From NCBI RefSeq assembly GCF_004011835.1, contig NZ_RKLN01000001.1, positions 1-64,000 on the forward strand: a stretch of 64,000 nucleotides of DNA, in the 5' to 3' direction. The notes beneath the pieces were generated by a model, which was given only the letters and a program-made list of their open reading frames with translations, was not told the origin of the DNA and did not search any database. The position numbers and the translations under genes were made by a program. Source of the stretch: Rhodococcus spongiicola. GTDB taxonomy: Bacteria; Actinomycetota; Actinomycetes; Mycobacteriales; Mycobacteriaceae. This document shows, piece by piece, positions 1-64,000 of this stretch; the stretch's first letter is position 1, and the number at the start of each line of letters is the position of its first letter.

Positions 1-51
1 CACACCAAAACCAGAAACCCGCAAGGTCCCTCGCTCCGGGGCAACCGCTCC

Positions 52-80
52 ATTCTAGCCCACCCGAGAACCGGACACAA
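52..80 (-). promoter_or_regulatory. Leftward promoter, possible rRNA operon promoter (distal)
   Basis: Read on the minus strand there is a TTGTGT -35 element (75-80), exactly 17 nt of spacer, and a TAGAAT -10 element (52-57). It points out of the left edge of the window. No gene occupies 1-412. In M. tuberculosis the gene after murA is the 16S rRNA gene, so by synteny this is a candidate rrn promoter. The rRNA gene itself is not in the window. Confidence 0.55.
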
Positions 81-250
81 ACCCCAACCCTCGAAGCAAA
101 CCACCCCGGCACGCCACCACCACCCCCACACAAGCGAGGGCGATCCAACCAACCGGGAAAATCAGGCGCTCCCCGTCCAACCTCGTTTACCCACGCCGAT
201 CAACCAACGATCGCGTCCGGGTCGGTGTCCGAGCCGCTCTGACCCGAACC

Positions 251-279
251 AAGTTACGCCAGCGTTTCCCCACCGTCAA
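251..279 (-). promoter_or_regulatory. Leftward promoter, possible rRNA operon promoter (upstream)
   Basis: On the minus strand a TTGACG -35 (274-279) is followed by a 17-nt spacer and a TAACTT -10 (251-256). It is the second element with ideal spacing in the gene-free stretch 1-412, about 200 nt upstream of the first. Two copies of CACCAGGTGG (282-291 and 321-330) sit directly upstream of this -35. Tandem promoters are typical of actinobacterial rrn operons. The assignment rests on spacing and synteny only. Confidence 0.5.
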
Positions 280-412
280 ACCACCAGGTGGCCAACCACA
301 TTGACCACAAACACGCAGGTCACCAGGTGGAAGCCGGCCGATGACAGGCAGAACACAATTTTGTGACGCCGGGCACAGAATCTCGTGCGCCCCTCAGGAT
401 CTCGCGCACCCC

Positions 413-1672
413 TCAGGAACTGTCGACTCGGCGAATGTCGCCTCCGAGATCCGAGAGGTCCTCGACGAACCGCGGGTATCCCCGATCGATGTGATAGACG
501 TCGTGCACCTCGGTCACGCCGTCGGCAACCAGACCTGCCAGCACAAGGCCGGCTCCCGCGCGAATATCGGAGGACCAGACCGGTGCGCTCGACAACTCCG
601 GAACGCCACGCACAACCGCGTGATGTCCGTCCGTTCGCGCGTCGGCGCCGAGCCGAATCATCTCCTCTACGAACCGGAACCGTGCCTCGAAGACGTTCTC
701 GGTGATCATCGAAGTGCCCTCGGCGATAGCTGCCAGACCGATGGCCATCGGCTGTAGGTCCGTCGGAAACCCCGGGTACGGAAGCGTCGCGAAGTTCACC
801 GCCTGGGGGCGGTTCGCCTGAACGACTCGGAAGCCGCTTGCCTCAATGCTGATCTGAGAGCCTGCCGCCCGGAGTTTGTCGAGGACCAGCGCCACGTGGT
901 TGGGGTTCACACCCCGGACGAAGACATCGCCGCGCGACATGGCTGCCGCGATTCCCCATGTGGCCGCGACAATCCGGTCTCCAATCACGCGATGCGACGT
1001 CGGATGGAGTCGATCGACCCCCCGAATCGTGAGAGTGGTCGAACCCGCGCCGCTGATCTTGGCGCCCATGCGCGTCAACATGTTGCACAGATCCACGATC
1101 TCCGGTTCGCGTGCAGCGTTGTCGATGACCGTGTCGCCCTTCGCCAGGACCGACGCCATGAGAATGTTCTCGGTCGCACCGACGGACGGGAATGCCAACC
1201 TGATGTTGGCGCCGTGAAGATCGTCGGCCTCGGCGACGACACACCCGTGCTCGATCTCGCTGTGCGCACCGAGCAGACGCAGGCCGGACTGGTGCATGTC
1301 GAGGGGACGTGAGCCAATGGCGTCACCACCGGGCAGTGCCACCACGGCCCTACGGCACCGTGCGACGAGGGGGCCGAGCACACAGACCGATGCCCGGAAC
1401 TGCCGCACCGCGGCGAAGTCCGCGTGATACTTCGGCTGCGCCGGCGTGGTGATCGTTGCAACGTCGTCGTCGAGGACGACCTCGCACCCCAGACCGCGAA
1501 GGACGTCTGCCATCAACGGGACGTCGAGGATGGCCGGGCAGTTGCTGATCACGGTCGTGCCCTCGGCCAGCAGTGCCGCAGCCATCAACTTCAGGACGCT
1601 GTTCTTCGCCCCACCCACTGAAACCTCACCGACGAGTCGGTTTCCGCCGGTGACAAGAAAGCGTTCACTCAC
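413..1672 (-). CDS. murA: UDP-N-acetylglucosamine 1-carboxyvinyltransferase MurA
   Basis: This enzyme transfers enolpyruvate from PEP to UDP-GlcNAc, the first committed cytoplasmic step of peptidoglycan synthesis. The 419-residue length is full for the EPSP synthase-like family. The substrate-binding Lys-Asn pair is in GGAKNSVLK (residues 20-28). The active-site loop reads [11 protein letters not shown], so residue 117 is Asp where most bacteria have the Cys that fosfomycin alkylates. Mycobacterial MurA has the same substitution, and it confers intrinsic fosfomycin resistance. The start is GTG at 1672. The gene is divergent from the adenosyltransferase gene at 1728 with 55 bp between them, and it lies upstream of the putative rrn promoters. 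Confidence 0.96.
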
Positions 1673-1727
1673 AGTCGCACAGCCTAGCCAGGGAAATACG
1701 ATTCATGCTGAGCGGTACCGTTAGCCC

Positions 1728-2306
1728 ATGGCTGTGCATCTGACACGGATCTATACCCGTACCGGCGACGATGGGACGACCGGCTTGAGCGACTTCTCCC
1801 GCGTGTCGAAGAACGATCCACGCCTGGTCGCGTACGCAGACTGCGACGAGACCAATGCGAGCATCGGTGTCGCGCTGGCACTGGGCGAGCCGCCCGAGGA
1901 GATCGTCGAAGTTCTCCGACAGATCCAGAACGATCTGTTCGATGCCGGCGCGGACCTCTCCACACCGATCGTCGCCGAACCGAAATACCCGCCGCTGCGA
2001 GTGACACAGTCCTACATCGACCGCGTCGAGGAATGGTGCGACAAGTTCAACGAACGACTCGAGCCTCTGAACTCCTTCATCCTTCCGGGCGGGACTCCGC
2101 TGGGCGCCCTCCTGCACGTCGCACGCACCGTTGCACGACGGGCAGAGCGTTCGGCCTGGGCGGCAGTCGAGGCGAGCCCGGACGATACGAGCGTGCTTCC
2201 GGCGAAGTACCTGAACCGGCTTTCGGACCTCTTGTTCATCGTCAGCCGGCTCGCGAATCCCGGTGGCGACGTCCTCTGGAAACCTGGTGGCGGCAGCAAC
2301 GCCTGA
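1728..2306 (+). CDS. PduO-type ATP:cob(I)alamin adenosyltransferase
   Basis: This 192-residue protein is predicted to adenosylate cob(I)alamin to the coenzyme B12 form used, for example, by methylmalonyl-CoA mutase. The N-terminus carries the family ATP-binding signature YTRTGDDGTTGLSDF (about residues 9-23), followed by the DETNA segment. The C-terminal half has the conserved PGGTPLGALLHVARTVARRAER-like helix. Length and layout fit the PduO family and not CobA. It is the only plus-strand gene in the first 13 kb. It is convergent with the DUF2550 gene and divergent from murA, as in the M. tuberculosis Rv1314c/Rv1315 neighbourhood. Confidence 0.93.
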   Translation: MAVHLTRIYTRTGDDGTTGLSDFSRVSKNDPRLVAYADCDETNASIGVALALGEPPEEIVEVLRQIQNDLFDAGADLSTPIVAEPKYPPLRVTQSYIDRVEEWCDKFNERLEPLNSFILPGGTPLGALLHVARTVARRAERSAWAAVEASPDDTSVLPAKYLNRLSDLLFIVSRLANPGGDVLWKPGGGSNA

Positions 2307-2366
2307 ACCGTCGACCTACCCATAAACGACACAAGGAAGGCCCGACGGCCTCCCTCGACACAACCC

Positions 2367-2385
2367 CGAGGCTGGGGCAGCCTCG
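2367..2385. terminator. Hairpin between convergent genes
   Basis: CGAGGCT and AGCCTCG form a 7-bp stem with a 5-nt loop in the 82-bp gap between the adenosyltransferase gene and the end of the DUF2550 gene. A second imperfect GC-rich hairpin lies at about 2335-2352. Neither has a clear U-run, so a bidirectional terminator role is an inference from position. Confidence 0.35.
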
Positions 2386-2388
2386 CGA

Positions 2389-2820
2389 CTACCGACGGCC
2401 GCGCATCGAACGCCCCGACGGCCTTGATTCCACCCAGGACAAGAACGCAGTCAAAGCACCACGGTCAAGAGCGATCTCGTAGGTGCGGTCACCGTCGACG
2501 ACCTCGAGAATCACGATCTCGTCGGTCATGATGTCGTACTCGTCTCCGACCGGACCGCGCCGGGCCCCGATCTCGATGCCCTGGCGGGACATTCGGGAAT
2601 CCGGACCGGGACGCAGGCTCGACAGCTTGTAGAACACGAGAACGCCGTCGCCGTACCGCACCACCCCGTGCCGCCAGCCGCTCCCACCCACGGCGGGGGT
2701 GACCCGCAGAATCGCCGCAGTACCGCCGCGACGCAACACCGTCAGCCGGTACACGAAAGCCGCGACGAACGCCGCGAGCAGTACTACCAGAATGATGAGA
2801 ACAACCATCCCGATTGTCAC
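2389..2820 (-). CDS. DUF2550 family membrane-anchored protein
   Basis: This 143-residue protein has one N-terminal transmembrane helix (about residues 4-26, rich in V, I, L and A) followed by a basic, soluble domain of roughly 110 residues. It matches the DUF2550 family in length, in its single membrane anchor and in its place directly after atpC, as with M. tuberculosis Rv1312. Its function is unknown. The conserved linkage to ATP synthase suggests co-transcription, and the gap to atpC is only 36 bp. The start is GTG at 2820, with an ATG four codons in as the alternative. Confidence 0.85.
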   Translation of the reverse strand: MTIGMVVLIILVVLLAAFVAAFVYRLTVLRRGGTAAILRVTPAVGGSGWRHGVVRYGDGVLVFYKLSSLRPGPDSRMSRQGIEIGARRGPVGDEYDIMTDEIVILEVVDGDRTYEIALDRGALTAFLSWVESRPSGRSMRGRR

Positions 2821-2856
2821 TGCTCGTCGGCTCCGTCGCGGCTCTTCGTGAAGTGA

Positions 2857-3225
2857 TCAGGCGCGTTCGACCGCACGCAGCTGGCCCTTGGCGGCAGCAA
2901 GCGCCTCCTGGTCATCCTGCGTCTCCGCCAGGACAGCCCTGGCCGCCTCGACGTCGATGTCCTCCGCCAAGTCGGCCGCCTCCGCGAGGATCGTCACCGT
3001 CGTGGCGGTCACCGAGAGGAAGCCTCCATGCACGGCCGCGACCACACGATCGCCGTCAATGGTCGTGATCGCGACCACGCCGCCCTCGACGAGCTGACCG
3101 AGGACCGGCTCGTGTCCGGGCATGACGCCGATCTCGCCCTCTGTCGTCTGAGCGCTGACCAGCTTCGCCGATCCGGACCAGAGTCGCTGCTCGACGGCAA
3201 CGAGTTCAACGGTCATCTCAGCCAT
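2857..3225 (-). CDS. atpC: F1F0 ATP synthase epsilon subunit
   Basis: This is the central-stalk epsilon subunit, with a beta-sandwich N-terminal domain and a short C-terminal helix, at 122 residues. The segment [20 protein letters not shown] (about residues 24-43) is the family signature. The gene ends the atp operon before the DUF2550 gene and begins 6 bp after atpD. The C-terminal helical part is short, as in mycobacteria. Confidence 0.97.
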
Positions 3226-3231
3226 GTCGGT

Positions 3232-4686
<1,455 letters not shown>

Positions 4687-5667
4687 CTAGTCACTTCCTG
4701 CACTCGAGGCGAGTGCGTCAACGCCGCCGACGATCTCGCTGATTTCCTGGGTGATCTGGGCCTGTCGAGCCTGGTTCGCCTGACGGCTCAGGGTGTTGGC
4801 CAACTCCGTCGCGTTGTCGGTGGCCGCCTTCATCGCGGTCCGACGGGCGGCGGACTCCGAGGCCGCGGAGTCCAGCAGCGCCGCGAAGATGCGCGTGCTG
4901 ATGTACTTCGGCAGCAGGGCCGCGAGCAGCGTCGAGGCCTCCGGCTCGAAGTTGTACACCGCGGTCGGACCATCGCTGCCATCGTGCTGACCGTTGGACA
5001 GCATGTCCTCGCCCAGCTCGATGTGGTCCTCGGTGTAGGCGACCTCGAGCGGCGCCATGCGGCGAACCTCGGGGGTCTGGGTCAGCATCGACACGAAGCG
5101 GGTGTAGACGATGTGGAGCTCGTCGACGCCCTCGATCGTGCCTTCGCCGCTCGGCGCCTCGACATCCGAGCCGGAGCCCGCCATGAACAAGTCGACGAGG
5201 TGACGGCTCGCCCTCGCGGCGTCCGCGTAGCCCGGCTCTTGTGAGAAACCGGTCCACGCGCCCCCGGTCGTGCGGCCTCGGAAGGTGTAGTAGGCGAGGC
5301 CCTTGGCGCCGAGCACGTACACGATCGGCTCCTTGCCCTCGGATCGCAGGAGCTGAAGCAGCTCCTCGGCTTCCCGGAGGACGTTGGCGTTGTAGCCACC
5401 GCACATTCCGCGGTCACTGGTCACGACCAGGACGGCGGCACGCTTCGGATTGGGGCGTTCGTTGAGCAGCGGGTGGTCGAGCGAAGCCGACGCACTCGCA
5501 AGCTCGGTCAGGACCTTGGTGATCTCCTCGGCGTACGGCTTCGAGGCCGCGACACGCGCCTGCGCCTTGGTGATGCGAGACGTCGCGATCAGTTCCTGGG
5601 CCTTGGTGATCTTCTTGGTCGAGTTGACCGACTTGATGCGAGAACGCAGTTCGCGAATGCTTGCCAT
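4687..5667 (-). CDS. atpG: F1F0 ATP synthase gamma subunit
   Basis: This is the rotating central shaft of F1, 326 residues. The N-terminal coiled-coil helix begins [20 protein letters not shown] and the C-terminal helix carries the conserved arrangement ending near IVGGVDAL. The middle has an actinobacterial insertion (about residues 200-220, acidic and serine-rich). It is positioned between atpA (48-bp gap) and atpD. Confidence 0.97.
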
Positions 5668-5715
5668 CTAGCGGTCACTCTCCCTTCAGATGTCGCTGGA
5701 TCATGGGGATCACGC

Positions 5716-7359
5716 TCACTTGCTGACAGTGGTGCGCTTGACGGTCACCGTCTCCTGGCCGACCTCGGACGCGTCGAGCGCCTCAGCCTCAGCCTCGTTG
5801 ACGACACGCTTTCCGTCGGTGGTGAGGAAGCCGGCCTTGAACTTCTCCGTCGCGACCTTCAGCGCCGCGATCGAATCCTCGTCGAGGGCCTTGCCACCCT
5901 TGATCTGCTCGTAGACGCTGCTGGCGTTGCGGCGCAAGTCCTCGAGCAGTTCAGCCTCGAAGCGACGAACGTCGCCGACCGGAACGGAGTCGAAGACACC
6001 CTCACCGGCGAGGTAGATCGAGATGATCTGGTCCTCGACGGGGATCGGCGAGTACTGGTCCTGCTTGAGCAGCTCGACCAGACGTTGGCCGCGCTCGAGC
6101 TGAGCCTTCGAGGCGGCGTCGAGGTCGGAGGCGAAGGCCGAGAAGGCCTCGAGCTCGCGGAACTGAGCCAGTTCCAGACGCAGAGAACCGGAGACCTTCT
6201 TCATGCCCTTGGTCTGCGCGGCACCACCGACTCGGGAAACCGAGATACCGACGTTGATCGCCGGACGGATGCCCTTGTTGAACAGGTCGGACTCGAGGAA
6301 GACCTGGCCGTCGGTGATGGAGATGACGTTGGTCGGGATGTACGCCGAGACGTCGTTGGCCTTGGTCTCGATGATCGGCAGGGCCGTCAGCGAACCGCCA
6401 CCGAGCTCGTCGGACAGCTTCGCCGAACGCTCGAGCAGACGCGAGTGCAGGTAGAACACGTCGCCGGGGTAGGCCTCGCGACCCGGCGGACGACGCAGCA
6501 GCAGCGAGATGGCGCGGTACGCCTCGGCCTGCTTGGTCAGGTCGTCGAACACGATCAGGACGTGCTTGCCCTGGTACATCCAGTGCTGGCCGATGGCCGA
6601 ACCGGTGTACGGCGCGAGCCACTTGAAACCGGCGGAGTCGGAGGCCGGCGCGGCGACGATGGTGGTGTACTCCATCGCACCCTGCTCCTCGAGGGCAGCC
6701 TTGACGCCCGCGATGGTGGAGCCCTTCTGGCCGATCGCGACGTAGATGCAGCGGACCTGCTGCTTCGGGTCGCCGGTCGCCCAGTTGGCCTTCTGGTTCA
6801 GGATCGCGTCGACGCAGACCGCGGTCTTACCGGTCTTGCGGTCGCCGATGACGAGCTGACGCTGGCCGCGGCCGATCGGGGTCATGGCGTCGATTGCCTT
6901 GATGCCGGTCTGCAGCGGCTCCTCGACGGGCTGACGCTCGAGCACGGTAGCGGCCTGCAGCTCGAGCGCGCGGCTCTCGTTGGTCACGATGTCGCCGAGC
7001 CCGTCGATCGGGCGGCCCAGCGGGTCCACGACGCGGCCCAGGAAGCTGTCGCCGACCGGAACCGACAGAACGTCGCCCGTCCGCCGGACTTCCTGGCCCT
7101 CTTCGATGTGCTCGTAGTCACCCAGGATGACGGCACCGATCTCGGTCGCATCCAGGTTCAGGGCCACACCGAGCACGCCGCCCGGGAACTCCAGCAGCTC
7201 GTTGGCCATCGCCGACGGCAGGCCGGTGATGTGAGCGATGCCGTCGCTGGTGTCGGACACCACGCCGACCTCCTCACGGGAGGCCTCCGGTGAGTAGCTC
7301 GCGGTGTAGGTCTCAATCGCGCTACGGATCTCGTCGGAGGAGATCGTCAGCTCCGCCAT
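5716..7359 (-). CDS. atpA: F1F0 ATP synthase alpha subunit
   Basis: This is the regulatory nucleotide-binding alpha subunit, 547 residues from the chosen start. The open frame extends 37 codons further upstream, but [13 protein letters not shown] is the family N-terminus, so ATG at 7359 is preferred. The P-loop [10 protein letters not shown] and the [11 protein letters not shown] segment are intact. The upstream neighbour is atpH and the downstream neighbour atpG. Confidence 0.97.
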
Positions 7360-7420
7360 GTTTTTCCTGCTCTCGGTATCTGGTCTTCGAAAAGATCGGG
7401 AGTATGTGTTCGGCCGTCGG

Positions 7421-8254
7421 CTACTTGAAGGTCTTCCGCAGGGCAGCGAGGCGACCGGCCGCGCTCCCATCGATGACCTCGTGATCGACCCGGACGACCA
7501 TGCCGGCGAGAAGGTCCGGATCGACCTCCACGTGCACGGTGACGGGCTTGCCGTAGGTGCGGGTCAGCGTCGCCGCAAGCCGGTCGACCTGTGCACTCGA
7601 CAACGCCGAGGCGCTGCGCACGTGCGCGACGGCCCTGTTCCGCTGGGCTGCAGCCAGCGCCGACAACTCGTCGAACGCCTCCGCGGGAGCGGATCGCAGC
7701 CGACTGACGGCCTGGATGGCGAGGGCCTCCGTGATCGCGGTGACCTTGCCGTACAGCAGCCTCGACAGCAGTTCGCGCTTGCTGGCGACCGGCTTCGAGA
7801 GATCCGAAAGGACCTGCTCGAGCTGCGGGTTGCCGGCAACGATGCGGCCGAGGCGGAAGAGCTCGTCCTCGACGGCATCGCTCTGATCCTGGTCGGCCGC
7901 GGCCCGAAGCAGGGACTCACGCCCGAGCGTGACCAGGGAGTTCAGTAGATCTGCCGAGGACGACCAGTCCTGGCCCACGGCGGTCTCGAGGGCTGTCAGC
8001 GCCTCGGCGCCGACCTTCCCGGAGAACACCTGGCGGGCCAGGCCTTGCCGACCCGCAGCAGGCGCGGAGGCATCGGCCAGCGCGCTCCTGAGACCGCGCT
8101 GGCCGTCGAGAACCTCGACCACCGAGAACAGCTCGGATCCGGCCTGCGCCGCGGCCGCAGTGGCCGCGCCGGGAGAAACGGAATCCAACGCCGCGGTGAG
8201 CGCAGAACGGGTCTGCGTCAGGGCTTCACGGCTCGCTGCGTACATGGTGCTCAC
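7421..8254 (-). CDS. atpH: F1F0 ATP synthase delta subunit
   Basis: This is the peripheral-stalk delta subunit, 277 residues, longer than the roughly 180 of E. coli but typical for Rhodococcus-type actinobacteria. It is not the b-delta fusion described for M. tuberculosis, because a separate b subunit gene precedes it. The C-terminus has the conserved [20 protein letters not shown] segment. GTG at 8254 overlaps the atpF stop (GTGA), which implies translational coupling. An ATG three codons later is the alternative start. Confidence 0.94.
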
Positions 8255-8808
8255 TTTCCTGCTGCGGAATCGGCGCCGACAGCGTCCAGCTCGTCGAGGA
8301 AACGATCGACCGTTTGAGTACGCCGGACGTCGTCGGCGAGGGACTCCCCGATGACCTTCTCGGCCAGGTCGACCGCGGTCTTGCCGAGCTCGGCCCGCAG
8401 TTCGGTCACGATCTGCTGGCGCTGCGCGACCAACTGGTTGTGACCGGCCGCGACGATGCGGTCGCTCTCCTCCTGAGCCTGTGCCTTCATCTCGGCGATG
8501 ATCTGCTGGCCCTGGGTACGTGCATCCTCACGGATCTGGGCAGCGACGCTCCGAGCCTCGGCGAGCTGGGCATGGTACTGCTCCAGTGCGGCCTTGGCCT
8601 CGGCCTGAGCCGCTTCGGCACGCTTGATGCCGCCGTCGATCTGCTCGGTGCGCTCGGCGAGAACCTTCTGGAACATCGGAAGGACAAACTTCCAGAAGAC
8701 GAACCCGACGACCACCAGGGCAACGATCGACCAAGTGATGTCATACGTCGCGGGCAGGAGGGGGTTGTAGTCCCCCGGGGCCGCGAGCAATGCAATGGTG
8801 GTTGACAT
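8251..8808 (-). CDS. atpF: F1F0 ATP synthase b subunit
   Basis: This is the peripheral-stalk b subunit, 185 residues. One N-terminal membrane helix (about residues 26-46, [20 protein letters not shown]) is followed by a long charged, alanine-rich coiled coil that dimerises and binds delta. The gene sits between atpE and atpH. Confidence 0.95.
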
Positions 8809-8817
8809 GGTGTGTTC

Positions 8818-9117
<300 letters not shown>

Positions 9118-9143
9118 TCAGGTCTGTCGATATGTATGAGTGG

Positions 9144-9923
9144 TCAGTGCGAGTCGGCGTGCAGGGCCAGGTCGATGTACACCGCGGTGAGCAGTGCGAA
9201 GACGTAGGCCTGCAGGGCGATAACCAGGAGTTCGAAGAACGTCATGGCGACGCCGGCGATGATCGACGGGATACCGAAGATCGCCTCGAACCCTCCGGCG
9301 GTGAAGAAGAAGTACTGGGTGGCGCTGAAGAACAGCACCAGCAGGATGTGCCCGGCAAGCATGTTGGCCATGAGTCGGACCGTCAGCGTGAACGGCCGGA
9401 GCACGAACGTCGAGAGGAACTCGATCGGGATCAGCAGGACGTGCAGCATCTTCGGGACATCCGGCACCACGACGCTCGATTTGACGTACTTGAAGAAGCC
9501 GTACTTCTTGATACCGACGTAGTTGAATGTGACGTAGGCCACTACCGCGAGCACCAGCGGCATACCGATTCTCGCGTTTGGCGAGATATTCAGGAATGGG
9601 GTGATACTCGCGAGGTTACTTGCCAGCACAATGAAGAAGATCGTCGTGATGATCGGCAGGAAGCGCTTGCCCTGCTCCTTGCCGAGGATCTCTTCGGCGA
9701 TGTTGATCCGAACGAAATCGAGGAAGAACTCGGCGACGTTCTGGACGCCACGCGGAACGATCTTCGGGCTCCGCATCGCGATGATGAAGAACAGCGCGAC
9801 CACTGCCGACATCAGCAGACGGATCAACATCAGTCGGTCGAGCTCGAAGGGAGTACCCTCGAACAACAACGCTGGCGGGTAGAAATCATCGAGTGACGGC
9901 GGCGTATATTCACTCGCGGCCAT
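9144..9923 (-). CDS. atpB: F1F0 ATP synthase a subunit
   Basis: This is the stator a subunit forming the proton half-channels, 259 residues with 5-6 membrane helices. The essential Arg lies in LTVRLMANMLAGHILL. The open frame runs about 80 codons further upstream without homology. The start MAASEYTPPSLDDF at 9923 matches the family N-terminus, and a GGGAGAG run lies about 17 nt before it. The 383-bp gap to atpI is unusually long for this operon. Confidence 0.95.
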   Translation of the reverse strand: MAASEYTPPSLDDFYPPALLFEGTPFELDRLMLIRLLMSAVVALFFIIAMRSPKIVPRGVQNVAEFFLDFVRINIAEEILGKEQGKRFLPIITTIFFIVLASNLASITPFLNISPNARIGMPLVLAVVAYVTFNYVGIKKYGFFKYVKSSVVVPDVPKMLHVLLIPIEFLSTFVLRPFTLTVRLMANMLAGHILLVLFFSATQYFFFTAGGFEAIFGIPSIIAGVAMTFFELLVIALQAYVFALLTAVYIDLALHADSH

Positions 9924-10238
9924 GAAGGTGACGCTCAGCGGTCTCTCCCGTAGTCGGCCGCAGGCATTGCTGTCTGCGGTTCGATCGGACATTGACGATC
10001 TAACAAGTCGACCAGGTCGGCTCGCGTATTCGTCAGCAGCTCGAGACTCGGGCGAACCGGTCCTGGCGTCTGTCGGTGTCGGCGACTGTCGTCGACTCGG
10101 CAACGAGAAGGCGGTTCCATCCGAACCTTTGCTTCGGACAATTCCGACGACCCCTGTCGCCAGCAAACACCGAGACGCCGGGCTTTATGGACTTTCCCGT
10201 CGTCAGCGCGCTTGCCTGGCCCAGAGACTACCAAGACA

Positions 10239-10256
10239 TCTACGACATTGTGTAGA
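10239..10256. promoter_or_regulatory. Palindrome upstream of atpB, candidate BlaI/CopY-family operator
   Basis: TCTAC and GTAGA form perfect outer arms of an 18-nt site whose centre contains ACA/TGT, resembling the TACA/TGTA cores of BlaI/MecI/CopY operators. It sits in the 383-bp non-coding gap between atpI and atpB (9924-10306). M. tuberculosis BlaI is known to bind at and repress the ATP synthase locus, which makes the assignment attractive, but the match is by eye only. A second palindrome, GGAACGTGTTCC, lies at about 10276-10287 in the same gap. Confidence 0.35.
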
Positions 10257-10306
10257 CGGGGTCCCCTAGGACTCTGGAACACGTTCCGCGAACCGATTGC
10301 CTGGAC

Positions 10307-10801
10307 CTACTGCGCAGTTCCCGAGTCCTGCACAGTCCCCGAGTCCTCCACAGGTCCGGCGTCCCTGTCGGACTCGGGAGGCGTCACGTACGGCACCTTC
10401 GTCTTCAGCACACCGTAAGTCTCCGCGCCCAGCACGATCACGAGCGAAAGGACGATCACGATCACCATCGCCTGACGGTTGTAGAAGTCGAGCGGATCGA
10501 GGATCGCGAGCACCGTGATCGCCAGGACCATCTTCAACAGCCAGCTTCCGAGCAGGACCGCACCCGCTGTCACCGCCGGCATTCTGGCCGTCAACAGCAC
10601 GGCGAGCGCCGTACACAGGATGAACCCCCCGCCGACCGCGGCACCGAGCAAGGCACCCCACAGCCCGGCCACACCGGCGGCAAGACCCGCGACCGCCGCA
10701 CCCCCGGCGGCGAGAGCGAGGAGCCCGAGGACTCCGTAGCGGAGTCCACGGCGGAGTGCTGCGGTCGGGTCGGCAGAATACGGCGCGGGGGTCGAAGTCA
10801 C
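10307..10801 (-). CDS. AtpI-like membrane protein of the ATP synthase operon
   Basis: This 164-residue protein has four predicted membrane helices (about residues 22-40, 46-68, 74-95 and 105-128) and a polar, acidic C-terminal tail. Position before atpB, length and helix count correspond to M. tuberculosis Rv1303, the AtpI-type assembly or accessory protein. The sequence is poorly conserved, so the call leans on context. It follows wecA by 36 bp. Confidence 0.75.
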   Translation of the reverse strand: MTSTPAPYSADPTAALRRGLRYGVLGLLALAAGGAAVAGLAAGVAGLWGALLGAAVGGGFILCTALAVLLTARMPAVTAGAVLLGSWLLKMVLAITVLAILDPLDFYNRQAMVIVIVLSLVIVLGAETYGVLKTKVPYVTPPESDRDAGPVEDSGTVQDSGTAQ

Positions 10802-10837
10802 GGGACCAAGGGTAGAGGACGCCCCCGGGTCCCGCCC

Positions 10838-12016
10838 CTACCGGCGACGAGCCAGCTGCAGCCCGCGCCAGGACGGAACGGCCGTCACCACAAGCGCGAA
10901 CACCAGACCGCCGGCGACCAGCAGGACCACCACGCGTCGGTCGATCAGCGCGGACCCGACCGCACCGAACGCGAGTATCGCGACCCACAGGTAGATCAGT
11001 AGGACGACCCGGCGATGCGAGTGACCGATCTGCAGCAGGCGGTGGTGCAGGTGCATCTTGTCGGGACTGAACGGACTCACACCGGCGCGGGTCCGTCGGA
11101 CGATCGCGAGCAACAGATCCAGGATCGGGATGAACATGACGGCACCCACGAGCAGAAGCGGCGACAGCAGACCGAGCAGATCACGTGATCCGTACGCGTT
11201 CAAGCTGATCCGGCCGGAAGCACTGGTCGACACCGCCGCCAACGTCAGACCGATCAGCATCGATCCCGAGTCACCCATGAAGATTCGCGCCGGCTGGAAA
11301 TTGTGCGGCAGGAAGCCGAGGCAGGCGCCGGCGAGCGCCGCGGCGATCATCGCCGGTGGGTACGCGCTCGCTGCGCCGCCCTGGTCGTGCAACAACCCCA
11401 CCGAGAACGCGCAGATCGCGAGCGACGCGATCAGGCCGAGTCCCGCCGCGAGCCCGTCGAGACCGTCCACGAAATTCATCGCGTTGATCATCACGACCGT
11501 CACCGCGACCGTGACGAGCCCCGCCTGGAGTTGATCGAGGATTATCGTGGTGTCGCCGAACGGCTGGTAGATGATGTACCAGCTGACCCCCATGACCGCC
11601 AGGATTCCGGCGGCGGTCACCTGACCGACGAACTTGGTCAGTGCATCGAGACCCCAACGGTCGTCGATCACCCCGACCAGCACGATCACAAACCCGGCTA
11701 CCAGTACCGCACTGATGTCGCTCGAGAACTCGAATCCACGGGTCAGCGCCGGTAGCTGGCTCGCGAAGAGCAGCGCGACGAGCATTCCGACGTACATCCC
11801 GACCCCGCCGAGTCGGGGTATCGGCTGCACATGCACGTCCCGGTCACGCGGAATCGCAACGGCGCCGAACCGGGTGGCCAACACTCGGACGGCTCCGGTC
11901 CCGAGGAAGGTGACGACGGCCGCCGTGAACAGCACCAGCAGCAGTTCGCGCGCCGGCACGCCCGCCCCGTTTCCTGCCTGGGCAAGCGCCAGCACGGCCG
12001 TATCCGCAGAACTCAC
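10838..12016 (-). CDS. wecA: Polyprenyl-phosphate GlcNAc-1-phosphate transferase WecA
   Basis: This 392-residue polytopic membrane enzyme of the MraY/WecA family transfers GlcNAc-1-phosphate from UDP-GlcNAc to decaprenyl phosphate. In mycobacteria this starts the linker unit that joins arabinogalactan to peptidoglycan. Visible motifs are DDRWG (the DDxxD-like metal site), NFVDGLDGLAAG, and PHNFQPARIFMGDSGS near the middle. About 11 hydrophobic helices are present. Gene order prmC-sua5-wecA-atpI-atpB equals M. tuberculosis Rv1300-Rv1304. The start is GTG. Confidence 0.94.
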   Translation of the reverse strand: MSSADTAVLALAQAGNGAGVPARELLLVLFTAAVVTFLGTGAVRVLATRFGAVAIPRDRDVHVQPIPRLGGVGMYVGMLVALLFASQLPALTRGFEFSSDISAVLVAGFVIVLVGVIDDRWGLDALTKFVGQVTAAGILAVMGVSWYIIYQPFGDTTIILDQLQAGLVTVAVTVVMINAMNFVDGLDGLAAGLGLIASLAICAFSVGLLHDQGGAASAYPPAMIAAALAGACLGFLPHNFQPARIFMGDSGSMLIGLTLAAVSTSASGRISLNAYGSRDLLGLLSPLLLVGAVMFIPILDLLLAIVRRTRAGVSPFSPDKMHLHHRLLQIGHSHRRVVLLIYLWVAILAFGAVGSALIDRRVVVLLVAGGLVFALVVTAVPSWRGLQLARRR

Positions 12017-12080
12017 TTCGACGACGCTACCGGCACGCCGGCGTGGGGACGGGATTGAGCACGACGGGTCCGATCACGGG

Positions 12081-12743
12081 TCACTTTCCTTCCGGCAGCA
12101 ACGTTTCGACGGCAACCCCGAGCACGTCGGCGACGTCGGCGGTGGACACGGCACCCTCGCGGAGGATGCGCGGCTCGTCCGAGGTGATGTCGACGATCGT
12201 GGACGCGAGGGCGTGTGTCGCGGTGCCGCCGTCCAGGTAGACGCTCGCGGCCCCACCCAATTGGTCGCGCGCCTCTCCGACGGTGGTGGCCGGCGGCCGT
12301 CCGGAGATGTTCGCGCTCGATACCGCCATGGGCCCGACATCGCGCAACAGTTCGAGTGCCACCGGGTGCAGCGGCATCCTGAGCATCACGGTGCCGCGAT
12401 TGTCACCGAGGTCCCAAGCCAGCGAAGGAGCCTGCTGCACAACGACACTCAGTCCACCGGGCCAAAACGCCTTGATCAGGTCGCGAGCTTGCGGACGCAC
12501 AGAGTAGACGAGACCATCGATCGTGTTCCACGAGCCGACCAGGACTGGAACCGGCATGTCCCGACCGCGGCCCTTCGCCCGCAGAAGACTGGCGACCGCG
12601 TCACCGTCGAACGCGTCGGCACCGAGACCGTAGACGGTGTCGGTCGGAAGGACGACAAGCCGGCCGGCCTTGAGCGCGTTCTTCGCCGCGGTCAGTCCGG
12701 CTTCACGATTGTCGGGATCCTTGCAGTCGTAGACAGTGCTCAC
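12081..12743 (-). CDS. L-threonylcarbamoyladenylate synthase (Sua5/TsaC type)
   Basis: This enzyme makes threonylcarbamoyl-AMP from threonine, bicarbonate and ATP for the t6A modification of ANN-decoding tRNAs. It is about 220 residues of YrdC-type domain with VVLPTDTVYGLGADAF near the N-terminus, KGRGRDMPV, and SSANISGRPP. GTG at 12743 is chosen because GGAAGGA lies 8 nt upstream and the protein then begins STVYDCKDP like its mycobacterial homologue. The frame could start 11 codons earlier. Confidence 0.92.
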   Translation of the reverse strand: MSTVYDCKDPDNREAGLTAAKNALKAGRLVVLPTDTVYGLGADAFDGDAVASLLRAKGRGRDMPVPVLVGSWNTIDGLVYSVRPQARDLIKAFWPGGLSVVVQQAPSLAWDLGDNRGTVMLRMPLHPVALELLRDVGPMAVSSANISGRPPATTVGEARDQLGGAASVYLDGGTATHALASTIVDITSDEPRILREGAVSTADVADVLGVAVETLLPEGK

Positions 12744-12793
12744 GCTCCCATCCTTCCATTCACCGCAGGTTCCCATTCACTGCAGGTTCACTG

Positions 12794-13687
12794 TCATCGC
12801 GCTGCCTCGAGGTCAGTGGCGATTCGCTGCGCGACAACGAATCGGGGCCGGCCCGCGAGATCCGGGTACTCCTCGACATGGTCGAACACGCGGCGGACCC
12901 GGAACAACTCTGCGACCTGTGCACCATTGGTGTCGTCGTGCTCGACACCGACGACGCCTCCGATGCGCAACCATCTGGCGATGTTGTTGATCATCGGCTT
13001 GATGACGGAAAGCCCGTCGGATCCGCCGAACAGTGCGGAGTGTGGGTCGTGGTCGGCAACCTCGGGATCGAGTGTTGCGTTCTCGGGAATGTACGGAGGG
13101 TTGGACACGATCAGATCGACTCCGCCCTCCAGTCCGGTGAGCAACCCACGGTCGGTCACGTCGCCCTGAACGAGACGGATTGGCGTGTCTCCAGCCTCGC
13201 GTCGACGATCCGCATTGCGACGTGCCCAAACGAGGGCATCGGTGTCGAGTTCGACCGCGTGCACGATGGCGTCCGGGCGCTCGTGTGCGATCGCCAGCGC
13301 GAGCGCACCCGATCCGGTGCACAGGTCCAACACAACGGGCGCACGTCGGCCAGACGCCTCGAGACGCGCGAGCGCCCACTCGAGAAGCAGTTCGGTTTCG
13401 GGTCGCGGCACGAAGACACCGGGTCCCACCTCGAGCGTGATGTTGCCCATCGCCGTCGCCCCGGTGACGTGCTGGAGCGGTATCCGTTGGGCACGACGGG
13501 CAACCAAGTCCCGGTACTTGTCGACGACGGCGTTGTCCACCAACGGCACCAACCCGAGTCGGGTGCGTTCTATCCCCAGCACGTGCGCGGCGAGCAGTTC
13601 AGCGTCCACCCGGGCTGACGGAACTCCCGCCCGTTCCAACTCGGCGGCTGCCTCGATGATGACCATGCGGATAGGTTGTCGACTCAC
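12794..13687 (-). CDS. prmC: Peptide chain release factor N5-glutamine methyltransferase PrmC
   Basis: This SAM-dependent enzyme methylates the Gln of the GGQ motif in RF1 and RF2. It is 297 residues with an N-terminal helical domain that binds the release factor and a Rossmann methyltransferase domain carrying VLDLCTGSGALALAIA and the catalytic NPPYIPE. It sits near prfA, its substrate gene, but a plus-strand secreted-protein gene separates the two here. GTG at 13687 is the start, and ATG seven codons in is possible. Confidence 0.94.
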   Translation of the reverse strand: MSRQPIRMVIIEAAAELERAGVPSARVDAELLAAHVLGIERTRLGLVPLVDNAVVDKYRDLVARRAQRIPLQHVTGATAMGNITLEVGPGVFVPRPETELLLEWALARLEASGRRAPVVLDLCTGSGALALAIAHERPDAIVHAVELDTDALVWARRNADRRREAGDTPIRLVQGDVTDRGLLTGLEGGVDLIVSNPPYIPENATLDPEVADHDPHSALFGGSDGLSVIKPMINNIARWLRIGGVVGVEHDDTNGAQVAELFRVRRVFDHVEEYPDLAGRPRFVVAQRIATDLEAAR

Positions 13688-13750
13688 GGGTACAGCCTGC
13701 CATGTCGGTCACAGGCCCAGCACGGATAGGTGGCGGTCAGCTTGCGTCGG

Positions 13751-13803
13751 TTTTGAGGGGTCCGCACGGCGATAGAATGCGACCGGTCTGAATATCGTCA
13801 GAC
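13751..13803 (+). promoter_or_regulatory. Promoter and +1 palindrome for the secreted-protein gene
   Basis: TTTTGA (13751-13756), a 16-nt spacer and TAGAAT (13773-13778) form a promoter. Directly downstream, GTCTGA-ATATCG-TCAGAC (13786-13803) is a perfect 6-bp inverted repeat placed about where transcription would begin. This suggests repressor control of the gene at 13833. AAGGA lies about 9 nt before that gene's ATG. Confidence 0.45.
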
Positions 13804-13832
13804 GGGGGCCGGATGAAGTAAGGACCGTTCCT

Positions 13833-14240
13833 ATGTTCTCCGCCAGCGCGGGCCGCATACTCGCGACCGCAGTTCTCACCACAGCCACCATGTACGTCGG
13901 ATCGGCGGTCGCGCTCGCTGCGCCGTTCAACGTGCAACCGACACCGACGATCTGCCCGGGCGGCATGGGCCCGGTCGACGTCACAGCTCTGCCGGGAGGC
14001 CGCCTCGCGGTCAGCGTCCCCGAACCTCCGCCGGCTGGCGGAGGCAGGGTGGTCTGGGTCAACACCAGCACCGGTGCCACCGGGATCACCACCCTCACCA
14101 ACAATGGCGACCGTGCCGAGGTCATCGCCGACACCGGGCCGGGCACGGTCATCACGACGATCGACGGCGTCTACACCAACGGCGCCGGTCAACCGTGCGT
14201 TTTGGCGCAGGGGGGCGTCGGGACGACGGTCGTGCCCTGA
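13833..14240 (+). CDS. Small secreted protein of unknown function
   Basis: This 135-residue protein begins with a clear signal peptide (positive N-terminus, hydrophobic core about residues 9-27, likely cleavage after ALAA at about 31). The mature part is about 105 residues, rich in G, T, V and P, with two Cys (in TICPGGM and QPCVLAQ) that could pair. I recognise no family. It is wedged between prmC and prfA on the opposite strand, with its own promoter, and stops 3 bp before the prfA stop codon. Confidence 0.75.
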   Translation: MFSASAGRILATAVLTTATMYVGSAVALAAPFNVQPTPTICPGGMGPVDVTALPGGRLAVSVPEPPPAGGGRVVWVNTSTGATGITTLTNNGDRAEVIADTGPGTVITTIDGVYTNGAGQPCVLAQGGVGTTVVP

Positions 14241-14243
14241 CTC

Positions 14244-15323
14244 TTACTCGGCGGCCAGCCGAGCCTCACGGTCCGCCTGCCCGAGGGCGTCGAGCAGAGC
14301 GCCCATGTCGCCCTCGAGCACGGCGTCGAGGTTGTGCGCCTTGAACCCGATGCGGTGGTCGGTGATGCGGTTCTCCGGAAAGTTGTAGGTGCGGATGCGC
14401 TCCGAGCGGTCGACTGTACGGATCTGGCTCTGTCGGCCCGCGGATGCTTCCGCGTCCGCGGCTTCCTCGGCCGCCGCCTGTAGGCGAGCAGCGAGAACCT
14501 GCATGGCACGGGCCTTGTTCTGAAGTTGGGAACGCTCGTTCTGACACGTCACGACGATGCCGGTCGGCAAGTGGGTGATACGGACCGCAGAGTCGGTGGT
14601 ATTGACGCCCTGGCCTCCCTTGCCCGACGACCGGTACACGTCGATACGCAGGTCCGACTCGTCGATCTGGACCTCTTCGACCTCCTCCGGCTCGGGGTAG
14701 ACCAGGACTCCCGCCGCGGACGTGTGGACGCGACCCTGCGACTCCGTCACAGGTATGCGCTGCACGCGGTGCACGCCGCCCTCGAACTTCAGGCGCGACC
14801 AGACACCGTCACGGACGTCGCCCTTCGACTTGATCGAGATCGTGGCGTCCTTGTATCCGCCCAGGTCGGACACCGTGGCGTCGAGGATCTCAACGCGCCA
14901 CCCAGCCCGCTCGGCGTACCGGAGGTACATGCGGGCGAGGTCCGACGCGAACAGGGCGGATTCCTCACCGCCCTCACCGGACTTGAGCTCGATCACGACG
15001 TCGTCGCCGTCGTGGGGGTCACGCGGGGCTAGCAGGTCGGTGAGTGTCTCGTCGAGCTTTGCCACCGTCTCCTCGAGGACGGGAACCTCGGCGGCGAAGG
15101 CCGAATCGTCGGCGGCCAGTTCACGGGCCGCTTCGAGATCCTCCTGCGCTGCCTTGAGCCTCGTGTAGGTCGCCATGACGGGAGCGAGCTCGGCGAAGCG
15201 CTTGCCCACTTTTCGTGCCACTGCCGGGTCGTTGTGCAACGCAGGATCAGCGAGCTGCTGCTCGAGGGCTGCGTGCTCGGCCAGGATGTCGTCGATCGCC
15301 GACGGCTGCGTGGTCCCTGCCAT
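14244..15323 (-). CDS. prfA: Peptide chain release factor 1
   Basis: RF1 terminates translation at UAA and UAG. It is 359 residues from ATG at 15323, which has GGAG 8 nt upstream; ten extra in-frame codons upstream lack homology. The peptidyl-hydrolysis motif GGQ is in [16 protein letters not shown], and the stop-codon-reading segment includes [10 protein letters not shown]. The order rho-rpmE-prfA-prmC is widely conserved in actinobacteria. Confidence 0.96.
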
Positions 15324-15434
15324 GGTTGGCTCCTGCTTCACGTTTCGGCGCACTTGTCGGTGCTTGTCGGTCGAATGTTTTTCGAGACCGCTCCCAACCG
15401 CGGCAAGTGCGTCAACGGGGTGGGAGGACGATAC

Positions 15435-15481
15435 AAAAACGCCGACGCCCGGCCTGCAGGAGTCGCAGGACGGGCGTCGGC
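15435..15481 (-). terminator. Intrinsic terminator of rpmE
   Basis: On the minus strand, downstream of rpmE, 11-bp perfect arms (15441-15451 with 15471-15481, GCCGACGCCCG type) are followed by a run of five T (15435-15439). This is the best classical intrinsic terminator in the window. Confidence 0.85.
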
Positions 15482-15488
15482 GGGGCAG

Positions 15489-15719
15489 CTACTTGTCGGC
15501 AGCCTTCTTGGGAGCACGCTTGCCGTAGCGCGCCTCGAAGCGAGCGACGCGTCCACCGGTGTCGAGGATCTTCTGCTTGCCGGTGTAGAACGGGTGGCAC
15601 TGCGAGCAGACTTCGACGTTGATGCGTCCGCTCTGCGCGGTGCTGCGGGTCTCGAACGTGTTGCCACAACCGCACACGACGGTCGTCGCAACGTATTCGG
15701 GGTGAATTCCAGCCTTCAT
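15489..15719 (-). CDS. rpmE: 50S ribosomal protein L31
   Basis: This 76-residue ribosomal protein is of the zinc-binding (C+) type: Cys16 and Cys18 (VCGCGN) and Cys37 and Cys40 (CSQCHPFY) form the metal site. A C- paralogue would normally serve under zinc starvation but is not in this window. The gene is flanked by hairpins on both sides and lies between rho and prfA. Confidence 0.97.
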
Positions 15720-15858
15720 GGTGTCCCTTTCAATGGCCGCCGGGTCGACCTCGCCGTTCGAGGCCGTGAACCGGAACCGGACATAGTTGTCACGCGGGCG
15801 ATCATTCTGCCAGATCTCCGGCGTCTGCTCCTAAACGCGAGCGTGATCTTCAACGCAA

Positions 15859-15885
15859 CACCGGGCAGGATATTCCCGCCCGGTG
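15859..15885 (-). terminator. Hairpin downstream of rho
   Basis: CACCGGGC (15859-15866) pairs with GCCCGGTG (15878-15885), an 8-bp perfect stem 10 bp beyond the rho stop codon. No strong U-run follows, so this could be a weak terminator or a processing site between rho and rpmE. Confidence 0.5.
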
Positions 15886-15894
15886 ACTCGGACG

Positions 15895-17928
15895 TCAATC
15901 CTCCAGCGCACTCGGTGCAGTCTTCGAGACGTTCATGAGGAACTCGACGTTGCTCTTGCTCTTCTTGAGTCGGTCGATCAGCAGGTCGATCGCCTGGTGT
16001 GAATCCAGACCGGACAGCACGCGCCGCAGCTTGTGCACGACGGCGAACTCGTCGGGGCTCATGAGAAGCTCGTCCTTGCGAGTACCCGATGGGTTGACGT
16101 CGACCGCTGGGAACACACGACGCTCGGCGATCTTACGATCGAGCTTGAGCTCGGCGTTGCCCGTGCCCTTGAACTCTTCGAAAATCACGGTGTCACCGGT
16201 GGAGCCGGTCTCGACCATCGCGGTCGCGATGATCGTCAGTGATCCACCGTTCTCGATGTTGCGAGCCGCGCCGAGGAAACGCTTCGGCGGGTAGAGCGCC
16301 GTCGAGTCGACACCACCGGACAGGATGCGCCCGGACGCCGGTGACGAGTTGTTGTACGCGCGGCCCAGGCGAGTGATCGAGTCGAGCAGCACCACGACGT
16401 CGCGGCCCTGCTCGACGAGCCGCTTGGCGCGCTCGATGGCGAGCTCGGCCACCGAAGTGTGGTCTGACGGCGGGCGGTCGAAGGTCGAGGCGATGACCTC
16501 GCCGTTGACCGACCGCTGCATGTCGGTGACCTCTTCCGGACGCTCATCGACAAGGACGACCATCAGGTAGCACTCGGGATTGTTGACCGAGATCGCGTTC
16601 GCGATGTCCTGGAGGACTGTGGTCTTACCGGCCTTCGGCGGCGACACGATAAGCGCGCGCTGTCCCTTGCCGATCGGCATGACCAGATCGATCACGCGGG
16701 TCGTGAGGATGTTCGGCGTGGTCTCGAGACGCAGGCGCTGGTTCGGGTACAGCGGCGTGAGCTTGTTGAATTCCGGCCGCTTGCGTGCCGCCTCGGGATC
16801 GTGCCCGTTGACGGTGTCCAGGCGCACCAACGGGTTGAACTTCTGTCGCTGGTTGCCCTGCTCACCCTCGCGCGGGGCACGGACCGCGCCGGTGATGGCA
16901 TCGCCCCGGCGCAAGCCGTTCTTGCGAACGAGGTTCATCGAGACATACACGTCGTTCGGGCCGGCCAGGTAACCCGACGTCCGCACGAACGCGTAGTTGT
17001 CGAGGACATCGAGAATGCCGGCCACGGGCTGGAGTACGTCGTCCTCGCGGATCTCGGGCTCGCGACCCTCGCCGGCCTCACCGCGGTCACGTCCACGACG
17101 ACGCTCCCGGAAACGACGACCGCGACGTCCGCGGCCTCCCTCCTCGTCATCTCCGTCACGGCGTTCACCGCGGCCCTCACCACGTGGGCCGCTGCCGCCC
17201 TGGTTGCGGTCACCGCGTTCGCCACGGTCACCGCGCTCGCGACGGCCACCACGTTCGCCACCCTGCTGGCCCTTGCCCTGCTCACGCGCGCCCTGCTCGC
17301 GTGTCTCGCCCTTGGCGTCGGATTCCTTGGCGCCCTCCTTGCTCTCGGAGGGGCGGGCCTCGGATGTGCGGGCCTCGGCAGGGGGCGTCGTGACAGTGGC
17401 GCCGCTCTCACCGTCGGCACCCGACTGCTCGGCGGCACCGGCCCGGCGGGTTGCCCCGCGACGTTGACGACCACGACGCGGCGCCTGCTCGGCGTCGGAG
17501 TCCCGGGTGTCGGTAGAGGAGGTGGGCGCCGACGGTGTCTGCTCGCCAGGCGAGTCCGTCTTGTCCGCGGCAGGCTTGTCCGCGGCAGGCTTGTCCGCGG
17601 CAGGCGCCGCGACCGCCGCACCAGACGAAGTGTTCGCTGACTTGGAGGCGACTTCTCCCTGCCGCTCCTTGATGGCGGCTATCAAGTCGCCCTTTCGCAT
17701 TCCCGAAGTGCCCTTGATACCGAGTTCGCCCGCAAGCGAACGAAGCTCGGTCAGCACCATTCCGGAAAGCCCGGCGCCCCGTCGGGCCTCGGCGCGTTTG
17801 GGCGACGCAGCAACCGCACCCTCGTGCGGTGCAGCCTCGGATATCTTCGGAGGATTACCTGCCCCAGCACCCGCGGCCTCTGCCAGGGATTCTCGAACGG
17901 GCGTCGCAATCAGGTCCGTATCGGTCAC
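15895..17928 (-). CDS. rho: Transcription termination factor Rho
   Basis: Rho is an RNA-dependent hexameric ATPase and translocase. At 677 residues it is much longer than E. coli Rho (419), because of a long low-complexity insertion rich in E, G, R and D (about residues 80-290) in the RNA-binding region, as in other high-GC actinobacteria. Inside it is a short PAADK tandem repeat (17569-17610). The core is intact: the cold-shock-like primary site (DNYAFVRTSGY), Walker A (PPKAGKTT), VDERPEEVTDM, and LLDSITRLGRAYN. GTG is the start, with GGAAAGGA upstream. The 316-bp leader (17929-18244) contains no gene. Confidence 0.96.
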   Translation of the reverse strand: MTDTDLIATPVRESLAEAAGAGAGNPPKISEAAPHEGAVAASPKRAEARRGAGLSGMVLTELRSLAGELGIKGTSGMRKGDLIAAIKERQGEVASKSANTSSGAAVAAPAADKPAADKPAADKTDSPGEQTPSAPTSSTDTRDSDAEQAPRRGRQRRGATRRAGAAEQSGADGESGATVTTPPAEARTSEARPSESKEGAKESDAKGETREQGAREQGKGQQGGERGGRRERGDRGERGDRNQGGSGPRGEGRGERRDGDDEEGGRGRRGRRFRERRRGRDRGEAGEGREPEIREDDVLQPVAGILDVLDNYAFVRTSGYLAGPNDVYVSMNLVRKNGLRRGDAITGAVRAPREGEQGNQRQKFNPLVRLDTVNGHDPEAARKRPEFNKLTPLYPNQRLRLETTPNILTTRVIDLVMPIGKGQRALIVSPPKAGKTTVLQDIANAISVNNPECYLMVVLVDERPEEVTDMQRSVNGEVIASTFDRPPSDHTSVAELAIERAKRLVEQGRDVVVLLDSITRLGRAYNNSSPASGRILSGGVDSTALYPPKRFLGAARNIENGGSLTIIATAMVETGSTGDTVIFEEFKGTGNAELKLDRKIAERRVFPAVDVNPSGTRKDELLMSPDEFAVVHKLRRVLSGLDSHQAIDLLIDRLKKSKSNVEFLMNVSKTAPSALED

Positions 17929-18003
17929 GGAGGTCCTTTCCTTCCCTCACTCGCGCTGCGCTGAGCTGAGGGTTCGTCCCGCAGTTCAGCCGACAACTGA
18001 ACT

Positions 18004-18020
18004 CGGATATGCCGTATCCG
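18004..18020. promoter_or_regulatory. Palindrome in the rho leader
   Basis: CGGATA-TGCCG-TATCCG is a perfect 6-bp inverted repeat with a 5-nt centre, 76 bp upstream of the rho start codon, inside the 316-bp gap between rho and thrB. It could be an operator or a hairpin in a rho leader RNA; rho genes are often autoregulated. I see no other clear element in this gap. Confidence 0.3.
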
Positions 18021-18244
18021 GTGGATGGAAATTCGGCCTGTCCCCCATCACATCACCCGAGAAGGCGGGTGCTGTCGATCGATCAACGCATAAGGAATCG
18101 CGTGAAGATCATGCCAGGTATCCCCCGGGGAAATGGAGTAATTGCCCTGGTGAAGCACCGGCGTCTGAAGCGCACGATGTACGGACACGCTCAGAATAGC
18201 GGCGAATGCTTCGTTCGGCAAGAACTGATCCTGAGCGCGTCCGG

Positions 18245-20312
<2,068 letters not shown>

Positions 20313-20316
<4 letters not shown>

Positions 20317-21626
20317 TCGGAGGTACCTTCCAGTCGGAGCACGCTGGTCACAGCGGTTACGGATTCGAGTTCGGCAAGAGCGGCAACCGTTTCCGCCAAT
20401 GCTGCGTCGCTCGCGAGGTGGGTCACGACCACCAGGCGCGCACCGTCGCCGGCACCCTCCTGACGGACCGTTGAGATGCTGATCTCGCGCTTGGCGAACT
20501 CGGCGGCGACCGCGGAGAGCACACCGGCCCGATCGGCCACCTGCATGTTGACGTAGTAGCGGGTCGGGATGTCGCCCATCGGCGCGATACGCAGGTCAGC
20601 GTATTTCGACTCGCGCGGACCACGGCCGCCATGGACTCGGTTGCGCGCGGCCATGACCAAGTCACCCATGACCGCGGACGCGGTGGGAGCCCCGCCCGCG
20701 CCCTGGCCGTAGAACATCAGCCGACCGGCATTGGCCGATTCGACGACGACGGCGTTGTACGCGCCGTTCACGCCGGCGAGCGGGTGCTCGCGCGGGACGA
20801 GGGCCGGGTACACCCGTGCCGAGACGCGCTCGCTGCCGTCCGCGTCGACGATGCGCTCGCAGATCGACAGCAGCTTGATCGTGCAGTCGAGGGACCTGGC
20901 GGCGTCGAGATCCGCAGCCGAAATTTGCGAGATGCCCTCGCGATACACATCGGCGGCGGTGACGCGGGTGTGGAAGGCGATCGACGCGAGGATCGCAGCC
21001 TTCGCCGCCGCGTCGAACCCCTCGACGTCGGCGGTGGGATCGGCCTCGGCATAGCCCAGGCGCCCGGCCTCGGCGAGCGTATCGGCGTAGTCGGCACCGG
21101 TCTCGTCCATCGCGGACAGGATGAAGTTAGTGGTGCCGTTCACGATGCCGAGCACACGGTCGACCCGGTCACCGGCGAGCGACTGCGTCAGCGGACGGAT
21201 CACGGGAATCGCACCGGCCACCGCGGCCTCGAAGTACAGGTCCACGCTCTGCCGCTCGGCGGCCTCGGCGAGCTCACCGGTGTACTCGGCGAGCAGAGCC
21301 TTGTTGGCCGTGACGACCGACTTACCGGCGTTGAGTGCGGCGAGCACCAGCTTGCGCGGTAGCTCGATGCCGCCGATGACCTCGACGACGACGTCGACGT
21401 CGTCCTGCGTCACCAACGACTCGGCGTCCGTTGTCAGCAGCTCCTCCGGCACGCCGCGATCGCCGTCGATGCGGCGCACCGCGACGCCCCGCAGTTCCAG
21501 CCGCGCGCCGACTCGGGCCTCGAGGTCCGCTGAATGGTCCCGGATGATTCGGGCCACCTCGCTGCCAACGGTCCCGAGGCCTAGAACAGCTACCCCGATG
21601 GCGCGCTGCGCCGATTCGTTGGTCAC
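20313..21626 (-). CDS. hom: Homoserine dehydrogenase
   Basis: This enzyme reduces aspartate semialdehyde to homoserine with NAD(P)H. It is 437 residues. The Rossmann motif [13 protein letters not shown] is at the N-terminus, the catalytic region includes [15 protein letters not shown], and a C-terminal ACT domain (about the last 85 residues) probably mediates threonine feedback inhibition. There are 4-nt overlaps with lysA upstream and thrC downstream. Confidence 0.96.
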
Positions 21627-23044
21627 TCCGCAACCTCCAAGCTGAGCAGATCTTCCACAGTTTCCCTACGCAAGATTAGGCGTGCGGTACCACCCCGCAC
21701 CGCGACCACTGCCGGGCGCGGGAGCAGGTTGTACCGGCTCGACATCGAGTAGCAGTATGCGCCGGTCGCCGCCACGGCGAGCAAGTCTCCCGGACCGAGG
21801 TCGTCCGGCAGCCACGTGTCCCGGATGACGATGTCACCACTCTCACAGTGTTTGCCCACCACACGCGCGACCACCGGCTCGCCCACGCTGTCACGCGAGA
21901 CCAGACGAGCATCGTAGTCCGCCTGGTACAGCGACGTACGGATATTGTCGCTCATCCCGCCGTCGACGCTGACGTAGCGGCGGGTCGCCCCACCGTCGAG
22001 CGTGACGTCCTTGATGGTTCCGACCTCGTAGAGCGTGACGGTGCCCGGGCCGGCGATGGCCCGGCCCGGCTCGACCGTGAGGGTCGGCACCGGCAGCCCG
22101 GCGGCCCTCGACTCGGTAGCGACGATGTGAGCGAGCTTGCCGGCGAGCACGTCGACCGGTGGCGGGTCGTCGCTCGGCACGTACGAGATGCCGAGCCCTC
22201 CGCCGAGGTCGACGATCGACAGCTGAGACGTCTTCTCGACACCGAACCGGTCGACGATCTCACGCATGAGGCCGATCACGCGGTGCGCGGCCAGCTCGAA
22301 TCCGTCGACCTCGAAGATCTGCGAGCCGATGTGACTGTGCAAACCGACCAGACGCAGATTGTCGGATGCGAAGACTCGCTCGACGGCGTCCATCGCCTTG
22401 CCGCCGGACAGCGAGAATCCGAACTTCTGATCCTCGTGCGCGGTCGCGATGAACTCGTGGGTGTGGGCCTCGACACCGACGGTGACGCGGACCAGGACGT
22501 CCTGCACGACACCTTGGCGTGCCGCCAGCGCGTCGAGGCGTTCGATCTCGACCAGCGAGTCGAGCACGATGTGGCCGACGCCGGCTGTGACTGCGGTCTC
22601 GAGTTCGGCGACTGACTTGTTGTTGCCGTGCATGGTGATTCGCTCCGCCGGGAAGCCTGCATGCAACGCCACCGCGAGTTCGCCCCCCGACGCGACGTCC
22701 ATCGACAGGCCCTCGTCGCGCACCCATCGGGCGATCTCCGTCGACAGGAAAGCCTTGGACGCGTAGTGCACTCGCTCGGCGCCACCGAAAGCGGTGGCCA
22801 TGTCCCGGCACCGGGAGCGGAAGTCGTCCTCGTCGACGACGAACAGCGGGGTTCCGTACTTCTCCGCAAGCTCGGTGACCGGGACTCCGGCGAGCCGGAC
22901 CTCACCGTCGTCGCCGCGCTCGGCCCCGCGGGGCCACACGTGCGGCGGCAACGTCGTCATCTTCGACGGTGTCGCCGGACGCGGGGGCAGCCCAGGGGCG
23001 TGCTGGATCTCGGCGTGCCGGGGTCCGGCGGGGTGCGCGTTCAC
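21623..23044 (-). CDS. lysA: Diaminopimelate decarboxylase
   Basis: This enzyme makes lysine from meso-diaminopimelate with PLP in an alanine racemase-like barrel. The PLP Lys lies in VHYASKAFL, and the C-terminal domain has [15 protein letters not shown] and CESGD. GTG at 23044 overlaps the argS stop (GTGA), giving 473 residues. The longer open frame inside argS is not supported. The argS-lysA pairing is a known actinobacterial operon. Confidence 0.95.
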
Positions 23045-24693
23045 ATCCGCTCCGGTGCGCTGACGCCGAGCAGCTCGAGGCCGTTCGCGAGGACCTGACG
23101 TGACGCGTCGCACAGTGCCAGGCGTGCGATGTGCAACTCGGTGACCTCTTCGTCGCCCTGCGGGAGGACCCGGCACACGTCGTAGAAGCGGTGGTACGTC
23201 CCCGCGAGTTCCTCGAGATACCGGGCGACGCGGTGCGGCTCACGCAGTTCGGCGGCCTTGGCGACGACACGAAGGTATTCGCCGATGGTGCGGATCAGGT
23301 CACCTTCGCGGTCATGGGTGAGCAGACTCAAGTTCGGGTTCTGCGAACTCAGACCCATCTCGGCCGCATTGCGCCCGATCGAGCACAGGCGCGCGTGCGC
23401 GTACTGCACGTAGTACACCGGATTTTCGTTGGTGGCGGCGGCCCACAGCTCGAGATCGATGTCGAGGCTCTGGTCCACCGACGACCGCACCAGTGAGTAG
23501 CGGGCCGCGTCGATACCGATCGCCTCGACGAGGTCGTCGAGCGTGATGACCGTGCCGGCTCGCTTGCTCATCTTCACGGCCTCGCCCCCGCGAACGAGGT
23601 TGACCATCTGACCGATCATGACCTCGACGGTGTCGGGATCGTCGCCGAACGCGGCCGCGGCGGCCTTGAGCCTGCCGATGTAGCCGTGGTGATCGGCGCC
23701 GAGCATGTAGATGCACAGGTCGAAGCCGCGGGCGCGCTTGTCCTGGAAGTACGCGATGTCACCGGCGATGTACGCGGCGTTGCCGTCGGACTTGATGACC
23801 ACGCGGTCCTTGTCGTCCCCGAAATCGGTGCTCCTGAGCCACCACGCGCCGTCCTCGTGGTACAGGCTGCCCGAGTCCTTGAGAGTCTCGACAGCCTTGG
23901 TGACGGCACCCGATTCGAACAGCGAATACTCGTGGAAGTAGACATCGAAATCGACACCGAATTCGTGCAGCGTGCGCTTGATGTGCGCGAACATCAGCTC
24001 GACACCGATGGATCGGAAGGTCTCGTGACGCTCGGCGTCGGGCAGCTCGAGCGCGCCAGGAGCCTGCTTCTGCACCTCGGTGGCGATGTCGACGATGTAG
24101 GCACCCGCGTAGCCGTCCTCAGGCGCGGCCTCGCCCTTGGCCGCAGCGATGAGCGAGCGTGTGAACCGGTCGATCTGGGCGCCGTGGTCGTTGAAGTAGT
24201 ACTCGCGGGTGACGTCGGCACCCTGCGTGGCCAGAATCCGGCCGAGGGCGTCGCCAACTGCGGCCCAGCGGGTGCCGCCGAGGTGGATCGGGCCGGTGGG
24301 GTTCGCGGAGACGAACTCGAGATTGATGCGCTTGCCGGTGAGCGCATCGCCCGAGCCGTAGGCTGCGCCCGCCTCGAGCACCTTGGCGACGATCACACCC
24401 TGGGCATCGGCGCCGAGGCGAATGTTGAGGAAGCCTGGCCCGGCGACCTCGGCCGACGTGACGCCGTCGGCCGCGCTCAGCGCCTCGGCGAGCCAGGTGG
24501 CGAGATCACGCGGATTGGTGCCGGCCTTCTTGGCGACTTGCATCGCCACATTGGTGGCATAGTCGCCGTGCTCGGGGTTGCGGGGGCGCTCGACCGTGAG
24601 AGTCGCAGGCAGTACGGACACGTCGAGTCCACGCTCTGCGAGCACCTTCGCGGCGGTCCCTCGGAGCAGTTCGGCAAGGTCGGCTGGAGTCAC
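23041..24693 (-). CDS. argS: Arginyl-tRNA synthetase
   Basis: This class I aminoacyl-tRNA synthetase charges tRNA-Arg. It is 550 residues. The HIGH-type motif is in [18 protein letters not shown], and the KMSKS-type motif is VKMSKRAGT. The N-terminal additional domain and the C-terminal DALR anticodon domain (ending SAPERM) are present. It is the first gene of the aspartate-family operon. GTG start. A tRNA-Arg gene lies 2 kb away. Confidence 0.96.
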
Positions 24694-24712
24694 AGGAGTC
24701 CATCTTATTGCG

Positions 24713-24750
24713 TGTATCGCAGGGGCGGATAACCAGTGTCAATAACTGGT
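24713..24750 (-). promoter_or_regulatory. argS operon promoter with palindromic operator over the -35
   Basis: On the minus strand TTGACA (24737-24742), an 18-nt spacer and GATACA (24713-24718) form a promoter 20 nt before argS. The -35 lies inside the inverted repeat ACCAGT-N7-ACTGGT (24732-24750), a likely repressor site. argS-lysA operons of Corynebacterium relatives are known to respond to arginine and lysine. Which regulator binds here is unknown. Confidence 0.5.
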
Positions 24751-24871
24751 ATGGCCCTCTCAAAGGTTCCGCTCAGGGTCGATACGTACAGTGTGATGGA
24801 TCCCGAGGGAGCTTGGAGGCTCGTTATCCCCTCGGGGACGCCCTGTCCAATCACCGAAAGAGCACTCATCG

Positions 24872-25744
24872 ATGCCTAGCGGTTCGGAAAATCGTGGTTC
24901 CGGCTCCAAGAAAACCGGGGCCAAGTCAGCGAAGGCGATCAAGGCAGCCCGGAAGCAAGGCGGCGTACCCAACACCAAGCGTGGAGGTGGCGCAACCCGT
25001 CAGGTTCCATGGCTGACGGTCGGCGCCGTCGGCGCCGTCGTTGCACTCATCGCCGTCCTCGCCGTCGGCCTGTGGCCGAAGTACCTGGCCAAGAAGGAGG
25101 CCGACAAGTTCGCACCGACGGCGTCCAACCAGGATCCGTCGATGGCGATCGACGGTGTGGTCAAGATCGACTACCCCGCCGGCCAGCACGTCGGGTCCAT
25201 CCAGCGAGTCGCGTACGACCAGTCGCCTCCGTTCGGCGGCCCGCACGATGCCGTCTGGGCCACCTGCACCGGCAATGTCTACCCCGACGCGCTTCGGTCC
25301 GAGAACGCCGTTCATTCACTCGAGCACGGTGCAGTCTGGATCACCTACAACCCCGACAACATCGGTGACGAACAGCGCGAGAAGCTCGCCGACCGCGTCG
25401 AAAGCGGGAGTGGCTATTTGCTGATGTCGCCATACCCGGGCCTGGACACGCCCATCTCGCTGCAGTCGTGGGGCCACCAGCTCAAGCTCGACGACGCCGA
25501 CGACCCGCGCATCGACCAGTTCATCACCGCGCTGCGCCTGAACCGGTACATGTATCCCGAGCCCGGAGCGACCTGCGCGACCATTCCGGATTCGTTCGAT
25601 CCCAACAACCCGCCGCCGTTCGATCCGAGTGCACCCGGACCCGATGCCGTCCCGATGAGCGACAGCGGCATCGCGCCCGACAACAGCACCGACATGCAGG
25701 TCCCGGCGGGGACCGACCAGCCCGGCGTCGGCGCAAACGAGTGA
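24872..25744 (+). CDS. DUF3105 membrane-anchored protein
   Basis: This 290-residue protein has a basic N-terminus (about residues 1-45, rich in K, G, S and A), one transmembrane helix (about residues 46-68) and an extracytoplasmic DUF3105 domain. The domain signatures are YDQSPPFGGPHDAVWATC and HSLEHGAVWITY, whose His residues could bind metal. The C-terminal about 55 residues are P- and D-rich and low complexity. The function of the family is unknown. Its stop overlaps the DUF305 gene by 4 nt, so the two are probably translated together. Confidence 0.88.
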   Translation: MPSGSENRGSGSKKTGAKSAKAIKAARKQGGVPNTKRGGGATRQVPWLTVGAVGAVVALIAVLAVGLWPKYLAKKEADKFAPTASNQDPSMAIDGVVKIDYPAGQHVGSIQRVAYDQSPPFGGPHDAVWATCTGNVYPDALRSENAVHSLEHGAVWITYNPDNIGDEQREKLADRVESGSGYLLMSPYPGLDTPISLQSWGHQLKLDDADDPRIDQFITALRLNRYMYPEPGATCATIPDSFDPNNPPPFDPSAPGPDAVPMSDSGIAPDNSTDMQVPAGTDQPGVGANE

Positions 25745-26487
25745 CCGGCGCTATGGCGGACATCGAGCCGGAAACCGACGGCAAGGAGACGTCGCACAAG
25801 CGCAGCCAGCGCACGGCCCTCATGATCACCGGGCTCGTCGGGGTCCTGGCCATCGGTTTCGCGCTGGGGTTCCTCGTGCGTCTTCCGTTCGATGACACCT
25901 CGACGCCGACGCCGGCCGCGGACTCGGTGGATGTCGGGTTCTCGCAGGACATGACCGTTCACCACGTGCAGGCTGTCGAGATGGCGACGATCGCCCTGAC
26001 CAAGTCGGACGACGCGGCCGTGAAGACCCTCGCCTACGACATCCTGACCAGTCAGTCCGACCAAATCGGACAGATGCAGGGTTGGCTGGCGTTGTGGGAC
26101 AAGGCGCCGCGGCCGACCAGTGAATACATGACCTGGATGTCGGAAGGTGGCGCCGAGAGCATGCATGGTGGTCACGGTCAGGCGGCATCGGACAGTACCG
26201 CCGAGCCAGCGACGAACGGCGACCGTGCGATGCCGGGCATGGCGACCCCAGCCGAGATGACCGCGCTGGGTCAGGCGTCCGGCCCGGAACTGGACGTGAT
26301 GTTCCTCCAGCTCATGCTGCGTCACCATCAGGGCGGACTGCCGATGGGCGAGTATGCCGAGCAGTATGCCAACGCTCCAGTCGTCCGCAATCTGGCGAAG
26401 AAGATGGTGGACATGCAAACCGGTGAGGCAAATCTGATGACGGACATGCTCGCGGAGCGGAATGCGGAACCGCTGCCGCTGAACTGA
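25741..26487 (+). CDS. DUF305 membrane-anchored protein (ferritin-like)
   Basis: This 248-residue protein has one membrane helix (about residues 26-47) and a DUF305 helical domain outside the membrane. The paired motifs VHHVQAVEMA and LMLRHHQGGLPMGEYA carry His residues typical of this ferritin-like family, which includes copper-binding members. A His- and Met-bearing linker (HGGHGQA, about 140-150) also hints at metal binding. GTG at 25741 overlaps the upstream stop (GTGA); ATG at 25753 is the alternative. Function is not established. Confidence 0.88.
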   Translation: MTGAMADIEPETDGKETSHKRSQRTALMITGLVGVLAIGFALGFLVRLPFDDTSTPTPAADSVDVGFSQDMTVHHVQAVEMATIALTKSDDAAVKTLAYDILTSQSDQIGQMQGWLALWDKAPRPTSEYMTWMSEGGAESMHGGHGQAASDSTAEPATNGDRAMPGMATPAEMTALGQASGPELDVMFLQLMLRHHQGGLPMGEYAEQYANAPVVRNLAKKMVDMQTGEANLMTDMLAERNAEPLPLN

Positions 26488-26509
26488 TCGTTCCGTTCGC
26501 GAAGTCCAA

Positions 26510-26544
26510 ACCGGGCGGCACACCCTCGAGGTGGGCCGCCCGGT
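26510..26544 (+). terminator. Terminator hairpin after the DUF305 gene
   Basis: ACCGGGCGGC (26510-26519) pairs with GCCGCCCGGT (26535-26544), and inner complementary bases extend the stem. A pyrimidine-rich tract follows. It lies 22 bp after the stop codon. The rest of the gap up to the tRNA (26545-26748) holds nothing I can identify. Confidence 0.65.
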
Positions 26545-26748
26545 CTCGTCTCCTCGCTGTTATGGGGCCGACCTGGAAAGCCCTATCTACCAACAGATGT
26601 GGATGTTCGCCGGCGCCGTGCTGAACCCTCTCCCGCCACGGCACGGAAGGCGGTTGTGAACTGAGTAGATGGCCGCCGCTGTCCAGGCGCCGTGCGGTGA
26701 TGGGTGGCAAAGGTCCCCGCGCACGTGTGTTACTGTTTTCTCCGCCCC

Positions 26749-26821
26749 GCCCTCGTAGCTCAGGGGATAGAGCGCTTGCCTCCGGAGCAAGAAGTCGCAG
26801 GTTCGAATCCTGCCGAGGGCA
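26749..26821 (+). tRNA. tRNA-Arg (anticodon CCG)
   Basis: This 73-nt cloverleaf has acceptor stem GCCCTCG/CGAGGGC, a D-arm with GCTC/GAGC, an anticodon stem CTTGC/GCAAG enclosing loop CTCCGGA with anticodon CCG (26782-26784), and a T-arm GCAGG-TTCGAAT-CCTGC. The discriminator base is A, and the CCA end is not encoded. It reads CGG arginine codons, which are frequent in this GC-rich genome. Confidence 0.97.
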
Positions 26822-26826
26822 CACGG

Positions 26827-26855
26827 AAGGCCCCCTCCCTCGGGAGTGGGGCCTT
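26827..26855. terminator. Hairpin between tRNA-Arg and a convergent gene
   Basis: AAGGCCCC and GGGGCCTT form an 8-bp stem with inner pairing (CTCCCTCGGGAG) 5 bp after the tRNA. The minus-strand membrane protein gene ends at 26886 on the other side, so the hairpin could terminate both. Confidence 0.6.
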
Positions 26856-26885
26856 CGCCCGTTTCAGCGCCGTGCCGAGTCGACC

Positions 26886-28151
26886 TCAGCGCAACCCTGA
26901 GCGCAGATCCAGTCCCCACGCCCCCACACCGCACACGACGACGACCGCGACGGAGACCACCGCGGCTCCTGTCGGAACGGCCTCGGGCCAGTGGAAAAGG
27001 GGTGCGGGCGCGTAGTCCCCGTACCTCGATCCCGTCACCCAGGCGGCGGACACGGCCGCCGGGATCGCGATCGTGAACGGCAGCGACAGCCCGACGGTCG
27101 AGGCCGGCGCCGACGTCGGCAGACACGAACTCACGACGAAAGCCGCCGCAGCCGGCAGCACGAATATGAATCCGACCACGGGAACGGCGTCCCAAGGCTC
27201 CTGCGTGAGGAGAACTGCCGCGGCGACAAGAGCCAGCAGACCGAACCCGAGCATTGGCATCGGAAATCGAAGACCCAGTGCGGTTCCCGCGGCTATCAAT
27301 GCCGCTGAGATGGCCAGGATCCACGGCTCGGTGGTGGACGACGGCGCCCCGCCAAGTGCAGCGGCGAGAACCGCGGTGCCAGCGAACAGGATTCGGCCGT
27401 CAGGGCCGGGCAGCCTCCACGCGCTCCACGCGACGACGGCGACGACCACCGCGGCATAGACGAACCACGCCGTCGGGGGTGCGCCCCCGTCGACGAGGAG
27501 CCAGTTCACTGCGAAGGCCACGACGGGCAGCGCCGCGACCAAAAGGAGAAGGCGCCGGTCGAGTCTCGTCGTCCACGACGTCCGACGATCGAGGAGCGAT
27601 CCAACTATCACCAGCACGGCGGTCGTGATCGGGATCCACGACGGTAGGACGGCCCCAGGATCCCACTCCGTCAACGAGGCGTAGGCGGTCCATCCCCTGG
27701 CCTCAGACCAGTACCGCTGTCCTTCGACAGCCTCGGCCAGCATGAAGGCGCCGATCATTCCCGCAGCAAGGGACGCCTGCGCGCTCAGCTGCCGGGAGGC
27801 CAGCGGTGCCGCCGCACCGAGAACCAGCCCGGCAGCAACGGCATTGGAGTACATGAACACCGCAGAATCGGCCGGGTAGCGAATCAGTTCGGGCAGTGCC
27901 AGCAGCATCGGTCCCGCGGCCCCGACCACGGTGGTCAGGGCGATCGACCGTCGGCGAGCCAGCGCGCTCGTCACGGCGACGGCTATCACCGCGGCGCACG
28001 CGACACCGGCGCCGTCGGCAGCGAGGATCGCCGGCAAGTTACTGGTGGCGTCCCGAGCGTCCGACCCCAACGGCGACCACAGCACCCAGCCGGCGAGCAC
28101 ACCGCTGAGCAGCGCGACGACGGCTCCCACGGCACGAGCGAGACGGACCAC
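26886..28151 (-). CDS. Polytopic membrane protein of unknown function
   Basis: This 421-residue, very hydrophobic protein is rich in A, V and L, with about 12 predicted membrane helices and short loops. No soluble domain, catalytic motif or transporter signature is visible to me. GTG at 28151 is preceded by AGAGAGGAA. The 46-bp gap to the LLM oxidoreductase gene upstream is unusually A-rich on the coding strand. Probably co-transcribed with that gene. The family is not recognised. Confidence 0.7.
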   Translation of the reverse strand: MVRLARAVGAVVALLSGVLAGWVLWSPLGSDARDATSNLPAILAADGAGVACAAVIAVAVTSALARRRSIALTTVVGAAGPMLLALPELIRYPADSAVFMYSNAVAAGLVLGAAAPLASRQLSAQASLAAGMIGAFMLAEAVEGQRYWSEARGWTAYASLTEWDPGAVLPSWIPITTAVLVIVGSLLDRRTSWTTRLDRRLLLLVAALPVVAFAVNWLLVDGGAPPTAWFVYAAVVVAVVAWSAWRLPGPDGRILFAGTAVLAAALGGAPSSTTEPWILAISAALIAAGTALGLRFPMPMLGFGLLALVAAAVLLTQEPWDAVPVVGFIFVLPAAAAFVVSSCLPTSAPASTVGLSLPFTIAIPAAVSAAWVTGSRYGDYAPAPLFHWPEAVPTGAAVVSVAVVVVCGVGAWGLDLRSGLR

Positions 28152-28197
28152 GCTTCGTTCCTCTCTTTGTTCGGTCTACCTCTTCTTTTTCTTTGTT

Positions 28198-29223
28198 CTA
28201 CGAGGCCTGCAACTCCGCGACGACGTCGGCCATCCTCCGGTCCAACTCGGGATTCTCGGGCAACGCCAACGTGACCGTCCTCGCAACGCCGTCGAGCCGA
28301 CGCCGAACCGCGTCTGCGAGGGTGTCGTAGCGCGCCGTCGGGACGATCTCGCCGAGCACCTCGTCGGTGACGACGTCGCGCAAACGATCCCACTCGTCGC
28401 GGCGGACCAGCTCGGCCAACTGCTCCTGCAGTCCCGTGAATCCGTTCCGTTCCAACGCCCCTCGGTAGGCCGGGGTCGAATACAGGAAACCGAAGAGTCG
28501 GCGGCGACGTTCACGCTCCGCGGCGACGTCCGCGTCGGTCGCTCCGGTGATCACCTGCAGTCCCGCGACGATGTCGAAGTGCTCGAGCGAGCGCCCCCTC
28601 GTCGAAGCTCCCTCGGCCAGTGCGGGTAGGCATTCGTCGACGAGGTAGCGCGGATCGGAGTTGGTGGGGTGTGTGATCAGACCGTCGGCCACCTCCCCGG
28701 CAACGCGGAGCATGCGCTGTCCCACCCCGCCGAGGTAGATCGGCGGGATCGCGGTGTCGGCATCGGGTCCGGGGTTGAAGTACGGCTGCATCCGGGTGAA
28801 CCGGTATCGATTCCCCTCGTACGCGACGAGTTCACCGGTGCGGAAGGTTGCGAACGCCGAGCGGACCACGCCGACGTACTCGCGCATGCGGGCTGCGGGC
28901 GCGGACCACTCCATGGCATACCGCTCCTCGATGTTCTGTCGGATCTGACTGCCGAGCCCGAGGTGGAACCGCCCGCCCGACATCTTCGACAGGTCCCATG
29001 CCGCGTAGGCGGTCAGCAAGGGGCTGCGGACGAATGCCAATGCCACCGAGGTGCGTACGACGATCCGGTCGGTCGACTGCAGCGCAAGCAAGGCGAGAAG
29101 GAACGGATCATGGACGGTTTCGGACACATGCAACCCGTCGTATCCGGCGGCCTCAGCCCGGCGCGCGAAATCAGCGACCGCGGAGGGATCGATGGCGGGA
29201 TCGGTTCCGGTGTAGACCTGCAT
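28198..29223 (-). CDS. LLM-class F420-dependent oxidoreductase
   Basis: This 341-residue protein has the luciferase-like TIM barrel of the F420/FMN-dependent oxidoreductases. The sequence has YDGLHVSETVHDPFLLALLAL near residue 30, GGRFHLGLGSQIRQNIEERY around residue 85, and PPIYLGGVG around 165. It resembles the TIGR03617-type F420 subfamily common in Mycobacteriales. The substrate is unknown. It is divergent from the Emb-type gene at 29314, with 90 bp between them. Confidence 0.85.
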   Translation of the reverse strand: MQVYTGTDPAIDPSAVADFARRAEAAGYDGLHVSETVHDPFLLALLALQSTDRIVVRTSVALAFVRSPLLTAYAAWDLSKMSGGRFHLGLGSQIRQNIEERYAMEWSAPAARMREYVGVVRSAFATFRTGELVAYEGNRYRFTRMQPYFNPGPDADTAIPPIYLGGVGQRMLRVAGEVADGLITHPTNSDPRYLVDECLPALAEGASTRGRSLEHFDIVAGLQVITGATDADVAAERERRRRLFGFLYSTPAYRGALERNGFTGLQEQLAELVRRDEWDRLRDVVTDEVLGEIVPTARYDTLADAVRRRLDGVARTVTLALPENPELDRRMADVVAELQAS

Positions 29224-29313
29224 CCGTCCGTTCTACCCGGCGAATCGCCAGATCGCGTGGCGGCACGGGGGGTACGGCCGTACGACATGTGACTGTCGAT
29301 ACCATCGCTTCTC

Positions 29314-32300
29314 GTGGTCGACAGCATGGTGGGGACGGAGCAAGTATCCGCGAAGGTGCCGCCGAGACGCCCGAGAACCCCACGCACCACATGGTGGGGG
29401 CTTCGTCAGGCACGCCTGATCGCGATAGTCGCGGCACTGATCGGTGTCATTTCGGCGCTGGCTATCCCATTACTGCCGGTCAACCAGCAGCAGGCGTCCC
29501 TGTCGTGGCCGCAGAACGGCGTCACGACGAGTGTCGAGGCGCCGTTGGTGTCGTATGCACCGCTGACGTTCGATGCCCGTATCCCCTGCGCGACGGCGCG
29601 AGGGCTCGAGGCGGGTGGTTCTGTCGCCGCCACCATGCCTTCGGGCGCACCGGGTGCCGAGCGGTACGGGTTCGTCGCGAAGACCTTGGCGGCGTCCGGG
29701 GATTCGCCCGCTCGCCTCGACGTGATCCTCCGCGACACCGCGCTGCTGTCTGTTCCGCTGTCGGAGCTGACAGGGCCGGAGTGCGCAGTGACGATCGCAT
29801 CCGACGCGACGCGCACCACCGCGGCCGTCACCGGCTCTGCGATGGCCGAGTCGATTCCGACGAAAACACTGGACGGCGACTTCCGTCCGCAGATGGTCGG
29901 TGTCTTCAGCGACCTTGGCGGTGCGGCCCCATCCGGCCTGCAAGTGGCCGCCGAGTTGGATTCGCGGTTCTCGTCCTCGCCGACGCTCGTCAAAGTGGTC
30001 GCGATGATCACCGCGGTGCTGGCGACGCTCGCGAGTCTCGTTGCTCTGCACCGTCTCGACTGCACCGACGGCCGCCGCGCCCGACGGTTCTTGCCGGCCC
30101 GCTGGTGGCGTTTCGGGGTCACCGACGCCGTCGTCATCGGCACGCTCGTACTGTGGCACTTCATCGGTGCGACCACCGCCGACGACGGGTATCAATACAC
30201 GATGGCGCGGTCGGCACAGTCGTCCGGCTACATGTCGAACTACTTCCGCTACTTCGGGGTCCCCGAGACCCCGTTCGGCACGCCGTACTACTACATCTTC
30301 GGTCTGCTCGACGACATCTGGAACGCCAGCCCTTGGGTACGCCTTCCGTCCCTACTCGCGGGTGTCGTGACGTGGATGGTGCTCAGCCGGGAGGTAGTCC
30401 CTCGCCTGGGGATCGCGGCGCGAACGAGTCGTGTGGCGCTGTGGACGGGCGCCTTCGGGTTCCTCGCCGTGTGGCTGCCGTACAACAACGGCCTGCGTCC
30501 TGAACCGATTGTCGCCGCGGGCGTGTTGCTCACGTGGTGCTCGATCGAACGGGCGATCGCAACCCGGCGCCTTCTTCCAGCCGCCGTCGCCATCCTCGTC
30601 GCCGCCGCGACGCTCTCGGTGGGCCCGTCCGGCATCATCTGTTTCGCGGCTTTGCTCGCCGGAGCGCGGCCCCTGTTGCGCATCGTCGTCGCTCGCGCGA
30701 AAACCATGGGCTACGCAGCACTGTTGCTACCGCTCGTCGCGTCCGGGACCGTGATTCTCGTCGCGGTGTTCGCCGATCAACCACTCGCGGTCGTCCCGGT
30801 CATGCAGGAAGCGCATGCCGTCGCGCTGCCGAACGAGAAGTGGTTCACCGAGTTTCTGAGATATCAGTGGCTGCTCAACTACTCACCCGACGGCTCCCTC
30901 GCTCGACGCTTCGGCATATTCACGATGTTCCTCGGCATCGCGGTCGCGACGCTCGCGATCCTGCGCAAGGGCGGAAGGATCCCCGGAACCGCAGCCGGTC
31001 CGTCGCGGCGGATCGTCGGCATCACGCTCGGCGCCGTCGCCCTGATGATGTTCACGCCGACCAAGTGGACGCATCATCTGGGCGTCTTCGCCGGGCTCGC
31101 CGGTGCACTCGCGGTGCTCACCGCGCTTGCCGTGGGCACCGCCGTCCTGCGTTCCCCGCGCAACCGCGCACTGTTCGCGGCGGCCGTGTCGTTCGTCCTG
31201 GCCATGTCGTTCACCGGGACCAACGGCTGGTGGTACGTGTCGTATTTCAGCGTGCCGTGGTGGGACAAGCCGCCGTCGATCGCCGGCACAGGGGTGGGCA
31301 CCATGTTCTTCGGTGCCACCCTGGCGATGCTCGCGGTCGCGGCGTGGTGCCATCTCCGCGAGTCCGCGGTTCCCCGAACGGGTTCGCGTGCCCGGTGGAT
31401 CTGGGCCATGCCACCCCTCACGATCGCCGCCGCCGCGATGGTGCTGTTTCAAGTGCTTTCACTCGCGAAGGGCGCGATCACGCAGTATCCAGCGTTCTCG
31501 CTGGCACGATCGAACATCGACGCACTGCGCGGCCAGAACTGCGGACTCGCCAACGACGTTCTGCTCGAGGTGGATCCCAATCTGTCCATGCTGCGACCGA
31601 TTTCGGGGAACGCCGCGGCGGCACTCGCAGGAGAAACATCGACGGGCTTCACACCGAACGGTGTCGCCACCGATCTCAGTGCCGACGCGGACACGGCCAC
31701 GACCGGCGCGGCGAATCTCGTCGACTCCGACGCTGAAGCAACCCCGGCCGACGCCTCCGCCGGTACGGGTGGCGGGGAAGGTGCGATCGGTGTCAACGGC
31801 AGCACGGTCGCGCTGCCGTACGGGCTCGATCCGGCGACCACCCCGGTGCTCGGCTCCTACCGTCGGGGTGAACAGGTCGCATCGACGTTGACGAGCGGGT
31901 GGTACGGCCTGCCCGCTGTCGGTTCCGACGGCACACGGGGTGACCTCATCTCGATCGCGGTGGCCGGCCGGATCCGGTCGGTCGATTCCGACGGCGTCGT
32001 CACGCCCGGACAGAACCTCGACATCGAATACGGGCACCGGCAGCCGGACGGATCGGTGACGGTGCTCGGCCGGGCGGCCCCGCTCGACATCGGCCCGGCG
32101 CCGTCATGGCGCAATCTGCGGGTGCCGCTCGACCAGTTGCCGGTCGAGGCCGACGCTGTCCGTCTGGTGGCCTCCGACGACGACCGCGACCCCGACCAGT
32201 GGCTGGCTGTCACTCCCCCACGGGTCCCGCGCACACAGACGTTGAACGACGTCGTCGGGTCGGACACCCCGGTGCTCGCGGACTGGGCAGTGGGACTCCA

Positions 32301-32619
32301 GTTCCCGTGTCAGCAACCGTTCTCCCACCTCGACGGTGTCGCGGAGGTGCCGCAGTACCGCATCCTCCCTGACCGTGGCGGCGCCGTCTCGACGAACAAG
32401 TGGCAGGACCATTTCGGCGGTGGCCCGCTCGGGTGGACCGACCAACTGCTGACCGCACGAACGATCCCGTCGTATCTGAATCACGACTGGCGACGCGACT
32501 GGGGACAGATCGAACAGTTCACCCAGCGAGACGAGACCGCGGCGCCGGCGCAGATCGCCACCGTGACCGAGCGTCGCTCGGGCCTGTGGAATCCAGGCCC
32601 GATGGCGCTGAACTTCTGA
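29314..32619 (+). CDS. Emb-type arabinosyltransferase
   Basis: This 1101-residue GT-C glycosyltransferase uses decaprenylphosphoryl-arabinose to extend cell-wall arabinan at the outer face of the membrane. The N-terminal helix (about residues 33-53) leads into a first periplasmic beta domain. The catalytic Asp pair is in ATTADDGYQYTMARS (about residues 288-302), about a dozen membrane helices follow, and the C-terminal periplasmic carbohydrate-binding domain occupies the last about 350 residues. It stands alone here without glf, aftA or other emb genes, so it is probably an additional paralogue. GTG at 29314 or ATG at 29326 could start it. Confidence 0.92.
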   Translation: MVDSMVGTEQVSAKVPPRRPRTPRTTWWGLRQARLIAIVAALIGVISALAIPLLPVNQQQASLSWPQNGVTTSVEAPLVSYAPLTFDARIPCATARGLEAGGSVAATMPSGAPGAERYGFVAKTLAASGDSPARLDVILRDTALLSVPLSELTGPECAVTIASDATRTTAAVTGSAMAESIPTKTLDGDFRPQMVGVFSDLGGAAPSGLQVAAELDSRFSSSPTLVKVVAMITAVLATLASLVALHRLDCTDGRRARRFLPARWWRFGVTDAVVIGTLVLWHFIGATTADDGYQYTMARSAQSSGYMSNYFRYFGVPETPFGTPYYYIFGLLDDIWNASPWVRLPSLLAGVVTWMVLSREVVPRLGIAARTSRVALWTGAFGFLAVWLPYNNGLRPEPIVAAGVLLTWCSIERAIATRRLLPAAVAILVAAATLSVGPSGIICFAALLAGARPLLRIVVARAKTMGYAALLLPLVASGTVILVAVFADQPLAVVPVMQEAHAVALPNEKWFTEFLRYQWLLNYSPDGSLARRFGIFTMFLGIAVATLAILRKGGRIPGTAAGPSRRIVGITLGAVALMMFTPTKWTHHLGVFAGLAGALAVLTALAVGTAVLRSPRNRALFAAAVSFVLAMSFTGTNGWWYVSYFSVPWWDKPPSIAGTGVGTMFFGATLAMLAVAAWCHLRESAVPRTGSRARWIWAMPPLTIAAAAMVLFQVLSLAKGAITQYPAFSLARSNIDALRGQNCGLANDVLLEVDPNLSMLRPISGNAAAALAGETSTGFTPNGVATDLSADADTATTGAANLVDSDAEATPADASAGTGGGEGAIGVNGSTVALPYGLDPATTPVLGSYRRGEQVASTLTSGWYGLPAVGSDGTRGDLISIAVAGRIRSVDSDGVVTPGQNLDIEYGHRQPDGSVTVLGRAAPLDIGPAPSWRNLRVPLDQLPVEADAVRLVASDDDRDPDQWLAVTPPRVPRTQTLNDVVGSDTPVLADWAVGLQFPCQQPFSHLDGVAEVPQYRILPDRGGAVSTNKWQDHFGGGPLGWTDQLLTARTIPSYLNHDWRRDWGQIEQFTQRDETAAPAQIATVTERRSGLWNPGPMALNF

Positions 32620-32643
32620 CAGGTCCCGAAGTGCGCTCGTCCC

Positions 32644-33762
32644 CTACGGGCGCGGCTCGATGATCGCCGTGATCGCATCGATCTCGGCGCTGGGGATCGA
32701 GAAGTGTTCGGTGATCGCGACGGTGATGGTCTCGCGCCCACTGGTCATGTCGAGCAGGAATCGGGCGACGACGTCGGCACCCCACTCGCGGAACTCGAGG
32801 TCCCGGATGCCGCTGATCGGCCGGTACTGTTCGCCCGTTTCGAGCAGCGAACGGATCTCGTCGCCGGAATCGCCTGTACGCTTTCCGTTCTCGTAACGAT
32901 GACAATGTCGCGCGAGGCGGACCTTGCTCGCGTCGTGGGTGACGAGCGAGTCGATGTACTCTCGCGCCATCGCCACGCGCGGGCTGTCCTGCGGGGCCGC
33001 GTCGGTCAGGTCGGCGATGCCGGCCAGCATGGAAACTGCCAGGTCACGCCGACAGATCAGGAGGTCCGGCAGGTACGGGTGCTCCTCGTTGTAGCGCAGC
33101 GGGGTGCCGTCGATCCGCGAGCAGTGCAGACCCGCCGCGAGTGCCACCCCGACCGGGGCGGCCGAGTCCCACTCCCACTGTCCGCCGGCGTGCACATAGG
33201 CGTCGGCGTCACCGCGGACGACGGCCATCGCCTTCGCGCCGGCGGACCCCATGGGCGCGACGTCGCCGCCGACCCGCTGCGCGAGGGCGTCGACGAACGC
33301 CGGAGGCCTGCTGTCGCTGACCAGGATTCGAGGACGCGGCCGGTCCGATGCCACCGCCCGAGTGCGTCCGCTGACGTACACCTCGCCGAGCGCGGGCTGC
33401 GCGACAGCGGCGGCGGTGATGCCGCGGTCGCGTTCCCACAGCGCGACGTGCACGGCCCAGTCGACACGCCGGGCGAGACCGTACTCTCGGGAACCATCGA
33501 GCGGGTCGATGATCCACACGCGGCGGTTGTCCAGGCGTGCACGGTCGTCGGCGGACTCCTCGGACAGCACCGCGTCGCCGGGGCGGATGGCAGCCAGCCC
33601 CTCGAGCAGAAGGGTGTTGGCCGCCTTGTCACCGCGGCGGCCCAGTTCCTTCGCGGCGGCCTTGTCCAGCGGGGTCTCCCCCAGTTCACGGGACCGCAGC
33701 TCGAGTAGCAGGTTCCCCGCGCGGGCGGCGAGATCGGCGGCGAGTTCTGCGTCGGTGGTCAC
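32644..33762 (-). CDS. cysQ: CysQ-type PAP phosphatase fused to an NTF2-like domain
   Basis: Residues 1 to about 255 are an inositol monophosphatase-type 3'(2'),5'-bisphosphate nucleotidase, which removes PAP, the inhibitory product of sulfotransferases. Metal-site motifs are LSEESADD and [13 protein letters not shown] near residues 70-100, and [10 protein letters not shown] around 196-205. After the usual family end ([12 protein letters not shown]) the frame continues for about 105 residues, beginning [20 protein letters not shown], which resembles SnoaL/NTF2-like domains. Ordinary CysQ proteins are about 250-270 residues. Its start overlaps the cysN/C stop by 4 nt. The fused domain's role is unknown. 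Confidence 0.88.
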
Positions 33763-35612
33763 AGCTCCAGATACTCCATGATCTTGGCTGCCTGCGCGAC
33801 GGGGTCGCCGTCCTCGGGCCGCAAAACGATCTCGGCGTTCCGGGGTACCTCGTACGGGTCATCGACACCGGTAAACCCGGTGATCTCCCCGGCACGGGCC
33901 TTGGTATACATGCCCTTGGGGTCCCGGGCCTCGCACTGCTCGATCGGGGTATCGACGAACACCTCGACGAACGGCAGGCCCGCCTCCCGGTGCAGACGGC
34001 GCACGCGTTCGCGGTCCTCTCGATACGGGCTGATGAGCGAGGCGACCGCGACGAGGCCGGCGTCCGCCAACAGTTGCGCCACGGCGCCGACACGCCGGAC
34101 GTTCTCCGCGCGATCGGCCGCACTGAACCCCAGGTCCGCGTTGAGCCCGTGTCGCAGGTTGTCGCCGTCGAGCCGGTAGGCCGGTACTCCCGCCGCGACC
34201 AGTCGCCGCTCCAATTCGACGGCGACGGTGGACTTTCCAGAAGCCGACAGGCCTGTGAGCCACACCGTCGCTCCACGCGTGGCGCGCTCGTCGCGGGACA
34301 GCGCGGCCGAGTGCCACACCACCTTCGATTCCTTGAGGGTGGGGCCGGTGATCATGCCGGCGGCAACGGTGTTGCCCGTGGTGTCGTCGACCAGAATGAA
34401 GCTGCCGGTGACACGGTTGCGCCGGTACGGGTCGAACAGCAGCGGCTGTTGGGTGCGCAGCTGAATACGTCCGATCTCGTTGAGATTCAACGACTGTGCG
34501 GACTCGTCGCGGTGCAGGGTATTGACGTCGAGGCGGTAGTCGAGCCGGACCACCCGTGCCTTGGTGGCCCTCGTGGTGTGCAGCACTGTGTAGCGCGCGT
34601 CCTCGCTCAGACTCGACTGCTCGGCAAGCCAGCAGATCATCGCGTCGACCTCTTGGCCGACGAGCGGTCGATTGTTAGGCCGGCACAGCGTGTCACCGCG
34701 TCCGACGTCGAGATCGTCGGCGAGTTGCAGGCACACCGCCGACGGTGCGAATGCCTCCCCGATCGGCTCGCCGCCCGGCCCCCAGATCGCGGAGATCGTC
34801 GAGGTGAACCCCGACGGCAGCGCGACGACCTCGTCACCGGGCTTGAAGACACCACTGGCGACGGTGCCCGCGTAGCCACGGAAATCGTGGAGGTCGGCGT
34901 CGGTCTGCTGCTGCGGGCGGACGACGTACTGGACCGGAAGCCGCGCATCGATGAGATTGCGATCGGAGGCGATGTGTACCTCCTCGAGGTGGTGCAGCAG
35001 CGACGACCCCTCGTACCAGGGCATGTTCTCGGTACGGCTGACGATGTTGTCGCCCTCGAGCGCCGACACCGGAATGAACGTCAGGTCGTGCACGTCCAGC
35101 TTGGTCGCGAACTGACCGAACTCGTCCTTGATCTGCTCGAAGCGTTCCTGCGACCAGTCGACGAGGTCCATCTTGTTGACACACAGCACGAGGTGTGGAA
35201 TCCCGAGGAGGGTGGACAGGAACGCGTGCCTCCGGGTCTGCTCGAGCACCCCCTTGCGGGCGTCGACCAGGATCAGCGCAAGATCCGCGGTGGAGGCGCC
35301 GGTGACCATGTTGCGCGTGTACTGCTCGTGGCCGGGGGTGTCGGCGATGATGAACTTCCGTTGCGGGGTCGCGAAGTAGCGGTGCGCCACGTCGATCGTG
35401 ATTCCCTGCTCCCGCTCGGCCCGGAGCCCGTCGGTGAGGAGCGCAAGATCGGTGTGCTCGGCTCCGCGTTCGCGGCTGCTGCGTTCGACGGCCTCGAGCT
35501 GGTCCTCGAAGATCGACTTCGAGTCGTACAGCAAGCGCCCGATCAGCGTGGACTTGCCGTCGTCGACGCTGCCCGCGGTCGCGACGCGGAGGAGTTGCCG
35601 GGTGTGCACCAT
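33759..35612 (-). CDS. cysN/cysC: Bifunctional sulfate adenylyltransferase subunit 1 / APS kinase
   Basis: This 617-residue fusion makes PAPS. The N-terminal about 430 residues are the CysN GTPase that drives ATP sulfurylase (G1 [11 protein letters not shown]3 DTPGHEQY, G4 NKMDL). The C-terminal about 185 residues are APS kinase CysC, with P-loop [12 protein letters not shown] at 35612 overlaps the cysD stop by one base (TGATG), and the family N-terminus begins there, so the longer frame is rejected. The same fusion is known in M. tuberculosis (Rv1286). Confidence 0.96.
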
Positions 35613-36538
35613 CAGAAGTACCCCTCCTTCTTGCGGTCTTCCATGCCGGCCTCGGAGATCCGGTCGTCCGCGCGGGTCGCGCCGCGCTCGGTGATGCGGC
35701 TGGCCGCGACCTCGGTCACGACCTGCGCAGGGGTGGAGGCCGACGACTCGACACAGCCCGTGCACGTCGCGTCTCCGACAGTGCGGAAACGGACGAGCTC
35801 GTCGCGCGGTTCCTCACCCGGTAGCAGCGTCAGGAACCTCGTGTGCGCCAGTAGCATTCCGTCGCGTTCTACGACCGGGCGGCGGTGTGCGTAATAGATC
35901 GGCGGCAGGTCGATGTCCTCCTCGAGGATGTACTGCCAGATGTCGAGTTCGGTCCAGTTCGACAGCGGGAACACTCGGATGTGCTCCCCCTTGCGATGCC
36001 GGCCGTTGTAGAGATTCCACAGTTCGGGGCGCTGCGCGCGGGGGTCCCACTGACCGAACTCGTCACGGAAACTGAAGACCCGCTCCTTTGCGCGAGCCTT
36101 CTCCTCGTCGCGACGGGCTCCGCCGAACACGGCGTCGAACCGATTTTCACGGATTCCACGGAGCAGCGCATGGGTCTGCAGACGGTTGCGACTCGCTCGT
36201 GGTCCGGTCTCGTCGACCACGCGTCCGGCGGCGATGTCGTCCTCGACGCTCGCCACGACCAGCCGCAGGCCGAGGCGCCCCACGGTCCGGTCGCGAAACT
36301 CGATCACCTCGTCGAAGTTGTGTCCCGTGTCGACGTGCATCACTGGGAACGGCAGCGGTGCCGGCCAGAAGGCCTTCGCCGCGACGTGCAGCATCACCAC
36401 CGAATCCTTGCCGCCCGAGAACAGCAGGACGGGGCGCTCGAAGGTCGCAGCGACCTCTCGGAAGATGTGGACCGCCTCGGCCTCGAGTGCCTGCAGATGG
36501 GACAACTCGTAGCCCGGCGGGGATGTCAACGGGGTCAC
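35612..36538 (-). CDS. cysD: Sulfate adenylyltransferase subunit 2
   Basis: This is the catalytic ATP sulfurylase subunit of the PP-loop family, about 308 residues. The pyrophosphate loop is LLFSGGKDSVVML (about residues 33-45). It forms APS from sulfate and ATP together with CysN. GTG at 36538 is chosen because GAGGAG lies 7 nt upstream; the frame could begin 17 codons earlier, but that would read through the palindromic operator at 36560-36579. It is the first gene of the cysD-cysNC-cysQ operon. Confidence 0.94.
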   Translation of the reverse strand: MTPLTSPPGYELSHLQALEAEAVHIFREVAATFERPVLLFSGGKDSVVMLHVAAKAFWPAPLPFPVMHVDTGHNFDEVIEFRDRTVGRLGLRLVVASVEDDIAAGRVVDETGPRASRNRLQTHALLRGIRENRFDAVFGGARRDEEKARAKERVFSFRDEFGQWDPRAQRPELWNLYNGRHRKGEHIRVFPLSNWTELDIWQYILEEDIDLPPIYYAHRRPVVERDGMLLAHTRFLTLLPGEEPRDELVRFRTVGDATCTGCVESSASTPAQVVTEVAASRITERGATRADDRISEAGMEDRKKEGYF

Positions 36539-36559
36539 TCGCGGCTCCTCGCGGATATG

Positions 36560-36579
36560 CCGGTACATTTTTGTACCGG
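36560..36579. promoter_or_regulatory. Palindromic operator of cysD (GGTACA-N4-TGTACC)
   Basis: CCGGTACA-TTTT-TGTACCGG is a perfect 8-bp inverted repeat ending 21 nt before the cysD start codon. The core GGTACA-N4-TGTACC recurs, with identical spacing, before the divergent DUF1214-SDR-sulfotransferase operon (37674-37691) and at no other non-coding place I found in this window. The neighbouring IclR protein is the obvious candidate to bind it. Confidence 0.7.
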
Positions 36580-36606
36580 TCCGGTTCACAGACCAGCTAT
36601 GGGCCG

Positions 36607-36636
36607 AGAATAGAGCCGGGTCCTCCCTCCGGTCAA
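36607..36636 (-). promoter_or_regulatory. cysD: cysD operon promoter
   Basis: On the minus strand TTGACC (36631-36636), an 18-nt spacer and TATTCT (36607-36612) form a promoter. Transcription would start near 36600, which places the palindrome at about +20 to +40, a position suited to roadblock repression. Confidence 0.5.
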
Positions 36637-36684
36637 TGGGCTACCTGTCGGGTCTGCTGCCGTGCGGGCTGGGCACCGTTCGGT

Positions 36685-37620
36685 CTAGTAGCGGACGGGC
36701 CGTCGCCCTCCGACCTCCGCGGTCACCGCATCCGCGGCCGCCACGAGCGCCTCACCGCGCCGGGCGATCTCGGTGCCGCTGATCGATGAGCCGACGTCGA
36801 GTGTCAGCACCAGCGATTGATGACCGTCGGCGTCGTAGCACGGGGCGGCGATCAGGCTCACCGGGTACTCGACATCGGCCTCCGTCTCACTGCCGAGGTA
36901 GACGCGGTCGCCTAGGCTCGAGACCATCTCGCCGATCAGTTCGCGTAGTTCCTCCGGCAGCTCCCGCCCGGCGACTCCTGCCATGAGAGAGAAGAGCTTG
37001 CGCCCGACAGGCGTGAGCCGCTCGACGAGGTACCCGACGCGGCGGCAATCGTCGACGACGCGCCCGAGCAGTTCCCGATCGAGCACGACCGGTAGGGCCG
37101 GCTCGCGGCGCAACCACGCCTCGAGGTCGTCGTCGCCGTCCCAGATCACGTACATCAGCCCCACCGGTGGAGCGAACGGGTACGCCTGCCCGACGCGGGC
37201 CGTGGTGCGACCCACCCTCATCCCTTGCGGGGCAACGGTCTCGAGAATCATGACCTGGTCACCCACGACCGCCGACGCTGTGCAGACCGCGTCGAACTCG
37301 GCCGCGAGCCGATCTAGTTGGCCGCGGGCGATCGGCCCGACGGCGAACCCGCGCTGCGCGGCCCGACCCGCCGCGATGAGCGCGGGCCCGAGTCCGTAGG
37401 TCTTCGAGGCCGGGTCTCGGGTGAGGTATCCGCCGGACACCAACTCGGACAGGATGCCCAGACAGGTCGGCTTGCTGATCGACAGTGCCCGCGCCAGTTC
37501 CGACAGTCCGAACCGTTGGACCTCACGCGCGACGAGGAAGTCGAGGACCTGCACCACTCGCTCGGTCGGCGGAGATCGACGCCCGCTCGGCTCAGCAGGC
37601 TCGGCAACCCCTGAAGTCAT
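36685..37620 (-). CDS. IclR-family transcriptional regulator
   Basis: This 311-residue protein has an N-terminal winged helix-turn-helix (about residues 12-75; GLSELARALSISKPTCLGIL is the recognition region) and a C-terminal GAF-like effector domain (about residues 90-300). ATG at 37620 has AAGGAG 6 nt upstream; 17 further in-frame codons are rejected. It lies between cysD and the divergent sulfotransferase operon, with the shared palindrome on both flanks. It probably controls both and possibly itself. The effector is unknown. Confidence 0.9.
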   Translation of the reverse strand: MTSGVAEPAEPSGRRSPPTERVVQVLDFLVAREVQRFGLSELARALSISKPTCLGILSELVSGGYLTRDPASKTYGLGPALIAAGRAAQRGFAVGPIARGQLDRLAAEFDAVCTASAVVGDQVMILETVAPQGMRVGRTTARVGQAYPFAPPVGLMYVIWDGDDDLEAWLRREPALPVVLDRELLGRVVDDCRRVGYLVERLTPVGRKLFSLMAGVAGRELPEELRELIGEMVSSLGDRVYLGSETEADVEYPVSLIAAPCYDADGHQSLVLTLDVGSSISGTEIARRGEALVAAADAVTAEVGGRRPVRY

Positions 37621-37691
37621 TGACCACTCCTTGAAACACGTTCTATCGTCGGACAACACCAGATCTACCACTCAGGTACATATTTGTACCT
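37620..37691 (+). promoter_or_regulatory. Promoter and operator of the sulfotransferase operon
   Basis: AGGTACA-TATT-TGTACCT (37674-37691) matches the cysD operator core exactly and ends 20 nt before the GTG start. Upstream, TTGACC (37620-37625) and a weaker -10 around 37642-37648 (CTATC) give a start near 37655, so the palindrome again falls at about +20. The geometry is the same as at cysD. Confidence 0.55.
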
Positions 37692-37711
37692 CTGGACCGA
37701 AGGAGCAAGGT

Positions 37712-38878
37712 GTGCTGACGGATCCACTCGCCGAGGCCATCGCCGAGGCCGAGACCCTCGTCAAAGAGGCCCCCCACATCCGGTCGGAGCAGGATCTCCT
37801 CGAGGGAATGCAGTACCTCGCGGGCGGCATTCTCGCGACCGTCCACGCGGCCTGGGCTACAGAGAAGACCCATCCGAGCTTCATCCAGGGCACCGGCCCG
37901 TTCATGAAGATGGGCCTCGACAACCCCGACACCCTGTACTTCGGCGCACGGATCAACGACGACGCGGAGTACATCGTGACCGGCACCCGGGGCACCACGG
38001 CCGACCTGAGCTTCCAGGTACTCAGCGGCAACTACACGAACGCGAACGTGCCCGGCAGCGAGATCGCCTTCGACGACCGGGAACTCCACATCGAGGACGA
38101 CGGCACGTTCGTCGCGACGTTCGGCCCCGGGCCGGCGGAGGGACGCCGGAACCACTTCACGCTCGCGCCGGGGTCGAGCCAACTCGTGGTTCGCGAGGTC
38201 TACAGCGACTGGAGCCAGAAACGCGGCACCATCCGGATCGAGCGTGCCGACAGGATCGGCATCCCGGTGCCACCGCTCACGCAGGAGGAGACGGAGAAGC
38301 GATTCGCCCGAGCCGGCAAGGCGCTGGTCAGTCGCGTGAAGACGTGGCTGCAGTTCCCGCGGTGGTTCTACGACAACCTGCCGGTCAACACGATGACCGC
38401 GCCGCGGCTGACCCCGGGCGGCCTGGCGACGCAGTACTCGTCCGTGGGCCACTACGACCTCGCCGACGACGAGGCGATGATCATCACCGTCCCGAAATCC
38501 GATGCGCCGTATCAGGGTTTCCAACTCGGCAGCCTGTGGTACATCTCGCTCGACTACATCAACCACCAGACGTCGCTGAACAACGCGCAGGCTCAGGTCG
38601 ATCCCGACGGGATGATCCGGATGGTCCTCAGCGAGCGGAACCCGGGCGTCACCAACTGGCTCGAAGCGCTCGGCCACCCGCGTGGTTACCTGCAGTTCCG
38701 GTGGCAGCGGACGTCCCGCGAATTCACCCCGGAGGACGGCCCGCGCGTCGAGGTGGTGAAGTTCGACGAGATCCCCGGGAAACTCCCGTTCCACGAACAC
38801 AACAAGATCACGCCGGAGGACTTCGCTGCCCGCATCGCGCAGCGCCAGGCCGCCGTCGCCGACCGGATGATGGGGTAG
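37712..38878 (+). CDS. DUF1214-like protein, first gene of a sulfotransferase operon
   Basis: This 388-residue protein appears soluble, without signal peptide or membrane helix. The C-terminal half, with aromatic-rich strands around YQGFQLGSLWYISLDYIN (about residues 270-287), resembles the DUF1214 fold. By length and neighbours it corresponds to M. tuberculosis Rv3531c in the cholesterol-catabolism region. GTG at 37712 has AAGGAG 6 nt upstream. The 4-bp gap to the SDR gene implies an operon. The biochemical role is unknown. Confidence 0.82.
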   Translation: MLTDPLAEAIAEAETLVKEAPHIRSEQDLLEGMQYLAGGILATVHAAWATEKTHPSFIQGTGPFMKMGLDNPDTLYFGARINDDAEYIVTGTRGTTADLSFQVLSGNYTNANVPGSEIAFDDRELHIEDDGTFVATFGPGPAEGRRNHFTLAPGSSQLVVREVYSDWSQKRGTIRIERADRIGIPVPPLTQEETEKRFARAGKALVSRVKTWLQFPRWFYDNLPVNTMTAPRLTPGGLATQYSSVGHYDLADDEAMIITVPKSDAPYQGFQLGSLWYISLDYINHQTSLNNAQAQVDPDGMIRMVLSERNPGVTNWLEALGHPRGYLQFRWQRTSREFTPEDGPRVEVVKFDEIPGKLPFHEHNKITPEDFAARIAQRQAAVADRMMG

Positions 38879-38882
38879 AGCC

Positions 38883-39665
38883 ATGACAAACCTGCTGCAG
38901 GACAAGGTGATCGTCGTCTCGGGCGTAGGTCCGGCGCTCGGCCGGACCCTGGCGCTGCGCTGCGCTGAGGCGGGCGCCGACCTGGTGCTGGCGGCACGCA
39001 CCCAGGCCCGCCTGGACGAGGTCGCCAAGGAGGTCACCGACCTGGGCCGGCGCGCGGTGACGGTGTCGACCGACATCACCGACGATGCCTCGGCCGCGCA
39101 TCTGCTGGCCGCCACCACGGACGCCTACGGCCGGGTCGACGGGCTGATCAACAACGCGTTCACGGTGCCATCCATGAAGCCGTTCGCCCGCACCGACTTC
39201 CAGCACATCCGGGACGCGATCGAGCTGACCGTGCTCGGGGCGCTGCGGCTGACCCAACTGTTCACCCCGGTCCTCGCGGAATCCAAGGGTGCGGTGGTGA
39301 ACGTCAACTCGATGGTGCTGCGGCACTCCCAGGAACGCTACGGCAGCTACAAACTGGCCAAGTCGGCCCTGCTCGCGATGTCGCAGTCCCTGGCCACCGA
39401 ACTCGGGCCGCAGGGCATCCGCGTCAACTCCGTTGCTCCCGGATACATCTGGGGTGAGACGTTGAAGAAGTACTTCGAGCACCAGGCGGAGAAGTACGGC
39501 ATCACCGTCGAACAGATCTACGAGCACACCGCCGCGAACAGCGACCTGAAGCGACTGCCGACCACCGAGGAGATCGCCGACGCAGTGATCTTCCTCGCCT
39601 CGCCGATGGCGAGCGCGATCACCGGCCAGTGCCTCGATGTCAACTGCGGCGAGTTCCACCACTAG
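38883..39665 (+). CDS. Short-chain dehydrogenase/reductase (SDR)
   Basis: This 260-residue NAD(P)-dependent oxidoreductase has cofactor motif SGVGPALGR (residues 13-21), an NNAF segment in place of NNAG, catalytic Ser in VNSMVLRH, and YGSYK (Tyr and Lys of the active site, about 155-159). It is the middle gene of the DUF1214-SDR-sulfotransferase operon and matches Rv3530c in length and order. It likely acts on the same hydroxy or keto substrate that is sulfated, which is inference. Confidence 0.92.
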   Translation: MTNLLQDKVIVVSGVGPALGRTLALRCAEAGADLVLAARTQARLDEVAKEVTDLGRRAVTVSTDITDDASAAHLLAATTDAYGRVDGLINNAFTVPSMKPFARTDFQHIRDAIELTVLGALRLTQLFTPVLAESKGAVVNVNSMVLRHSQERYGSYKLAKSALLAMSQSLATELGPQGIRVNSVAPGYIWGETLKKYFEHQAEKYGITVEQIYEHTAANSDLKRLPTTEEIADAVIFLASPMASAITGQCLDVNCGEFHH

Positions 39666-39686
39666 AGCGAGGAGCAAAGGGCCACC

Positions 39687-40850
39687 ATGACCGAAAGCAC
39701 CAGTTCCGATCGCACGACGGTCGGCACCATCGAGGACCTGCACGCGTCCGCTACCCGGATGACCGGGCTCACCGACTTCGGAGTCGACGACTACACCGAG
39801 GCGCTCGGAGTCCTGCTCGAATCCTACGCACGGGACGAGGATCTGACCCCGTTCGGCAGCAAGATCTCCCGGGTCTTCCTGCGCGGCGCCCTCGTCGCCC
39901 GTCTCCTCAGCGAGTCTGCTTGGGCGCAGTTTCCCGAGCACGCCGACGTGCGCATCGAGCGACCGATCTTCGTCACGGGCCTGCCCCGGACCGGCACGAC
40001 CGCCCTGCACCGTTTGCTCACGGTGGACCCGGCGCACCAGGGCCTCGAGATGTGGCTGACGGAGATGCCGCAGCCGCGCCCACCCCGGGACACGTGGGAA
40101 TCCAACCCGGTATTCCAGGCACTCGAACAGCAGTTCAGCCAACATCACGTGGAGCATCCCGAGTTCATGGGCGTGCACTACATGTCCGCCGGCGAGGTCG
40201 AGGAGTGCTGGCAACTGCTGCGGCAGACGTTCAAGTCGCTGTCTTACGAGTGCCTCGCAAACCTGCCCACGTACTCGAAGTGGCTCGAAGGGCAGGACTG
40301 GACGAACGCGTACGCGCGGCACAAGAAGAACCTCCAGCTGATCGGCCTGCACGATCAGAACCAGCGCTGGGTGCTCAAGAACCCGAGCCACCTGTTCGCG
40401 CTGGACGAATTGATGTCGGTGTATCCCGACGCACTGGTCGTCCAGACCCATCGCCCGCCACGGACGATCGTGCCGTCGATGTGCAGCCTCACCGAACAGG
40501 CCACCGAGGGGTGGTCGAACAAATTCCGTGGCGAGGTGATCGGCCGCAGCCAACTCGACCTGTGGGCGCGCGGTCTCGAAACCTTCACGTCCGCGCGGAC
40601 CAAGTACGACCCCGCCCAGTTCGTCGATGTCGACTACAGCGACTTCGTCGCGGACCCGCTGGGCACCGTCGAGGGGATTTACTCGCACTTCTCGATCCCC
40701 CTGTCGGAGCAGGCACACAGCGCGATGGAGGACATGCATGCCGAGAGTCGCTCCGGCAACCGCAAACCGGCCCATCGCTACACGCTCGAGGACTACGGGC
40801 TGACCCCAGAAGAGGTCGACGAACGGTTCGGGGACTACGCCGGCGCGTGA
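39687..40850 (+). CDS. PAPS-dependent sulfotransferase
   Basis: This 387-residue protein is of the PF13469-type sulfotransferase family. The 5'-phosphosulfate loop is FVTGLPRTGTTALHRLL (residues 95-111). The 3'-phosphate site is RPPRTIVPSMCSL (about 254-266). No signal peptide is present, so it acts in the cytoplasm on a small molecule or lipid. It corresponds to M. tuberculosis Rv3529c. PAPS would come from the adjacent cysD-cysNC operon, and its product PAP would be removed by CysQ. A GGAGCAAAGGG tract precedes the ATG. Substrate unknown. Confidence 0.9.
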   Translation: MTESTSSDRTTVGTIEDLHASATRMTGLTDFGVDDYTEALGVLLESYARDEDLTPFGSKISRVFLRGALVARLLSESAWAQFPEHADVRIERPIFVTGLPRTGTTALHRLLTVDPAHQGLEMWLTEMPQPRPPRDTWESNPVFQALEQQFSQHHVEHPEFMGVHYMSAGEVEECWQLLRQTFKSLSYECLANLPTYSKWLEGQDWTNAYARHKKNLQLIGLHDQNQRWVLKNPSHLFALDELMSVYPDALVVQTHRPPRTIVPSMCSLTEQATEGWSNKFRGEVIGRSQLDLWARGLETFTSARTKYDPAQFVDVDYSDFVADPLGTVEGIYSHFSIPLSEQAHSAMEDMHAESRSGNRKPAHRYTLEDYGLTPEEVDERFGDYAGA

Positions 40851-40853
40851 CGC

Positions 40854-41693
40854 CTACCGGAGGTGAGCGCCCAGTAGGGCGTCGAGGGCCTTGGGCGCTT
40901 CCTCCGGGATCCAGTGACTGACCCCGGGCAGGACCTCGAACATGTAGGGGCCGTCCACGTACCGGCCGGCAAGCCGTGCGCCGGCTTCGCCGAGCATCGC
41001 GTCCGCGTCGCTCCACACATACAGGGTGGGCACGCGGACGCGGTTCGGAAGGGAGTGAGGTGCGGTCATCATCAACGCGCGGTACCAGTTCAGCCCACCA
41101 CGGGCGCGGCTCCGGTCCCGCATCGCACCGAGGTCGCGATCAGCGGCGGCGTCGCTCATTCCGCTGGCGATCAGGTACCGCCGGACGGATCCGCTTGCCG
41201 CGAGAAGCTTCTCGGGAATCACCGGCAGCTGGAAGGCGAGGATGTACCACGACATTCGGATCTGCCGGCTGGTGAGCAAGGCCCGTACGAAGGCCGTGGG
41301 GTGCGGCACCGAGAGCGCGGTGAGTGTCCGCACGAGATCGGGTCGCCGTGCGCCGAGCCACCACGCGACCGCCGCTCCCCAATCGTGGCCGATCACGTGC
41401 ACCGGTCCGCGCCCTATCCGGTCGATCAGCGCCACTACGTCCGCGACCAACTCCGATGACCGGTACGCCCACCGGGAGCGCGGCCGTGCGCCCGCCGAGC
41501 ATCCTCGTTGGTCGACCGCGAAGGTACGAAATCCCCGGGCGTGCAGAAGCGGAGCAACGCGGCTCCAGCAGCGGGAGTCCTGCGGAAATCCATGCAGCAG
41601 GACGACCGGAGCGCCATCAGCGGGTCCCTCGTCGCGCACGTCGAACGTCAAACCGTTCCGGGTGTACGAGGTGATCCGATCGTCGAGGTCCAT
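40854..41693 (-). CDS. Alpha/beta hydrolase, epoxide hydrolase-like
   Basis: This 279-residue enzyme has oxyanion motif LLHGFPQ (residues 33-39), nucleophile Asp in GHDWGAAVAWW (about 101-111) and catalytic His in GVSHWIPEEAP near the C-terminus. An Asp nucleophile with HGFP fits epoxide hydrolases or haloalkane dehalogenases. It is convergent with the sulfotransferase gene, with only 3 bp between stop codons. Substrate unknown. Confidence 0.88.
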   Translation of the reverse strand: MDLDDRITSYTRNGLTFDVRDEGPADGAPVVLLHGFPQDSRCWSRVAPLLHARGFRTFAVDQRGCSAGARPRSRWAYRSSELVADVVALIDRIGRGPVHVIGHDWGAAVAWWLGARRPDLVRTLTALSVPHPTAFVRALLTSRQIRMSWYILAFQLPVIPEKLLAASGSVRRYLIASGMSDAAADRDLGAMRDRSRARGGLNWYRALMMTAPHSLPNRVRVPTLYVWSDADAMLGEAGARLAGRYVDGPYMFEVLPGVSHWIPEEAPKALDALLGAHLR

Positions 41694-41790
41694 TCGATCT
41701 CCTGCCCGTTGCGAGACAACGTCACGCTAGGAATCGACACAGCGGGTCAGCCTCCGGGCGCCGGGATAGACCCATACCAAATCGACACAG

Positions 41791-41819
41791 TTCAGACAAA
41801 CCACTCGGTTACTGATAAC
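41791..41819 (+). promoter_or_regulatory. Putative promoter of the small ORF
   Basis: TTCAGA (41791-41796), a 17-nt spacer and GATAAC (41814-41819) lie 57 nt before the 32-codon ORF, in the gap after the divergent hydrolase gene. Confidence 0.35.
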
Positions 41820-41875
41820 TTCTACCGCGAGTGGCGTCACGCCACCAACACAAAAGCATCTCAAAGGAGTGACGA

Positions 41876-41974
41876 ATGAATGTCAACACGATCTCTGCCG
41901 TGATCGAACTTGTCTACCTGGGCAACGCGCTGGTCGACACCCTGGGCGACCTGGGAATGACCACGGGGAGCTGA
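41876..41974 (+). CDS. Small hydrophobic/amphipathic protein, 32 residues
   Basis: ATG at 41876 is preceded by AAAGGAG with 6-nt spacing, one of the best ribosome binding sites in the window. The product begins MNVNTISAVIELVYLGNALV and ends in a short polar tail, with alternating hydrophobic residues that suggest one amphipathic helix and no signal peptide. The stop codon is followed 9 nt later by an exceptional hairpin (41984-42026), giving a promoter-RBS-ORF-terminator unit. No family is recognised. It could be a small membrane or cell-envelope peptide; Corynebacterium PorA/PorH are comparably short. Confidence 0.6.
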   Translation: MNVNTISAVIELVYLGNALVDTLGDLGMTTGS

Positions 41975-41983
41975 CCTCCACCC

Positions 41984-42026
41984 ACGCGTGCGGGCCGGGT
42001 CCACTGTGGATCCGGCCCGCACGCGT
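41984..42026 (+). terminator. Very long near-perfect hairpin after the small ORF
   Basis: The 21-nt arms 41984-42004 and 42006-42026 are complementary apart from one G-T position; the outer 15 pairs are perfect. GTTT follows. It lies between the 32-residue ORF and the MarR gene (start 42077), so it most likely ends the small transcript. Confidence 0.7.
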
Positions 42027-42076
42027 GTTTGCGGTGGGTCCGCGAACCGCGAACTCGCACGTGGGAGGATCGGGAC

Positions 42077-42613
42077 ATGCCGACACCGTCACCGTTGCCC
42101 CTGGACCCGATCGAGGAAGCGCATCGACAGTGGACCGAGCACGGTTGGGGGGCCGTGGCCGACGGCATGGCCGCAGTGACGTCGGTGGTGCGCGTCCAGC
42201 AGATCATGATGGCCCGGGTCGAGGAGGTCCTCAAGCCCTTCGGGCTGACGTTCTCACGCTACGAACTGCTGACACTGCTGACCTTCACCCGCAACGGGGC
42301 GCTGCCGATGGCCAAGGCAAGCGCCCGACTCCAGGTACACCCGACGAGCGTGACCAACGCGGTCGACCGACTCGAGGCCGCCGGCCTGGTGCGCCGTGTA
42401 CCGCATCCGACTGATAGGCGTGCAACCCTCGTCGAGATCACCGACGAGGGACGTGAACTGTCGGTCCGCGCGACCAGGGCACTCAACGAACAGGTATTCG
42501 CCGAGCCCGGCCTGGCACCCGACAAGCTGGACGCGCTGATCCGCATTCTCACCGAACTGCGTCATCAGGCAGGGGATTTCGACACCGGCGACAGACCCGG
42601 AAAGTGGCACTAG
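42077..42613 (+). CDS. MarR-family transcriptional regulator
   Basis: This 178-residue winged-helix protein has LTFSRYELLTLLTF, the HTH around ASARLQVHPTSVTNAVDRLE (about residues 87-106) and the wing RRVPHPTDRRATLVEIT. ATG at 42077 has GGGAGGA about 8 nt upstream; 16 earlier in-frame codons lie too close to the hairpin and are rejected. It converges on the valine-catabolism operon, which it may regulate, but no operator match is visible to me. Confidence 0.9.
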   Translation: MPTPSPLPLDPIEEAHRQWTEHGWGAVADGMAAVTSVVRVQQIMMARVEEVLKPFGLTFSRYELLTLLTFTRNGALPMAKASARLQVHPTSVTNAVDRLEAAGLVRRVPHPTDRRATLVEITDEGRELSVRATRALNEQVFAEPGLAPDKLDALIRILTELRHQAGDFDTGDRPGKWH

Positions 42614-42655
42614 CAAGGGGCATCAGCAAAAGGCACTGACAAAGTGGCACTACCG

Positions 42656-42696
42656 CAGCCCGGCCCCGCACCGTCCTGAGACGTGGGACCGGGCTG
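42656..42696. terminator. Bidirectional hairpin between MarR gene and echA
   Basis: CAGCCCGG (42656-42663) pairs with CCGGGCTG (42689-42696), with further C/G pairing inside, in the 91-bp gap between convergent genes. Just before it, AAAGTGGCACT occurs twice (42600-42610 and 42641-42651). Confidence 0.55.
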
Positions 42697-42704
42697 GGCC
42701 GCTG

Positions 42705-43481
42705 CTAGTGGTGGCCGAAGTTCGGATCACGCTTCTCGGTGAACGCGGCCATGCCTTCCTTCTGGTCCTGGGTCGCAAACGCGGAGTGGAACACTCGCCG
42801 TTCGAACCGCACACCCTCGGTCAGCGTTGACTCGAACGCCCGGTTGACCGACTCCTTGACCATCATCGCGATCGGCAGGGACATGTCGGCGATCCTCGAC
42901 GCGGTCGCGATGGCGTCGTCGATCAGGTCGATGGCCGGTACGACCCGGGAGACCAGCCCCGCGCGCTCGGCTTCCTGGGCGTCCATGGTGCGGCCGGTCA
43001 GACACAGGTCCATCGCCTTGGCCTTGCCGACTGCCCGGGTCAGCCGCTGCGAACCACCGATGCCGGGCAGCACGCCGAGCTTGATCTCGGGCTGACCGAA
43101 CTTGGCCGAGTCTGCGGCGATCAACACGTCACACATCATCGCGAGTTCACATCCACCCCCGAGCGCGTAGCCGGCGACGGCGGCGACGATCGGCTTTCGG
43201 GCCGCGGCGAGGCGATCCCACGCCGAGAACCAGTCGTCGAGGTACATGTCCATGAACGACTTGCTCTGCATCTCCTTGATGTCCGCGCCCGCCGCGAACG
43301 CGCGCTCGCTGCCGGTGAGCAGGATCGCGCCGATGCTCCGGTCCTTCTCGAAGTCCTCGACGGCAGCGACCACCTCCGACATCAGCTGCGCGTTGAGCGC
43401 GTTGAGGGCGTCCGGCCGGTCGAGCGTGATCATGCCCACGCGGCCGGTCCGTCCGACCCGAATGGTCTCGTAGTCCGTCAT
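42705..43481 (-). CDS. Enoyl-CoA hydratase (methacrylyl-CoA hydration)
   Basis: This 258-residue crotonase-fold enzyme has the oxyanion-hole segments [11 protein letters not shown] and [16 protein letters not shown] and the second catalytic Glu region [15 protein letters not shown]. As the last gene of the mmsA operon it most likely hydrates methacrylyl-CoA to 3-hydroxyisobutyryl-CoA in valine breakdown, though such enzymes have broad specificity. ATGA overlap with mmsB. Confidence 0.9.
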
Positions 43482-44389
43482 CGAGTGTCTCCGTTCGACC
43501 TGTCCCTGATGTCCCTGATGATCGCCGAGAAGTCCTCGCCGCCGTGCCCGGTCTCGTGGAACCTCCGATACAGCTCGGCGGCCCGAATTCCGAGTTCGCC
43601 GTCGACACCGTTGTCACGCAACGCGTTCGCAGCCAGACCGAGGTCCTTGTCCATGAGCGCGGCCGCGAAGCCCGGCTCGTAGTCGTTGTTCGCCGGGCTC
43701 CCAGGAACCGGCCCCGGCACCGGGCAGTTGGTGGTCAGTGCCCAGCACTGACCTGACGCGTTGGAGGCGACGTCGAACAGGGCCTGGTTGCTCAGTCCCA
43801 GCTTCTCCCCGAGCACGAACGCCTCGCTTATCGCGATCATCGACACCCCGAGGATCATGTTGTTGCAGATCTTCGCGGCCTGTCCGACGCCCGCCCCACC
43901 GCAGTGCACGACCTTGCGTCCCATCGCCTCGAGCAGCGGACTCACTGTCTCGAAGTCCTCGTCGGCACCCCCGACCATGAACGCCAGCGTGCCCGCGGAC
44001 GCACCCATCACACCACCTGAGACCGGCGCGTCGACACCACGATGACCCGCTTGCTCGACGAGGTCGTGGGCGGTGCGGGCATCGGCGACGTCGATCGTCG
44101 AGCAGTCGACGAACAGCGTGCCCGGACGCGCCGCGGCGAGGAGACCACCGCGGTAGAGGTCGAGCACATGCTTGCCGCCGGGCAGCATCGTGATGACCAC
44201 ATCGGCGTCGGCGGCCGCCTCAGCGGCCGAGCCGACCACGGTGACGCCGGCCCGCGCGGCCACTTCCAACGCGGCCGGGACGAGATCGAATCCACGCACT
44301 CGGTGCCCGGCCTTCACCAGGTTCGCCGCCATCGGTCCACCCATGTGACCGAGGCCGACGAATCCGATGGTGGTGCCTTTGTCAGTCAT
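43478..44389 (-). CDS. mmsB: 3-Hydroxyisobutyrate dehydrogenase
   Basis: This 303-residue NAD-dependent beta-hydroxyacid dehydrogenase has the N-terminal [20 protein letters not shown], substrate-binding [22 protein letters not shown] and catalytic Lys in [10 protein letters not shown] (about residue 175). It oxidises 3-hydroxyisobutyrate to methylmalonate semialdehyde. There are 4-nt overlaps on both sides. Confidence 0.94.
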
Positions 44390-45501
44390 TGCTTCTCCTC
44401 CCCATTCGCGAGCGCCGCGGCCAAACCGAGTTCGGACTCACCGAGAGGCTCGAAGAATCGATCCACGTGTTCGTCGGTGACCGCCTCGAGGGTCGACGGC
44501 GACCATGCGGGTTTCCGGTCTTTCTCTACCACCTGCGCGCGAATGCCCTCCACCAGATCATGAGAATCCAGGCACGCCGACGACACCCGGTACTCCTGAT
44601 CGAGCGCCTCCTCGAGGCTGCCGAATTCACGTGCCTGTCGCAGCGCCCGCAACGTCACCTTCACGGCAGTAGGGGATTTCGCGAGGATTTGCTCTGCGGC
44701 CGCCGTCGCCTCAGGCACGCCGCTCGCGCGGAGGTTGGCGACGATCTCCTCGACCGTGTCGGCGGCGTAGGCCGCGTCGATCCAGCCACGCTGCTCGGCC
44801 AGCTCCGATGCTGGGGGCGGCTCCGCGAACAATGCCAGCGCGTCCTCGACCGAGCCGGTCGAGAGCACGCGTTCGAATTCCGCGAGCCGACCCGACGGGA
44901 CGAAATGATCGGCGAATCCGCAGTAGATGGCGTCGCCGGCCCCCAGTCGGGACGTCGTCAGCGCGATGTGGGTGCCGAGCTCCCCGGGCGCCCGCGACAA
45001 CAGGTAGGTTCCGCCGACATCAGGGACGAATCCGATCCCGACCTCGGGCATTGCGATCGTCGATCGCTCGGTGACGACCCGTACGTTGCCGTGGGCCGAG
45101 ATCCCGACACCTCCACCCATGACGATGCCGTCCATGATCGCGACGTACGGCTTGCCGGAGCGGGCGATCGCGGCGTTGAGCACGTACTCGTCCCGCCAGA
45201 AGTCCTTCGACCCACTGCCACCCTCGCGGGCGTCGTGGTAGATCGAGACGATGTCGCCTCCCGCGCACAGACCGCGCTCGCCGGCGCCGATGACCAGCAC
45301 CGCGTGGACCCAGTCGTCGGCGGCCCATTCGAGCAACGTCGACGTCAGCGCCTGCACCATGGTGTGGGTGAGCGCGTTGATCGCCTTGGGTCTGTTGAGG
45401 GTGATGCGACCGAGACCGCCGACCCGCTCGACGATCACCTCGGCCTGGTTCGACGCCGTACCGGCGGCGGCGCGTCGATCGTCGCCGCTCGCCGTGCTCA
45501 C
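44386..45501 (-). CDS. 3-Hydroxyisobutyryl-CoA hydrolase
   Basis: This 371-residue member of the crotonase superfamily is longer than hydratases (about 260) because of the C-terminal extension typical of HIBCH. Characteristic segments are GLCAGGDIVSIYHDAREGG, MDGIVMGGGVGISAHG and MPEVGIGFVPDVGGTYLL. It releases CoA from 3-hydroxyisobutyryl-CoA, the step between the hydratase and MmsB. It overlaps the acyl-CoA dehydrogenase stop by 4 nt. Confidence 0.93.
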   Translation of the reverse strand: MSTASGDDRRAAAGTASNQAEVIVERVGGLGRITLNRPKAINALTHTMVQALTSTLLEWAADDWVHAVLVIGAGERGLCAGGDIVSIYHDAREGGSGSKDFWRDEYVLNAAIARSGKPYVAIMDGIVMGGGVGISAHGNVRVVTERSTIAMPEVGIGFVPDVGGTYLLSRAPGELGTHIALTTSRLGAGDAIYCGFADHFVPSGRLAEFERVLSTGSVEDALALFAEPPPASELAEQRGWIDAAYAADTVEEIVANLRASGVPEATAAAEQILAKSPTAVKVTLRALRQAREFGSLEEALDQEYRVSSACLDSHDLVEGIRAQVVEKDRKPAWSPSTLEAVTDEHVDRFFEPLGESELGLAAALANGEEKQ

Positions 45502-46637
45502 GCCGGCCCGACCAACGCGCGGGCGACTACTACTCGCATGATCTCGTTGGTGCCCTCGAGGATCTGGTGCACCCGCAGGTCCCGCACGATCTTCTCCAAT
45601 CCGTATTCCGCCAGATAGCCGTAGCCGCCGTGCATCTGCAGTGCCTCGTTCGCGACCTTGAATCCGGTGTCAGTGGCGAAACGCTTGGCCATCGCGCACA
45701 ACTCCACCTTGTCCGCGGTGTCGGCGTCGAGAGCGGCCGCCGCCCGCCACAGCAGGGTGCGCGCGGCTTCGAGTTCGATCCGCATGTCGGCGAGCCGGAA
45801 CTGCAGCGCTTGCGACTCGACGAGCGCCGACCCGAACGCTTTGCGCTCCGCGAGGTAGGCGACGGCCTTGTCGAAGGCGACCTGCGCACCGCCGACCGAG
45901 CACGCGGCGATGCCCAGACGTCCACCGTTGAGGCCCTTCATCGCGATGGGGAAGCCCTCACCTTCACCACCGAGCAAGTTCGCGGCCGGCACCCGCACGT
46001 CATCGAGGATCACCTGTCGAGTGGGCTGGGCGTTCCAGCCCATCTTCTTCTCGTTGGCGCCGAACGACAGTCCGGGCGAGTCCTTGGGCACGATGAATGC
46101 CGAGATGCCGCGGGCGCCTGCTTCACCCGTACGGGCCATGACGATGTAGACGTCGGACGTTCCCGCGCCGGAGATGAACTGCTTGACCCCGTTGAGCAGA
46201 TAGTCGTCTCCGTCACGAATGGCCTTGGTGGACAGGGCTGCCGCATCCGATCCCGCGCCCGGCTCGGTGAGGCAGTAGCTGCCGAGGTGTTCCATCGCCG
46301 CCAGCGGGGGCACCCAGAGCCGGCGCTGCTCCTCGGTACCGAACTCGTCGATCATCCATGTGACCATGTTGTGGATCGAGATGTATGCGGCGATCGACGG
46401 GCATCCCGTGGCGAGTTGCTCGAAGATGCGGACGCCGTCGAGTCGGCTGAGGCCGGAGCCGCCCACGTCCTCCCGGATGTAGATGCCACCCATGCCGAGT
46501 GCCCCGGCCTTGCGCAGCACGTCCACCGGGAAGTGCTTGGTCTGGTCCCACTCGATCGCGTTGGGACCCAAGTACTCCGCGGCGAACTCACGCGCGGTGT
46601 CGCTGATCGCGCGTTCGTCGTCGGACAGGATGAACAC
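45498..46637 (-). CDS. Acyl-CoA dehydrogenase, probable isobutyryl-CoA dehydrogenase
   Basis: This 379-residue FAD enzyme has YCLTEPGAGSDAAALSTKA near residue 123, the flavin-binding C-terminal helices, and the catalytic base Glu in ILEGTNEIMR near residue 365. The operon context places it at isobutyryl-CoA to methacrylyl-CoA, the first step after the branched-chain oxoacid dehydrogenase. It starts 11 bp after mmsA. Confidence 0.93.
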   Translation of the reverse strand: MFILSDDERAISDTAREFAAEYLGPNAIEWDQTKHFPVDVLRKAGALGMGGIYIREDVGGSGLSRLDGVRIFEQLATGCPSIAAYISIHNMVTWMIDEFGTEEQRRLWVPPLAAMEHLGSYCLTEPGAGSDAAALSTKAIRDGDDYLLNGVKQFISGAGTSDVYIVMARTGEAGARGISAFIVPKDSPGLSFGANEKKMGWNAQPTRQVILDDVRVPAANLLGGEGEGFPIAMKGLNGGRLGIAACSVGGAQVAFDKAVAYLAERKAFGSALVESQALQFRLADMRIELEAARTLLWRAAAALDADTADKVELCAMAKRFATDTGFKVANEALQMHGGYGYLAEYGLEKIVRDLRVHQILEGTNEIMRVVVARALVGPA

Positions 46638-46648
46638 TGGCCGCTCCC

Positions 46649-48154
46649 CTACTTCATCGTCGGGATGACGAAGTGATCTACATGCTCTTTGACGCCGGAA
46701 GGCCAGCGCTGCGTGACCGTCTTGGTCTTGGTGTAGAAGCGGATCGAGTCGGGGCCGTGTTGGCCCAGATCACCGAACCCGGAGCGCTTCCAGCCCCCGA
46801 ACGTGTGGTAGGCGATCGGGACCGGGATCGGCACGTTCACGCCGACCATGCCGGTGTCGACGCGGGCGCAGAAGTCGCGGGCGGTGTCGCCGTCGCGGGT
46901 GAAGATCGCGACACCGTTGCCGTACTCGTGCTCGGACGGCAGCCGCAAGGCCTCCTCGTAGTCGTGCGCGCGGACGACCTGTAGGACGGGACCGAAGATC
47001 TCCTCCTTGTATATCCGCATGTCCGAGGTCACGCGGTCGAACAGTGTTGCTCCGGTGAAGAATCCGTCCTCGTGCCCGTCGAGTTCGAAGCCGCGGCCGT
47101 CCACGACTAGTTCGGCACCCTCGTCGACTCCGATCTGAACGTAGCCGTTGACCCGGTCGAGAGCGTCGGCTCCGACGAGCGGGCCGAAGTCGGCGGCTTC
47201 GTCGTCGGAGCGTCCGATCTTCAGCTTCGCTACTCGTTCGGCAAGCTTCGCGACGAGCGCATCCGCAGTCTGCTCCCCGACCGGCACCGCCACCGAAATG
47301 GCCATGCAGCGCTCGCCCGCCGAGCCGTACCCGGCGCCGACCAGCGCGTCGGCGACCTGCTCGAGATCCGCGTCGGGCATGACGATCGCGTGGTTCTTCG
47401 CCCCACCGAAGCACTGGGCGCGCTTGCCGTGCGCGGTAGCGGTCTCGTAGATGTACTGCGCGATGGGGGTGGAGCCGACGAACCCGACAGCTTTGATCCG
47501 CGGATCGGTCAACAGCACATCGACCGCATCCTTGTCGCCGTTGACGACGTTGAACACGCCCGGTGGCAGACCGGCCTCGAGGAACAGCTCCGCCAGACGC
47601 AGCGGCACCGACGGATCCCGCTCGGACGGCTTGAGTACGAACGCATTCCCGCACGCGAGGGCGGGCGCGGCCTTCCACAACGGAATCATTGCCGGGAAGT
47701 TGAACGGGGTGATGCCGGTGACCACGCCGAGCGGTTGGCGCATCGAGAACACGTCGATTCCGGGGCCCGCCGACTCCGTGTACTCACCCTTGAGCAGGTG
47801 CGGGATGCCGGTGGCGAACTCGACGACCTCGAGCCCGCGCTGGATGTCGCCCTTCGCGTCCGGAATGGTCTTGCCGTGTTCGGACGAGAGCAGCCGTGCG
47901 AGCGGTTCCATCTCGTCCTGGATCAGCTGCAGGAATCGCATCAGCACGCGGGCGCGACGCTGCGGATTCCACGACGCCCACTCCTGCTGCGCCTCCGCAG
48001 CGCTCGCGATTGCCGCCTCGGTCTCGGGCCGGCCGGCCAACGGAACCCGAGCCTGCACCTCACCGGTGTTGGGGTCGAAGACGTCGGCGAATCGACCGGA
48101 GGCTCCGGGGATGCGCTTGCCTCCGATGAAGTGGGAGAGTTCTCGAACACCCAT
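46649..48154 (-). CDS. mmsA: CoA-acylating methylmalonate-semialdehyde dehydrogenase
   Basis: This 501-residue aldehyde dehydrogenase uses NAD and CoA to turn methylmalonate semialdehyde into propionyl-CoA, the last step of valine catabolism. The catalytic Cys is in GSAGERCMAIS, preceded by CFGGAKNHAIVMPDAD, which is typical of MmsA. ATG at 48154 has AAGGGTGG 8 nt upstream; the frame could start four codons earlier. It is the first gene of the five-gene operon. Confidence 0.94.
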   Translation of the reverse strand: MGVRELSHFIGGKRIPGASGRFADVFDPNTGEVQARVPLAGRPETEAAIASAAEAQQEWASWNPQRRARVLMRFLQLIQDEMEPLARLLSSEHGKTIPDAKGDIQRGLEVVEFATGIPHLLKGEYTESAGPGIDVFSMRQPLGVVTGITPFNFPAMIPLWKAAPALACGNAFVLKPSERDPSVPLRLAELFLEAGLPPGVFNVVNGDKDAVDVLLTDPRIKAVGFVGSTPIAQYIYETATAHGKRAQCFGGAKNHAIVMPDADLEQVADALVGAGYGSAGERCMAISVAVPVGEQTADALVAKLAERVAKLKIGRSDDEAADFGPLVGADALDRVNGYVQIGVDEGAELVVDGRGFELDGHEDGFFTGATLFDRVTSDMRIYKEEIFGPVLQVVRAHDYEEALRLPSEHEYGNGVAIFTRDGDTARDFCARVDTGMVGVNVPIPVPIAYHTFGGWKRSGFGDLGQHGPDSIRFYTKTKTVTQRWPSGVKEHVDHFVIPTMK

Positions 48155-48239
48155 GTGCGAATCCACCCTTCTGTCGGGTCGGTACCTGCTAGGTCAGCGC
48201 CTGCGTCGATCCCAAACGACACAATGGAGACGCATCACC

Positions 48240-48263
48240 CTATATTCATCGTTCATCCTATAG
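48240..48263. promoter_or_regulatory. Inverted/direct repeat between mmsA and the sulfatase gene
   Basis: CTATA (48240-48244) and TATAG (48259-48263) flank two direct copies of TTCATC. The element is AT-rich in a GC-rich 240-bp divergent gap (48155-48394) and is the only regulatory-looking site I see there. It could serve either divergent gene. Confidence 0.3.
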
Positions 48264-48394
48264 TTGGACGTCCAGGCACGTCTAGGGGTGTGAACCCGAC
48301 AATCGCCCGAAGCCCAGATCAGCGCCCATGTCGTCCGGAAGAATGACCATCCGAACGCCTGGTTCTCAGCGGCACTTCTGGACGGAGATCAGCG

Positions 48395-50062
48395 ATGGAC
48401 GACCTGGGCGAACCCATTCTGGACTCGATCGACCACCCCTTCTCGCGGCGCGGCCTCCTCGGTAGCGCGGGTGCAATGCTGATCGCGGGCATGGCCGGCG
48501 GGGCCACCCACGCAGCGGCGGCCTCCGGACCCGCGCGCTCGCAGTCGGGCGGCCTCCCCCACCGTCCCAACATCGTCGTCCTGGTCACCGATCAGGAACG
48601 TGACCCCATGTACTGGCCGCAGGGGTGGTCCGAGGACAACCTGCCCAACCGTAAACGCCTCGCCGACACTGGCCTGTCCTTCGACAACGCGTTCTGCAAC
48701 AGTGCGATGTGCTCGCCCAGTCGGAGCACGTTCTTCACCGGCCTCTACCCGGCGCAGCACGGCGTCACCGCGACCCTGACCGAGGGCGGGACTCTCTCTC
48801 CGACCGAACCGACACTGCCGCTGGACATCCAGAACATGGCCAAACTGCTCGACTCCGCCGGCTACAACGTGCAGTACCGCGGCAAGTGGCACATGAGCAA
48901 GGGCGCCGACGGCGGCGACCCGTCGACCGAGGACCTCGCCGCGTACGGCTTCCACGGCTGGGTTCCGCCCGAAGGAGGCCAGGACACCAACCCCGACCAC
49001 TTCGGTGGCGGATGCGCCGACCTCGACAGCGGCTACGCGGCACAGGCCGTCGACTTCCTACGAGGCGTCGACCCCGCCGACGACCGCCCGTTCGCGCTCA
49101 TCGTCTCGTTGGTCAACCCGCACGACGTGCTCGCGTACCCACGGACGTGGGACGCGATCAACGGCGACTGCGACAACTACGGGTCGGCTCCCGGCGTCTT
49201 CGCGCAGGGCATCGACCTACCGCCTACATACGGCGAGACCCTCGCACTGAACTTCAAACCCACCCCGCAGATGCAGTCGCAGGTGCTGCTCGCCGCCGGG
49301 CTGGGTCCGCTGGCCGGAGAGCAGGCGGCCCGCAACTACGTCAACTTCTACGCGTACATGCACAAGGTGGTCGACGACCACATCGGCGCGGTACTCGACG
49401 CCCTCGAATCCCGGCCCGGGATGCGGGATTCGACGGTCGTGGTCCGGATGTCCGACCACGGCGAACTGGGCCTGTCACACGGTGGGCTGCGGCAGAAGAT
49501 ATTCAACGCGTACGAGGAGACGCTGCGGGTACCGCTGGTGATCAGCAACCCGGCGCTGTTCCCGCAGCCCGTGCGTACCGGCGCCCTCGCTTCGCTGATC
49601 GACGTGATGCCGACACTCGCCACGCTCGCGGACGTACCGGACCTCTCTGCGTGGGACTTCCGCGGCGTCGACCTCATGCCGATCGTCGCCGACGCAGCCG
49701 CAAACCCGAACTCCCCGAGCACCCATGTACAGGACGTCGTGCACTTCACCTACGACGACCAGAACTGCGGCGTCCCTGACGGACAGAACATCGTCACCCA
49801 GCCCAACCACATGCGCACCATCCGGGACCACCGCTGGAAGTACTCGGTGTACTTCGATCCGGCGGGCGTGACGCCGCCCCAGTTCGAGATGTACGACCTG
49901 GAGACAGATCCGCTCGAACTGCACAACCGTGCCAACCCTCTGAACGTCGCCTACTTCGATCCGGCCCAGGCGGAACGGATGCACGCCAAGCTGTTCGAGG
50001 TCATGGAGCGGTGCGGGACGACGCCCGCCGTTGGTCTCGCGACGGTACCGGTGGGGTCGTAG
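48395..50062 (+). CDS. Tat-exported sulfatase
   Basis: This 555-residue alkaline-phosphatase-superfamily sulfatase has a twin-Arg N-terminus (FSRRGLLGSAG, residues 16-26) followed by a hydrophobic stretch, so it is probably exported folded. The formylglycine motif CSPSR begins at Cys106, which must be oxidised by a formylglycine-generating enzyme in the cytoplasm. Metal-site segments VVLVTDQERDPMYW and SDHGELGLSHGG are present. The substrate is unknown. It lies 7.5 kb from the sulfotransferase operon. Confidence 0.92.
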   Translation: MDDLGEPILDSIDHPFSRRGLLGSAGAMLIAGMAGGATHAAAASGPARSQSGGLPHRPNIVVLVTDQERDPMYWPQGWSEDNLPNRKRLADTGLSFDNAFCNSAMCSPSRSTFFTGLYPAQHGVTATLTEGGTLSPTEPTLPLDIQNMAKLLDSAGYNVQYRGKWHMSKGADGGDPSTEDLAAYGFHGWVPPEGGQDTNPDHFGGGCADLDSGYAAQAVDFLRGVDPADDRPFALIVSLVNPHDVLAYPRTWDAINGDCDNYGSAPGVFAQGIDLPPTYGETLALNFKPTPQMQSQVLLAAGLGPLAGEQAARNYVNFYAYMHKVVDDHIGAVLDALESRPGMRDSTVVVRMSDHGELGLSHGGLRQKIFNAYEETLRVPLVISNPALFPQPVRTGALASLIDVMPTLATLADVPDLSAWDFRGVDLMPIVADAAANPNSPSTHVQDVVHFTYDDQNCGVPDGQNIVTQPNHMRTIRDHRWKYSVYFDPAGVTPPQFEMYDLETDPLELHNRANPLNVAYFDPAQAERMHAKLFEVMERCGTTPAVGLATVPVGS

Positions 50063-50125
50063 ATGTCCGACACAGTCACCACCGGCACCACGCCACCGAG
50101 GTGATCGCGAAGGAAGCCAGAATGG

Positions 50126-50353
50126 CTACAGGCCGAGCATGATCAGGTACGAGATGTCGACGAAGAAGTTCCATACATCGACCAGAGGCTCGGAGAGCGC
50201 GACTACGAGAGCACGCAACGGCTCCGGCCACCCAGCAAGGGGATCCGGCGACGGCGGGTTGGCCTGCGCAACTCCGCCGCCAACGAACAGGCCGCCGACG
50301 AAGAGAAGTACACCCAAGGACGCGACAGCTGCAGCGGCTCTGATCTTGTTCAT
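50126..50353 (-). CDS. Small secreted hydrophobic protein
   Basis: This 75-residue product has a strong signal peptide (MNKIRAAAAVASLGVLLFVG start, likely cleavage after GGVAQA near residue 31) and a mature part of about 44 residues with a C-terminal hydrophobic segment. ATG at 50353 is preferred because the signal peptide begins there; upstream codons would overlap the next gene. No clear ribosome binding site. No family recognised; reality is likely but not certain. Confidence 0.5.
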   Translation of the reverse strand: MNKIRAAAAVASLGVLLFVGGLFVGGGVAQANPPSPDPLAGWPEPLRALVVALSEPLVDVWNFFVDISYLIMLGL

Positions 50354-50459
50354 GCCGGGTACATCTGGCCGGAAGATCTGCGCGTTACTACCAACGCCAC
50401 GTGCCGAATTCGACTCGAGTTGCGGGCGGGAGACTCCCAGCGCCGTATACAGTTCGGCC

Positions 50460-51143
50460 ATGTACACCCAGACGACGGACAGTGTGGTCGACACAGAACC
50501 AAACGTCGAGTCCTGTGCACTGATCACGATCGATGTGCAAACAGACTTCTCCCGCGCCGGGGGCGCGACCTATGTCGAAGGAACGGAACCGCTACTTCCG
50601 ACCATGGCGAAGATCGCGACGGCCTTCCGTCGCGCGGGAAAGCCGATCGTGCACGTAGTACGTCTGTACGAGCGGGACGGTAGCAACGCTGAACTGTGCC
50701 GACGCAACATCGTCGCCGACAGTTCGGGGATCGCCGCTCCCGGATCCGAGGGGAGCCAACTGGACGTTGCACTCCGACCCAGCCCGGACGTCGAACTGGA
50801 TCCGGAGTGGCTGCTCGGCGGCGAATTCCAGAAGATCGCACACAACGAGTGGCTGATGTTCAAGCCGCGGTGGGGGGCGTTCTACGAGACGAACCTTCGC
50901 GCACATCTCCATCAGTTGGGCGTGGACTCGCTGGTGTTCATCGGCGCGAACTTTCCGAACTGCCCGCGCACGAGCATCTATGAGGCAACAGAGCGCGATT
51001 TTCGAGTGGCGATGGCGAGTGACGGCATTTCCCGGACCTACGACCGGGGTCTGGAAGAGTGTCGGGGAATCGGCGTTCGCGTGATGTCCAGCGACGAAAT
51101 CTGTCGGTGGGTCGAACCGAGACTGGTCGCCGAATCTCCCTGA
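50460..51143 (+). CDS. Isochorismatase-family cysteine hydrolase
   Basis: This 227-residue protein has the family triad: Asp25 in ITIDVQTDF, Lys in MFKPRWGAFYETNL (about residue 137) and Cys in GANFPNCPRTSIYEA (about residue 163). Members include nicotinamidases, ureidohydrolases and isochorismatases, and the exact substrate cannot be read from sequence. ATG at 50460 begins the conserved part; the open frame upstream is non-coding. Confidence 0.87.
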   Translation: MYTQTTDSVVDTEPNVESCALITIDVQTDFSRAGGATYVEGTEPLLPTMAKIATAFRRAGKPIVHVVRLYERDGSNAELCRRNIVADSSGIAAPGSEGSQLDVALRPSPDVELDPEWLLGGEFQKIAHNEWLMFKPRWGAFYETNLRAHLHQLGVDSLVFIGANFPNCPRTSIYEATERDFRVAMASDGISRTYDRGLEECRGIGVRVMSSDEICRWVEPRLVAESP

Positions 51144-51212
51144 GAGAATAGACATCACGCTCATGTCGGTAACATTCGAGGAGCCGATCGGCAGCCGGGC
51201 GCGCGACGCCTG

Positions 51213-51662
51213 TCAATGTCGGGGCTGATCGCGAAGCTGTGGATACCTGCGAAGTGCTCGTTCCTGCTCGCTGCTTCCGGCCGGGTGGAAGCCCGAGATC
51301 AACTGGTCGAAATGTGCGCCGGCGTCGTGGAGGACATGCACGATGCGATCGGCGAGGAGATTGTTGTCGCCCTGACCGCGCAGGCCGATGAAGACCTCCC
51401 ACAGCCGACTCCCCGACGGTGGTGGCTCCGGTCGATGCTTGGCATTGAACGCCGCAACACCGTCGGATGCCGGCACCGGCCCGCGGATCTGCCACCGCCC
51501 GATCGCAGTGAGCGTGTCCGCGAGGGCGGACCGGAGCCGCGCAACGTACTCGGCAACGCCGGCATCCGTGGCGTAGAAGTGCAGCACATTCTCAACCAGG
51601 TCGCTGTCCTGGAACGGGTCCGGCGGATCCGGCTCCGCATCCCATACGCTGCCGCGATCCAC
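51213..51662 (-). CDS. Hypothetical protein, start uncertain
   Basis: This is an open frame of about 149 residues from GTG at 51662, extending upstream without stop as far as 52292. The product looks protein-like: NVLHFYATDAGVAEYVARLR is helical, and VFIGLRGQGDNNLLADRIVH follows. No known family or signal peptide. It is convergent with the isochorismatase gene and divergent from the secreted gene at 51846. Weak ribosome binding site; it could be a remnant. Confidence 0.4.
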   Translation of the reverse strand: MDRGSVWDAEPDPPDPFQDSDLVENVLHFYATDAGVAEYVARLRSALADTLTAIGRWQIRGPVPASDGVAAFNAKHRPEPPPSGSRLWEVFIGLRGQGDNNLLADRIVHVLHDAGAHFDQLISGFHPAGSSEQERALRRYPQLRDQPRH

Positions 51663-51845
51663 GTCAACGCCACCGACCCGGTCCAGGTCTGTGGCGGTGG
51701 TTTCCTCGCCCGAAGCGGGCGCGCCGCGTTTCTTGTCGGCGAACAGGCACTGAAGGTGATCCGAGGCACATCGGCCGTGTGTAACGCCGTCGATCCCTAC
51801 CCCGACAACTCGGACGTCTACGACATGTTTTGGGGGATGATCAAA

Positions 51846-52220
51846 ATGAAGCGTTCGGGGTTCGTTGTCGCTGGTGTGCTGCTGGCTGTCGGATTGGGCG
51901 GTGTCGCCGCGCCGACAGCAACCGCTCTGGGTTCCAATACCGGGTCGGAGGAGCGGCCCTGCAGTGACGAGTTCCGCCTCCCATGGGAGCCGGCCACACC
52001 CACGACTACTCCCGTACTCAGTCCGTACGGCACAGCCGACATCTACTGCTGGTACGCGGGCGGCTTCTCCGGGGTTTATCAGCTTGACCCGTGGGGTAAC
52101 AAGCACCGCCTCGCGGGTGGCATGGGCTACTTGGGGAGCGCTGCTGCCAGCGTGAACAGCGTGCCCCTGCTGGCCCTGCTGCCCCTGCCCTTCTACGTGT
52201 GGGATCTCACAACTCTCTGA
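51846..52220 (+). CDS. Small secreted protein
   Basis: This 124-residue protein has a signal peptide (MKRSGFVVAGVLLAVGLGG, cleavage near ATA at about 27). The mature domain is about 97 residues with two Cys (RPCSDEF and DIYCWY) and ends in a hydrophobic segment. GGGGGA precedes ATG at 51846. No family recognised. It is followed 86 bp later by another secreted-protein gene. Confidence 0.7.
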   Translation: MKRSGFVVAGVLLAVGLGGVAAPTATALGSNTGSEERPCSDEFRLPWEPATPTTTPVLSPYGTADIYCWYAGGFSGVYQLDPWGNKHRLAGGMGYLGSAAASVNSVPLLALLPLPFYVWDLTTL

Positions 52221-52306
52221 CCGGGGTTTCACGCGGACAACCCTGCCGCGGACCACACGTCCAACTACTCGATCTGCCCAGCAACAACCCACATGGGAGG
52301 TTCACC

Positions 52307-52975
52307 TTGCGAAAGCGACTCACTACGATAACCGCCGGGCTGACCTGTGCAACAGTGGTATTCACTGCCACTGGATGCGGGAGCACCGATGCCCAGTCGG
52401 CTGAGATCACCGCGAGTGCGCCGGTAACCTCGACCACGACCGCAGCGCCGCAGAGTTCGACCACCACCTCTGTAGCCGCCGCTACCGCACCAATTCCCGC
52501 AGACGCAACTGAACCAGCGCCGAATTCGAACCCGGCAATCCCTACCGATACGGCCCCGCAATCGTCGCAAGCCTCAGCATCGGCAGACCTGATGCTGACC
52601 GACGTGCGGGTCGGTCAGCATCCGGGCTTCGATCGCGTGGTCTACGAGTTCGCCGGTACCGGCACTCCGGGTTGGCGTGCACGCTACGTCGATGGCGCCT
52701 TCCAGGACAACAGTGGCAAGCCGATCTCTGTGGCAGGAGACGGAATTCTGCAAATCTACATCAACCGAATTGCGTTTCCCTCCGACGACACCGAAACCGG
52801 TTCGTTTCCCTTGGTCCCAGGAGCATCGGGGGGCGTCGTGACCGAGGTGCGGGAAGGAGTCAGCTGGTCCGAGGGTGACATGCAGTCGTTCATAGGTACT
52901 GCTCGTCCCCAACGCCCGTTCACGGTCTTCACTCTCAGCGAGCCCACCCGGGTCGTCGTCGACATCGCCACGTGA
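52307..52975 (+). CDS. Lipoprotein with AMIN-like C-terminal domain
   Basis: TTG at 52307 is chosen because GGGAGG lies 6 nt upstream and the product then begins with a lipoprotein signal (lipobox ATGC, Cys at about residue 22). A low-complexity S/T/A/P linker (about 25-85) leads to a domain of about 135 residues containing DVRVGQHPGFDRVVYEFAG and a C-terminal TRVVVDIAT strand, as in AMIN-like actinobacterial envelope proteins. Probably anchored to the outer face of the membrane. 222 residues. Confidence 0.82.
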   Translation: MRKRLTTITAGLTCATVVFTATGCGSTDAQSAEITASAPVTSTTTAAPQSSTTTSVAAATAPIPADATEPAPNSNPAIPTDTAPQSSQASASADLMLTDVRVGQHPGFDRVVYEFAGTGTPGWRARYVDGAFQDNSGKPISVAGDGILQIYINRIAFPSDDTETGSFPLVPGASGGVVTEVREGVSWSEGDMQSFIGTARPQRPFTVFTLSEPTRVVVDIAT

Positions 52976-53004
52976 ACCAGTCGGGATTCACTGGTGTCGG
53001 CGCC

Positions 53005-53853
53005 TTACGGACGCTGCTGTGCACGGTTCGGCGACAGTCTCGATGACCGACGCCGGACCGCACTCCCCAACGCTCGGTAGCACTCGTCGAGGTCGCGAAG
53101 GGCCGCAGCCACGCCCACCTCGTCCTCGGCACCCTCACGAAGCACCTTGCGCAGCAGCATCGCATCGAGATCATCTGGGGCCGCAGCAAACTCGACCTCC
53201 GGCAGGTCCAGGTAGCTGACCTCGTCTCCGAAGTGGTCGTCGCCGAAGTGGTCGGTCCCGCCAGTCGGTGACTCCTCCTCGCCGCCGACGGCACGGATGA
53301 GTGTGTCGAGGTCGAGTCCACGCACCGTGAGCATCGTGATCGGATCGCGGTCGACGCGTTCGGCCAGCAGGTATGCGACCGCGGCGACGTGTTTGCAGGG
53401 CCACTCGAGGTCGGGGCAGGTGCAGTCGAAGTCGAGCTCACGCCCGCCGTCCGGCACCAGCATGGGTGCGAGTTCCTGCGGCACCGCCCCGGCGGCGAGC
53501 GCGGCGAGCAGTCCGGGTGTCGACCGGACCGTGTCGACCAACTCGGCGGTGTGCTCGTCGTCGAGGGTCCGCAGCGTCAACACCGCAGTGAACGGGGCGA
53601 TCTGGCTACCCTGCACCTCGCCGGTGGCCCGTCCGGCCGCGATGTCCAGGGCGACCACTTGGCCGCCGCGAGCGTAGGTGCGTCCGCGGCTGAGCCGGCC
53701 GCTGTCAGCGACCTGCTCGAGCACGTCGATCAGGGCACGCCCCCACCACCCGCGGGCGAACGCGCCGCGCTTGGAGGCGGCCTCGACGCCGCCGACCACT
53801 GGCCGTCGTTTGCCGAATTCCGAGAAATCCGGGCGCCCACGCTGCGCGTTCAT
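53005..53853 (-). CDS. SWIM zinc-finger protein
   Basis: This 282-residue protein has a SWIM zinc ligand set, CTCPDLEWPCKH (about residues 144-155), in the middle; the N-terminus has FARGWWGRALIDVLEQ, typical of the family. ATG at 53853 overlaps the helicase stop by 4 nt (ATGA). SWIM proteins are often paired with SNF2-type ATPases as here, suggesting a nucleic-acid-binding partner. Confidence 0.92.
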   Translation of the reverse strand: MNAQRGRPDFSEFGKRRPVVGGVEAASKRGAFARGWWGRALIDVLEQVADSGRLSRGRTYARGGQVVALDIAAGRATGEVQGSQIAPFTAVLTLRTLDDEHTAELVDTVRSTPGLLAALAAGAVPQELAPMLVPDGGRELDFDCTCPDLEWPCKHVAAVAYLLAERVDRDPITMLTVRGLDLDTLIRAVGGEEESPTGGTDHFGDDHFGDEVSYLDLPEVEFAAAPDDLDAMLLRKVLREGAEDEVGVAAALRDLDECYRALGSAVRRRSSRLSPNRAQQRP

Positions 53854-56645
53854 TCGCCGACCGCCTCTTCGCCGAGAGTCAACAGGTCGTGGAGCTGATC
53901 GGTGCTCATCTCGGTGATCCACCGCTCACCGGTCCCGATGGCGAGATCCGCGAGCTCCTGCTTGTTCGAAATCATCGCGTCGATCCGCTCCTCGAGTGTG
54001 CCGACGCACACCAGCTTGCGAACCTGGACGTCACGGCGCTGGCCGATCCTGAATGCACGGTCGGTGGCCTGGTTCTCCACCGCCGGATTCCACCAGCGAT
54101 CCAGATGCACAACGTGATTGGCTGCAGTCAGATTGAGGCCTGTCCCGCCGGCCTTGAGTGAGAGCAGCATGATCGGTGGTCCACCCGTGCCCTGGAACTG
54201 CTCGACCATCCGGTCGCGGCGCGCCTTGGGGACGCCGCCATGCAGGAACGGTACGTCGACACCGAACCGCTCCGACAGGTAGGGCACCACGAGATCTCCG
54301 AATTCCCGGAACTGGGTGAACAGCAGGGCGCGCTCACCGTCGGCGGTCACCGCGTCGAGAATGTCCTCGACGAGGCCGAGTTTGCCGGACCGGTGCCGAC
54401 CTCGGCGCAGCACCCCGGACCCGTCACCCAGGAAATGCGCCGGATGGTTGCACACCTGCTTGAGGCGGGTGAGCGCTGAGAGAACCGCACCCTTGCGCTG
54501 CATGCCCTCGGTGTCCTTGATCTTCTTCAGCATGTCGTCGACCACCGCCCGGTATAGCGCAGCCTGCTCGACGGTGAGGTTCGCCCGCACCGTCATCTCC
54601 TGCTTGTCCGGAAGATCGGAGATGACGGCGGGATCGGTCTTGACGCGCCGCAGGATGAACGGCGCCGTCACCGCCCGCAGCCGGGTAATGGCGGGCTCAT
54701 TCTGCTCGCGTTCGATCGGTACAGCGAACCGGGCCCGGAATGCCTGTGGGCTGCCGAGCATCCCGCGATTGACGAAGTCGAGGATCGACCGCAGCTCGTC
54801 GAGCCGGTTCTCGACCGGGGTGCCGGTAAGCGCGACACGATGTTCGGCCGGGATCGCCCGGGCGGCGCGGGCTTGCGCGGTCGCCGAGTTCTTGATGTGC
54901 TGCGCCTCGTCCAGCACCACCCGGCGCCACGTCTGCTCCGCCAGCGTGGTGACGTCGCGGGCGAGTAGCGAGTACGTCGTGATCACCAGGTCGCTGGAGC
55001 GGACCGCGGCGGCCAAGTCCTCACCGCGGCTGCGGTCGGCACCGTGGTGCACCTGCACGCGTAGGTCTGGGACGAACCGGGCGGCCTCGCGTTGCCAGTT
55101 GCCGACTACCGACATCGGGCACACCAGCAGAGTCGGCTTACCGGACCGCTCGTGGGCGAGCAGGGCCAGCAACTGCAGCGTCTTGCCGAGGCCCATGTCG
55201 TCGGCGAGGACGGCGCCGAGCCCGAACTCGCTCATGAACGCCAGCCAATCCAGGCCTCGCTGCTGGTAGGGGCGCAAGTCGGCCTCGAGTCCGTGTGGTT
55301 TCGGGACCGGCGACGGCTCGAGGGTGCCATCAAGCAGGGTGCCCACCCACCCGGTGGCTTGTAGGTCCTGCACTGGGACCGGAGGCCGATCCGCCTCGAT
55401 CAGCTGCCCCAGCAACTCGCCCAGCGTGCCCTCGCCACCCGAATTCCGTTGGGTCACGTAGCGGGCCGCCTGCGCGAGCACGGCTGCGTCCGCCTGCACC
55501 CACTGACCGCGCAGCCGCACCAGGTCGCTCTGGGTGTTCGCGAGCCGGGCCAGCTCGTCCGCGGTGAGAACCATGTCGCCCAGCGCGAGTTCCCAGTCGT
55601 ACCCGACGATCTCGTTCATGCCGACCGCGCGTTCCTCAGCGGCGGGCGCCGGTGGCGACGACACCCGAACACGCAGCGACGGCGAGACCACCGCCCACGC
55701 CCGGGGCAACAGCAGCGTGATGCCGGCGTGCTGCAGCGCCCGCGCTCCGTGCAGCACCAGGTCGGTGACGACGGCGGTGGGCAGCAGCAGGTCGAGGCTG
55801 TCCGGATCGGACGGCAGATCCCGCAGTCTCGGATAGGCCGCGGAGACGGCGCCGAGCTTGCGGACCCCGACCTCGAGCAGCCGGGCCTCGGTGCGGTGCA
55901 GCAGGATCGGCGACGGCGCCTCTCCCTCGGGTCGCAGGCAGACCTGAAGCCGCCACAGGGCGCCGTCGCCGAGGTCAGGCTCAGGCTCGAGTAGCCGTAG
56001 CACCAGTTCGGGCTCGTCGACGGTGAGGCTCTCGCGCCAGGCGTCGAGCCCGGTCGCCATCCGGTGGTTGCCACCGTCGTACGGTTCGCCGCGCAACAGT
56101 GCCCGCAGTAGCGGGTGCTCGGAGTCCCGGTCCCCCAGTAGGTGCCGCACCACCGCGTCGGCGAGTTCGCCGACGAAGTCGTCGAGTATCTCGCGGGGAG
56201 TACCTTCGAGCCGCTGCACCGGCGGCATGGCTGCCGTCATCTCGGCCAGCCAAGCACGCTGGCGCTCGCCACCGAGCAGTCGCCACCGGGGCCACCAGTG
56301 CCCCTCCGTCCGGCACAGTTCGGGTACCACGCGTCCGGCCCGCGCCCAGCGCTCGACGCCGCGCGCTACATGCGCGAGGTAACGCAGATCCCCCGAGACG
56401 TCGGGGGCGTCGTCGGGGACCGCGAACAGGACATCGGCGGCCTCGGCCGGGGCGAGCGCAAGTACGGGTATCCGCTCCGCGCGCACCCCGTTTGCACCAG
56501 GTATGTGGATCGTGTGGTGTCGGCGGAATCGCCGGCGCAGGACTCGTCCGAGAGGTTCGGGCAGTTCGAGTAGATCGGACCCCTGATCCCGCCACAGCAG
56601 GAGACCCGCCCCCGGCGACCAGAGCCCGTGCAGCATGCGGTCCAT
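53850..56645 (-). CDS. SNF2-family ATPase/helicase
   Basis: This 931-residue protein has a long N-terminal family-specific region (about 1-450) and a C-terminal SNF2 engine. Motif I is DDMGLGKTLQLLALL, motif II is DEAQHIKN, motif III is ALTGTPVENRLDELRS, and the second RecA lobe has GGTGLNLTAANHVVHLD and RAFRIGQ. All catalytic residues are intact. It is likely to remodel or translocate on DNA together with the SWIM protein encoded after it. It could act in repair or genome defence; no defence genes flank it. Confidence 0.93.
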   Translation of the reverse strand: MDRMLHGLWSPGAGLLLWRDQGSDLLELPEPLGRVLRRRFRRHHTIHIPGANGVRAERIPVLALAPAEAADVLFAVPDDAPDVSGDLRYLAHVARGVERWARAGRVVPELCRTEGHWWPRWRLLGGERQRAWLAEMTAAMPPVQRLEGTPREILDDFVGELADAVVRHLLGDRDSEHPLLRALLRGEPYDGGNHRMATGLDAWRESLTVDEPELVLRLLEPEPDLGDGALWRLQVCLRPEGEAPSPILLHRTEARLLEVGVRKLGAVSAAYPRLRDLPSDPDSLDLLLPTAVVTDLVLHGARALQHAGITLLLPRAWAVVSPSLRVRVSSPPAPAAEERAVGMNEIVGYDWELALGDMVLTADELARLANTQSDLVRLRGQWVQADAAVLAQAARYVTQRNSGGEGTLGELLGQLIEADRPPVPVQDLQATGWVGTLLDGTLEPSPVPKPHGLEADLRPYQQRGLDWLAFMSEFGLGAVLADDMGLGKTLQLLALLAHERSGKPTLLVCPMSVVGNWQREAARFVPDLRVQVHHGADRSRGEDLAAAVRSSDLVITTYSLLARDVTTLAEQTWRRVVLDEAQHIKNSATAQARAARAIPAEHRVALTGTPVENRLDELRSILDFVNRGMLGSPQAFRARFAVPIEREQNEPAITRLRAVTAPFILRRVKTDPAVISDLPDKQEMTVRANLTVEQAALYRAVVDDMLKKIKDTEGMQRKGAVLSALTRLKQVCNHPAHFLGDGSGVLRRGRHRSGKLGLVEDILDAVTADGERALLFTQFREFGDLVVPYLSERFGVDVPFLHGGVPKARRDRMVEQFQGTGGPPIMLLSLKAGGTGLNLTAANHVVHLDRWWNPAVENQATDRAFRIGQRRDVQVRKLVCVGTLEERIDAMISNKQELADLAIGTGERWITEMSTDQLHDLLTLGEEAVGE

Positions 56646-56725
56646 CCAACCAGCCGCCGCCGACGTTCCTGGAGTTCACCCCGCCACGAAGGCCATACTG
56701 GGCGCAGGTGGAAGGCGGGTACGAC

Positions 56726-57043
56726 ATGGCGATCATGCTTCAGGTCTTCGAACAGGTGTACTCGCCCACGACACCCTGGCAGCACCGCAAGGTTGCGTTC
56801 ATCGACGTCGACCACATCGTCGCGATGCGACTCGACGGCCAGTCCGGGGTGTGGCTCGACGTCACCAAACAGGGCGAATCGCACCGGTTGGCCACCACAC
56901 GGTCCCCGGCGGAGGCCATCTACTTCCTGCTGAGCATCTTCGGCAAGATCGCCGAATGCCAACAGAATGGCGGATCGTGGGTCATCGGGCACGACGGCTT
57001 CGACGCCGCCACGATCCACGCCGCGAAGTTCCCGCATTCCTGA
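56726..57043 (+). CDS. Small protein of unknown function
   Basis: This 105-residue product has no signal peptide. Segments such as HRKVAFIDVDHIVAMRLDG and the aromatic strand SWVIGHDGFDAA suggest a small alpha/beta fold. GGAAGGCGGG precedes ATG at 56726. It is divergent from the SNF2 gene. Its stop codon's last base is the first base of the tandem repeat at 57043. Confidence 0.65.
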   Translation: MAIMLQVFEQVYSPTTPWQHRKVAFIDVDHIVAMRLDGQSGVWLDVTKQGESHRLATTRSPAEAIYFLLSIFGKIAECQQNGGSWVIGHDGFDAATIHAAKFPHS

Positions 57044-57162
57044 CAGGCACTGTCGGTGCTGTTCCGACAGGCACTGTCGGTGCTGTTCCGACAGGCACTG
57101 TCGGTGCTGTTCCGACAGGCACTGTCGGTGCTGTTCCGACAGGCGCTGTCGGTGCTGTCCGG
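57043..57162. repeat. Tandem repeat, five units of 24 nt
   Basis: Four identical units (ACAGGCACTGTCGGTGCTGT plus TCCG) and a fifth, diverged unit run head to tail from 57043 to 57162. Each unit is self-complementary (GACAG-GCA-CTGTC, and GCAC-TGTCG-GTGC), so the array can fold into serial hairpins. No spacers are present, so it is not CRISPR. It fills the gap between the 105-residue protein gene and the HNH lipoprotein gene and may act as a repeated terminator or be a variable-number repeat. Confidence 0.9.
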
Positions 57163-57217
57163 CACACTGCCACCGACTGGTGTGATCGGGAGGGGCAGTC
57201 GAGGGGGGATTCTGTCG

Positions 57218-57922
57218 ATGGGGGTACTCAGGGTCGCGCTGTGCGCCGCGACGGCCGCGCTCGCATTCGGGTCTTCTTCGTGTGCCCTTGATCCGGGGGC
57301 GCCCGGGCCGGCCCCAGGTAGCCCCTCACGCGCGGCCGTCGACGACCTCCTCTCCCGGGTCGAGGTCGTGCCGGCGCGGCCCGATGTCCCGGGTTACGAA
57401 CGTGGTTGCCGGGCCGGTCAGGCATGCGTGTTCGGGCCGTCGTGGTCCGACGACCACTCGGGCCGCGGCGGCCACGACGGCTGCGACACCCGCAACAACG
57501 TGCTCTCCGTCGACCTCACCGACGTCGTATTCCGCCAGGGCACCCACGACTGCGTTGTGGTGTCCGGAACGCTTGCCGACCCGTACTCGGGCCAGCGCAT
57601 CGATTTCACCAAGCAAGACGCGAACGCCGTGCAGATCGACCACGTGTACCCGCTCGCCGCGGCGTGGGACCTAGGAGCCGCCGCGTGGTCACCGGAGCTA
57701 CGCCGCGACTTCGCGAACGACATCACCTACAACCTGCTCGCGGTCGACGGGCCCGAGAACCAGGCCAAAAGCGACAGCACGCCGTCGCAGTGGCTGCCAC
57801 CCGAGCCCGCTAGCCACTGCTTCTACGTCGGCAAGTACCTGAGCGTCGCGGTGCGCTACGGGCTGCCGATCACCGCCGCGGACCGCGACACGATCGAGAC
57901 CATTGCGGCGAGGTGCCCGTGA
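57218..57922 (+). CDS. Secreted HNH/DUF1524-type nuclease-like lipoprotein
   Basis: This 234-residue protein starts with a lipoprotein signal (MGVLRVALCAATAALAFG, Cys at about residue 22). The HNH core is VQIDHVYPLAAAWDLGA (about residues 147-163) followed by NLLAVDGPENQAKSDSTPSQW, typical of DUF1524-like extracellular nucleases in actinobacteria. ATG at 57218 is chosen for the signal sequence and the GGGGGG upstream; the open frame extends through the tandem repeat, which is unlikely to be translated. GTGA overlap with the next gene. Confidence 0.85.
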   Translation: MGVLRVALCAATAALAFGSSSCALDPGAPGPAPGSPSRAAVDDLLSRVEVVPARPDVPGYERGCRAGQACVFGPSWSDDHSGRGGHDGCDTRNNVLSVDLTDVVFRQGTHDCVVVSGTLADPYSGQRIDFTKQDANAVQIDHVYPLAAAWDLGAAAWSPELRRDFANDITYNLLAVDGPENQAKSDSTPSQWLPPEPASHCFYVGKYLSVAVRYGLPITAADRDTIETIAARCP

Positions 57923-58806
57923 CGAGTCACCCACATGACCGGGAACCGCCGATTAGCGTGGACGAGGTGAGCCGCACGATTACCGAAGCCGTCACCAAGG
58001 ACACCCGGCTGTGCATGTCGCTGTCGGGTCGGCCGAGCAACATTGGGACCCGCTTCCACAACTATCTGTACGAGGAGCTCGGCCTCGACTTCGTCTACAA
58101 GGCGATGACGACCACCGATCTCGCGGCCGCGATCGCCGGCATCCGCGCCCTCGGGATCCGCGGGTGTGGGGTGTCGATGCCGTTCAAGGAGGCTTGCATC
58201 GAGCACGTCGACGTGGTTCACCCGTCGGCGGCCGCGATCGACTCGGTGAACACGATCGTCAACGAGGACGGCGAACTGCACGCGTACAACACCGACTACC
58301 AGGCCGTCACCGATCTCCTTCGACGGGCGGAGCTGAGTCCCGACCTGTCGGTCGCCGTCGCCGGCAGCGGCGGCATGGCGAAGGCCGTCGTAGCAGCGTT
58401 GCGGGACTTCGGATTCCACACGGTCACCGTGGTCGCACGCAACGAGCAGTCCGGTTCCGCGTTGGCCCAGACGTACGGTTTCGAGTGGCGACCCGACCTC
58501 GGCGGGGCGCACCCCCAACTGCTCATCAACGCCACCCCGATCGGCATGGCCGGCGGACCAGACCGCGACACCGCTCGAGCGCTGCCGTTCCCAGAGGCGG
58601 CAGTCCTCGCGGCGGAGGCGGTCTTCGACGTGGTCGCGATGCCGCCGGACACCCCGCTGGTCAAGATGGCCACCGCGCACCACAAGGCCGTGATCACGGG
58701 CGCCGAGGTGATCGCGCTGCAAGCCGCCGAACAGTTCGCGCTCTACACCGGGGTGCGGCCGTCCTCCGACCAGATCCGGCGGGCGTCGGAGTTCTCGAGG
58801 TCGTAA
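57919..58806 (+). CDS. Shikimate dehydrogenase-like protein (AroE family)
   Basis: This is a 295-residue two-domain AroE fold: substrate-binding SLSGRPSNIGTRF near residue 36, catalytic Lys in VSMPFKEA and Asp in YNTDYQAV, then the Rossmann motif VAGSGGMAKAVVAAL. The serine pattern and length fit the shikimate/quinate dehydrogenase-like group; it may not be the main AroE of the pathway. GTG at 57919 overlaps the previous stop by 4 nt. Confidence 0.85.
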   Translation: MTSHPHDREPPISVDEVSRTITEAVTKDTRLCMSLSGRPSNIGTRFHNYLYEELGLDFVYKAMTTTDLAAAIAGIRALGIRGCGVSMPFKEACIEHVDVVHPSAAAIDSVNTIVNEDGELHAYNTDYQAVTDLLRRAELSPDLSVAVAGSGGMAKAVVAALRDFGFHTVTVVARNEQSGSALAQTYGFEWRPDLGGAHPQLLINATPIGMAGGPDRDTARALPFPEAAVLAAEAVFDVVAMPPDTPLVKMATAHHKAVITGAEVIALQAAEQFALYTGVRPSSDQIRRASEFSRS

Positions 58807-59286
58807 ATGTCGGAGCTACCGAGTGGCCCGGGCGAGTCGCCGAGCGCCCGTCTGGCGCGCAACTTCAGTGAGTTGTTGCAGGGACTCCGCGTTCAGCAGG
58901 CCGGCGTACAAATTCTCTTCGCGTTCCTGCTGGCGATCGTGTTCACCGAGCAGTACCCGGAGCAGTCTCTCTACGTGCGGGGCCTGCACCTGGTGACGAT
59001 GCTGTGCGCGGCAGCGTCCTCGGTGCTGCTGATTGCCCCCGCGGTGTGGCATCGCATCCTGTTCCGGCAACAACGACGCGAGGACATCCTGCGGCAAGCG
59101 AACCGGTTCACGCTCGCCGGTTCGATCTTCCTCGCCGCGACGATGATCGGGACCGTGCTCATCGTCGCCGAGGTCGCGGTCGGCGGCTGGGCCGCCAAGC
59201 TCATCGGGGCGATCACGGCGGTCGTGTTCGCCGGGTTGTGGTTCGTCGTGCCGGCATTCCTCCGGCACGACGACGAGCTCCGGTAG
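58807..59286 (+). CDS. DUF6328-type membrane protein
   Basis: This 159-residue protein has an N-terminal cytoplasmic segment with LLQGLRVQQAGVQILFAFLL, which matches the DUF6328 signature, and four membrane helices (about residues 33-51, 60-80, 103-123 and 130-151). It begins immediately after the AroE-like stop codon. The function of the family is unknown. Confidence 0.85.
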   Translation: MSELPSGPGESPSARLARNFSELLQGLRVQQAGVQILFAFLLAIVFTEQYPEQSLYVRGLHLVTMLCAAASSVLLIAPAVWHRILFRQQRREDILRQANRFTLAGSIFLAATMIGTVLIVAEVAVGGWAAKLIGAITAVVFAGLWFVVPAFLRHDDELR

Positions 59287-59300
59287 ACGGCGATCGCCTG

Positions 59301-60431
59301 CTACTGGAAGGCCGCGCGGACGAATTCTGTGGTGTCGGGCAGGGCGGCCCGCATCGTCCCGAGGTGACCCTCCGGGTAGGTGCGGAATACGAAGTTCTGG
59401 CCCGCAGCCGTCAACTCCGAGACCAGCGCGAAAGTGAATCCTGCGGGGACGACATCGTCGAAGAGCCCCTGCCCGATGAAGAGCGGTCGATCGTAGCCGG
59501 TGACGGGCACGGCCAGCGAGTGCTGCAGTGCCGCCTGCATCGCGGGCCCGGTCAACGGCCGCGACAACAACTGGCCGATGGTCAGGTTCCCGAACTCCGC
59601 CTGTGCATCCTCGTAGCAGAGCGACTCGAGCTGGTCGAGAACGTCGCGACCGAGTGGGCTCAGGTAGCTGTCGACGTCCAACTCGGGATGCGCAGCACGG
59701 AGGCCGACGAGCCCGTATCCGATGAACACCGTGCTCCCGGTGAGCGGCAGAGCCGGAAAGTCCGGGCCGGTCAGGGGCGCCAGCTTCTCGAGGTTGGACG
59801 GCACCCCGGTTGCGACGGTGCCACGAAAGTCGAGTTCGGGCGCATACCGCGTCGCGATCGATGCGGCGAACATGACCGCGTGACCACCCTGCGACTGCCC
59901 GAGCGCCACCCACCGGTCCGACAGGGACGGCGTCACCGCCCGGCCGGCGCGAACCATGTCGATCACGCTGTGCGCCTCCGACGGTCCGTCGAGGTACGGA
60001 TGGATCCCCGGCGTCCCGAGCCCGACGTAGTCCGTCGCGACGATGGCATACCCCTCCCGGAGCCAGGATTCCAGGTACGGGCCGGAGATCTGCCCGGTAA
60101 CGGTCGGCGCGCAGGCGTCTGCGACGCCCACGACACCGTGCGCCCACGAGACCACCGGCCAACCGCCGGGTGGGGGATCACCCGGCGGCAGCAGGACTGC
60201 CCCCGTGCTCAGCGCCGGCTGATCCCGCGGGCCGGTGGTCCAGTAGGTCACGTATGAGCCGGCGGCGACACCCTCGGGCAATGCGCCGGATGGCATTGGA
60301 GAGGAGTCGACGACCGTGCCCGGGGTCTCGAGTGCGGTCTGCGCACTGGCCCGGACCGGGCCGCCGAGCAGCGACAGGCCGAGCACGAGCGCGATGGTGA
60401 TGCCTGCCAACCGGCCGAGCAGTGCTCTCAT
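59301..60431 (-). CDS. Secreted lipase (LIP family)
   Basis: This 376-residue enzyme has a signal peptide (MRALLGRLAGITIALVLGLS, cleavage after ASA near residue 31). The alpha/beta-hydrolase nucleophile elbow is ALGQSQGGHAVMF (GQSQG), and the N-terminal part has SWAHGVVG and ATDYVGLGTPG. It resembles the PF03583 secretory lipase family. ATG at 60431 is preferred over the open frame 17 codons longer. It is convergent with the DUF6328 gene. Confidence 0.9.
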   Translation of the reverse strand: MRALLGRLAGITIALVLGLSLLGGPVRASAQTALETPGTVVDSSPMPSGALPEGVAAGSYVTYWTTGPRDQPALSTGAVLLPPGDPPPGGWPVVSWAHGVVGVADACAPTVTGQISGPYLESWLREGYAIVATDYVGLGTPGIHPYLDGPSEAHSVIDMVRAGRAVTPSLSDRWVALGQSQGGHAVMFAASIATRYAPELDFRGTVATGVPSNLEKLAPLTGPDFPALPLTGSTVFIGYGLVGLRAAHPELDVDSYLSPLGRDVLDQLESLCYEDAQAEFGNLTIGQLLSRPLTGPAMQAALQHSLAVPVTGYDRPLFIGQGLFDDVVPAGFTFALVSELTAAGQNFVFRTYPEGHLGTMRAALPDTTEFVRAAFQ

Positions 60432-60584
60432 CGCACAGTCCCTGGGGCCACCACGACCGCCCTCCGACCGATTGGCCGACACGGCGTGGGTCCCCCCATT
60501 GTGCCTGCTAGGCGGTGAACATTGCGCCTACCAGGCGGTGCGGCCGACTGCCCGGAAGGACACGAGGCGCTATCGTCTGAACCC

Positions 60585-61043
60585 ATGGCAGCTCCCGTCG
60601 AGCCCGAGCCTCGCGCCGAGGCCTATCCCGCGTTGTGGCCGGTGCCGACACGCTGGGCCGACAACGACCACTACGGTCACGTCGACAACATCGCCTACTA
60701 CTCGTACTTCGACACCGCAGTCAACGGGTGGCTGATGGCCAGCACAGGCCTCGACATCCGAGAACTGTCAGCGATCGGGATCGTCGCAGAGACGTCGTGC
60801 CGGTTCATAAGCGAACTCTCGTTCCCCGATCAGCTGCACGTGGGACTCTCCGTCGAGCACCTCGGGACGAGCAGTATCGTGTTTGCGCTCGCGATCTTCC
60901 GGGAAGATTCCGGTGGAATCCTCGAACTGGCCGCCACCGCGCGGTTCGTTTACGTCTACGTCGATCCCGACACTCGTCGACCAGTCCCGATTCCTCCTGA
61001 GATTCGGAGCGCCGCAAGCCTGCTCGTGGTGTCGGAAGAGTAG
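60585..61043 (+). CDS. Acyl-CoA thioesterase (hotdog fold)
   Basis: This 152-residue 4HBT-type thioesterase has RWADNDHYGHVDNIAYYSYFD (about residues 21-41), the catalytic Asp and helix region of the family. It hydrolyses an acyl-CoA; the chain-length preference is not readable. ATG at 60585 begins the conserved part. Confidence 0.9.
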   Translation: MAAPVEPEPRAEAYPALWPVPTRWADNDHYGHVDNIAYYSYFDTAVNGWLMASTGLDIRELSAIGIVAETSCRFISELSFPDQLHVGLSVEHLGTSSIVFALAIFREDSGGILELAATARFVYVYVDPDTRRPVPIPPEIRSAASLLVVSEE

Positions 61044-61054
61044 AACGATCCCGC

Positions 61055-62083
61055 TCAGGCGAGCCCGACCGCGTCGGCGGTGGCAACCGCCCGACGGACG
61101 ATGCTGTCGATCATCTCGACCGTCGGCCCACCGCTTTCGGCCCGGTTCCGTGGGTCGTCGATGGCACGGCGCAGCGCTCCTTCTGCGATGATCGCGAGCT
61201 TCCACAGCGCGAGGACCTGCCAGAAGCCCACAGTGGACACGTCCCGCTCGGTTTCGTGAACGTAGGCGTCGACCAATTCGTCCCGCGTCGGGAAGCCTTC
61301 GACGGTCGAAACGGTGAACGGTCCCGGTGACTGATCGCCGCGTTGTGGCCAAAACGCGAGGAGGCTGCCGAGGTCGGCGAGCGGGTCACCCAGGGTGCAC
61401 AACTCCCAGTCGAGTACGGCCATGACATGGCAGTCCTCAGGCGAGATGATGACGTTATTGAGGTGGAAATCACCGTGTACCAGCGTGGTTTCCACTTGCT
61501 CCGGGATGTTGCGTGACAGCAACTCGGCGAGCGCGTCGACATCGGGCAAATCTCGCGTCTTGGACTGCTCCCACTGTGTGGACCACCGTCGGAGCTGGCG
61601 CGCAGCATAGGGTTTGGTGCTGGCGAGGTCGAGCAGGCCGGCGAGTTCGAGATCTACGCGGTGGATCCTCGCAAGCGCTGCGGGCATCGACAGTCCTACC
61701 GCACGGCGCTGTTCGGGCGTGAGCTTTTGCGCCGCTGCTTCGTCGTCGATCACGATTCCGTAGACATAGCTCATCAGGACCAACGGCGTATCCGTGATCG
61801 CCGGATCCGTTGTGAGACTGATCATTTTCGGGACGGGCACATCGGTTCCCTGTACCGCTGACACAATTCGGTACTCGCGTTCGACATCATGCGCCGAAAC
61901 AAGCAGCCGCCCGAACGGCGGCCTGCGCAGTACCCAGCGACCACCTCCCGAATCACGCACCGCGAAAGTGAGATTCGACTGGCCGCTCCCGATCCTCTCG
62001 AACGACAACGGCATGAGCGCGCCGACACCGAGTCCGGCGATCCACATCGAGACGGCATCCTCGTCCAGGCCGACAATGCCCAT
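61055..62083 (-). CDS. Phosphotransferase-family protein (APH/choline-kinase fold)
   Basis: This 342-residue kinase-like protein has SGQSNLTFAVRD (glycine-rich loop), catalytic HGDFHLNNVI (about residue 200) and metal-binding DWELCTLGDPLADLG. The family resembles the ACAD10/11 N-terminal kinases that phosphorylate hydroxyacyl groups, and in Mycobacteriales it often sits near acyl-CoA genes. Substrate unknown. It is convergent with the thioesterase gene. Confidence 0.87.
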   Translation of the reverse strand: MGIVGLDEDAVSMWIAGLGVGALMPLSFERIGSGQSNLTFAVRDSGGGRWVLRRPPFGRLLVSAHDVEREYRIVSAVQGTDVPVPKMISLTTDPAITDTPLVLMSYVYGIVIDDEAAAQKLTPEQRRAVGLSMPAALARIHRVDLELAGLLDLASTKPYAARQLRRWSTQWEQSKTRDLPDVDALAELLSRNIPEQVETTLVHGDFHLNNVIISPEDCHVMAVLDWELCTLGDPLADLGSLLAFWPQRGDQSPGPFTVSTVEGFPTRDELVDAYVHETERDVSTVGFWQVLALWKLAIIAEGALRRAIDDPRNRAESGGPTVEMIDSIVRRAVATADAVGLA

Positions 62084-62235
62084 TCCGCATCACTCCCCTG
62101 CCGCGTCTCGTGCGTTCGTCCGGACAGCGAAAACCGACCACTTGGCGAATCTTTCGATGGACGCGCCTCAGCGCTTGTCCGCCGATGCTACCGTCCGCGT
62201 GCCATCAGACAGGTATCGCGGATGCTGCGGAGCGA

Positions 62236-62706
62236 TCACTGACGCGCAGTACGCTCGAGCAACGGTGCGGTCCGCGCCACCACCAACTCCCGCATCACCA
62301 GGGCCATATTGGTCCGTTCGACACCGGGAATCTTGAGGATCTGTCCCGCCAGCCGATACAGATCGTCCGCGTCGGTCGCCACCACCTTCACCGACAGGTC
62401 GGTCAATCCGGTCATCCCGTACACCTCGACGACCTCGGGGATGTCGGCGAGAGCATCGACGACCTCGTCGAGTCGGTGCTGGTCCAGCCGGGTGGCGACG
62501 AAGGCGGCAAGCGGGTAGCCCAACGCCCGCGGATCGACGAGTCGATCGAAGCCCGCCAGCACGCCCGACCCCTCCCATCGGGAGAGCCGCGCCTGCACGG
62601 TATTGCGGGAGAGGCCGAGTCGATGAGCAAGATCCACCCCGGTCGCACGCGGATTGCGGGACAGTTCCAGCAGAAGTCGGGCATCAGTCGCATCGAGAGT
62701 GGTCAT
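62236..62706 (-). CDS. Lrp/AsnC-family regulator, probable bkd regulator
   Basis: This 156-residue protein has an N-terminal HTH (DLAHRLGLSRNTVQARLSRW, about residues 27-46) and a C-terminal RAM ligand-binding domain with VYGMTGLTDLSVKVVA. ATG at 62706 fits the family N-terminus; the longer frame is rejected. It is divergent from the E1-alpha gene, the classic arrangement of BkdR-type regulators that sense branched-chain amino acids. The 166-bp gap (62707-62872) should hold both promoters; I see no unambiguous operator. Confidence 0.9.
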   Translation of the reverse strand: MTTLDATDARLLLELSRNPRATGVDLAHRLGLSRNTVQARLSRWEGSGVLAGFDRLVDPRALGYPLAAFVATRLDQHRLDEVVDALADIPEVVEVYGMTGLTDLSVKVVATDADDLYRLAGQILKIPGVERTNMALVMRELVVARTAPLLERTARQ

Positions 62707-62872
62707 AGTACGCAGTGTGTCAGGCCAAGTGTACCCCGGTCTGGGCATTGTGCTGAATCGTGACCGTGCCACTTGCGCAGATCGCGGAATCAAGGATGCT
62801 GTGAGGTAGAGCACAAACACCCGGTCGCCGCCCACGAAGCGGTCGCCGGGCCGGAGCCGCCGAGGTGACCCA

Positions 62873-64000
62873 ATGGCCGACAAGATCGACCTCCCGGTGC
62901 AACTTGTCCAACCCGACGGACGACGCGTGCACTGCCCCGAATACGCGGCGGTCGTGTCCGACGTGGGCCCGGAAGAGCTGCGGCACCTGTACGAGGACAT
63001 GGTGGTCGCGCGGCGCATCGACACCGAGGCGACCGCCTTGCAGCGGCAGGGCCAACTCGGTATCTGGGCATCGCTCCTCGGGCAGGAGGCCGCGCAGGTC
63101 GGCTCGGTACGAGCGCTCGATCCCGAGGACTACATCTTCCTCAGCTACCGCGAACATGCGGTGGCCTACTGTCGCGGCGTCGACCCGGCGGTCATGACCC
63201 GCATGTGGCGGGGGTGCGCCCATTCGGGCTGGGATCCGGAAGCGGTGAACATGACCAATCCGGAGCTCGTGGTGGGGGCACATGGTCTGCACGCGACGGG
63301 TTACGCGATGGGCGTGCAGTTCGACGGCGCAGAGATTGCCACCGTCGTGTATTTCGGCGACGGCGCCATCAGCGAGGGCGACCTGTCCGAGGCGCTCGGC
63401 TTCGCATCGAGTTTCAACGCGCCGGTGGTGTTCTTCTGCGAGAACAACCAACGCGCCATCAGCGAACCAGTGGAACTGCAGAGCCCCACCCCGATCGTGT
63501 CTCGGCCCGCCGGGTACGGCATGCCCGCCGTCCAGGTGGACGGCAACGACGTGCTCGCGGTGCTGGCGGTTACCCGACAGGCCGCCCGCCGTGCCCGCGA
63601 GGGCGGCGGACCGTCCTTCGTCGAGGCCATCACCTACCGGATGGGCGCGCACACCACCGCCGACGACCCCACCCGCTACAGGACGGAAGCCGAGCTCGAG
63701 CTGTGGAAGGCACGCGACCCGATCGACCGCATACGCCGACTGCTCGAGCGCGAGGGTCTGTTCGACGACGCCCTGGACGACCGGGTGCAGGCTCACGCCG
63801 ACGAGGTCGCAGCGCGCGTGCGCAGCGGCACCCTCGAGACACCTGATCCTGAGCCGGACGACCTGTTCGCGCACGTCTACGCCACCGATCACCCCCTGAT
63901 CAACGAAGAACGTGCGGCTTACCGGGCGTACCTAAACACCCTCGATGCCGACACCCTGGATGCCGACACCCAGAATGTGCCCGAGGAGGCCTTGTCATGA
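62873..64000 (+). CDS. 2-Oxoacid dehydrogenase E1 component, alpha subunit (branched-chain or pyruvate)
   Basis: This 375-residue thiamine-diphosphate enzyme subunit has the TPP motif starting GDGAISEGDLSEALGF and ending CENNQRAIS (about residues 164-200). It decarboxylates a 2-oxoacid with the E1-beta partner. The Lrp regulator next door and the valine operon in this window favour a branched-chain substrate; family members are often annotated pyruvate dehydrogenase. The C-terminus repeats LDADT twice. The stop is the last codon of the window, and ATGA (63997-64000) suggests that an overlapping next gene, presumably E1-beta, starts there. Confidence 0.92.
   Translation: MADKIDLPVQLVQPDGRRVHCPEYAAVVSDVGPEELRHLYEDMVVARRIDTEATALQRQGQLGIWASLLGQEAAQVGSVRALDPEDYIFLSYREHAVAYCRGVDPAVMTRMWRGCAHSGWDPEAVNMTNPELVVGAHGLHATGYAMGVQFDGAEIATVVYFGDGAISEGDLSEALGFASSFNAPVVFFCENNQRAISEPVELQSPTPIVSRPAGYGMPAVQVDGNDVLAVLAVTRQAARRAREGGGPSFVEAITYRMGAHTTADDPTRYRTEAELELWKARDPIDRIRRLLEREGLFDDALDDRVQAHADEVAARVRSGTLETPDPEPDDLFAHVYATDHPLINEERAAYRAYLNTLDADTLDADTQNVPEEALS

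Follow-up and report, generated by a model that had tools for sequence, protein, structure and literature searches.

A candidate sulfation regulon under IclR-type and KstR-type operators in Rhodococcus spongiicola and its relatives

Why do the genes for sulfate activation and a sulfotransferase operon in Rhodococcus spongiicola carry the same palindrome in front of them, with a gene for an IclR-family protein in between? The question is whether the two operons form one regulon, which protein would bind the palindrome, and what would be sulfated. Here, the window means the whole stretch of 64,000 nucleotides that was analyzed. The initial annotation of this DNA recognized the IclR-type operator, and this part of its reading stands, but it overlooked a second, KstR-type palindrome that ties the operon to steroids. 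Our best reading of the compared sequences is a sulfation regulon that would be under double IclR and KstR control and tied to steroid catabolism.

Both exact copies of GGTACA-N4-TGTACC that had been described before cysD and before the sulfotransferase operon were recovered, and their coordinates were confirmed (Table 1). They are the only two in the whole genome (3,967,637 bases in 29 contigs, both strands), with no third exact copy on either strand, while we estimate a chance expectation of about 0.24 for 12 fixed bases in 4.0 Mb. Matches with up to three mismatches are close to expectation in the window (13 observed vs 10.8 expected), and thus only the two exact copies stand out. The cysD-side core extends to a 20-bp palindrome, CCGGTACA-N4-TGTACCGG, at 36560-36579. 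A spacing of 20-21 nt to the start codon had been given for both copies; counted from the core, this holds for the DUF1214-like gene (21 nt, GTG at 37712) but is 23 nt for cysD (GTG at 36536-36538). The TTGACC-type promoters upstream of both palindromes are present as claimed, and the iclR start codon (ATG at 37618-37620; a longer frame begins at 37671) shares one base with the -35 of the sulfotransferase promoter. The iclR gene does lie between the copies, but the two promoters are not both divergent from it, as iclR and cysD are read in the same direction and only the sulfotransferase operon diverges.

Table 1. Genes, predicted promoters and putative operator elements of the locus, in order of position in the window.
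Feature	Position	Strand	Basis
cysQ-like phosphatase (probable PAP clearance)	32644..33762	-	Inositol_P 99.5 bits
cysNC, ATP sulfurylase large subunit fused to APS kinase	33759..35615	-	NF004035 972.7 bits, cut-off 715
cysD, ATP sulfurylase small subunit	35612..36538	-	TIGR02039 464.1 bits, cut-off 396.6
cysD-side operator core GGTACA-N4-TGTACC	36562..36577	-	exact match
Third half-site GAACC, cysD-side operator	36583..36587	-	position conserved in 38 operators; read in sequence
Predicted cysD promoter TTGACC-N18-TATTCT	36607..36636	-	sequence; conserved in relatives
Decayed KstR-type site AGGACCCGGCTCTA, 3 mismatches	36611..36624	-	cysD promoter
iclR-family regulator	36685..37620	-	HTH_IclR PF09339 30.7 bits, cut-off 22
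Predicted sulfotransferase-operon promoter TTGACC-N18-TATCGT	37620..37649	+	sequence; conserved in relatives
KstR-type site TGAAACACGTTCTA	37632..37645	+	between sulfotransferase-promoter -35 and -10; fits TnnAACnnGTTnnA
Third half-site CTACC, sulfotransferase-side operator	37665..37669	+	position conserved in 63 operators; read in sequence
Sulfotransferase-side operator core GGTACA-N4-TGTACC	37675..37690	+	exact match
DUF1214-like, first gene of sulfotransferase operon	37712..38878	+	PDB 6ans E 2.7e-31
Short-chain dehydrogenase (SDR)	38883..39665	+	NF005909 432.3 bits, cut-off 258
Sulfotransferase	39687..40850	+	Sulfotransfer_3 PF13469 197.7 bits, cut-off 27

Some of these gene assignments are firmer than others. 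The C-terminal ligand domain of the IclR protein (PF01614) scores 19.6 bits with a cut-off of 24 (E 0.00073), and the best CysQ model gives the cysQ-like product 87.9 bits, under its cut-off of 228.8. The cysNC product has an APS_kinase domain match. The name DUF1214 used in the initial annotation is weak, as PF06742 reaches 16.7 bits where the Pfam gathering cut-off is 25, and we therefore write DUF1214-like only. The sulfotransferase is homologous over residues 7-382 (E 3.4e-171) to PDB 2zq5, which we take to be M. tuberculosis STF1 (Rv3529c). Beyond the sulfotransferase, at 42029-45501, lie MarR, enoyl-CoA hydratase and hydroxyisobutyrate-dehydrogenase-like genes, which stay near the cluster in several loci of genera g6, g23 and g27.

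When upstream regions were compared, most relatives had a second palindrome, TAGAACACGTTCTA and its variants, between TTGACC (-35) and the -10 of both promoters. It corresponds to the published KstR core TnnAACnnGTTnnA, which overlaps the -10 in mycobacterial promoters according to the available part of the KstR study (PMC1995591). At the cysD promoter of the window species the motif differs at three positions and is not counted as a KstR-type site; this decay means that shared control there would come from the IclR operator alone. The centres of the KstR-type and IclR-type palindromes are mostly 42-50 bp apart, with exceptions of 39-40 bp (L104, L125, L196), of 22 bp on the sulfotransferase side of g30 and some g6 loci, and of -40, i.e., in reverse order, in L099-L102. 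The composite AACNNGTTNNA-N15-45-GGTNCANNNNTGNACC occurs in 102 of 401 family genomes, covering 12 of 31 genera, and its reversed control in one by our reading of the table (G371); a few composite matches are plainly elsewhere and probably due to chance (G243:C35, G035:C13). A relative of this iclR at E <= 1e-70 accompanies the composite in 100 of the 102 genomes, the others being G028 and G067, and when g6, g23, g27 and g30 are pooled, 61 of the 62 genomes that have this iclR carry the composite, compared with 1 of the 37 in which it was not found (these counts, like others per genus, were read by eye from tables), but this co-occurrence is not independent evidence of binding because most composites sit at the iclR locus itself. 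G028 (g16) has one composite match; neither an iclR relative nor a DUF1214-like match (E <= 1e-80) is listed for this genome.

Within the genus, the exact palindrome is present in one or two copies in each of the 14 genomes, and its reversed control is missing in 13. A genome-wide scatter unlinked to these genes, which the initial annotation had named as refuting its reading, was thus seen neither in the window species nor in the genus. The cysD-side palindrome has one mismatch in G011 and G012 and is lost in G002; the latter locus (L108) has lost both operators at cysD and kept iclR and the sulfotransferase-side pair. Across the 401 family genomes, 86 contain the exact palindrome, many with GC-rich centres, and 14 the reversed control (counted from the table).

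Neighborhoods were compared as 12-kb stretches, of which 60 early ones were chosen partly by motif match and mostly by iclR match, and L022, L023, L024 and L026 were dropped as duplicates. With up to one mismatch and within 160 bp, 66 of 67 sulfotransferase promoters and 43 of 54 linked cysD promoters have the operator. For the KstR-type site, also with up to one mismatch, the corresponding counts are 64 and 49; these include both promoters of L111, where the sole match shares bases with the palindrome. Exact KstR cores occur at 62/67 and 36/54, and the rates in shuffled promoters are 0.010-0.014 for the operator and 0.024-0.025 for the KstR-type site. These counts include L190-L196, which were chosen for having the composite; without motif-picked loci the operator is found at 59/60 sulfotransferase and 40/50 cysD promoters, and the KstR-type site at 57/60 and 45/50. 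Of 63 listed cysD matches, 30 were turned into loci, and the counts omit a second DUF1214-like match (56%) in G094, for which there was no locus. The 11 linked cysD promoters in which the operator was missing under these settings are L108, L088, L107, L104, and all seven of g22. In g22, cysD lies close behind iclR and its KstR-type site differs at one position, so cysD may be read through from iclR.

The arrangement of cysNC-cysD-iclR against DUF1214-like-SDR-sulfotransferase recurs in g1, g6, g21, g22, g23, g25, g27 and g30. A cysQ match comes next in most such loci and is missing in six of the seven g22 loci (L089-L094) and three g30 loci; in R. yananensis (L028), cysQ lies directly behind iclR. 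Most of the layout is present in g15 and g26, and g19 has iclR together with the DUF1214-like and sulfotransferase genes; across g15, g19 and g26 (five loci), no SDR match lies between these two genes. In g13 and g29, iclR accompanies the three-gene operon and no cys genes are adjacent. Judged from the genomes compared, the neighborhood of cys genes, iclR and sulfotransferase operon is old.

Matches away from this neighborhood were also seen. In four close g6 genomes (L069, L071, L073, L076), GGTACA-N4-TGTACC occurs once more away from the cluster, around position 6001. This copy is AT-rich at its centre and directly precedes a reading frame of roughly 1,100 codons, and it may be a third target or a shared accident; the four lack independent weight because the DNA around them is near-identical. 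The exact GGTACAAAAATGTACC is found in L029, L032 and L035 (G210, G347 and G227; g9), from genomes in which no close relative of this iclR was found.

The operator itself appears larger than the palindrome. In an alignment of 63 distinct sulfotransferase-side and 38 distinct cysD-side operators, an ACC at -8 to -6, five bases before GGTnCA, is strongly conserved, and therefore the operator is best described as nnACC-N5-GGTnCA-N4-TGnACC, with three predicted half-sites that form two overlapping dyads. The dyad centres are 10.5 bp apart, i.e., one DNA turn. In sulfotransferase-side operators the third half-site is TACC, and those before cysD mostly have AACC or GACC. The operator is far better conserved than its flanking DNA across many genera.

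The proposal that sulfate activation is partly dedicated to sulfation fits the presence of a separate assimilation locus in the same genome. This locus has a second CysD (63% identical to that of the window) together with a sulfite/nitrite-reductase-type protein, CysH and CysN. Its CysH passes the APS-reductase model (244.9 vs 235.3 bits) and two broader CysH models but fails the PAPS-reductase model TIGR02057 (162.3 vs 254.2 bits), and its CysN has no APS-kinase match. Sulfate reduction via APS requires no PAPS. With assimilation served by this CysH-CysD-CysN locus, the CysD-CysNC-CysQ set of the window would be left to make PAPS and clear PAP. No exact palindrome, exact KstR core or convincing relaxed site was found in front of the assimilation locus, and two relaxed one-mismatch matches lie elsewhere in its 10-kb stretch. 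Neither site was found (up to one mismatch, within 200 bp) at any of 18 unlinked cysD genes (seven in g29, four in g13, two in g19, and one each in g4, g6, g9, g12 and g23), so the PAPS link is lineage-bound. A general sulfur-starvation regulon is unsupported, with no convincing site in front of the assimilation locus and all 18 unlinked cysD genes lacking both.

KstR represses steroid catabolism, and in EMSA it binds a site before Rv3531c in M. tuberculosis (Kendall et al., 2007; PMC1995591, in the part available). We found 24 of the 25 bases of the Rv3531c probe matched in 2 of 248 mycobacterial genomes searched, directly followed by DUF1214-like, SDR and sulfotransferase genes whose products are 63-65%, 69-73% and 64% identical to those of the window, respectively. 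By this comparison, the Rv3531c operon is apparently the M. tuberculosis counterpart of the window operon. Rv3529c, Rv3530c (possible oxidoreductase) and Rv3531c are listed among cholesterol-related genes in the available part of PMC6429209.

In the genome of the window species, the strict pattern TNGAACNNGTTCTA occurs at 10 places, and the window site (TGAAAC...) lies outside this strict pattern. Five of the ten are at C1:836-914 kb, around HsaD (C1:893.5 kb) and near an MlaE-type permease gene. There, a perfect TAGAACGTGTTCTA separates an acyl-CoA dehydrogenase gene from a TetR gene, an arrangement that matches the kstR/fadE34 layout published for mycobacteria (PMC1995591, in the part available). 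As other possible KstR targets, a perfect TAGAACATGTTCTA is found near the mycofactocin methyltransferase (MftM) gene (L188 about 4359, G000:C25:48358-48371) and another near a ferredoxin-reductase-type gene (C25:53668). HsaD scores over its cut-off in all 14 genomes of the genus. Among 80 genomes of g6, g23 and g27, hsaD is present in 46 of 47 with the operon vs 8 of 33 without, with kinship ignored and G067 counted as operon-bearing; the sole operon-bearing genome without hsaD, G277, is 74% complete. Within g6 the figures are 10/10 vs 4/27, and in g27 all three genomes without the operon have hsaD. That the sulfate-donor and sulfotransferase genes share a double operator, half of which resembles the one for cholesterol use, suggests that Rhodococcus-type soil bacteria sulfate something during growth on steroids.

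The protein that binds the palindrome can be approached through loci that have lost iclR, i.e., those with none found among up to five candidates scored per genome. Of the mycobacterial (g29) sulfotransferase operons, 17 have iclR and 17 lack it; the palindrome is found in 16 of the former and in one of the latter, as a GC-rich match. With three motif-picked loci (L193, L194, L196) left out, the figure for operons with iclR is 13/14. The KstR-type site is found in 14 of 17 with iclR and 16 of 17 without, or 14 of 15 without G447 and G484, which were found by the KstR-site pattern. Thus, palindrome and iclR are lost together and the KstR-type site is kept, and the comparison supports the initial proposal that the IclR protein co-regulates both operons. 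In a tree of the DUF1214-like protein, 16 of the 17 iclR-less rows are on one branch and the 17th is a second copy in G119, and the losses therefore amount to about one event in mycobacteria. L111 (G074:C39:38000-50000, g21) is a second, diverged cysQ-cysNC-cysD-iclR/DUF1214-like-SDR-sulfotransferase cluster with an iclR that is 55% identical; its two operators show the same kind of change, reading GTTCCA-N4-TCGAAC and GTTCCA-N4-TGGAAC, and the cluster lacks an exact KstR core. In G067 (g6), whose cluster has no iclR in between, the sulfotransferase-side palindrome is decayed and the cysD-side palindrome intact, which, read from the sequence, is half for and half against the IclR protein as the binder. 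The recognition helix reads KPTCLGI in 48 of 49 readable relatives (57 rows compared, 8 of them without usable sequence) and KPTALGI in L231, and in the window species KPTCLGI is not found in any of the nine remaining IclR-type matches that score over 40 bits. Covariation of helix and operator was looked for among relatives and not found; as the helix is nearly invariant, it does not explain the operator variants GGTAC, GGTCC and GTTCC. We consider it probable that the IclR-family protein encoded between the two copies has the palindrome as its operator and that this operator, with the KstR-type site, controls both operons.

An unlikely alternative is that another regulator, e.g., a sulfur-status protein, binds the palindrome and that iclR is a passenger. 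It would account for a helix that hardly varies although the operator does, and for the cysD-side copy that G067 keeps, but not for the joint loss in mycobacteria with the KstR-type site left in place, the decay of the other copy in G067, or the parallel change of both L111 operators; nor does the assimilation locus have a matching site in front of it. A leader RNA hairpin that controls translation or stability is very improbable, even though the palindrome follows the predicted transcription start and precedes the start codon, and a complete stem of six pairs is possible in 40 of the 66 copies on the sulfotransferase side and 32 of the 39 on the cysD side. This explanation is weakened by the broken stem pair in the other 26 of 66 sulfotransferase-side copies and by the conserved third half-site outside the hairpin, and one mycobacterial clade has the palindrome upstream of the -35. 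Two accidental copies in a conserved neighborhood can be rejected with near certainty: the gene order is old and the DNA could resemble by descent, but the genome has two copies only, the operator is conserved in genus and family and beyond its flanks across many genera, it occurs at nearly all sulfotransferase promoters vs a shuffled rate of about 0.014, and the reversed composite is nearly absent.

Of more weight, though still improbable, is the possibility that the IclR regulon is right but that the other palindrome is not a KstR site here or that the operon is unrelated to steroids. KstR binding is known from another species, M. tuberculosis (PMC1995591, in the part available), the cysD-side site is decayed in the window species, and the operon-less g27 genomes have hsaD as well. 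However, the core and its position relative to the -35 and -10 are as published (PMC1995591, in the same part), half of the strict sites fall in the steroid gene region of the genome, and the g6 genomes with and without the operon differ in hsaD.

Under double IclR and KstR control, a composite promoter of IclR operator and KstR-type operator would act on two transcription units. One would be the DUF1214-like/SDR/sulfotransferase operon and probably also iclR itself, read divergently; the other would be the cysD-cysNC-cysQ operon, which would make PAPS and clear PAP. As long as steroid-derived metabolites are absent, KstR bound between -35 and -10 would exclude RNA polymerase. Just past the transcription start, the IclR protein, with its three half-sites on one DNA face, would be a second block, which is suited by the location of the operator downstream of the predicted transcription start in most lineages. 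A pathway metabolite might lift this block; a role of the IclR protein as activator appears less likely. The mycobacterial clade with the IclR operator upstream of the -35 is unexplained by a simple downstream block, and there the operator could act on iclR or as an activator site. In this way the cell would gain sulfate donor and sulfotransferase at the same time and would sulfate a hydroxy compound that is derived from, or induced by, steroids. We more tentatively propose, at somewhat less than even chances, that in mycolic-acid bacteria sulfation belongs to steroid catabolism as an integral and regulated branch, in which KstR and a dedicated IclR protein gate the sulfotransferase and, in Rhodococcus-type lineages, a private set for making and recycling PAPS, and a steroid-derived intermediate is sulfated; this would also be the role of Rv3531c-Rv3529c.

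A search for IclR, sulfotransferase and Rhodococcus together found no publication in a coverage mostly outside subscription journals, nothing on this regulon was among the literature matches listed, and a term search of PMC6593523 was also empty. In the available main text of PMC1995591, neither "iclr" nor "sulfotransferase" occurs. Our reading offers a specific role for an operon of the KstR (cholesterol) regulon that had no stated function in the available parts of the literature examined, and names a probable second regulator of that operon, with its operator and the PAPS genes that serve it. If this reading is true, the PAPS supply of these bacteria tracks steroid use, and a sulfated steroid-related compound awaits discovery in a pathway that is studied for virulence and steroid manufacture.

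The window operon shares with the KstR regulon the core TnnAACnnGTTnnA and its promoter position, and relatives of the EMSA-positive Rv3531c probe precede the same three genes; different from what the available part of PMC1995591 describes are the additional IclR-type operator and the inclusion of the PAPS operon in Rhodococcus-type lineages. The homologous structure 2zq5 agrees with the sulfotransferase assignment and is silent on regulation and substrate. IclR-family regulators are typically encoded beside a divergent target operon, with a palindrome in the shared region. The locus has the same regulator gene, divergent operon and palindrome in the shared region, but unlike the general IclR layout it combines an operator of three half-sites, a further predicted target operon located behind iclR, and the KPTCLGI helix.
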